A DNA stretch of 33,945 nt from Polyangiaceae bacterium (lineage in GTDB: Bacteria > Myxococcota_A > Polyangia > Polyangiales > Polyangiaceae). The stretch spans positions 1 to 33,945 of the forward strand of contig JADLFU010000095.1 in NCBI GenBank assembly GCA_020849655.1, read 5' to 3'. This document shows positions 1 to 33,945 of this stretch, piece after piece (position 1 is the first letter of the stretch; each line of letters begins with the position of its first letter). Made by a program: the position numbers and the translations under genes. Below the pieces are notes generated by a model. The model was not told where the DNA came from. It searched no databases and saw only the letters and a program-made list of their open reading frames with translations.

Positions 1-90
1 CACGCGGCTCAGGTGTACGCGCGCACCCACGGCGAGAAGTACAGGGGCAGGGTGCCGAACACCCGCCCCGCGCTGAAAGTGGTAAAATGA
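1..90 (+). CDS. Possible 3' end of an upstream gene (partial)
   Basis: From base 1, frame 1 is open for 29 codons and ends at TGA 88-90. The C-terminal peptide is basic and ends LKVVK. Codon use is mostly G/C-ending until the last codons, as at a gene end. I do not recognise the family, and so short a piece could be open by chance in DNA this GC-rich. The opposite strand is also open here but its translation is Arg/Ala-rich and looks like a shadow. Confidence 0.25.
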   Translation, partial: HAAQVYARTHGEKYRGRVPNTRPALKVVK

Positions 91-604
91 GGGGGTTTCG
101 GTCCGTCACAGAAGAGCGGCTCCCAAGCAGGAACAAGCACAGCGCGACGCGACGTCGGGTCATGCGCTCGTGCCGAGCAATGGGCGTGCCGCCGTCGATC
201 GCGCTCCTCGCCGCATGAGCCAGGCGACGCCTGTGACGGGTAGGCACGCCGTGCCCGGGCGTCACGCGGCACGTGGCGCCCTTGCGCCTCGTGGGCGCTG
301 CCTGCGCGGACGGGCCGCCGTGCGCGCGGGAGCTCGGCCACGGAGAGGCTGGAGGTGCGCGCACTCAGGGAGTCCACAGGCAGAAGTTCACGCCCGAGCG
401 AAGACATGGCCCGATCTCGAACGTCCTGTCTCGACACCAGCGCGCTCGCGGGTGGACTCACCCGGGCGTTGTCGCTCGCGACGCCGAGCCTCGCGAGCAC
501 AGCTACCTCGTGACCGCAGAAATGCAGGACAAAGTGCGATCGTTGCGATCCAATCCCACATCGTCCCCCTACGAACTTCGGGCTCGTGGTACCAGGCTGG
601 CACC
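91..604. other. Gene-free stretch, nothing recognised
   Basis: About 510 bases with no convincing gene on either strand. The open frames that exist translate to Arg/Ala/Pro-rich peptides without motifs, as expected of chance frames in GC-rich DNA. I see no RNA gene, no clear terminator and no repeat. The promoter of the small gene at 605 should lie at its right end, but I cannot point to a convincing -35/-10 pair. Confidence 0.4.
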
Positions 605-925
605 ATGTCGGACCTCATCGCAGAGCTGAAGGCGCGTCTCGAGGACGATCCGTGCGACGAGGGGGCGCTCGAGCGGCTCGTCGCGGCGGCGTGCGCCGAG
701 GGTGACTGGAGCCTCGCGAGGGAGGCGCTCACCCAGTGGTCGGAGGTGACGAGCGACGAGCACACGATCGTCAGGCTGCTCCTTCGCTCGGCGAAGATCG
801 CCGAAGAGCGGCTCGGTGACCTCGACGCCGCCGAAGACGCGTACCGGCAGGTCCTCGAACTGAATCCCTCGGCCGAGGACGCGGCGCGCGCGGTCGTGCG
901 CATCCGCCAGTTGCGCGGCGGCTGA
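605..925 (+). CDS. Small TPR-like helical protein
   Basis: A 106-residue acidic, all-helical protein. The pattern 'RLLLRSAKIAEERLGDLDAAEDAY' followed by 'RQVLELNPSAEDAARAVVRI' is a tetratricopeptide-like helix pair with the typical G-D-A-A-x-x-x-Y spacing and an L-x-L-N-P turn. An earlier helix pair (about residues 14-45, 'GALERLVAAACAEGDWSLAREALTQW') fits a preceding degenerate repeat. There is no signal peptide or membrane segment, so it is probably cytoplasmic. The ATG at 605 was chosen because the open frame before it is Arg/Pro-rich and unlike protein. Similar TPR units occur in much longer myxobacterial proteins, so this could be a shortened relative. The partner is unknown and it stands alone between two gene-free stretches. 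Confidence 0.7.
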   Translation: MSDLIAELKARLEDDPCDEGALERLVAAACAEGDWSLAREALTQWSEVTSDEHTIVRLLLRSAKIAEERLGDLDAAEDAYRQVLELNPSAEDAARAVVRIRQLRGG

Positions 926-1394
926 CGAGAATGCTCGCCGTGCGACGAAGGGGTCGCAGATCTTCGAGAGCGGTCGCTCGAGCCGCTCGCCCCAGGGGCT
1001 GATCACCACCACATTTGGCAACACAGCTCCGGCGTCGTCGCCGGAATGCGGCGCCGCCGCTCCCTGGAGGCGCGCCGCGGCAACGTCTCACGCAGACCGA
1101 AGCTGGGCGAGAGGAGGAGAAATGTGCCGCCGGATCACGACGGGAGGGACAGACAACACCCTTCCGCCCAGGCAGCGCCGGTAGACCTCGGTCACATCCC
1201 GCGCGCTGTCGCCCGCAGCGTCGAACGGTCGGACGCGGAAGCCCTCCTGTCGGCAAGAATGGACGACGCGCAAGTGTGGAGGGAGCCTCAGGTCCGACGA
1301 GGCGCCTGTCGACGTGCGTCAACAGTCAAGTCTTCGCCTGTGGGTCATCAGTGGGCGCGCCCGGCCGAGGCTGAGAGCCCGGCCACGCCGAAGC

Positions 1395-1404
1395 GGAAAT
1401 TTCC
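1395..1404. promoter_or_regulatory. GGAAATTTCC palindrome, candidate operator or upstream element
   Basis: A perfect 10-bp palindrome in an A/T-rich island, 14 bp before the candidate -35 box at 1419. A near-identical sequence (GCGAAATTTTCCGC, 20567-20579) lies in the divergent promoter region between the lipoprotein and the exporter operon. The position suits a regulator site or an UP-like element. No regulator can be named. Confidence 0.3.
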
Positions 1405-1418
1405 ACCACCGATTCTGA

Positions 1419-1446
1419 TTGCATGATGATCGTGGAGGTGTACGGT
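1419..1446 (+). promoter_or_regulatory. Candidate promoter TTGCAT-N16-TACGGT
   Basis: TTGCAT at 1419-1424 and TACGGT at 1441-1446 are separated by 16 bp. Transcription would begin near 1453 and leave a leader of about 36 nt that contains the AGGAGG ribosome site. This reading makes the TTG at 1419 part of a -35 box rather than a start codon, although the frame is open from there. Inferred from sequence only. Confidence 0.35.
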
Positions 1447-1475
1447 CTGTCACGCGCCTGAGTCGGCGTGACACC

Positions 1476-1491
1476 AGGAGGGCAAGCGATG
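1476..1491 (+). promoter_or_regulatory. Strong ribosome binding site and ATG that decide the start
   Basis: AGGAGG (1476-1481) is followed by a 7-nt spacer and ATG 1489-1491. It is the best Shine-Dalgarno and start combination in the window. The ATG runs straight into the GTCTC repeat and is out of frame with the long protein in the sequenced state. Confidence 0.75.
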
Positions 1492-4400
1492 TCTCGTCTC
1501 GTCTCGTCTCGTCTCGTCTCGTCTCGTCTCTGCTGGCCATCGGCGCGGTGATGTCTTCGGGCCAGGCTCGCGCTGACTGCGCGCTGTCACGGGCGCTGGT
1601 GCTGCCTCCGTCGATGGACCCCGCCCTGCGCTGCGAGCACGACCAGGACGACAACGGGCTCGACGACGAGGTGGAGCTGGAGCTCGGCCGATGCCTGGCG
1701 CCCGCGTTCCACTTTCAGACGGGGCACGTCGAGCCGCCGACGCGTGTGCTGTTCAACGCGCACGGGCGGGTCCCGAGGGGCGCAGACGGCCAGGCGCTCG
1801 GCCCGATGGAACTCATCTTCAAGTACGTGTACCTCTGGCCGAGAGACGACGGCTTCACGCTGATGGACTGCTGGCAGAAGGCGAAGGACGAGTGCAAGTA
1901 CGCCCTCCTCTTCCCCCCCGCGTACGCCACGTGCCTGGCCGAGCAGGCCGCCTTCTGCGAGCTCTCGTGCGTGGAGAATGGCCACGCGGGAGACGCTCAG
2001 TCGCTCGAGGTCCGCGCTGCGCTGTCGTACCGCCCCGGACGGTGGTCCGTCGCTCCGCTCGACGCGTCGGGGTTCTCGGCAGGGGTCCACCCGGTCCTCG
2101 AGTTCCCCGGCGACCGCCTCCAGGTGTACCTGTCGCCGGGGAAGCACCATTTCTACGCCAGCCCGGCCGCCGACGCGACCTACGGCATCGGCGCCGCAGG
2201 CTATGACTGCTTCGATCCCCACGACGGCGGCAGCGGCCCCTACGTGTTCGACGATCTGAAGCCGATCCCGGTAGAGCCGAGGGAGGCGAGCTTCGTCGAC
2301 GACGCGGTGCCGGCGGACACGTGCTCCCTGTGCCCGAGCTGTTGCGACGGGCTCCCGTGGGCAAACGCGTGCGCGCGTCGCGGAGGCGTCGACGCGCCCA
2401 GCGCGACGTTCGGCACGCCGGACATCGGCATGCCCGGCTGCAGCCTCTACGACGAGCACTTCTGCGGAGGACGCGACGTCGGCAGCCCAGTGGCGATGAT
2501 CCGCTGGGACAGGGGGGAGGTCGACGACGTGGACGGAGACGGAGTGCCCAACGCGGTCGACGCCTGCCCGCTGTGGCCGCAGCCCGTCGCGGAGGGCCCC
2601 GGCTCCGACGGCGACCACCTCCCGCCCGAGTGCGACCCAGATCCGCTCCACCACAACGAGTACGTGGGCAAGGGCGGCGTGCGGTCCGACGGCTCGGTCG
2701 CCAAGGGCACGGTGGCCACGCTGTCTCCGGGCACCCCGTTCGCGCCGAAGGCGACGCTGGGCGGGGGCTACGCCGACTTCGACGGTGACAACGTCGCGGA
2801 CGGCAGCGATCTGTGCCCGAGCCTGCCCGGGGTGAAGGCCGACGTCAACGTCGCGGCCGAGTGGGCAGAGACCGACTGGAACCAGCAGGGCATGGCGCTC
2901 GACCTCGAGCGCGCGAGCGACGCGGCGACCGCGCGGTCGATGAGCGCCCAGACGGGCTACGCCCACCGGGCGAACCCTTGCGATCCGTACCCGGTGTCGC
3001 GCACGAGGGCCTCCTCGAACGACTCGATCGACGCCAGCGCGGCGTACTTCTGCAAGGGGACGGTCGACATCGAGGTGGGGACCAGGTCCATCCCCATCGA
3101 GACCGAACTGTACGCCGGGACGAGCGCCAACGAGGTCGCGCCTCAGGCGGGGCGCACCTATCTCCTCGGCGGCCAGCGCTGCAACTGCGGAGACCGGGGC
3201 GACTGCCTCCGCGACCAGGACGACGACTGCTTCTGGGGCAACACGCGCGCGGGGTTCCCCCAGCACTGGCGCGGGTGGCGACCTACCTACTCGAGCGGCT
3301 GCGCCCTCGATGCCGACGAATTTTGCGTCGCGCCGCCGACGGAGACGCAGCGGGGCGTGACGGCCCAGGTGGCGTCGCGCTGGGACTGGGCGGAGGAGCG
3401 CGCGCTCTTCCCGGATCACTTTCGTCCCGGTGGCTTCGAGCTCGCGCCGCCGACGCCGCAGAACCCCGGGGGCTACTGGCGGAGCGTGGACAAGTTCGCC
3501 CTCGGCGCCATCGTCCAGGAGGGGGCCGACTTCACCTCGCCGCCCGGGGCGCTCCTGGCCTTTCACCCCGGTCAGTCGCTGTACGCCGAGCCCGACACGG
3601 GCGCCGACGGGGCCGCGCTGAAGATTCACGTGGCGAACACGGAGGAGAGTCGCCGGCTGCGGGTGTCACGGTTCGACGCCCTGCTGGCGCCCGCCGAGCC
3701 TCACACCAACGCCGTCCCGACAGGGTACTGTCTCCCGCCGTGGCACGGCGATCTGTCGTTCCTCGACGATCCCGTGCTGGAGCTCGGCGACGGCCGGCAG
3801 CTGCTCGAGCGCGGGCGGCGGCTGGTCGTCGGCCGGGCTGGCGCGAGGCTCGGCGACGTCACGGTGCTCGACGGCGCCGCGAACCTGCGGCGCGCGGTCA
3901 CGCCGGCGCCCTCTGTCCCCTCCTGGCTCGGCGACGGCGAGGGCGCGTTCTCCGTGGTGCGCGGCGCGCTCGACGAGCCCGTGTCGGGGGGTGACACCGC
4001 GATGCAGCGGGCGCCGTCGCCGTCTCTGCTCTGGGTCGAACGCGCGGAGGACGCCCCGGCGCGCTGGGCCGTGCTCGCCGCCACGTCACAGAGCGAGACG
4101 GCGGTGACGTACGCCGTCCTCCGCGAGGGGGTGGCGCCGTTCTTGTTCTCCCGCGCGGGCCTCGTGGTCAGCGACGCTCGCGCGGGCACGGTGGCGGTCG
4201 TCGACCCCACCTCCGGCCTGCTCGCCTCCTACGACGCGACGTCGAGCCAGTGGGCAGTCCACGACTCCGATCTCGTCCGGCGCACGGGCGCATCCTTCGT
4301 GCTCGACGGCGCGACCCTCCTCGTCGCCGGTGGGGCAGTCGCGGGCGAGGCCACAGGGGCCGTGGCGCTCATCGACGTCCGAGACGGGCGGGGCTTCGTG

Positions 4401-5687
4401 CGCGGCGGCTTCCCCGCCCGCACGCGGCCGGTGGTCACGCTCGCGCGTGACTCGCACGTGCTGATCCTGGGCGGCGGTGTGGCCGCTGACGGCCAACCGC
4501 GCGACGACGTATGGGCGCTCGACACGACCTCACCGACCTCCGTCGCGTACCAGCTGCGCGGCGCGACAGTGGGCGGGGCGCTCGAGGCCGGCCGTGCGCT
4601 CCTCGACGTCACGCTGCTGACGGGCGCTGTGTCGGGCATCTTCCAGACCTCCGACGGCTGGACGGAGACCCGGGCCAGGGTCGACGGCGGGTGGCGCGAC
4701 GCGGACGCCAGCGCGAGCCGCGCCACGTGCCGGCGCGACGACGCGCAGGGCGGGCAGCTGTGCGCGTTGCCCGGCGGCGACGAGTGGTCGTCGCCAGGAC
4801 GTGTGACGTGTGACAGCGACTCGCCCCCCCACGCTTGCCAGGGCGCCCCCGGCGACGTGCGCGTGACGTCGACGCTGCCCGCGCCCGGCACCATCGACGC
4901 CGACCTCTCCGCCGACACGCTCTGGACGCTGGGGCGTCGGCGCGCAGAGCGGCGGCGCCTGGGGCTCGATCTGTCAACTGTCTCGGTCGACACGATCCCG
5001 CTCGGCGCCCGCGCGCACGACGTCGCGGCTGGGCAGGACGGCGCGCTCATCGCGACGGACGCAGGCTTCGCCTGGATAGCGTCGCGCGCGACGAACGCCA
5101 CGCTCACTCCCGCCTGCGGCGAGGTTCTGCGCGTGGCGAGCCTCGGCCCGCGCCGCTGGGCTGGCGTGACGACAGTGGGCATCGTGGCGGTCTCGACGGA
5201 GTCCGGCGCGCCGGTGGTCACGTCCCAGGCGCTGTTGTTGCCTCGAGAGGGCGACGACGGGCTCGAGCTGACCGACGTGCCAGCGGGGGCCGCAGGCCGA
5301 TTGCTGTGTCTCGCGAGTGAGCGAGCGCTCGGGAGGCGCGCGGTCGAGAGGCTGGCGCAGTCCACGTCGCTCGAGGGCATCGGGACCGACTCCGTGCTGG
5401 TCGGGCGCGGGCCGATGCTCGCACGCCTGCGGCTCGGGGGTGACGCCTTCGAGGTCACCGGCTGGTTGACGATCCCGGAGGCCCTCGACGCCCTGCGGTT
5501 CGACGCCGCGGGCCAGCGCGCCTACGGCGTCACGGGCCACACCGAGCGGGTGTTCGACCTGCGGGGCGGCGGCCTCCGGGAGTCGCCGGGCGCGGGCGTC
5601 GGCGCATGGATTCGCCGACGCGACGTGGGTGACACCTCGCTGCTCCTCGGCCCCTCTCTCGTGCGCATGGCGCGGGTGTCGCGATGA
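1489..5687 (+). CDS. Large exported protein, VPS62-like N-terminus, thrombospondin type 3 repeats and beta-propeller; apparently phase-variable
   Basis: As sequenced, the continuous frame ending at 5687 can only be entered from the TTG at 1419 or the ATG at 1551. The proper start, ATG 1489 behind AGGAGG, is one frame off because of the GTCTC repeat. With one unit fewer the protein would begin with a signal peptide of about 27 residues ending SGQARA before an Asp-Cys mature start. The mature part (about 1,370 residues) opens with 'DDNGLDDEVELELGRCLAP'. A domain with 'GHAGDAQSLEV' and 'SPGKHHFYAS' follows and resembles VPS62-like surface domains. Next come Cys-rich stretches and Ca2+-type thrombospondin-3 repeats (DVDGDGVPNAVDACP, DFDGDNVADGSDLCP). 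The C-terminal half is rich in blades like 'LLVAGGAV' and 'VLILGGGV', suggesting a Kelch-like propeller. No membrane anchor is seen at the C-terminus. It overlaps the next gene by ATGA. It is probably secreted or surface located; the function is unknown. Confidence 0.8.
1491..1530 (+). repeat. Eight tandem copies of GTCTC inside signal-peptide codons
   Basis: Forty bases of perfect 5-bp tandem repeat, starting with the G of the ATG. The unit length is not a multiple of three, so each gain or loss by slippage shifts the frame. With 7 or 10 copies the ATG at 1489 reads into the long protein and gives a signal peptide. With the present 8 copies it stops at TGA 1549-1551. With 9 copies it stops at the TGA near 1573. 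Confidence 0.95.
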
Positions 5688-7039
5688 GCCCGCGCGCGTG
5701 GGCGGGGCTCGCGGCGCTGTGCCTCGCCGGGGTGGCGAAGGCGGGGTGCACCTCCGACTCGGGTGATCTTGCGTCCACCGCCGGCGCGGCCGGCGCGGCG
5801 AAGGCAGGCGCCGACGGCAGGGGCGGTCGGGCAGGTGGGGCGGGCGCCGGCGCCGGCGGCAAGGTGTGGGGCGCAGGCGGTGTCAGCGGCAAGGCGGGCG
5901 CGAGCGGCGGCGGCGGCTGCCCCGAGATCACGGCGAGCGGGGTGGACGGCTTCGTGCCGGTCGCCCCGTGCCCGAAGAACTTTGCATGCGGACCTGGGTG
6001 TTCACCCATCTTCTCCGTGGGCTACCGCAGCCGAAACCTCAGCAAGTTTCGCGTCGACCCGGGCGGCGTCGTCGACACGGCCGGGCCCACGCTCCTCTAC
6101 CGCGCGGCCGGCGCAACCGAGACCCAGCAGGTGGGGATGCCCGAGAGCGGGAGCGTGTTTCTCCACGCTGCCCTGTCTCCCAGCTACCTGGTGACTCGGC
6201 ACTACACCAAGCCAGAGCCCGAGGAGTCCTCCAGGCAGAACTACATGCACATCTATGACCGGGCGACGGGCAAGCTCGCGCACTGGTGGTCGCTACCCGG
6301 CACGGAGGGCGGGCCGTCGCGGGTGTACTGGGGGGCGGCGGCGACCGACAAGTATGTCCTCCTGTCGACCGGCGCCTCGCTGCTGCGCTTCGATCTGATG
6401 ACCGGTGGCGCGCCGAAGGTCCTCGCCGACTCCAATTGCTACATCGCCCAGATCGTGAACGGACAGTACCTGTGTGCCGACGACTCGAGCCTCCAGTTCA
6501 CTTCGGTCGACATCGAGACGGGCGAGCGCACCACGCTCGCGCCCGGCCCCGAGATGCAAGTCGGCGGCAGCTGCGCGTTCGACGGCAGCGCGTGCGCCTG
6601 GGTGGACTACCGCGACCCGCCCGGCGACAAGTCGACGTTCGACCTCCGAATGGGCGGCGAGGTGTACCGGTTCGACCTCGCGTCGCGGAAGCTGGAGCGC
6701 CTGACGTTCGACTCGCCGGCGACACCCCACACCAAGTACAGCGCGGTCGTGGAGGGAGACTGGGTCGTCTGGCAGCAGCGCTCCGCGATAGACACAATCG
6801 CCGGCGGGTTCACTGTCCCGTCGTTCCAGCGGCTCTACCGCGACGATCGCGCGACGGGCACGCGCTGCTGGTACCCGCTGACAGGCGTGCTGGCCGGGGA
6901 GCTCTATCAACACAAGCTGTACGCCTTGTGGTACGACCCCAACGTGGCGTACCAGGACCGCGTCGTGGCGATCGATCTCGACAGCCCCGAGATCCCCTGG
7001 GAGTGCGGGCCTGCGCCGGCGCCGGTGGTCGTGCCGTGA
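5684..7039 (+). CDS. Exported beta-propeller protein with Gly/Ala stalk
   Basis: A 451-residue protein whose ATG overlaps the stop of the preceding gene (ATGA, 5684-5687), so translation is probably coupled. An N-terminal hydrophobic segment ends VAKAGC at about residue 22. The Cys suggests a lipoprotein, but Lys at -3 makes the lipobox atypical, so ordinary signal-peptidase cleavage is also possible. A Gly/Ala/Lys-rich linker follows to about residue 78. The rest has repeated blade-like strands such as '[20 protein letters not shown]', '[15 protein letters not shown]' and '[16 protein letters not shown]', each a 'x-D-x-x-T/S-G/R-K/x' turn typical of WD/TolB-like propellers. It probably works outside the inner membrane with the large protein before it. 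The substrate is unknown. Confidence 0.8.
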
Positions 7040-7141
7040 CGCCGCCCTCGCGGCTCGTCCGGGCGAGTGTGACCATCCGCAGGCGCGACGAGAACGGCAC
7101 CTGGCGCCTGGCTGACGGTGGTCAAGGGCGCGGCGCTGTGC

Positions 7142-7147
7142 TACCCT
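7142..7147 (+). promoter_or_regulatory. Candidate -10 box TACCCT for a leaderless start
   Basis: TACCCT lies 8 bp before the GTG at 7156. The transcript would start at or within a few bases of that codon. No clear -35 is visible. The arrangement resembles those before 12048, 24884 and 30208. Confidence 0.35.
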
Positions 7148-7155
7148 GGCGCGCA

Positions 7156-7713
7156 GTGGCGGACGAGATCTACATCAGCACCGACATCGAGACCGATGGG
7201 CCCATCCCTGGGCCGCACTCGATGCTGTCGTTCGGATCGGCGGCGTACGCGGCGGACAAGCGGCTGCTGGCGACCTTCGAGGCCAACCTGGAGCTCCTGC
7301 CGGGGGCCACCGGGGACGCCAAGACGATGGAGTGGTGGGCGACCCAGCCCGAGGCGTGGGCGGCCGCGCGCGAGCGGCCAGAACCGCCAGCGGCCGCCAT
7401 GGCCAGGTATGTCGAGTGGCTGGAAGGGCTGCCGGGCAAGCCGGTGTTCGTGGCCTACCCGGCCGGGTTCGATTTTCTGTTCGTGTACTGGTACCTCGTC
7501 AAGTTCACAGGGGGCAGCCCCTTCTCGTTCTCGGCGCTGGACATGAGGACCTTCGCGATGGCGCTGCTGGGCTGCGACTACCGCGAGGCCTCCAAGCGCA
7601 ACATGCCGCGACGCTGGTTCGACGCGCTGCCGCACACGCACAAGGCGCTCGATGACGCCATCGAGCAGGGCGCGCTCTTCTGCAACATGTTGAAGGAGCG
7701 TCCGCGGAGCTGA
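7156..7713 (+). CDS. DnaQ-like (DEDDh) 3'-5' exonuclease family protein
   Basis: A 185-residue cytoplasmic protein. Exo I is 'STDIETDG' (Asp10, Glu12), a later Asp lies in '[13 protein letters not shown]', and Exo III is '[11 protein letters not shown]', which gives the H-x4-D of the DEDDh group. These would bind two metal ions and remove 3'-terminal nucleotides from DNA or RNA. The domain is the whole protein, with no BRCT or helicase fusion, so it resembles stand-alone exonucleases rather than a polymerase III epsilon subunit with its clamp-binding tail. The GTG at 7156 was chosen because it directly precedes the conserved strand and sits behind a TACCCT box; a GTG at 7138 is also in frame. 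The next gene begins 4 bases after its stop. Confidence 0.8.
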
Positions 7714-7717
7714 CCAC

Positions 7718-8833
7718 GTGTGCGGGCGCGCTCTGCTGTCACACAGTGAAGGCTCCGCGGCGCCGAGCGCGGGCGCGCCGCAGCGCCCGCGTTCGAGGCT
7801 CCGGAGGCGCGCCGGCGACCTCCGCTCCTGGTGGGGAGCGGCCCTCGGGCTGCTGCTGCTCGCCGGCTGCGCCGACGACGTGGCCCGGCCGCCGCGCGCC
7901 GGCGCCGCGCCCGACGCCGCGCTGGACGGCGGGGTGTCCGACGCGTCGCTGCCGGACGCGTCGCTGGTCGACGCCGCGCCGGCCGACGGCGCAGCGGTCG
8001 ACGATGGTGGGGCGGCCGACGCCAGCGCCGACGCCGGAGTGGTCCCGGGTGGCGCGCGCGTGCGCGTGGTCGCTTCCAACCTGACCACGGGGAACTTCCA
8101 GGCCTACGAGCAGCCCGGCATCCGCATCCTCGACGGCCTCGACCCCGACGTGGCCCTGGTGCAGGAGATGAACCACGCCGGCAACTCCAGCGACGATCTG
8201 CGCAGCTTCGTGGACCTGGCGTTCGGGCCGTCGTTCTCGTACTTCCGCGAGGTCGGGGTGCAGATCCCGAACGGCGTGGTCAGCCGCTTCCCTATCCTGG
8301 CCGCGGGCAGCTGGACGGATCCCCAGACCAGCAACCGCGGCTTCGCGTGGGCGCGCATCGACATCCCGGGGCCCAAGGATCTGTGGGCCGTCAGCGTGCA
8401 TCTGCTGGCCTCGTCGGAGAAGAGCCGCGACCTGGAGGCCACCGCGCTGGTGGCGCTGGTGCAAGCCATGGTGCCGGCGGCCGACTACCTGGTCATCGGC
8501 GGCGACTTCAACACCGGCGTGCGCGACGAGCCGTGCATCGTCACGCTGGGCGCGGTGGTGAGCACGGCGGGGCCCGACCCCGTCGACACGGCGGGCAACC
8601 CGAACACCAACGCCGGGCGCAACAAACCCTACGACCGCGTGCTGGCCGACGGCGACCTGACGCCGCTCCAGGTGCCGGTGGCGCTGGGCGGCTCGATCCA
8701 CGCCAGCGGGCTCGTGCTCGACACACGGGTCTACACGCCGCTCTCCGACGTCGCGCCGGCGCTCGCCAGCGACAGCGCCGCGCCCAGCATGCAGCACATG
8801 GCGGTGGTGAAGGACTTCCTCGTCCCCGAGTAG
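7718..8833 (+). CDS. Endonuclease/exonuclease/phosphatase-fold lipoprotein
   Basis: A 371-residue protein with hydrophobic segment 'WWGAALGLLLLAGC' and a good lipobox (LAGC, Cys51). An Asp/Ala-rich linker of about 50 residues follows, then an endonuclease/exonuclease/phosphatase domain. Visible family motifs are 'VALVQEMN' (metal-binding Glu), 'WAVSVHLLAS', 'YLVIGGDFNT' (GDFN), 'KPYDRVL' and a terminal 'QHMAVVKDF' in place of the usual S-D-H. Such domains cleave phosphodiesters or phosphomonoesters of nucleic acids, lipids or inositol phosphates. Here it would act outside the inner membrane. Replacement of the SDH Asp by Gln may reduce activity. The N-region before the hydrophobic segment is unusually long (about 37 residues) from the GTG at 7718; no ATG or GTG lies nearer in frame. 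Confidence 0.8.
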   Translation: MCGRALLSHSEGSAAPSAGAPQRPRSRLRRRAGDLRSWWGAALGLLLLAGCADDVARPPRAGAAPDAALDGGVSDASLPDASLVDAAPADGAAVDDGGAADASADAGVVPGGARVRVVASNLTTGNFQAYEQPGIRILDGLDPDVALVQEMNHAGNSSDDLRSFVDLAFGPSFSYFREVGVQIPNGVVSRFPILAAGSWTDPQTSNRGFAWARIDIPGPKDLWAVSVHLLASSEKSRDLEATALVALVQAMVPAADYLVIGGDFNTGVRDEPCIVTLGAVVSTAGPDPVDTAGNPNTNAGRNKPYDRVLADGDLTPLQVPVALGGSIHASGLVLDTRVYTPLSDVAPALASDSAAPSMQHMAVVKDFLVPE

Positions 8834-8852
8834 CCAACGAGTGAGAGTGCGT

Positions 8853-8887
8853 GAGCCCGCTCGGGTCGGTGCGCGAGCTCGGGGCTC
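8853..8887. terminator. Hairpin between convergent genes
   Basis: GAGCCCGCTCG (8853-8863) can pair with CGAGC (8874-8878) and GGGCTC (8882-8887), with a 3-base bulge and a 10-base loop. It lies between the ends of the lipoprotein gene (8833) and the flippase gene (8945), so it could stop both transcripts. There is no U-tract. Confidence 0.35.
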
Positions 8888-8944
8888 CGTGTGGCGGCGA
8901 GCGGCGTGAGGGGGACGTCCGTCGGTGAACCAGCCGAGCGCGCC

Positions 8945-10405
8945 TCAGGCCCCGCGGCGCGCCGCGAGGAAGCGCGCGACGTGCTCTCGGCGCACGACGC
9001 CGAGCGCCCACAGCGCGAGCGGGAACCCGAGCACCACGATCCCGAGCCGCAGCGACGCCGCGGCGACCGGCGGGAGCGCGCGCGCGACGGCGGCGCAGCC
9101 CGCGTACACGGCCGCCATCGCGCCGAGGCACATCAGCCAGTCGCGGTAGCGCCACGCGATCCTGTACGAGGCCGTCGCGACGACGCCGTGCAGGAGCGCG
9201 AGCTCGAGGTACGTGACGAACGTCAGCACCGCCGCGGCCATCGCGCCGTAGCGCGGCACGAAGATGAAGTTCAACGTGAGGTTCGTGATGGCCGCGAACG
9301 TCGTCGCCGCCGCGATGCCGCGCGTGTTCATGCGGTACCACGAGCCCTGCGACCACACGTGGTAGACGCCCTGCATCGCCGCGCCCGCGACGACCCACGA
9401 GATCATCGGGACCGCGCCCGCGTACGACGCCGGGAAGAACAGCCGCACCGCGTCCTCGCCGAGCACCGCCGCGCCGAGGCACGCGTAGCAGTCGAGCCCG
9501 AGCGTCATCGTGCCGAGCAGCGGCACCGTCGGCGACGCCGGATCGGCCTTCATCAGGCGCAGCGTGATGGGCCCGAACGCGTCGCCGATCGAGTTCAAGA
9601 CGAGCAGCGCCGCCATCGTGAACAGGTACGCGAGCGTGTACAGGCCGACGTCGCTCGCGGGCGCGTAGCGCTCGAGGATCATCCTGTCGGCGAGGTTCAA
9701 GATCCAGTTCGAGCTCACGTGCAGCACCATCGGCAGCCCGAGCAACAGCGCGCGCTTCAGCAGGCCGAGATCGAACGCCACCGCCATGTGCGGCACGTAC
9801 AGCGCGAGGCCGACGAGCGCGGAGACCCCCGCCGCGAGGAACTGCGCGCGCACCGCGCCGAGCGCGCCCTGCTTCATCCACACGACGAACGCGACCGTCA
9901 GGCCGATCTGCGCGACGGCCGCGAACACGTTGTACGCGGCGACGCGCCCCGCCTCCTCGCGCGCCGTCAAGAGGACGCCCGGCACCGTGACGAGCAGCGT
10001 GAGGTAGCCCGTCCACATCGCGAGCGTGAGGTGCGGCGAGAACGGCACCTGGCGCATCGGCCGCACCACCTCGAGCGCGCCGAGCAGGTGCGCCGCGCCG
10101 ACGAGGAGCGGCGCGCCGGTGAGCATGAAGAGCAGGATCGTCCCGTAGAACCGCCGCCGCATCTGCTCCGACTCCATGTCGAAGTGCAGCCGCGCGATGA
10201 CGCTCGGCAGCGAGAAGCTGACGAGGAGCGCCGTCAGCGTGCTCACGGTCGTGCACACGCCGAGCACGCCGAAATCCGCCGGCGTCATGAACCGCGCGTA
10301 CACGGGCGTGAGCAGGAACGAGAGGCCCCGCACGAGCAGGTTGGGGATGAGGTAGAGCGCGCTGTTCCTCGCGAGCTTCCTCGTCTCTTGGGCGGCGTCC
10401 GACAC
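8945..10405 (-). CDS. Wzx-like polysaccharide flippase (MOP superfamily)
   Basis: A 486-residue integral membrane protein with about 12-14 hydrophobic helices and the N-terminal signature 'ARNSALYLIPNLLVRGLSFLLTPVYARFMTPADFGVLG', typical of Wzx/RfbX-type transporters. These move undecaprenyl-linked sugar repeat units or similar lipid-linked intermediates across the inner membrane. The length fits the family. The GTG at 10405 was chosen because it directly precedes the first amphipathic helix ('SDAAQETRKLARNSALYL') and has a TACACC box 9 bp before it. No glycosyltransferase or polymerase gene lies nearby, so the substrate cannot be read from context. It follows the histidine kinase gene by 50 bases on the same strand and may be co-transcribed. 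Confidence 0.85.
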   Translation of the reverse strand: MSDAAQETRKLARNSALYLIPNLLVRGLSFLLTPVYARFMTPADFGVLGVCTTVSTLTALLVSFSLPSVIARLHFDMESEQMRRRFYGTILLFMLTGAPLLVGAAHLLGALEVVRPMRQVPFSPHLTLAMWTGYLTLLVTVPGVLLTAREEAGRVAAYNVFAAVAQIGLTVAFVVWMKQGALGAVRAQFLAAGVSALVGLALYVPHMAVAFDLGLLKRALLLGLPMVLHVSSNWILNLADRMILERYAPASDVGLYTLAYLFTMAALLVLNSIGDAFGPITLRLMKADPASPTVPLLGTMTLGLDCYACLGAAVLGEDAVRLFFPASYAGAVPMISWVVAGAAMQGVYHVWSQGSWYRMNTRGIAAATTFAAITNLTLNFIFVPRYGAMAAAVLTFVTYLELALLHGVVATASYRIAWRYRDWLMCLGAMAAVYAGCAAVARALPPVAAASLRLGIVVLGFPLALWALGVVRREHVARFLAARRGA

Positions 10406-10455
10406 GCGGCGCGCGGTGTAGCCGAGTTGCGCCGCGGCCGCCCGAGCAGGCGTCG

Positions 10456-12048
10456 TCAGCCGGGCGGCGCGTCGGGCGGCGCGGGGAGCGGGCCGCGCCA
10501 GAGCGGCAGCGTCACCGTGAACCTCGCGCCCTCGCCCGGCGCGCTCTGCACGCGCACGGCGCCGCCGTGGGCCTCGGCGATGTGCTTGACGAGCGAGAGG
10601 CCGATGCCGGTGCCGCGGATGCGCGCGTCGCGCGCCGAGCGCCCGCGGACGAACCGATCGAAGATGCGGCGCTGATCCTCCGGCGCGATGCCGGCGCCCC
10701 TGTCCTCCACCGACAGCGCCGCCTGCGCGCCGTCGCGCGCCGTCCGCACCGTCACGCGCCCGCCGTCCTTCGCGTACTTGATCGCGTTGTCGAGCAGGTT
10801 GATGAGGCAGAGCTCGACCGCGCGCGGATCGAGGCGCACCGCGGGCAGATCGGGCGCGAGCGCGACCTCGATCTCGAGCCCCTCGCGCTCGGCGCGGTAG
10901 CGGTAGACGTCGACCGCGCGCTGCACGACCTCGCCGAGATCCGCGGGCACGAAGTCGAACGTCGCCTTGCCCCGATCGACCCGCGCGAAGTCGAGCACGT
11001 TCTCGATGAGCGCCGTCAGCCGCTCGCTCTCGGCCAGCATGATCTCGAGGTACTGACGGCGCTTGTCGTCGGACGCGACGCGCCCCGAGAGCAAGAGCTC
11101 CGCGAACATGCGCACGAGCGACAGCGGGGTCTTCAGCTCGTGCGAGACGTTCGCGACGAACTCGCTCTTCTGCGCCGACAGGCGGCGCTCCTGCTCGACC
11201 GCGACGAGCACGAACCCGACGCCCGCGATGATGACGCAGCACGCGATCGCGACCAGCACGAGCTCGAGCGTGCGCCGGCGCTCGATGCGCTCGCCCAGCT
11301 CGTCGGCGGACGTCAGCGTCACCGAGATGCGCCAGCCGTAGAGCGTGGTCGGGAACGGCCGCCCCACGGTGAGCTCGCCCGCGCGCACCGAGCTGCCGTA
11401 CACGGGCCGCCCCTCCTCGTCGGCGACGGCGACGCGCGCCTTGCCGCCGTGGTCGGCGAACAGCCGCGGGAACACGTCGTGGACGAGGCGCGGCACGTCG
11501 TGCCACGCGAGCACGAGGTAGCGCCGCCCGGCGAGCGCGCGCTGCCAGTAGCTGACGAGGTAGCTCTGGCTGCCGTACGTCCTGTGCAGGTGCCGCAGCT
11601 CCTCCGGGGGGGCCCGGCCGAGCTCGAGATCGGCGCGCAGCCGGCGGACGACGAGGCGCCGGAAGGCCTCGTCCTCGGGGCCGGGCGAGCGGCTCGCGAA
11701 CCCGAGCACCTGCCCGTCGCGCGACGACAGGTCGATGACCAGCACCGCGCGCACGGTGGGCGTCTCGCGCGCGGCGGTCGGCAGCCAGCGCTGCGCGACG
11801 TCCTGGGGAGCGGCGACGTCGACGAGCGACGAGACGGCGTTGTCCTGCTCGATGATGAGCCGGTCGAGGCGATCGGCCTTCTCGTTCGCGAGGCTCAGCG
11901 TCGCCTCGATGACCGACAGCTTGCGCACCTGCTCGATCTGCCGCGACGCCCGGTAGAGGAACGCGCCGACGACCAGCACCGCCGCGACGATCGCCGGCAT
12001 GAGCAGGTAGGTCACCCTGCGCTTCTGGGTGGTCGGGTCCAGTCTCAC
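10456..12048 (-). CDS. Membrane sensor histidine kinase, orphan
   Basis: A 530-residue protein. Membrane helices at about 13-32 and 261-284 flank a periplasmic sensing region of about 225 residues that I cannot assign to a named sensor fold. A HisKA domain follows with 'FVANVSHELKTPLSLVRMF' (phospho-acceptor His303). The HATPase_c domain has the N box 'LLDNAIKYAKDGG', G1 'VEDRGAGI', F box 'IFDRFVRG' and G2 'GTGIGLSLVKHIAEAHGG', all intact. It should autophosphorylate and pass phosphate to a response regulator encoded elsewhere. The start is GTG 12048, ten bases behind a TAGCCT box; the open frame further upstream is not protein-like. It diverges from a Ser/Thr kinase gene across 94 bp. Confidence 0.92.
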   Translation of the reverse strand: MRLDPTTQKRRVTYLLMPAIVAAVLVVGAFLYRASRQIEQVRKLSVIEATLSLANEKADRLDRLIIEQDNAVSSLVDVAAPQDVAQRWLPTAARETPTVRAVLVIDLSSRDGQVLGFASRSPGPEDEAFRRLVVRRLRADLELGRAPPEELRHLHRTYGSQSYLVSYWQRALAGRRYLVLAWHDVPRLVHDVFPRLFADHGGKARVAVADEEGRPVYGSSVRAGELTVGRPFPTTLYGWRISVTLTSADELGERIERRRTLELVLVAIACCVIIAGVGFVLVAVEQERRLSAQKSEFVANVSHELKTPLSLVRMFAELLLSGRVASDDKRRQYLEIMLAESERLTALIENVLDFARVDRGKATFDFVPADLGEVVQRAVDVYRYRAEREGLEIEVALAPDLPAVRLDPRAVELCLINLLDNAIKYAKDGGRVTVRTARDGAQAALSVEDRGAGIAPEDQRRIFDRFVRGRSARDARIRGTGIGLSLVKHIAEAHGGAVRVQSAPGEGARFTVTLPLWRGPLPAPPDAPPG

Positions 12049-12058
12049 GCGGCGCGGC

Positions 12059-12064
12059 AGGCTA
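12059..12064 (-). promoter_or_regulatory. Candidate -10 box TAGCCT of the histidine kinase gene
   Basis: On the minus strand TAGCCT ends 10 bp before the GTG at 12048, which predicts a leaderless or nearly leaderless mRNA. It shares a 94-bp divergent region with the box at 12115-12120. Confidence 0.35.
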
Positions 12065-12114
12065 CCCCGGCCCCGCGCGCGCAGGCTCACATTGCAGAAC
12101 GCCGGGCGTGACCC

Positions 12115-12120
12115 TAGGCT
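12115..12120 (+). promoter_or_regulatory. Candidate -10 box TAGGCT of the Ser/Thr kinase gene
   Basis: TAGGCT lies 22 bp before the GTG at 12143, predicting a leader of about 15 nt. GACCC (12110-12114) and GGGTC (12134-12138) bracket the box as a short inverted repeat. Confidence 0.3.
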
Positions 12121-12142
12121 CGCGGGCTCACCCGGGTCTCTC

Positions 12143-14044
12143 GTGAGCCAGCGCTTCGTCAGGTGCACGCACTGCGGCCTCCCGCATGACGTGAACGAGG
12201 TCCGTTGCCCCCTCACCGGGCAGCCGATCTGGAGCGCGAAGTTTGCCCCGGGCGGCACGCACGCGCCGCCCAGGCCCGCCGAGCCGCACCGGCCGTCGAG
12301 CCCGCAGAAGGCCACGAGCACCAAGCTGCCCGCCGCGGCGCCGGTCGCCGCCGCGACCGCCCCTTCGAGGGAGGGCGACTCGCTCGTCGGGCGCGTGCTC
12401 GGCGACAAGTACGGCGTGACGGCGCTGATCGGCGAGGGCGGGATGGGCGCCGTCTACGAGGCCGAGCACCTGACGATCGGGCGCCACGTCGCGTTGAAGG
12501 TGCTGCACCCGAAGAACGCGCGCCGGCCGGACGCCGTCCAGAGGTTCCACCACGAGGCGCGCGTCGCGGGCTCGATCGGCCACCCGAACATCTGCGAGAT
12601 CTACGACGTCGGCCGCCTGCCGGACGGCACGCCCTTCCTCGTGATGGAGCGGCTGTTCGGCGAGGGCCTGAGCGACCGCATCGCGCGCGAGGGCGCGCTG
12701 CCGTTCCTCGACGTCATCGAGATCGTCGTGCAGGTGCTCTCCGCGCTCGTCGCGGCGCACGCGAAGGGCGTCATCCACCGCGACATCAAGCCCGAGAACA
12801 TCTTCCTCTCCGCGCGCACCGGGATGCCCCCGATGGTCAAGCTCCTCGACTTCGGGATCTCGAAGGTCGAGAAGGAGGAGGAGCTGCACCTCACGCGCAC
12901 GGGGATGGTGATGGGCACGCCGTTCTACATGGCGCCCGAGCAGGCGCGCGGCGACCGCACGATCGATCACCGCATCGATCTCTACGCGACGGGCGCGCTG
13001 CTCTACGAGAGCCTGACGGGGCGGCGGCCGTTCACGGCGCCGAACTACAACGCGCTGCTCGTGCAGATCCTCTCCGGCACGCCGCGCCCGCTGCGCGAGC
13101 TGCGCCCCGCGCTGCCGGCGAGGTTCGAGGCGATCACCGCGAAGGCCCTCGCGAAGAGCCGCGACGACCGGTACGCGAGCGCCGAGGAGTTCCTGCGGGA
13201 GCTGGCCACGCTGCGCGAGCAGCTCGCGCGCCCCGACGCCGCCGCGCCGAGATCGGAGCCGCCCCCCGCTCCGCAGCCGCGCCTCGCGACCTCGCGGCCC
13301 CCGCCGGCGAGCGTGGAGATCCCGGTGCACTTCACCGCGAGCGGGCCGTACTTGACAGTGTCGAGCGGCGAGCTGCTCAGCGTCGACGTCGAGGTGCCGA
13401 TCGACGTCGACGTCACGTCCGTCGAGGACCGCGGCGCGCTCGGGGTGCCGCGCGAGGCCAGCGTCTCTGACACGTTCGTGGACGGCGGATCAGCCCCGGC
13501 CGAGTGGCCCGACGCCGAGCACACGGAGGTGATGAAGCTCGACTCGTACCCGGACGGCCACACGCCCGTGCACGGCACCGATCTGCGCGAGGTGCGCCGC
13601 AAGCTGCAGGGCGAGAAGGACGTCACCGAGGCGACGCCCCCGATGACCCCCGAGGAGGCCGAGGAGGTCCTGCGCGGGGGCAAGCGCCCGGCCGCGCGCG
13701 CGCTGCGGCTGAACCCCCTGAAGCCGGCCACGCCCGCCGCCGCGCCGGGCGCGCCCGGTCGCGTCATCCCGAGGGAGGAGCCCGCGGCGCCGCCGCCGCC
13801 GCGCAGGCCGCTGGCGACGCCGCTGTCCGACGACGACGCGCCGACGACGTTCTTCCAGTCGCGCCCGCGTCCGGCGAGCGTGGCGCCGTCGAGCGAGACG
13901 CTCGGTGACGATGACGAGATCGGCGAGCGCGACGCGCCGTCGACGATGCCCGCGCCGCCGCCGTCCTCGGCGCGCCCGCCGTCCGCGCGCCCGCCGTCCG
14001 CCCCGCGCCCTCCTCTCGCCGTTCCGCGGCCGGGCAAGCGGTAG
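12143..14044 (+). CDS. Soluble Hanks-type Ser/Thr protein kinase with N-terminal Cys motif and disordered tail
   Basis: A 633-residue protein. An N-terminal zinc-ribbon-like motif (Cys8, Cys11, Cys22 in 'CTHCGLPHDVNEVRCPLTG') is followed by a Pro/Ala linker. The kinase domain spans about residues 90-350. The Gly loop is GEGGMG (97-102), the catalytic Lys is Lys119, the catalytic loop is HRDIKPEN (212-219), DFG is at 236-238 and APE at 264-266. All are intact, so it should be active. The tail of about 270 residues is Pro/Ala/acidic and low complexity, with many Ser/Thr that could be targets. No membrane helix is seen, so unlike PknB-type kinases it is cytoplasmic. The GTG at 12143 directly precedes the Cys motif. 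The substrate is unknown; the divergent histidine kinase is a possible functional neighbour. Confidence 0.93.
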   Translation: MSQRFVRCTHCGLPHDVNEVRCPLTGQPIWSAKFAPGGTHAPPRPAEPHRPSSPQKATSTKLPAAAPVAAATAPSREGDSLVGRVLGDKYGVTALIGEGGMGAVYEAEHLTIGRHVALKVLHPKNARRPDAVQRFHHEARVAGSIGHPNICEIYDVGRLPDGTPFLVMERLFGEGLSDRIAREGALPFLDVIEIVVQVLSALVAAHAKGVIHRDIKPENIFLSARTGMPPMVKLLDFGISKVEKEEELHLTRTGMVMGTPFYMAPEQARGDRTIDHRIDLYATGALLYESLTGRRPFTAPNYNALLVQILSGTPRPLRELRPALPARFEAITAKALAKSRDDRYASAEEFLRELATLREQLARPDAAAPRSEPPPAPQPRLATSRPPPASVEIPVHFTASGPYLTVSSGELLSVDVEVPIDVDVTSVEDRGALGVPREASVSDTFVDGGSAPAEWPDAEHTEVMKLDSYPDGHTPVHGTDLREVRRKLQGEKDVTEATPPMTPEEAEEVLRGGKRPAARALRLNPLKPATPAAAPGAPGRVIPREEPAAPPPPRRPLATPLSDDDAPTTFFQSRPRPASVAPSSETLGDDDEIGERDAPSTMPAPPPSSARPPSARPPSAPRPPLAVPRPGKR

Positions 14045-14051
14045 CGCGGCG

Positions 14052-16937
14052 CTACTCGGAGACGCCGAGCACCTCGAGATACGCCGCGCGCACGGCCTCG
14101 GTGACGCGGCGGTACGCGCCCACCAGCTCGTCCGCGGCGCTCCTGCCCTGTCGATCCCGCAGCCCCATCCGGCGCGCGAGCGGGCGCAGGCCGGGCGCGT
14201 GCTCGTCGAGCAGCGCGGACGGCGAGCGGTGGATGAGCTGGATGCGGCGCTCGAGCCGCCGCAGGAACTCATGGCCCTCGACGAAGGCGGCCCGCGTCGC
14301 CGGCGTGATGAGCCCGGCCTCGCCGAGCCGGTCGAGCGCGTCTCGCGTGACGGTGGTGCGCACGCGCGGGTCGGCGCCGGCGCGGAGCTGCGCGAGCTGC
14401 GTCGCGAACTCGATGTCGACGACGCCGCCTCGGCCGACCTTCAGGTTGTACCGGCCCGGGCGCTCGAGGCCGATCTCTCGCTCCATGCGCGTGCGCAGGC
14501 GGTGAGTCTCGTGAGGATCGGGCGGCGCGCCGAGGTACGCCGCGCGCGCGATGAGCGCCTCCACGCGCGCGCCGAGGTCCGGGTCGCCCGCGACGAAGCG
14601 CGCCCGGACGAGCGCGAGCCGCTCCCACGCCGCCGCGCGCGGGCCGCCGCCCTCGTCGGGCGGGGCGTGGTACCGCGCGAACGACGCCTGCGAGGTCACG
14701 AGCATCCCCTGCGAGCCCGACGGCCGCAGGCGCGTGTCGAGCTCGTAGCCGGGCCCCGCCTCGTGGGGCGAGGACGTCCACCGGATGATGCGCTGGGCGA
14801 GCCGCGCGAAGTGCTCGGCGGGGTCCGCGCCGGGCGGCGCGAGATCTGGATCGAACACGAAGAAGACGTCGAGATCGGACGCGTACGACAGCTCGTGCCC
14901 GCCGAGGCGCCCCGCGGCGAGGACCGCCAGCCCGCGCGGCTGCGCCGGGTACGAGCCCGCCGCCAGCGCGGTCGTCACGCCGAGCACCGCGTCGGCGACG
15001 TCGGCGAGGACACGCGACGCCGTGCGCTCGGGGATCTCGTCGGCGAGCTCCGCGAGCGCGACGTCGACGGTGACCCGGCGCTTCACGCGGCGCAGCGCGC
15101 CGACGAGCTCCTCCGGATCTCCAGGGTCGACCGGGCCGACCTCCTCGTGGATCTCCGCCACGGCGCCCTGGCTGGTCGGGGGCTTGCGCTCGAGCAGCAG
15201 CCGGTCGCGCAGCTCTGGCTCCTGGAGGATGGCGTCGCCGATGAGCGTGCTGCCCCCGAGCACCGTGGCGAGGCGCCGGGCGCCGCGCGGGTCCTCGGCG
15301 AGCGTGCCGACGTAGACCGCGGGCGACGAGATCCGCGAGAAGAGCGCGCGCATCGCGCGACCCGCGAGCTCCGGGTCCGGCGCGTCGAGGACGGCGGTCG
15401 CGAGCGCGGCGCCGAAGCTCGGGTAGCGCTCCGCCGTGGCGGCGCCGAACGGATCGTCGGGGCGGCGCGCGAGGGCCACGAGATCGCGCGCGAGCTCGGT
15501 CGCGCCCGCGCCGACGCCGAGATCGTCGAGCCGCCGCGCGAGCTCGTCCTCGTCCCGGTCGCAGATGTGCCGCGCGAGCTCGGCCTGGGGCGAGGGCGGC
15601 GCGTCGGCGTCGGGCGCGAGCGACGAGAACCGCGCCGAGACGCGCGCGCGCGCCTCCGAGAGCACGGCGTCGAAGTCGGACAGGCTCTCGAACCCGAGCG
15701 TCATCGAGAGGTGCGCGCGGTCAGCGATCGCCGCCGGCAGCTCGTGCGTCTGCAGCCCCGTCCACCACTGCACGTGGTGCTCGACGCGCCGGAGCAGCAG
15801 GTACGAGTCCGCGATCTCGCGCGTCTCGCGGTCGGACACGAGCCCGCGCGAGTGCAGCCGCGCGAGCGCGTCGAGCGTGCCCGGGGCGCGCACCGACGGC
15901 TCGTGTCCGCCCCAGATGAGCTGCAGCGCCTGCACGAAGAACTCCGCCTCGCGGATGCACCCCGCGCCGAGCTTCAGATCGCGCTCCGGGTGCGCCGACA
16001 GCTCGGCCCGCGAGCGCCGCACCATGTGCGCGAGCTCGCGGGCGATCGAGGGATCGACGCGGCGGCGATAGACGAACGGCGCGAGCTCGTCGAGCAGCGC
16101 CCAGCCGAGCTCGCGGTCCCCCGCGACGGGGCGCGCGCGCACGAGGGCCGCGCGCTCCCACGGGCGCCCCCAGCCCTCGTAGTACCGCACGCACGCGGCG
16201 ACGCTGTTGACGATCGCGCCCCGCGAGCCCTCGGGGCGCAGCCGCAGATCGACGCGGTACGCCGGGCCGTCCTCGGTGATCTCCTCGAGCGTCGAGGTGA
16301 GGCGGCTCGCGGCGCGGGACCACCACTCGTGCAGGCCCGTCTCCGCGCCCGGCGCGGCGTCGTCCGAGTCGTAGACGTAGAGCAGATCGATGTCCGAGCC
16401 GACGTTCAGCTCACCGCCGCCGAGCTTGCCCATCCCGAGCACGACCAGGCGCGAGCGCCCGCCCGACGAGAGGAGCGGCGGCCCGAACCTCCGCTCCATC
16501 GCGTCCTCGGCCTCGGCGAGCGCGACCTCGATCGCCGCCTCCGCGAGCCACGACACCTCGCGCGCGGTCACGTCGACCTCGGCGCCTCCGAGCTCGGGCG
16601 GCAGGAGCTCGCGCAGCGCGAGGCGCGCCCGCTCGCGCGCGAGGAGGCGCCGCTGCCCGGCGCGCACGTCCTTGCCGTCGATCTCCGCGAACATCAGGCG
16701 CAGGTAGTCGTCGAGCGAGCGCGCGCTGCGCCAGCCCTCGCGCGCGAGCTCCTCGCACGTGAGCGCGCGCGCCGCGACCTGCGAGAGGACCGGCGGGAAG
16801 GCGGCCGCGAGGCACGCGGCGACCGCGGCGCCCTCGGGCGACACCTTGCCGAGCGCGAGCTCGAGCGCGGCGCGCGACGTCGACGGCGAGAGCGCCGACG
16901 CGAGATCGACGAGCGCGCGCGCGGGGCTCTCACCCAC
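14052..16937 (-). CDS. glnE: GlnE, bifunctional glutamine synthetase adenylyltransferase/deadenylylase
   Basis: A 961-residue protein, the usual size for GlnE. It has two nucleotidyltransferase domains: 'VLGMGKLGGGELNVGSDIDL' near 166-185 (metal ligands Asp182, Asp184) and 'AAGRLGGHELSYASDLDVFF' near 674-693 (Asp688, Asp690). After the first catalytic motif come 'YRVDLRLRPEGSRG' and 'WERAALVRARPVAGD', and matching blocks follow the second. One domain attaches AMP to glutamine synthetase and the other removes it phosphorolytically, in response to PII and glutamine in known systems. No glnA or glnB is in the window. The GTG at 16937 overlaps the stop of the 148-residue gene by 8 bases, so it is probably the last gene of a three-gene operon. 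It converges on the kinase gene with only 7 bases between stops. Confidence 0.95.
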   Translation of the reverse strand: MGESPARALVDLASALSPSTSRAALELALGKVSPEGAAVAACLAAAFPPVLSQVAARALTCEELAREGWRSARSLDDYLRLMFAEIDGKDVRAGQRRLLARERARLALRELLPPELGGAEVDVTAREVSWLAEAAIEVALAEAEDAMERRFGPPLLSSGGRSRLVVLGMGKLGGGELNVGSDIDLLYVYDSDDAAPGAETGLHEWWSRAASRLTSTLEEITEDGPAYRVDLRLRPEGSRGAIVNSVAACVRYYEGWGRPWERAALVRARPVAGDRELGWALLDELAPFVYRRRVDPSIARELAHMVRRSRAELSAHPERDLKLGAGCIREAEFFVQALQLIWGGHEPSVRAPGTLDALARLHSRGLVSDRETREIADSYLLLRRVEHHVQWWTGLQTHELPAAIADRAHLSMTLGFESLSDFDAVLSEARARVSARFSSLAPDADAPPSPQAELARHICDRDEDELARRLDDLGVGAGATELARDLVALARRPDDPFGAATAERYPSFGAALATAVLDAPDPELAGRAMRALFSRISSPAVYVGTLAEDPRGARRLATVLGGSTLIGDAILQEPELRDRLLLERKPPTSQGAVAEIHEEVGPVDPGDPEELVGALRRVKRRVTVDVALAELADEIPERTASRVLADVADAVLGVTTALAAGSYPAQPRGLAVLAAGRLGGHELSYASDLDVFFVFDPDLAPPGADPAEHFARLAQRIIRWTSSPHEAGPGYELDTRLRPSGSQGMLVTSQASFARYHAPPDEGGGPRAAAWERLALVRARFVAGDPDLGARVEALIARAAYLGAPPDPHETHRLRTRMEREIGLERPGRYNLKVGRGGVVDIEFATQLAQLRAGADPRVRTTVTRDALDRLGEAGLITPATRAAFVEGHEFLRRLERRIQLIHRSPSALLDEHAPGLRPLARRMGLRDRQGRSAADELVGAYRRVTEAVRAAYLEVLGVSE

Positions 16938-17376
16938 CGGCCGCCTCGCGCGACACCCGCGTGAACCCGACGCCGACCATCGTGCCGTCCGCGCGCGCGA
17001 CGACGACCCCGAAGCGGCAGCGATCCGCGACGACGCCGCGCCCGTCGCGACCGTGATCGCGGAACGTCACCCGGTCACCCTCCTGCACGTCTCGAAAGCT
17101 CCGCGCGCGCGCCGCGACCTCGGCCATCGAGGGATCGGGCGCCTCGGCCCGCGACAGGCGCGCGAGCTCGACCCTGCGCGCGCGCCCTCCGCCGAGCCAC
17201 AGGTGCGCGTGCGTCGTATCGGCGTCGAGCAGCACCGCGGGCGCGCCCGCGTCGTCGACGACGACCACCTCGCCAGCGCGCGGGCTCCCCGCGGGCGCGA
17301 GCCCCCCGAGCCTCGTCCGGAGCGCGGTCAGGGGCAGCGGGCGCGCGGGCGCGAGCACGGTCAGCCTGGTCGTCAC
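16930..17376 (-). CDS. Unrecognised 148-residue protein between the phosphoesterase and glnE
   Basis: A cytoplasmic, beta-rich protein with no signal or membrane segment. The first half reads 'GEVVVVDDAGAPAVLLDADT' and 'AHLWLGGGRARRVELARL'. The C-terminal half, 'VQEGDRVTFRDHGRDGRGVV' then 'FGVVVARADGTMVGVGF', looks like a small SH3/KOW-like barrel that could bind nucleic acid or protein. I do not recognise a family. Its GTG (17376) overlaps the upstream stop (GTGA) and its stop overlaps the glnE start by 8 bases, so the three proteins are probably made in step. Its role may lie with nitrogen control or RNA binding, but that is a guess from position only. Confidence 0.75.
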   Translation of the reverse strand: MTTRLTVLAPARPLPLTALRTRLGGLAPAGSPRAGEVVVVDDAGAPAVLLDADTTHAHLWLGGGRARRVELARLSRAEAPDPSMAEVAARARSFRDVQEGDRVTFRDHGRDGRGVVADRCRFGVVVARADGTMVGVGFTRVSREAAGG

Positions 17377-18026
17377 GACGGCCTTGGCACCGGCAGCGAC
17401 AGGTGCTCGACCTCGACGCCCTTCGACGTGATGACGACGATGGACGCCTGCGCGTGGCCGCCGGGCGCGTCGCCCACCGAGCCCACGTTGATGATCCGCA
17501 CGCCGCCGACGTGTCGATCGAACGGGACGTGAGCGCCGCCGCAGACGAGCACGTCGCACGGATCGTCGCCGAGCGCCGCCTGCAGCTCGTCGTCGGTCAT
17601 CTCCGGCGCCAGCGTCGTCGCCGGATCGGCCGGGCTGCCGTGCACCAGCAAGAGCTCGTCGCCCGTCACCAGCTCCTGCCGCGCCGCCTCGGGGAGCCGC
17701 GCCAGCCGCGCGCACATCAGCTCGCCGAGCTCGGCCTGCGCGCGCCGGAGCGCGTCGACCCTCGCGCGCTCGTGGTCGCTCGCGGGCGAGAGCGCCCGCG
17801 GATCGACCGAGCCGACGGCGAGATCGGACAGGCCGCGCACGAGCGTCGCCTTCGCGCGGAGGAGCGTCTGCAGCGACGCGAGCGGCGCGGGCCCGGGGAA
17901 GCAGTGCTCACCGGCGACCAGCGTCTGCTCGCACCCGTACCGGTCGCCCGCCGCGAGCGCGACCGCGAGCGCCGCGACGTCGCCGCGCACGTCCGAGATG
18001 CAGAGGAACCTCGACGCGAGGATCAC
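17373..18026 (-). CDS. Calcineurin-like phosphoesterase fold, degenerate active site
   Basis: A 217-residue protein of the YfcE/MJ0936-like phosphodiesterase layout: 'FLCISDVRGD' near the start, 'AGEHCFPGP', 'VRGLSD', 'LLVHGSP', 'VLVCGGAHVPF' and 'INVGSVGDAPGG' in the normal order and spacing. Compared with the family, Asp12, His129 and His166 are kept. The first His is Arg14, the bridging Asp is Glu40, the Asn of G-N-H/C-D is Leu66, and the first His of G-H-T-H is Gly164. Most metal ligands are therefore lost and it may be a non-catalytic sensor or binding protein. It is the first gene of an overlapping operon ending in glnE. The start is GTG 18026. Confidence 0.8.
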   Translation of the reverse strand: MILASRFLCISDVRGDVAALAVALAAGDRYGCEQTLVAGEHCFPGPAPLASLQTLLRAKATLVRGLSDLAVGSVDPRALSPASDHERARVDALRRAQAELGELMCARLARLPEAARQELVTGDELLLVHGSPADPATTLAPEMTDDELQAALGDDPCDVLVCGGAHVPFDRHVGGVRIINVGSVGDAPGGHAQASIVVITSKGVEVEHLSLPVPRPS

Positions 18027-18115
18027 CGCGCGCTTCTGCCCCGGCGCCGCCAGGTGGGCAAGCGCGTCGCGCCGCCCTTGCGCGCGCCCCGTCGGGCCGC
18101 GATGCTCGCCCGCGC

Positions 18116-18895
18116 GTGGCCGAGCCGCTCATCCGTTTCGTCGACGTGCACAAGTCCTTCGGGCCGAAGCGCATCTACACGGGCCTCGATCTGTCGGTGT
18201 ACGAGGGCGAGACGCTCGTCATCCTCGGCGGCTCCGGCGTCGGCAAGAGCGTGATGTTGAAGATGTTGATCGGCCTGCTCCCGGTCGATCGCGGGCGCAT
18301 CCTCTTCCGCGGACAGGACGTGGCGAAGATGCGCGAGGACGAGCTGCGCGTCGTGCGGCGCCAGATCGCGATGATCTTCCAGGCGTCCGCGCTGTTCGAC
18401 AGCATCTCCGTCGGCGCGAACGTCGCGTACGGCCTGCACGAGCACCACTACGCGACGATGTCGCCCGCCGAGATCACGGAGCGCGTCGCGTGGGCGCTCT
18501 CGCTGGTCGGCCTGCCCGGGACAGAGGCGATGCGCCCCGGCGATCTGTCGGGCGGCATGAAGCGCCGGGTGGGGCTCGCCCGCGCGATCGCGCTGCACCC
18601 CGAGGTGCTGCTGTGGGACGAGCCGACGACCGGCCTCGACCCCATCAACACCGCGCGCATCAACCACCTGATGCGGGGGATGCAGCGCGCGCTCAAGGCG
18701 ACCAGCATGGTCGTCACGCACGACATGAAGAGCGCCTTCGACGTCGCCGATCGCATCGCGATGGTGCACCGCGGCCGCATCATCCTCGAGTGCCCGAAGG
18801 ACGAGGTGCGCGCGGTCGCCGATCCGCGCGTGCGGGATTTCATCGACGGCGTCGCGCCGCCCGACGAGACGCTCGACTCCTTGCTCAGCGACTGA
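18116..18895 (+). CDS. MlaF/Ttg2A-like ABC transporter ATPase
   Basis: A 259-residue single ATPase domain: Walker A 'GGSGVGKS' (38-45), Q-loop 'IFQASALFDSISVGANV', signature 'LSGGMKRRVGLARAI', Walker B 'VLLWDEPTTGLDPINTARIN' and switch 'VVTHD'. The Q-loop text 'SALFDSxSVxxNV' and the signature 'LSGGMKRRVGLARAI' are characteristic of the MlaF family, which powers phospholipid transport between inner and outer membranes with an MlaE permease and MlaD. No permease, MCE protein or lipoprotein partner is adjacent, so partners must be encoded elsewhere. The start is GTG 18116, immediately before the conserved first strand. It diverges from the phosphoesterase operon across 89 bp. Confidence 0.88.
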   Translation: MAEPLIRFVDVHKSFGPKRIYTGLDLSVYEGETLVILGGSGVGKSVMLKMLIGLLPVDRGRILFRGQDVAKMREDELRVVRRQIAMIFQASALFDSISVGANVAYGLHEHHYATMSPAEITERVAWALSLVGLPGTEAMRPGDLSGGMKRRVGLARAIALHPEVLLWDEPTTGLDPINTARINHLMRGMQRALKATSMVVTHDMKSAFDVADRIAMVHRGRIILECPKDEVRAVADPRVRDFIDGVAPPDETLDSLLSD

Positions 18896-18952
18896 GCGCG
18901 GCCCGGGGAGACGACCCCCACCCAGGCGCGGCTGGCGCCCCGAGCCGCTGGA

Positions 18953-20494
18953 TCAGGGGTTCACGACGGTCTCGCTGCGGTCGGTGCCCTTCGTCGAGAA
19001 GCGGACCGCGTCGAGGACGGCGCTCGAGTCGAGCAGCTGATCGCTCGAGTCCCAGATGGCGATGCGAAACACGTACACGCCGCCCGGCGTGACCGGGAAC
19101 GTCGTGCTCAGCCAGCCCGACGCGGCGTGCTTCTCGAACCCGCTGCCCGCGAGGTCCGCGTCGCCCTTGCAGTTGTTGTAGCCGGTCGCGGCGCCCGGCT
19201 CGCACGTCGTGAAGAATGATTGGTTGTTCACGCCGATCACGTTCTTCGCCGTGCCGGCCGTCTCGAACGCGACGTCGGGGTACATCGGATCACTGGCGGC
19301 CAGCACCTGCGCCGTCGGCGTGCGCACACCGTTGACCAGGAGCGTGTTCGAGTCCGCGCCGGCGAGCGGCAGCGCCAGCACGGCGAGCACGTCGTTGTAG
19401 GACGAGCACACGTACATGGGGAACTCGCACGAGAAGAACCTCATGGAGAACCCCATCGATTTTGCGTTGGTGGGGACGCGCACCTTCAGGTCGAGCACGG
19501 AGGCGTCCATGGGGCTGCCGGTGCCCGGGCAGGTGCCCTGCTTCGGCCACGTCCCGACGTTGGGGAAGGGCACGCCGCCCGACTTGGAGATCGACCCTCC
19601 GATGTTGCACTCGAAGGGTGTGTAGTCGGGCTGGCCCTTCAGGCGGGCGACGCCCGTGGAGAGCGCGAGGAGCATCTTGCCCTCCTTCGCCGCCGTCGCC
19701 GGGCCGAAATTCGGCAGGATGCCGAAGTCGCGGGTGTCGTAGGGCTTGTCCTGCCCGGCGAGCGCCGCCGAGTTGAGCCTCACGAACTTCGCCTCGAGCA
19801 CGCCCCACTTGCGCTCCTTCTTGTCGGCGGGGGTCGGCTGGATCTTGACGTTGCACAGGCCGATGGCGCGCGCGGCGTCAAAGGCGCTGTCGATGCCCGG
19901 CTTCACTTGCAGGTCGGCGTCGCACGCGGGCGCCACGTCGCCCGCCTTCATCACCTTGCCGTCGCAGTCGTCGTCGAGCTGCTGCGCGTCCGGCAGCGGG
20001 CCCGTGCTGCAGTCGCTCTTCTCGCAGTTGACGACCTCGAGGGCGCCGGGGTTCACCGAGGCGCTGCAGTCGTTGCAGTCTCCCTCCGCCTCCGTCCAGC
20101 CGTCCTGGTCGTCGTCGACGCCGGGAACATCGGCGCACGCCGAGCCGCCGGCCGAGCCGCCCGACCCGCCGCTGTTGGCGAACGGGTCGCCCGCCGCGCC
20201 GCTCGCGCCCGGCGAGCCCGCCTCCGCGCCCGCCGCGCCGCCGCCCGTCTGCGCGCCCGCCGCGCCGCCGCTCGCCTGCGCGCCGCCCGCCCCCGCCCCG
20301 CCCGCGCTCGATGGCGCGCCCGCTCCGCTCGCCGCGCCCGCCTTGCCCGACGCGCCGCTCGCGCCCGCCTTGCCGGCGGTCGCGCCGGTGATGGGATCGA
20401 GGCCGGGATCGTCGGTCGACGACGACGAGCACGCCGCCGCCCACGCCACGGCCGAGCACACCACGATCGCACGAGAGAGGGAGGAGGACCGCAT
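18953..20494 (-). CDS. Lipoprotein with Gly/Ala stalk, MopE-type metal-binding motif and choice-of-anchor-L-like domain
   Basis: A 513-residue protein. The signal peptide ends 'AVAWAAACSSSS'; the Cys is a probable lipidation site, although the lipobox lacks the usual Leu. A Gly/Ala/Ser linker of about 100 residues follows. Then 'DDDQDGWTEAEGDCNDCSAS' plus 'VNPGALE' is a MopE/putative-metal-binding motif that probably binds Ca2+. The remaining 300 residues have 'DAARAIGLCNVK', 'KWGVLEAKFVRL' and 'MRFFSCEFPMYVCSSYNDVLAVL', resembling choice-of-anchor-L domains of myxobacterial surface proteins, and finish with a sandwich-like 'VYVFRIAIWDSSDQLLDSSAVLDAV'. It is likely displayed on the cell surface. 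The function is unknown. It diverges from the exporter operon across about 130 bp. Confidence 0.85.
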   Translation of the reverse strand: MRSSSLSRAIVVCSAVAWAAACSSSSTDDPGLDPITGATAGKAGASGASGKAGAASGAGAPSSAGGAGAGGAQASGGAAGAQTGGGAAGAEAGSPGASGAAGDPFANSGGSGGSAGGSACADVPGVDDDQDGWTEAEGDCNDCSASVNPGALEVVNCEKSDCSTGPLPDAQQLDDDCDGKVMKAGDVAPACDADLQVKPGIDSAFDAARAIGLCNVKIQPTPADKKERKWGVLEAKFVRLNSAALAGQDKPYDTRDFGILPNFGPATAAKEGKMLLALSTGVARLKGQPDYTPFECNIGGSISKSGGVPFPNVGTWPKQGTCPGTGSPMDASVLDLKVRVPTNAKSMGFSMRFFSCEFPMYVCSSYNDVLAVLALPLAGADSNTLLVNGVRTPTAQVLAASDPMYPDVAFETAGTAKNVIGVNNQSFFTTCEPGAATGYNNCKGDADLAGSGFEKHAASGWLSTTFPVTPGGVYVFRIAIWDSSDQLLDSSAVLDAVRFSTKGTDRSETVVNP

Positions 20495-20626
20495 GGCGAC
20501 AGTGAACCACGCGCGTCGCGGGGACAGCAAGGCCGGCCGCGGCGCGGACGAGAGCGGTCGGGTGGGCGAAATTTTCCGCGCCGCTCGCAAATCGCTTGGC
20601 GCCGTCCCGCGTCGTCGGCATGGCGC

Positions 20627-21865
20627 GTGGGCGTGTCGCTGTCGGAGGATCTCGCGTCGCTGAAGATCGATCGCTCGCCGCCGCCGCGCACGGGAGGCGG
20701 GGGCGGCGTGGCGCGCGCGCTCGTGACGCTCGGGGCGCTCGCCGGCCTCGTCGCGGCGGGCGTCGTCGCGTGGCCGCGCGTCGAGGCGCGGCTCTTCAAG
20801 CTCGAGGTCTCGACGACGGAGATCTCCACCGTCTCTCCGCTGCGCGCGTCGGTCGAGCTCACCGCGACGGGCTACGTCGTCGCCGAGCGCGTGGCGAAGG
20901 TCGGCGCCGGGGTCGAGGGGCGGGTCGTGCGGGTCCACGTCCGCGAGGGGCAGCGCGTGCAAGAGGGCGACAAGCTCGTCGAGCTCGACGTCGCCGACGC
21001 GAGGCGCGCCGTCGACACCCTGCGATCGCGCGCGAGGGCGGCGTCCGCCCGCGCGGCCGTCGCGCGCGCGACGCTCGCCGAGCTGTCGGCGCAGCTGGAG
21101 CGCGACTCGGCGCTCGCGGAGAAGGGCGCGATCGCGAGGGCGCCCGTCGAGGATCTCGCGCGCCGCGTGAAGACCGCCGAGGAGTCCGCGCGGGCGAGCG
21201 AGGCCGACGCCCGCGCCGCGAGCGTCGACGCGCGCAACCAGTCGGGGACGCTGCGCCACGGGCTGATCGTCGCGCCGATGGCCGGCACCGTCGTCGGGCG
21301 GCCCGCCGAGGTCGGCGACGTGCTGTCGCCGCTGTCGCCCACGAGCAACGCCGCGGTCGAGCTCGTCGACATGTCGTCGCTCGTCGTCGAGGCCGACGTC
21401 CCCGAGGCCCGCCTGTCGCTGGTCAAGCCCGGCGGGCCGGCCGAGATCGTGCTCGAGGCCTTCCCGGACGCGCGCCACCGCGGCGAGGTCGTCGCGATCA
21501 CGCCGCGGGTCAGCCGGTCGAAGGCGACGGTCGTCGTGAAGGCGCGCCTGCTCGACGCGCCAAAGCTGATGCTGCCCGACATGAGCGTGCGCGTGAGCTT
21601 CTTGCAGCGGCCGCTCAGCGCCGAGGAGCAGAAGGCGCCGCCGAAGATCGTCGTGCCGAGCGCCGCCCTGGCCCAGCGAGGCGGCCGCAAGGTGGTGTTC
21701 ACCGTGGACGGCGGCAAGGTGCGCGAGGTGCCCGTCGAGCTCGGCCCGCCCCTCGGCGACGGCTTCGAGCTGCGCGTCGGCCCGGCGAGCGGCACGCGCC
21801 TCGTGAAATCTCCCCCAGACACCCTGATCGACGGCAAGAGCGTGAGAGAGCGGAGCGACGGATGA
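20627..21865 (+). CDS. Periplasmic adaptor (HlyD/MacA-type membrane fusion protein)
   Basis: About 412 residues: a short cytoplasmic Pro/Gly-rich tail, one membrane helix ('[21 protein letters not shown]'), then the lipoyl half '[20 protein letters not shown]', an alpha-hairpin rich in Ala/Arg/Glu, the second lipoyl half '[20 protein letters not shown]', a beta-barrel domain and a membrane-proximal domain. It would link the inner-membrane ABC transporter of this operon to an outer-membrane channel. GTGs at 20627 and 20633 are both possible starts and I cannot choose firmly. Its stop overlaps the next ATG (ATGA). No TolC-like channel is encoded nearby. Confidence 0.88.
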
Positions 21866-22533
21866 GCACCCAGATCGAAGTGCGCAAAGTGGTCAAGTCC
21901 TTCGAGCGCGGCGGGCAGACGCTGCGCGTGCTCGACGCCCTGGATCTGCAGATAGAGGAGGGCTCGTTCGACGCGCTGATGGGCCCCTCCGGCTCGGGCA
22001 AGAGCACGCTCCTCAACCTCATCGCGGGGCTCGACAGGCCCACGTCGGGCGAGGTCATCGTGGCGGGGGCGTCGCTCGGGCAGATGTCCGAGGCGGCGCA
22101 GGCGACGTGGCGGTCGCGCACGCTCGGGTTCATCTTCCAGTCGTACAACCTGATCCCGGTGCTCACCGCGCAGGAGAACGTCGAGCTGCCGCTGCTGCTC
22201 ACCAACCTGTCGTCCGCGGAGCGCAAGCGTCGCAGCGAGACGGCGCTGCGGGTGGTCGGCCTCGAGCAGCGGATGGGGCACCTGCCCCGCATGCTCTCGG
22301 GCGGCCAGGAGCAGCGCGTGGCGATCGCGCGCGCCATCGTCAACGATCCCGCTGTCATCGTCGCGGACGAGCCGACGGGCGATCTCGACAGGCAGAGCGC
22401 CGACGACATCCTGACGCTGCTCCAGAAGCTCAACACCGAGCTCGGCAAGACCATCCTGATGGTGACGCACGATCCGATGGCCGCCGAGCGCGCGAAGACC
22501 GTGCACAGGCTCGACAAGGGGCGGCTCGCGTGA
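21862..22533 (+). CDS. MacB/LolD-type ABC transporter ATPase
   Basis: A 223-residue stand-alone nucleotide-binding domain: Walker A 'GPSGSGKS' (41-48), Q-loop '[21 protein letters not shown]', signature '[15 protein letters not shown]', Walker B '[13 protein letters not shown]' and switch 'MVTHDP'. The Q-loop text 'F(I/V)FQxYNLIPxLTAxENVELP' is diagnostic of the MacB/LolD/FtsE branch, which drives mechanotransmission rather than transport through a membrane pore. It overlaps its neighbours by 4 bases at each end (ATGA, GTGA) and should serve the two permeases that follow. Confidence 0.93.
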
Positions 22534-23693
22534 CGCTGCTCGGCCTCTCCGCGCGGAACGCGCTCCGCAACCGGCTGCGCACGGGGCTCACGGTGCTGGC
22601 CGTCGCCGTCGCGCTGGTCGCGTTCGTGATGCTGCGCACCGTCGTCTGGGCGTACACCATCGCGGGCGACGTCGCCGCCAACGACCGCGTCGTCTCCCGT
22701 CACAAAGTGACGTTCGTGATGTTGTTGCCGAAGAAGTACGCGGCCCAGGTGGCGGCGCAGCCGGGCGTCTCCCAGGTGACCTGGGCCAACTGGTTCGGCG
22801 GCAAGGATCCGAAGCACGACAAGGAGTTCTTCGCCGCGCTCGCCGTCGACCCCGCGACGTACCTCGACGTCTACGACGAGATGAAGGTGACGCCCGAGGA
22901 GAAGGCCGCGTGGCAGGCCGACCGCCGGGGCTGCGTCGTCGGCGACGTCCTCGCGAAGAAGCTCGGCTGGAAGAAGGGCGACCGCATCGTGCTCGAGAGC
23001 CAGTTCATCCAGGGCCAGTTCGAGATGCACGTCTCGGCCATCTACACGGCGACGCGAAAATCCGTCGATCGCAACACACTGATCTTTCACTGGGAGTACA
23101 TGAACGAGGCGGCCGGCCCGGTGCGCGACCAGATCGGGTGGATCACCTCGCGCGTGAAGGACCCCGCCCGCACCGCGGACATCGGCCGCGCGATCGACAA
23201 GGCCTTCGACGACAACGACGTGCAGACGCTGTCGCAGAGCGAGCGCGCGTTCAACCAGTCGTTCGTGGGGATGTTCTCCGCCATCCTGCGCGCGATCGAT
23301 CTCGTCAGCGTGGTGCTCCTCGGCATCATGATGCTGGTGCTCGGCAACACCATCGCGATGGGCGTGCGCGAGCGAACCCAGGAGTACGGCGCGCTCCGGG
23401 CGCTCGGGTTCTTGCCGAAGCACCTCGTCCTGTTCGTGCTGGGCGAGGCGGTGACGATCGGCGTCGCGGGCGGCGTGCTCGGGCTCGCGCTGTCGTACCC
23501 GATCGTCGAGCGCGGGATGGGGAGGTTCCTCGAGGAGAACATGGGCGGGTTCTTCCCCTACTTCCGCATCAGCGGCGGCGTGGCGGCGACGGCCATCGCG
23601 CTGTCGGTGCTGCTCGGCGTGCTCGCGGCGGTCGTGCCGGCGTGGCAGACGACGCGCATCAAGGTGGTCGACGCGCTGCGGAGGATCGCGTGA
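22530..23693 (+). CDS. MacB/FtsX-like ABC permease 1
   Basis: A 387-residue protein with the four-helix MacB/FtsX layout. One helix at the N-terminus ('[21 protein letters not shown]') precedes a periplasmic domain of about 220 residues (MacB_PCD-like, with '[13 protein letters not shown]'). Three helices then make up the FtsX domain, with '[20 protein letters not shown]', the coupling region that contacts the ATPase. Its GTG start overlaps the ATPase stop and its stop overlaps the next GTG. It probably pairs as a heterodimer with the second permease. The substrate could be a lipoprotein, lipid, peptide or drug. Confidence 0.9.
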
Positions 23694-24853
23694 TCCCCGT
23701 CCGGTACAACCTGCGCAGCCTGGTCGTGCGCAAGGCGACGACGGCGGCGACGTCGCTCGGCATCGCGCTCGTCGTGTTCGTGCTCGCCGCGAGCATGATG
23801 CTGGTCTCCGGCATCGACAGGACGCTCGGCGCGGCGGGGCGCGCAGACAACGCCATCGTGTTGCGCCGGGGCAGCGACGCGGAGCTGAACAGCATCATCG
23901 ACGTGCAGAAGGTGGGCCTCGTCGCGGCGGCGCCGGGCGTCGCCACGGCGGGCGGCGGGCCAGCGGTCGCGGGCGAGATCGTGGTCGTCGCGACGATGAA
24001 CAAGGTCGGCGGCGAGGGCTTCACCAACGTGCTGATCCGCGGCGTGACCGAGCGCTCGGCGAGCCTGCGCGGCGCGCTCACGGTCGTGGAGGGCCGCGCG
24101 CCGTCGCCCGGCGCCGACGAGGTGATGATCGGCAAGCAGATCCGCGGGCGCTTCCCCGGGGTCGACCTCGGCCAGTCGTTCGAGCTGAAGAAGAACCGAG
24201 CGGTGAAGGTCGTCGGCGTCTTCACGGACGGCGGCTCGTCGCACGAGTCCGAGGTGTGGGGCGACGTCGAGCTCATCCGCTCGTCGTTCGGGCGCGCGGG
24301 GGTGGTCTCCGGCGTGCGCGTGCGCCTGACGAGCCCGGCCGCGTTCGACGCGTTCAAGCAGAGCGTCGAGGGCGACAAGAACCTCGGCTTCGAGGCGCTG
24401 CGCGAGACGGCGTTCCTCGAGAAGCAGTCGGAGGGGCTGCGCGCGTTCGTCACGGCGCTCGGGGCGTCGATCGCCTTCTTCTTCTCGGTGGGCGCGATGA
24501 TCGGCGCGATGATCACGATGTACGCGTCGATCGCGAACCGCCGGCGCGAGATCGGCACGCTGCGCGCGCTCGGGTTCCCGAGGTGGCAGATCCTGCTGTC
24601 CTTCCTGATCGAGTCGATCACGCTCGCGCTCGCCGGCGGCGCTCTCGGGGCGGGCGCCGCGACGGCGCTCAAGCTCGTGTCGTTCTCGATGATGAACTTC
24701 TCGACGTGGTCCGAGATGGTGTTCACGTTCCAGCCGACGCCCGGGATCCTCGGCGGCGCGATGGCGTTCGCCGGGGTGATGGGCCTCGTCGGGGGGTTCT
24801 TCCCCGCGCTCGCCGCCGCGCGAACGTCGCCCGTCGTCGCGATGAAGGGCTGA
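23690..24853 (+). CDS. MacB/FtsX-like ABC permease 2
   Basis: Also 387 residues, exactly the length of permease 1, with the same order: N-terminal helix ('SLGIALVVFVLAASMMLVSG'), periplasmic domain of about 220 residues ('GADEVMIGKQIRGRFPGVDL'), then the FtsX domain with 'MYASIANRRREIGTLRALGF'. The C-terminal end 'ALAAARTSPVVAMKG' resembles the 'A-x-x-P-V-x-A-L-R' ending of MacB permeases. The start is GTG 23690, overlapping by 4 bases. It looks like an ancient duplicate of permease 1 that has diverged, which suits a LolC/LolE-like heterodimer. Confidence 0.9.
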   Translation: MIPVRYNLRSLVVRKATTAATSLGIALVVFVLAASMMLVSGIDRTLGAAGRADNAIVLRRGSDAELNSIIDVQKVGLVAAAPGVATAGGGPAVAGEIVVVATMNKVGGEGFTNVLIRGVTERSASLRGALTVVEGRAPSPGADEVMIGKQIRGRFPGVDLGQSFELKKNRAVKVVGVFTDGGSSHESEVWGDVELIRSSFGRAGVVSGVRVRLTSPAAFDAFKQSVEGDKNLGFEALRETAFLEKQSEGLRAFVTALGASIAFFFSVGAMIGAMITMYASIANRRREIGTLRALGFPRWQILLSFLIESITLALAGGALGAGAATALKLVSFSMMNFSTWSEMVFTFQPTPGILGGAMAFAGVMGLVGGFFPALAAARTSPVVAMKG

Positions 24854-24870
24854 CGCGCGACGGGCTCCGG

Positions 24871-24876
24871 TATCCT
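24871..24876 (+). promoter_or_regulatory. Candidate -10 box TATCCT for a leaderless start
   Basis: TATCCT ends 7 bp before the GTG at 24884, which would place the transcription start at the start codon. It gives the barrel gene its own promoter in addition to read-through from the exporter operon. Confidence 0.4.
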
Positions 24877-24883
24877 GGCGGAC

Positions 24884-25660
24884 GTGCTCCGCCTCCGCTC
24901 GCTCGCCGCCGCGCTCTCGCTCGTCGCCTCCGCGTCCGCGCAGCAGGCGCCGCCGCCGCCCTCGCAGCCCGTCCAGCCCCCGCCTGTGGCGCCGCCTGCC
25001 GCGCCGCCCCCGTCGCCTGCCGGCGCGCCGCCCTCTCCCCCGGCGAGAGAGCCCGCGCCGAGGCCCGGACCTCGGCCGGTGGAGATGTTTGTTTTGTTCG
25101 GTCCTGGCAGCGCGTTCTGTGACAACAAAAAACCCGACAGCGACTGCCCGGTCGAGGGCGGCGGCGCGTCGATGGGGCTCGGGGGAGGCTGGCGCTTTCA
25201 CCGGCGCTTCTCGGTGAACCTCGAGCTGTCGGCGTGGTCGTTCAAGGTGCGCGACGCGTGGCGCGGCCGGCTCACCGACCAGGCCACCGACGTGAAATTC
25301 GGCTCGTCGTACCTCGCGCTCCTCGGCCGCTGGTACTTCTTCGCGGGCGACACCGCGGACGCGTACCTCGGCTTCGGCGTGGGCGCGGGCTCCGTGAAGG
25401 CGACCGCCGAGAACGCGGGCGGCAAGTACGAGTTCGAGGCGAAGGGCGTCGTGTACCCGGCGTCCCTCGGCGTCGAGTGGCGCGTCGCCCCCTGGTTTCG
25501 CCTGGGGCCGCAGGGGCTCATCTACCTGCACAAGACGACGAGCGTGTGCGAGACCGTCAACGGCGGCACCGAGCAGTGTCACAAGGAGAGCGGCGGGGAC
25601 AGGAACGCCCTGCCGTGGCGCATCGCCGCGGTCGGCACGTTCCTCCTCGGGGGGCCCTGA
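24884..25660 (+). CDS. Outer-membrane beta-barrel protein with Pro-rich N-terminal linker
   Basis: A 258-residue protein. A signal peptide ending 'VASASA' before Gln-Gln precedes a Pro/Ala-rich stretch to about residue 66. The remaining 190 residues alternate hydrophobic and polar residues as transmembrane beta strands: 'GGGWRFHRRFSVNLELSAWS', 'SSYLALLGRWYFFA', 'AYLGFGVGAGSV', 'SLGVEWRVAPWFRLGPQGLI'. This resembles OmpA/OmpW-like eight-stranded barrels. Two Cys pairs may form extracellular loop disulfides. It sits 30 bases after the exporter operon, but it is not a TolC-like channel, so a direct role in export is doubtful. Confidence 0.8.
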   Translation: MLRLRSLAAALSLVASASAQQAPPPPSQPVQPPPVAPPAAPPPSPAGAPPSPPAREPAPRPGPRPVEMFVLFGPGSAFCDNKKPDSDCPVEGGGASMGLGGGWRFHRRFSVNLELSAWSFKVRDAWRGRLTDQATDVKFGSSYLALLGRWYFFAGDTADAYLGFGVGAGSVKATAENAGGKYEFEAKGVVYPASLGVEWRVAPWFRLGPQGLIYLHKTTSVCETVNGGTEQCHKESGGDRNALPWRIAAVGTFLLGGP

Positions 25661-25672
25661 GCGCCACCCCGG

Positions 25673-25685
25673 GGGCCGACGGCCC
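25673..25685. terminator. Small GC hairpin between convergent genes
   Basis: GGGCC-GAC-GGCCC forms a perfect 5-bp stem in the 38 bases between the barrel gene (ends 25660) and the minus-strand lipoprotein gene (ends 25699). There is no U-tract, so this is weak evidence. Confidence 0.25.
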
Positions 25686-25698
25686 GACGCGGATCGCG

Positions 25699-27246
25699 TC
25701 AGGGGATGACGGCGGCGCCCACCTCGACGGCGTTCGCGCCGCCGATGACTGTCACCGTGGCGACGCCGCCGACGACGCGCGCGTGCCGCAGCTTGCCGCC
25801 CTTCGTGTACAGGATCTCCGCGTCCGCGCCCGCGAGCCCCGTGACCACGACGGGCGCGGAGGTGACGTCCTGCTCCTGGTCGACCTGGAACACCACGCCC
25901 CACTTGATGCCGTCGAGCTCCGCGGCGTAGATGCGCTGATCGTTGCCGTTCGACTCCAGCCCGTGCCAGGCGACGAGGAGCTTGCCGTTCGCGAGGGGCG
26001 CGGCGCCCACGGTGCGCGAGGTGTACACGTTCTGGCCGCACGCGGGCGGCAGGTAGTCGGCGCCCACCCTCCGGGTCGCGCACACCTGGCTGGTGGGGTT
26101 GCCGCCCCCCTCCACGTAGAGGACGGTCGGGACGTCGTTGGTGACGACGACCGTCGGGCTCACCGTGGGCACCGTGCCGGCGCCCATCACTGGTTTGCTG
26201 GTGCTCCACTGCGCGCCGTCGTGCGTCAGCGCGTAGACGCCGTGATCGTCGCCCGAGTACGCCGCGTACGCGCTCGCTGCCCCGACGGCGACGCTGGCCA
26301 CGGAGTCGCCGAAGGCCTGGGGGACGTCGGTGCCGAGCGGCCCCGCGGTGGGCAACCCTCCCGCGGCCGTGTACACCGCGCCGTAGTGGCGCGCGTCGGA
26401 GCCGAGGTACGCGATCGCCAGCCTCGCGCCGTCCGGGGTCGCCGAGAGCGAGGGACCGTCCGTCGCGTTGGGGAACCCCGGCAGCGGCGCGAACGTCGAC
26501 AGCGATCCCGCCGACCAGGTCGCCGCGACGAGCGCGCTCGACGGTTGCCGCGCGACGACGAGCGCGCCGGTCCCGCTGCGGGCCACGCCGGCCCGGCCCG
26601 CGAGGACCGTCGAGCCCGCGGGCGTCTCGACCCAGCCCGCGGCGTCTGTGAACGTCGCGACGTACGGCGGCGCCGAGGACTGCGTGACGACAGCGACGAC
26701 GCGCGGCCCCGTCGCCGCCCCGCCGCTGCCCGCCGCCCCCGCGGCGCCTGCCGTGACAGCACCTCCCGAGCCTGACCCACCCGCGGATCCTCCCGAGCCT
26801 GACACCCCGGCGAATCCTCCCGAGCCTGACGTCCCAGCGGAGCCTCCCGAGCCTGACGTCCCGGCAGAACCTCCCGCTCCTGACGTCCCCGCAGATCCTC
26901 CCGTTCCTGACGTCCCCGCAGATCCTCCCGAGCCTGACTCCCCCGCGGCGCCTGCGGAACCTGACCCCCCCGCGGCGCCTCCCGAGCCTGATTCGCCCGC
27001 GACGCCTCCCGAGCCTGACTCGCCCGCGACGCCTCCCGAGCCTGACTCGCCTGCCTGGCCGGCCGCGCCCGCCCCGCCTTGCGCCGCGCCGGCGCTCGCG
27101 GGGACGCCCGCCGCGCCCGCGGTGGCGCCGCCCGCGCCGCTCGTCGCGCCGCTCGTCGGGGGGTCTTCGGTGAGCGCCCCGCCGGAGGCGCACGCGGTGA
27201 CGAGGACGAGCGAGGCGAGGAGGTGCGAGGCGCGCATCGGCCGCAT
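25699..27246 (-). CDS. Lipoprotein with 27-bp-repeat stalk and propeller-like C-terminal domain
   Basis: A 515-residue protein. The signal peptide 'HLLASLVLVTAC' has an acceptable lipobox (V-T-A-C). The next 150 residues are Gly/Ser/Ala, including eleven 9-residue units of the type A-G-E/T-S-G-S-G-G-V/S encoded by a 27-bp minisatellite. The C-terminal 340 residues form repeated strands ('LVVARQPSSALVAATWSAGS', 'ARLAIAYLGSDARHYGAVYT', 'VVVTNDVPTVLYVEGGG', 'KLLVAWHGLESN', 'AEILYTKGGKLRHARVV') with the spacing of a beta-propeller such as sialidase/BNR-like folds. It is presumably held away from the membrane on the flexible stalk. The function is unknown. ATGs at 27246 and 27237 are both possible. 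It is last in a co-directional run behind the oxidoreductase gene. Confidence 0.82.
   Translation of the reverse strand: MRPMRASHLLASLVLVTACASGGALTEDPPTSGATSGAGGATAGAAGVPASAGAAQGGAGAAGQAGESGSGGVAGESGSGGVAGESGSGGAAGGSGSAGAAGESGSGGSAGTSGTGGSAGTSGAGGSAGTSGSGGSAGTSGSGGFAGVSGSGGSAGGSGSGGAVTAGAAGAAGSGGAATGPRVVAVVTQSSAPPYVATFTDAAGWVETPAGSTVLAGRAGVARSGTGALVVARQPSSALVAATWSAGSLSTFAPLPGFPNATDGPSLSATPDGARLAIAYLGSDARHYGAVYTAAGGLPTAGPLGTDVPQAFGDSVASVAVGAASAYAAYSGDDHGVYALTHDGAQWSTSKPVMGAGTVPTVSPTVVVTNDVPTVLYVEGGGNPTSQVCATRRVGADYLPPACGQNVYTSRTVGAAPLANGKLLVAWHGLESNGNDQRIYAAELDGIKWGVVFQVDQEQDVTSAPVVVTGLAGADAEILYTKGGKLRHARVVGGVATVTVIGGANAVEVGAAVIP
26758..27054 (-). repeat. Eleven-unit 27-bp minisatellite coding for the lipoprotein stalk
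   Basis: Eleven in-frame units, each coding nine residues (A-G-x-S-G-x-G-G-x with variations), 297 bp in all. Two adjacent units near 27000-27054 are almost identical at DNA level, which suggests recent duplication. Because 27 is a multiple of three, copy-number change would lengthen or shorten the stalk without breaking the frame. Confidence 0.85.
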
Positions 27247-27277
27247 TGTCCCGCCGATCTCTCGCGCCTACCAGGGG

Positions 27278-28258
27278 TCAGACGCGCAGGAGCACCTTGC
27301 CGAACGACTCGTTGGACGCGACGCGCGCGTGCGCGGCCGCCGCGTCCTCCAGCGGGAACACGGCGTCCACCGACGGCCGGACGACGCCCCGCGCGAGCCA
27401 GGGCGCGAGCGTCCGCGACAGCAGCCGGGCCGCCTCGATCTTCTCCTCGAGCGGCCGGGAGCGCAGCACGGTGCCGATCAGCTCGGCGCGCAGCGACAGG
27501 ACCGCGCCGAGATCCACCTCCGCCGTGCGCCCCGCGGTGAGGCCGACCAGCACCACCCGGCCGCGCGGGGCGAGCGCGCGCAGCGTCTCGGGCAGGTACG
27601 CGCCGCCGACGAGATCGAGCACGACGTCGACGCCCGCGCCGCCGCACCGCGCCCGCACCTCGTCGGCGAAGCGCCCCTCGCGCGGCACGACGCCGTGATC
27701 GAGGCCGAGCGCGCGGCACCGCTCGAGCTTGTCGGGCGTGCGCGACGTGCCGACGACGAGGCAGCCGAGCGCGCGCGCGATCTGCGCGCCGGCCGTGCCG
27801 ACGCCGCTGCCCGCCGCGTGCACGAGCACCCGCTCGCCCGGCGCGAGCCGCCCCCGCACCGCGAGCGCGTCGTACGCCGTGACGAAGGCCTCCGGCACCG
27901 CGCCCGCCTCCTCGTCGGAGAGCTCGGCGGGCGTGGCCGACAGCTCGCGCGCGTGCACGACGACGTGCTCGGCGTACGCGCCGCCCGCGACGATGCCCAT
28001 CACGCGGTCGCCCTCGCGCCAGCCGTCGACGCCCGCGCCGAGCGCGTCGATCACGCCCGCGTACTCGAGCCCCGGGACGTCGGCCGGCGCGCCCCTCGGC
28101 GCGGGGTAGAGGCCGAGCCGCTGCAGCAGATCGGCGCGGTTCACGCCGGCGAACGCCACGCGGACCCGCGCGTGGCCCGGTGGGGGCTCCGGGGTCGGGA
28201 CGTCTCGCAGGGCGAGCACCTCGGGGCCACCAGGGCGGGTCACGACGATCGCGCGCAT
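27278..28258 (-). CDS. NADPH:quinone oxidoreductase-like protein (medium-chain dehydrogenase/reductase)
   Basis: A 326-residue protein with the MDR fold: 'MRAIVVTRPGGPEVLALRDV' at the start, 'VAFAGVNRADLLQRLGLYP' (the N-R-A-D-x-x-Q-R block of quinone oxidoreductases), and a nucleotide-binding segment 'VLVHAAGSGVGTAGAQIARALG' with the A-x-x-G-x-x-G pattern that favours NADPH. Catalytic and structural zinc Cys sets are absent, as in QOR/PIG3-type members. It probably reduces quinones or reactive enones in the cytoplasm. It follows ada by 25 bases and may be co-transcribed with it in a chemical-stress cluster. The start is ATG 28258. Confidence 0.9.
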   Translation of the reverse strand: MRAIVVTRPGGPEVLALRDVPTPEPPPGHARVRVAFAGVNRADLLQRLGLYPAPRGAPADVPGLEYAGVIDALGAGVDGWREGDRVMGIVAGGAYAEHVVVHARELSATPAELSDEEAGAVPEAFVTAYDALAVRGRLAPGERVLVHAAGSGVGTAGAQIARALGCLVVGTSRTPDKLERCRALGLDHGVVPREGRFADEVRARCGGAGVDVVLDLVGGAYLPETLRALAPRGRVVLVGLTAGRTAEVDLGAVLSLRAELIGTVLRSRPLEEKIEAARLLSRTLAPWLARGVVRPSVDAVFPLEDAAAAHARVASNESFGKVLLRV

Positions 28259-28283
28259 GCCCGTGCGTACCGCGGCGACGGCG

Positions 28284-29348
28284 TCAGCGCGAGCGCCGCC
28301 CGGCCGCGCGCTCACGCTCGAGCAGCGCGCGCTTGCGAGGGACGCCCCACCGGTACCCCGCGAGGCCCCCGTCGCCTCGCACGACGCGGTGGCAAGGGAT
28401 GGCGACCGCGAGCGGGTTCGCGGCGCACGCGGCCGCGACGGCGCGCGCGGCCCGCGGCGCCCCGACGCGCGACGCGAGCGCCGCGTAGGTGATGGTCTCG
28501 CCCGGAGGCAGCGCGCGGAGCGCGGCCCACACGCGCTGCTGGAACGCGGTGCCGCGCACGTCGAGCGGCAGCCCGTGATCCTCGCGCGGCCGCTCGACCA
28601 GGGCGACGACGCGCGCGAGCACGCTGACCGCGGGGTCACCGCCCTCGCGCAGCTGGGCCCTGGAGAACCGCCCGCGCAGCTCCGCGCGGACGCTCGCCGC
28701 TGTGTCTCCCAGCAGGATCGCGCACGGCCCGCGCTCGGTCGCCGCCACCAGCACCACGCCGAGCGAGCAGCGCGCCGTCGCGTACGCCAGCGCCTCGCCC
28801 TCTCCCTTCCTCCGCGCGCGCGACGGCGCCATCGCGCGGGCGGCCAGATCGTCCGAGTAGTACCGCCCGCTCGACGAGAAGCCGGCCTCGTGCAGCGCGG
28901 TGGTGACGCAGGCGCCCCGTGACAGCGCCGCGGCCGCCCGCTCGCTGCGCAGGCGCGCCGCGTACTGCCGGGGCGTCACGCCCGTCAGCGCCCTGAACAG
29001 TCGATGCAAGTGAAACGGACTGGCGCCGATCCGCGCCGCCAGCTCGGCGAGGCTCGGAGGATCGATCTCCTCCTCGAGCGCGCGACACGCCGCTGTCACG
29101 ATCCGCGCCGCGCGCGCGTCGGGCGACTCGCCGTCGGGCCGACAGCGGAGGCACGGACGGAACCCCGCGCGCACGGCCGACGCGAGCTCGTCGAAGAACG
29201 TGACGTGCGCTCGCTTCGGCAAGCGCGCGCCGCACGACGGGCGGCACACGATCCCGGTCGTCAGGACCGCGTAGAAGAACTCCCCGTCCGCGCGGCGATC
29301 GCGCGCCGCGACCGCCCTCCATCGCTCGTCGTCGCTCGCTCGGCTCAT
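28284..29348 (-). CDS. ada: Ada, bifunctional methylation-response regulator and O6-alkylguanine-DNA alkyltransferase
   Basis: 354 residues in the full Ada layout. In the N-terminal Ada domain, zinc Cys35, Cys39, Cys66 and Cys69 lie in 'TGIVCRPSCGAR' and 'FRPCLRCRPDG'; Cys35 is the methyl-phosphotriester acceptor by position. An AraC-type helix-turn-helix region follows at about 85-175 ('LAELAARIGASPFHLHRLF'). The C-terminal alkyltransferase domain has the active site 'AIPCHRV' (Cys319) and 'GGLAGYRWG'. All key residues are intact. In known systems methylation of the N-terminal Cys turns the protein into an activator of alkylation-repair genes. The start is ATG 29348 behind a GAGAG. I did not find a clear Ada box upstream. 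It sits between an SDR and an MDR gene on the same strand. Confidence 0.95.
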   Translation of the reverse strand: MSRASDDERWRAVAARDRRADGEFFYAVLTTGIVCRPSCGARLPKRAHVTFFDELASAVRAGFRPCLRCRPDGESPDARAARIVTAACRALEEEIDPPSLAELAARIGASPFHLHRLFRALTGVTPRQYAARLRSERAAAALSRGACVTTALHEAGFSSSGRYYSDDLAARAMAPSRARRKGEGEALAYATARCSLGVVLVAATERGPCAILLGDTAASVRAELRGRFSRAQLREGGDPAVSVLARVVALVERPREDHGLPLDVRGTAFQQRVWAALRALPPGETITYAALASRVGAPRAARAVAAACAANPLAVAIPCHRVVRGDGGLAGYRWGVPRKRALLERERAAGRRSR

Positions 29349-29404
29349 CTCTCGGTGCGTAGCCTGCGCGCGGCGGGCCCGCGCTCCGCCGCTTGCCGTC
29401 GAAC

Positions 29405-30208
29405 TCACTCGCCGGTCACGCGGCGGATCATGCGCCCCGCGAGCTGCGAGGCCACCCCGCGCGGCAGCGCGCGCGTCGCCAAGACTGACAGCCGGTTGTG
29501 CGCGCCGGGGACCACGATCGCGCGCCGGCCGAGGGCGTCGAGCCCGTCACGCGCGACGTCGCGGGGGTTCATCAGCCCGAGCGGCACCTTCGCGGGATCG
29601 ACGCCCGTGCGCGCGGGCCCCTCGGTGTCGGTGCCGCCCGGGCACAGCGCGACGACGTCCACTCCATGGGGCGCGAGCTCGAAGTGCAGCGCCTCCGCGA
29701 GCAGCAGATCGAACGCCTTCGTGGCGGCGTAGACGGCCGTCCGCGGCGTGCCCTGGAACGCCGCGGTCGACGACGTGATCAGCAGGCCGCCCCTGCCGCG
29801 CGCGAGCAGCCGCGGCGCGAACGCGTGGCACAGGAGCGCGGTCGCGCGGCAGTTGAGATCGATCATCCGCGCGAGCTGGGCGCGGTCGGCGGTGAGGAAG
29901 GGCCCCTTGTCGCCGAACCCCGCGTTCGCAGCGACGAGCCCGATCGGCAGGTCGCGGGTCCGCGCGTCGAGCTCGTCGATCGCGATCTCGTCCGAGAGAT
30001 CGATCGCGAGCTCGACCGCGCCGACCCCGTGATCCCGCCGGAGCCCCGCCGCGAGCTCGGCGAGGCGCTCCTTCCTGCGCGCGACGATCGCGACCGACAC
30101 CCCGCGGGCCGCGAGCTCCCGCGCGAGCGCCTCGCCGATGCCCGAGGACGCGCCGGTGACGAGCGCCCACGGGCCGTAGTCTCCCTGAAAATCTCGAACT
30201 CGCGCCAC
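29405..30208 (-). CDS. Short-chain dehydrogenase/reductase
   Basis: A 267-residue classical SDR. The cofactor motif TGASSGIG lies at 18-25, 'NAG' at 95-97, the catalytic Ser in 'LLITSSTAAF' (about 146-147) and Tyr160-x3-Lys164 in 'YAATK'. 'VARRKERL' after the second strand favours NADP(H). The 'PGGTDTEG' block and the hydrophobic C-terminal end are like the DltE/YqjQ-type branch, which reduces keto groups of varied substrates. The GTG at 30208 was chosen because it directly precedes the domain and lies 5 bases behind a TAGCGT box. The long open frame further upstream on this strand is a shadow of the genes opposite. It is first of the SDR-ada-MDR-lipoprotein run. Confidence 0.9.
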   Translation of the reverse strand: MARVRDFQGDYGPWALVTGASSGIGEALARELAARGVSVAIVARRKERLAELAAGLRRDHGVGAVELAIDLSDEIAIDELDARTRDLPIGLVAANAGFGDKGPFLTADRAQLARMIDLNCRATALLCHAFAPRLLARGRGGLLITSSTAAFQGTPRTAVYAATKAFDLLLAEALHFELAPHGVDVVALCPGGTDTEGPARTGVDPAKVPLGLMNPRDVARDGLDALGRRAIVVPGAHNRLSVLATRALPRGVASQLAGRMIRRVTGE

Positions 30209-30213
30209 GCCCC

Positions 30214-30219
30214 ACGCTA
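30214..30219 (-). promoter_or_regulatory. Candidate -10 box TAGCGT for a leaderless start
   Basis: On the minus strand TAGCGT ends 5 bp before the GTG at 30208. Together with the gene divergence here, this marks the promoter of the SDR-ada-MDR run. Confidence 0.35.
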
Positions 30220-30284
30220 CTACGCGGCGACGACGGCGAGCCGTCGCGAGCAGAAATTGTCGGTCGACGTGTCGATCCGGGCCG

Positions 30285-30320
30285 GGGTCGATCGTCGTAG
30301 ACCGAGCGCGGGTCGATCGT
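30285..30320 (+). promoter_or_regulatory. Direct repeat GGGTCGATCGT x2, candidate operator
   Basis: GGGTCGATCGT occurs at 30285-30295 and again at 30310-30320, 25 bp apart, between the divergent SDR and YCII genes. The core TCGATCGT holds a TCGA/CGATCG palindrome, so each copy could bind a dimer. No regulator gene is adjacent. Confidence 0.3.
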
Positions 30321-30346
30321 GACCCGGCGGAACCCAGGAGATCTCG

Positions 30347-31081
30347 ATGAAATTCATGGCCATGCACAAGCACGACGCGCACACCGAGGCCGGGAGGCTC
30401 CCGACGCCCGAGTTCATGCAGAGGATGGGCGCCTACATCGGGGCGATGGCCGCGAGCGGGCAGCTCGTGGAGGGCGAGGGCCTCGGGGCGACGAAGACTC
30501 GATCGCGCGTCTCGATCCGCGAGGGGCGCGCCACCGTCGCGCACGGCCCCTACGCCGGCCGGGGCAACGAGCTGCCCGCCAGCGTCGCGAAGATCGCGAC
30601 GGCGTCGCGAGAGGAGGCCATCGCGTGGGCCACCGCGCTCGGGCGCGAGCTCGGCGGGGACGTGGAGCTCGAGGTGGGCAAGATCACCGAACCCTGGGAT
30701 CTCGGCCTCGCCCCCGCGCCCCCCGGCGCGCCAGAGAGGTACCTGGTCATCAACAAGATCACTGGCGCCCCCGAGGCCGACCGGCTGCCGGCCCTCGTGG
30801 GCGCGGCGGCCCGCGTCACGGCGCCCGCGACGGTGCTGGCCGAGATCGTCCTCACGCCGACGTCGCAGGGCAAGCGGATCGTCACCCGGGGCGCGAGCCG
30901 CTCCGTGGTCGACGGCCCGTTCACGGAGTCGAAGGAGCTGATCGGCGGCTACGCCGTCCTCGAGATGACCTCGATGGAAGCCTGCCTCGCCTCCTGCCTC
31001 GAGTACTGCGACATCCTGCGGACGGGCGGCGGCGACGTGGAGATCGATCTCCGCCCGCTGCACGCGCTCGTGGCGCGCTGA
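30347..31081 (+). CDS. Two-domain YCII/DGPF-family protein
   Basis: A 244-residue cytoplasmic protein made of two YCII-like domains. The second (about 125-244) has the family hallmark 'VVDGPFTESKELIGGYAVLE'. The first (about 1-115) aligns in layout ('QLVEGEGLGATKTRSRV', then 'VAHGPYAGRGNELPASVAKI') but the DGPF block has become HGPY, so it may have lost its catalytic or binding role. YCII domains form dimers, and here a tandem copy may replace the dimer. Members are often encoded beside ECF sigma factors, but none is visible here. AGGAG (30336-30340) precedes ATG 30347 well. The function of the family is poorly known. Confidence 0.85.
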   Translation: MKFMAMHKHDAHTEAGRLPTPEFMQRMGAYIGAMAASGQLVEGEGLGATKTRSRVSIREGRATVAHGPYAGRGNELPASVAKIATASREEAIAWATALGRELGGDVELEVGKITEPWDLGLAPAPPGAPERYLVINKITGAPEADRLPALVGAAARVTAPATVLAEIVLTPTSQGKRIVTRGASRSVVDGPFTESKELIGGYAVLEMTSMEACLASCLEYCDILRTGGGDVEIDLRPLHALVAR

Positions 31082-31169
31082 CAGGGAAGGGGACGAGCGC
31101 CTGCGCGCCTCGCTCTGCTGCTGCCGGGGGAGAGGACGACGCAGACGCTGCGAACACCCTTCCAAGAGC

Positions 31170-31184
31170 GCCGCACCGTGCGGC
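31170..31184. terminator. Perfect hairpin GCCGCA-CCG-TGCGGC
   Basis: A 6-bp perfect stem with a 3-base loop, 88 bases after the YCII stop and 79 bases before the next promoter. It could end the YCII transcript. There is no U-tract. Confidence 0.3.
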
Positions 31185-31262
31185 ATCGACATCCATGGAT
31201 GAACCCTCCGACGGAATCGCTGCGATCGCCTGCGATCACGAAGGCTCCAGCGGTCGCGCATC

Positions 31263-31291
31263 TTGACACAGCGCAAGCCGCTTGGTCTCAT
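31263..31291 (+). promoter_or_regulatory. Near-consensus promoter TTGACA-N17-TCTCAT
   Basis: TTGACA at 31263-31268 is a perfect -35 box. After 17 bp comes TCTCAT (31286-31291), matching four of six -10 positions. Transcription would begin at about 31298, right at the ATG 31299, giving a leaderless mRNA. A TGCGATC pair 10 bp apart (31221, 31231) lies about 30 bp further upstream and could be an activator site. Confidence 0.6.
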
Positions 31292-31298
31292 CCAGACC

Positions 31299-32654
31299 AT
31301 GAGCAGCTCCTCGCGACTTGGGTTCGGATCGTGGCTCCTCCTCGCGTTCACTGCAGCGCTTTGCGCGTGCGGCGGGGACGACGAACAGTCCCCCACCCAG
31401 GCGGCGACGGCCGGCTCCGGAGGCGGCACGGCCGGAGGCGCCGGCAAGGCGGGGAGCAACGGTGCCACAGCCGGGAGCGCCGGTGCCACGGCGGGGAGCG
31501 CCGGTGCCACGGCCGGGAGCGCCGGTGCCACGGCGGGGAGCGCCGGTGCCACCGCGGGGAGCGCCGGTTCCACAGCCGGGAGCGCCGGTTCCACAGCCGG
31601 GAGCGCCGGCGCCACCGCGGGGAGCGGGGGCGCGGCGGCTGGCAGCGGAGGTTCCACCGCGGGGACCGGGGGTTCGACGGCCGGCAGCGGCGGCTCCGCC
31701 GGTGGCAGCGGCGGCAGCGCGGGCGGTCAGTCGGCGTCGGCGAACATCTCGGCCGCAAGCGGCGGCAAGCTCGTCGTCGGCGGCGCGACGCTGCTGTTCG
31801 GCCCGAAGGTCGTCGCGGCCGATCTGACCGTCACCGGGTCGTCCGGCGACGTCGCGTCGGGCACGCCGCGCTCCTCGGAGCTGCGCGGCAAGGTGTACGA
31901 GTTCGGGCCGAGCGGCACGAAGTTCGACAAGGCGGTGCTGATCCGGCTGCCGCTCCCCGGCAGCGTGCCCAGCGGCAAGCAGTGGAACGTCGCGTGGCTC
32001 GACGCCGCCGCTGGCAAGTGGGTCCCGCTGCCGACGGTCATCACGAGCGAGGGCGCGGTGTCGATGACGAACCACTTCACGCAGTTCACGCTGCTCGAAC
32101 AGCCGCTGCTCGACGTCTCCGGGGGCTGCAACGTCGCCGCGCCCTGCGGCGGCGCGCTCGGCTCGCACTACGATCTCGGCGCGGCGTGCTTCACAGGGAA
32201 TCCGCCGATGTCGGGGCCGCTGCCGTTCTGTGCGACGGGGAGCCTGTCGCAGGCCGAGGCCCACACGACGGGGATCTTCGACTTCGACGACGCGACGAAG
32301 GGGGTCTACCAGGCGATCGTCCTGGGCCTGTTCACGCGCATGGACCTCGAGCCGGCGTGCCTCGGGGCGATCACCGCGATCACGGGGCCCGTCACGAAGT
32401 GCACGGATCTCGAGGCCTCGCTCGGTTCCGCGTTCAAGGCGTCGCTCTTCTGCGGGGGCGATCCCGCGAGCAAGTGCACCTGCTTCGCGCCGTCGACGTT
32501 CGCCGAGTCCATCCACACCGGCACGTACTCGACGAACGGCAACACGCTGACGCTCACCGACGCGAAGGGCTCGGTGGACACGGACTACTGCGTGTCCGGC
32601 GGCGTGCTCGACGTCGACGACGGCGGAACCTACGAATTCAAGTTCACGCCGTGA
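31299..32654 (+). CDS. Lipoprotein with 21-bp-repeat stalk and ZU5-like domain
   Basis: A 451-residue protein. The signal peptide ends 'AFTAALCACGGDD' with lipobox L-C-A-C (lipid Cys24). About 120 residues of G-A-T-A-G-S-A-type repeats follow. Next is a ZU5/GAIN-like beta domain: 'GGKLVVGGATLLFGPKVVAA', then 'GKVYEFGPSGTKFDKAVLIR' and 'WVPLPTVITSEGAVSMTNHF'. This fold is used in bacterial surface proteins for assembly or self-cleavage. A C-terminal Cys-rich domain of about 160 residues ends 'TLTLTDAKGSVDTDYCVSGG', reminiscent of a lipocalin-like strand end. It is probably on the cell surface. ATG 31299 was chosen because the open frame before it is the promoter (TTGACA). The function is unknown. 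Confidence 0.85.
   Translation: MSSSSRLGFGSWLLLAFTAALCACGGDDEQSPTQAATAGSGGGTAGGAGKAGSNGATAGSAGATAGSAGATAGSAGATAGSAGATAGSAGSTAGSAGSTAGSAGATAGSGGAAAGSGGSTAGTGGSTAGSGGSAGGSGGSAGGQSASANISAASGGKLVVGGATLLFGPKVVAADLTVTGSSGDVASGTPRSSELRGKVYEFGPSGTKFDKAVLIRLPLPGSVPSGKQWNVAWLDAAAGKWVPLPTVITSEGAVSMTNHFTQFTLLEQPLLDVSGGCNVAAPCGGALGSHYDLGAACFTGNPPMSGPLPFCATGSLSQAEAHTTGIFDFDDATKGVYQAIVLGLFTRMDLEPACLGAITAITGPVTKCTDLEASLGSAFKASLFCGGDPASKCTCFAPSTFAESIHTGTYSTNGNTLTLTDAKGSVDTDYCVSGGVLDVDDGGTYEFKFTP
31461..31628 (+). repeat. Eight-unit 21-bp minisatellite coding for the lipoprotein stalk
   Basis: Eight consecutive 21-bp units, each coding G-A/S-T-A-G-S-A/G, differ at only a few third-position sites (for example CACAGCC/CACGGCG/CACCGCG). 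Degenerate units continue to about 31730. The frame is kept when copies are gained or lost, so stalk length can vary. Confidence 0.9.
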
Positions 32655-32661
32655 CCACGTG

Positions 32662-32690
32662 CGACGCGGCGCGAGTGCCACGCGCCGTCG
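32662..32690 (+). terminator. Candidate terminator hairpin after the ZU5-like lipoprotein gene
   Basis: CGAC-GC-GGCGCG (32662-32673) pairs with CGCGCC-GTCG (32681-32690) around a 7-base loop with a 2-base bulge. A second small hairpin, CGCG-GCTT-CGCG (32689-32700), follows. It begins 8 bases after the stop codon. There is no U-tract, as is common at high GC. Confidence 0.4.
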
Positions 32691-32831
32691 CGGCTTCGCG
32701 AACCGGCCAGGGACGGCACGGCAGCGATCGGAAAGGCTCAGCTTCTGGCGAATCGAGCTCGACGAACGCGTGAAGCGCGCCCTCCGCGAGATCCCATCAA
32801 CCTCACCTTGCCCGCTCGCGCTGACAGTGAA

Positions 32832-32851
32832 GGGGCCCTCCGGCGAGCCCC
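32832..32851 (-). terminator. Weak hairpin after the minus-strand surface protein gene
   Basis: GGGGC (32832-32836) and GCCCC (32847-32851) form a 5-bp stem with a 10-base loop, just downstream of the minus-strand stop at 32856. Confidence 0.2.
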
Positions 32852-32855
32852 CGCG

Positions 32856-33945
32856 TCACCGCACGGCGACGTACACGTTGTAGTACTGGATGGAGGAGTT
32901 CTTGCCGCTGTCGATCACCCGCGCACAGTAGCGTCCGCCCTCCCCCGCGGGGACGTTGTACATCGCGAGGCTGCAGGCGTCCGGGCCCGAGTTATCATCG
33001 CACGCGAGGGCGGTCGAGCCGGTGCACGAGGTGTTCTTCGGATCGCTGCTCGGCGTGTCCTTGTACACCTCGACGACAGTGTCGTTGCCGCCTGGCAGGC
33101 TGCAGGCGTCGAGCGCGTTCTGGAAGGTGCCGACGTACAGCGTGCGCCCCTCGGGCACCTCCGCGCAGAACCAGTCCTCGTCCGCGCCGTTGCCCTCGAT
33201 GCCCTGCTGGACGCCGACGGGCTGCACGAACGCCGCGGTCAGGCAGGCGGCGGGCGCCTCCCTGGGCTCCTTGCGGGAGCTGGGCTCGACGTTCTGCAGA
33301 TCGCAGGGGCCGTTCTCCTCGAACGTGCAGGTCGCGCTGCAGCCGTCGCCGGGCTGGTTGTTGTGATCGTCGCACCCCTCCCCCTCCTGCAGCACGCCGT
33401 CCCCGCACTCGACGAGGCGCAGCTCGAGGTGAAACCCGCCCGCCTGGTTCTGCTGGCCGTACCCGTCGACGAACAGCGAGATCGGCGTCCCCGCCGTCAC
33501 CTGGAAGCTGAGGTTCTGCGAGGAGCCGTTGCCGTCACAGTCGAGCTGGCTGCCCTCGGAGGCGCAGGTGGCGCGCGCGTAGATCGAGCCCGAGTAGGTG
33601 GTCGAGCTCGTCACGATGAGGCGCCCCGTCGCGGTGGGGGTGATCTCGAACACGACGTCGTTGGACGTCGAGCCGCCGCACTGGCCGTTCTCGGAGCGCG
33701 CGTCGTTGGTCGCGCCGAGCGTCGAGCCGTCGAGCACCACCTTCGCGCCGGGCGCGACGGTGATCGCGTCGCCCGGGCACTTGTCGGCCCCCACCGGGAG
33801 CGCGCCGCCCGCGCCCGCCGATCCACCCGCGGGGGCGCCCGCGTCGCCCGCTGCGCCGCCCGCGGGCGCTCCCGCCGCGCCGCCCTGTGCGTCCCCGGCG
33901 GCGCCCGCCTTGCCGCCCGCGCCCGCGCCCGCCGTGCCGCCCGCG
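32856..33945 (-). CDS. Surface protein with Gly/Ala stalk, Myxococcus Cys-rich repeat and PPC-like domains (5' part outside window)
   Basis: About 363 residues are visible, and the frame runs off the right edge, so the signal peptide is not seen. The first 50 visible residues are Gly/Ala/Pro-rich, like the stalks of the other lipoproteins here. A beta domain follows ('VFEITPTATGRLIVTSSTTY', 'SLFVDGYGQQNQAGGFHLEL'), resembling a PPC-like sandwich. Then 'ECGDGVLQEGEGCDDHNNQ' with 'PGDGCSATC' is a textbook Myxococcus cysteine-rich repeat. A second PPC-like domain ends 'YCARVIDSG' and 'YYNVYVAVR'. A GTG at 33794 could be taken as a start, but it would cut the stalk and leave no signal peptide. 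It is probably exported or surface located; the function is unknown. Confidence 0.85.
   Translation of the reverse strand, partial: AGGTAGAGAGGKAGAAGDAQGGAAGAPAGGAAGDAGAPAGGSAGAGGALPVGADKCPGDAITVAPGAKVVLDGSTLGATNDARSENGQCGGSTSNDVVFEITPTATGRLIVTSSTTYSGSIYARATCASEGSQLDCDGNGSSQNLSFQVTAGTPISLFVDGYGQQNQAGGFHLELRLVECGDGVLQEGEGCDDHNNQPGDGCSATCTFEENGPCDLQNVEPSSRKEPREAPAACLTAAFVQPVGVQQGIEGNGADEDWFCAEVPEGRTLYVGTFQNALDACSLPGGNDTVVEVYKDTPSSDPKNTSCTGSTALACDDNSGPDACSLAMYNVPAGEGGRYCARVIDSGKNSSIQYYNVYVAVR

Follow-up and report, generated by a model that had tools for sequence, protein, structure and literature searches.

A pentanucleotide tract ahead of a secreted-protein gene as a candidate phase-variation switch in a Polyangiaceae genome

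Architecture of the (GTCTC)8 locus

The window, that is, the whole stretch of 33,945 nt that was analysed, corresponds to contig C95 in the draft genome of a Polyangiaceae bacterium (G000; 6.56 Mb in 307 contigs, 97% complete), which is probably metagenome-assembled. Close to its beginning, a Shine-Dalgarno (SD) sequence and a predicted start codon lead directly into eight GTCTC units, followed by a long coding frame and a lipoprotein gene (Table 1). A first-pass annotation of this DNA had drawn attention to the AGGAGG, the 7-nt spacer, ATG 1489 and the eight perfect units, and we recovered each of these elements. The chance expectation of the tract is 0: runs of three or more GTCTC units gave six overlapping matches in the window, compared with 0.00 expected from 100 dinucleotide-preserving shuffles. 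On the + strand, no sigma-70-like promoter was found upstream.

Table 1. Features of the locus, in window coordinates
Feature	Position	Strand	Basis
Shine-Dalgarno sequence AGGAGG	1476-1481	+	sequence
Spacer GCAAGCG, 7 nt	1482-1488	+	sequence
Predicted start codon ATG	1489-1491	+	7 nt past the SD; arrangement recurs in paralogues
(GTCTC)8, proposed slipped-strand switch	1491-1530	+	Tandem Repeats Finder, 100% match
Short frame of the sequenced OFF state, 20 codons and TGA 1549-1551	1489-1551	+	translation
Main coding frame, 1,384 codons, stop 5685-5687	1530-5687	+	G+C by codon position, dN/dS, weak Pfam matches
Signal-peptide core and cleavage region LLAIGAVMSSGQARA	1530-1574	+	start of main frame
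Partner lipoprotein gene, 451 aa, ATGA overlap with preceding stop	5684-7039	+	start ATG 5684

In the assembled state, the frame opened by ATG 1489 translates as MSRLVSSRLVSSRLCWPSAR and reaches its TGA after 20 codons, as had been proposed. With 8 units the window gene is OFF, and the ATG is in frame at 7 or 10; the earlier statement that at either number it joins the long frame carrying the signal peptide also held. The tract itself is stop-free in every frame, reading VSSRL. As in contingency loci, it is a perfect tandem repeat above the mutable length, with a unit that is not a multiple of three, and it lies between the start codon and the gene body, where copy number sets the frame.

After the signal-peptide core, the main frame encodes a TSP3/kelch-like protein of ~1,370 residues that is predicted to be secreted and that gave weak matches only, to TSP_3 and Kelch, when compared with Pfam. 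Its G+C content at the three codon positions (73/56/91%) fits a coding frame, and a peptide-pattern scan of GTDB contigs found no relatives of the protein. The annotation had also described the downstream gene as coupled by ATGA. This coupling to the lipoprotein gene is real, and it is kept in the congeneric genome (G026:C83); similar lipoproteins are also encoded 3′ of the homologues G026:C76 and G000:C207.

Unstable tracts at the starts of exported-protein genes

Across the genome, at least 14 genes for exported proteins carry a pentamer tract, the window gene among them. We counted 15 pentamer arrays in the genome (GTCTC/GAGAC, GGCTC and GCCTC), and 14 of these CTCGN-type arrays are located at most ~25 nt past an ATG, in genes whose products have an N-terminal signal peptide or lipobox. 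The 14 genes are spread over 14 contigs and their products are TSP3/kelch proteins, HEXXH-metallopeptidase lipoproteins and one trypsin-TSP3 protein. The sole exception to the start-site pattern, found by a (CTCGV)n array scan, is an intergenic array in C158. When related copies were counted once, five out of six array families were at gene starts (P ~6e-8 in a rough model of uniform placement in which 2.5% of the genome counts as within reach).

GTCTC accounts for 11 separate arrays, the shortest with 5 units and the longest with at least 16, all of them 2-21 nt past an ATG. The reversed-pattern control gave 0 matches in the genome; for GGCTC the same control is uninformative, its reverse being a rotation of GGCTC. 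On the coding strand, GTCTC is present in the window gene, in its paralogues C113 and C226 and in a different TSP3/kelch gene, C139. The complement, GAGAC, is on the coding strand of seven other genes, which encode lipoproteins with a lipobox (LSGC), an HEXXH metallopeptidase motif and FG-GAP-like repeats, and Pfam identified metallopeptidase and FG-GAP in this second family. The arrays of C6 and C261 are cut off by contig ends, and both were placed in the GAGAC lipoprotein group because the upstream flank is shared. The metallopeptidase-lipoprotein family also carries GGCTC in the same place, in C299 (17 units, in frame, 834 aa) and in C43 (4 units, out of frame), while in the trypsin-TSP3 gene C105 (CGCCT)11 directly follows ATGTCA. 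Pentamer copy numbers in the paralogues range from 4 to 17 units, these and the other tract lengths of this genome being assembly values from the 307-contig draft that may be consensus. The SD and ATG ahead of the array are kept in C113, C226, C139 and C105, as well as in C76 and C83 of G026.

Two further observations concern these paralogues. In the metallopeptidase lipoprotein genes (L009, L010, L013-L015, L017, L018), a conserved stretch precedes the GAGAC arrays, consisting of TTGCGC, ~17 nt and TATCAT ending ~7 nt before the ATG, and the transcripts are possibly leaderless. C226 (L016:1883-2112) equals C113 over the array and ~75 bases and is then unrelated up to the contig end, which may reflect a chimera or an insertion.

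Unstable tracts of other kinds occupy the same place in related genes. C215, a distant member of the metallopeptidase family, has C14 between its ATG and its signal peptide and is OFF (ON at 12 or 15); a congeneric homologue of that family, G026:C397, has G8 inside the lipoprotein signal peptide and is OFF as well (ON at 7 or 10). A congeneric trypsin-TSP3-kelch gene carries a long CGTC/TCCG tetramer tract directly after its SD-ATG (L164:1413-1500, G026:C83), and its trypsin-TSP3 counterpart here, C251 (L172:1455), has three tetramer units only; both are out of frame. That related genes carry different kinds of unstable tract at one and the same position is the strongest indication of selection for instability itself. 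Together with 13 further pentamer arrays in the same place, it supports the annotation's suggestion that the window tract is a candidate slipped-strand switch.

A 584-kb sample of the genome was examined for other repeat types. Homopolymers of at least 9 nt were absent and those of at least 8 nt occurred twice, and there were three arrays of at least 30 nt: the window tract, the (CGCCT)11 of C105 and a heptamer. The latter, (CCGTCCT)16, is at a contig start, away from gene starts (L132:3-118, G000:C103).

Tract and frame could be resolved in 16 genes (13 here, two in G026 and one in G226), four of which were ON and 12 OFF; compared with an expected one third ON (P = 0.60), this distribution is as expected for an unconstrained frame. 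ON copies with full-length frames are present (C79, 786 aa; C299, 834 aa), C193 is also ON, and in-frame copies were assembled with 9, 12 and 17 units. The OFF copies differ in their offset, the window gene having one unit too many and C139 and C145 one too few. Since the required copy number modulo 3 differs among genes, neither a single systematic error nor a single frameshift site explains the OFF state. Each pentamer is open in all three frames, Arg included (VSSRL, ETRRD, GSARL, (R)LASP), and such an Arg-containing, stop-free reading would suit a signal-peptide n-region of changing length.

Conservation and distribution in relatives

Two GTCTC arrays are present in the MAG KLAP97 (G026), the one other species of the genus that was compared, and each lies in a homologue of the window gene. 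G026:C83 is the ortholog (78-89% identity), has its array at the same ATG next to a different flank and is in frame at the start; G026:C76, the second homologue, is out of frame. The annotation had pointed to unit counts in related genomes as a way of checking the switch, and in the congener they are 8 (C83) and 23 (C76). Tract position is conserved among relatives and copy number and frame state vary, this variation being between species and paralogues rather than within a species.

The window gene and G026:C83 gave dN/dS values of 0.18 (219 codons) and 0.24 (228 codons), 447 codons together, so the orthologous parts of the window gene are under purifying selection (dN/dS ~0.2). For the partner lipoprotein gene the ratio with the congener was 0.41, and the GAGAC-type lipoprotein paralogues showed weak constraint (0.3-0.6, few codons). 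Purifying selection on the coding frame, the in-frame array of the congeneric ortholog and the mixture of ON and OFF copies further strengthened the case for a switch.

The G026:C83 copy looks damaged, as its frame is interrupted further on by a stop codon and ~920 residues are missing internally; these lesions and two further frame breaks in C43 suggest that some members of the set are probably decaying. As a separate observation, runs of G10 (L150:2171-2180) and G8 (2698-2705) in the middle of C43 coincide with frame changes and may represent a second unstable site, decay or sequencing errors.

Elsewhere in the family (108 genomes) and the class (317 genomes), GTCTC arrays occur in few genomes and are nearly always intergenic. 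The presence of intergenic arrays in other genera indicates that mutation tends to some extent to generate the repeat. A class-wide GTCTC switch system, first suggested by the class search, was dropped because the arrays are intergenic outside the genus and RBC066. Scanning 84,980 genomes for SD-ATG-(GTCTC)4, with the window's own genome records left out, we found the arrangement in six contigs, two from KLAP97, two from the Myxococcales MAG RBC066 and one each from a deltaproteobacterial and an alphaproteobacterial MAG. One readable contig of RBC066 contains a galactose-oxidase-like kelch lipoprotein gene that is OFF at 6 units.

Probable slipped-strand phase variation, its alternatives and its parallels

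The best explanation, and in our view a highly probable one, is that (GTCTC)8 is a contingency-locus switch that undergoes slipped-strand phase variation and works like the opa genes of Neisseria but is unrelated to them in sequence. Replication slippage would add or remove one 5-nt unit in the tract, and the resulting copy number would decide whether ATG 1489 shares a frame with the signal peptide and the TSP3/kelch-like protein. The ON product would be exported, whereas in the OFF state translation would arrest and yield a peptide of ~20 residues. A switch to or from ON should also change translation of the ATGA-coupled lipoprotein. Because the frames are stop-free and each repeat brings one Arg, the ON variant may tolerate many copy numbers as an n-region of variable length. 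The benefit would be that clonal cells differ in their surface proteins and proteases. In mutation-accumulation lines of Myxococcus xanthus, single-unit tandem-repeat changes made up 27 of 39 indels, and the mutation rate of tandem-repeat loci, one pentamer included, was up to ~820 times that of other sites (PMC11069108), which indicates that myxobacterial replication does slip on such tracts.

We regard as unlikely an alternative in which neutral microsatellite growth affects tolerant or decaying genes, that is, the n-region tolerates repeats, mutation bias expands the pentamer and the OFF genes are pseudogenes. This explanation would account for the OFF majority (12/16), for the further lesions in G026:C83 and C43 and for the pentamer being also intergenic in other genera, but it fits poorly with the dN/dS of ~0.2 across 447 codons of the ortholog pair and with arrays that, in this genus, are almost exclusively at gene starts. 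Several tract types arose at the same place in related genes, full-length ON copies (C79, 786 aa; C299, 834 aa) coexist with the OFF ones, and decay by itself hardly accounts for retention of the tract in an ortholog from a second species.

It is very improbable that assembly or sequencing errors led to miscounted repeats in the draft and that the real copy number keeps every gene in frame. Ordinary reads are far longer than the 40-nt array, the offsets vary by locus (one unit over in the window, one under in C139 and C145), copies of 9, 12 and 17 units were assembled in frame, and the independent assembly KLAP97 reproduces this gene architecture, at 8 and 23 units; these results outweigh the fragmentation of the draft into 307 contigs and the position of arrays C6, C261, C226, C145 and C174 at or near contig ends. 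Least probable of all is that the gene is always made, from another start or through a programmed frameshift within the array: upstream of the array only TTG 1419 offers a start in the right frame, and GTG/ATG codons in that frame exist 3′ of the array, but all of these lack an SD, those past the array would lose the signal peptide, the SD-ATG ahead of the array is conserved and the array contains no slippery heptamer. We rejected a single programmed frameshift site, since the window gene and C139 require shifts in opposite directions and one site cannot serve all genes.

Slipped-strand switching at these loci would resemble opa in mechanism, not in membership. In Neisseria opa, pentanucleotide coding repeats (CTCTT/CTTCT) are located in the signal-sequence-coding 5′ end of many loci per genome; these encode surface proteins, and the frame of each is open or shifted independently of the others (PMC13183285, PMC5953494). 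Here too, pentamer tracts lie in the signal-sequence-coding region of several dispersed loci. In contrast to the outer-membrane beta-barrel of Opa, Pfam returned TSP_3/kelch (weak) and metallopeptidase plus FG-GAP for the proteins of this genome; the units are GTCTC/GAGAC, GGCTC and GCCTC, plus homopolymers and a tetramer; several protein families are involved, with the repeats just past the ATG, in the n-region; and the host is a large-genome Myxococcota and not a small-genome pathogen. PhasomeIt uses a cut-off of at least 5 pentamer units for Neisseria (PMC5953494), which all counted pentamer tracts pass except C43 (4 units). Hypermutable non-triplet tracts at gene starts are likewise shared with the SSR contingency loci of Haemophilus, Campylobacter and Neisseria. 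Such loci and phase variation are described as typical of small-genome pathogens (PMC11475388), whereas the host family here has genomes of up to 16 Mb. Phase variation in Myxococcota is known from the yellow/tan switch of M. xanthus, a regulatory, colony-level switch in which >200 genes are altered (PMC4880591); a paper on M. xanthus phase variation names no slipped-strand or repeat mechanism (PMC3986340), and we found no description of repeat-driven phase variation in Myxococcota in the open-access literature.

On a broader scale, it seems rather likely that a large-genome environmental Myxococcota lineage has built a "phasome" in which at least 15 genes, for secreted proteases, TSP3/kelch adhesin-like proteins and lipoproteins, switch independently of one another, with several kinds of tract recruited to the same place in different families and clonal cells displaying different surface-protein sets. 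Contingency loci have been seen as a habit of small-genome pathogens that face immunity without many sensors (PMC11475388). If the proposal is true, the presence of an opa-like set of genes in bacteria that have large genomes and are not known to be pathogens would mean that the strategy pays off elsewhere too, perhaps in encounters with phages, protist grazers or prey or in kin recognition, and the selective reason for phase variation would become testable outside host immunity.

Apart from the counted genes, another genus of the family (G035) has (GAGAC)9 in contig C132 (L048 around 1714-1760), near a pilin gene. This array was left uncounted because the pilin ATG lies 3′ of it; an SD-like ATG lies on its 5′ side, and this arrangement might allow translational control of the type IV pilin.
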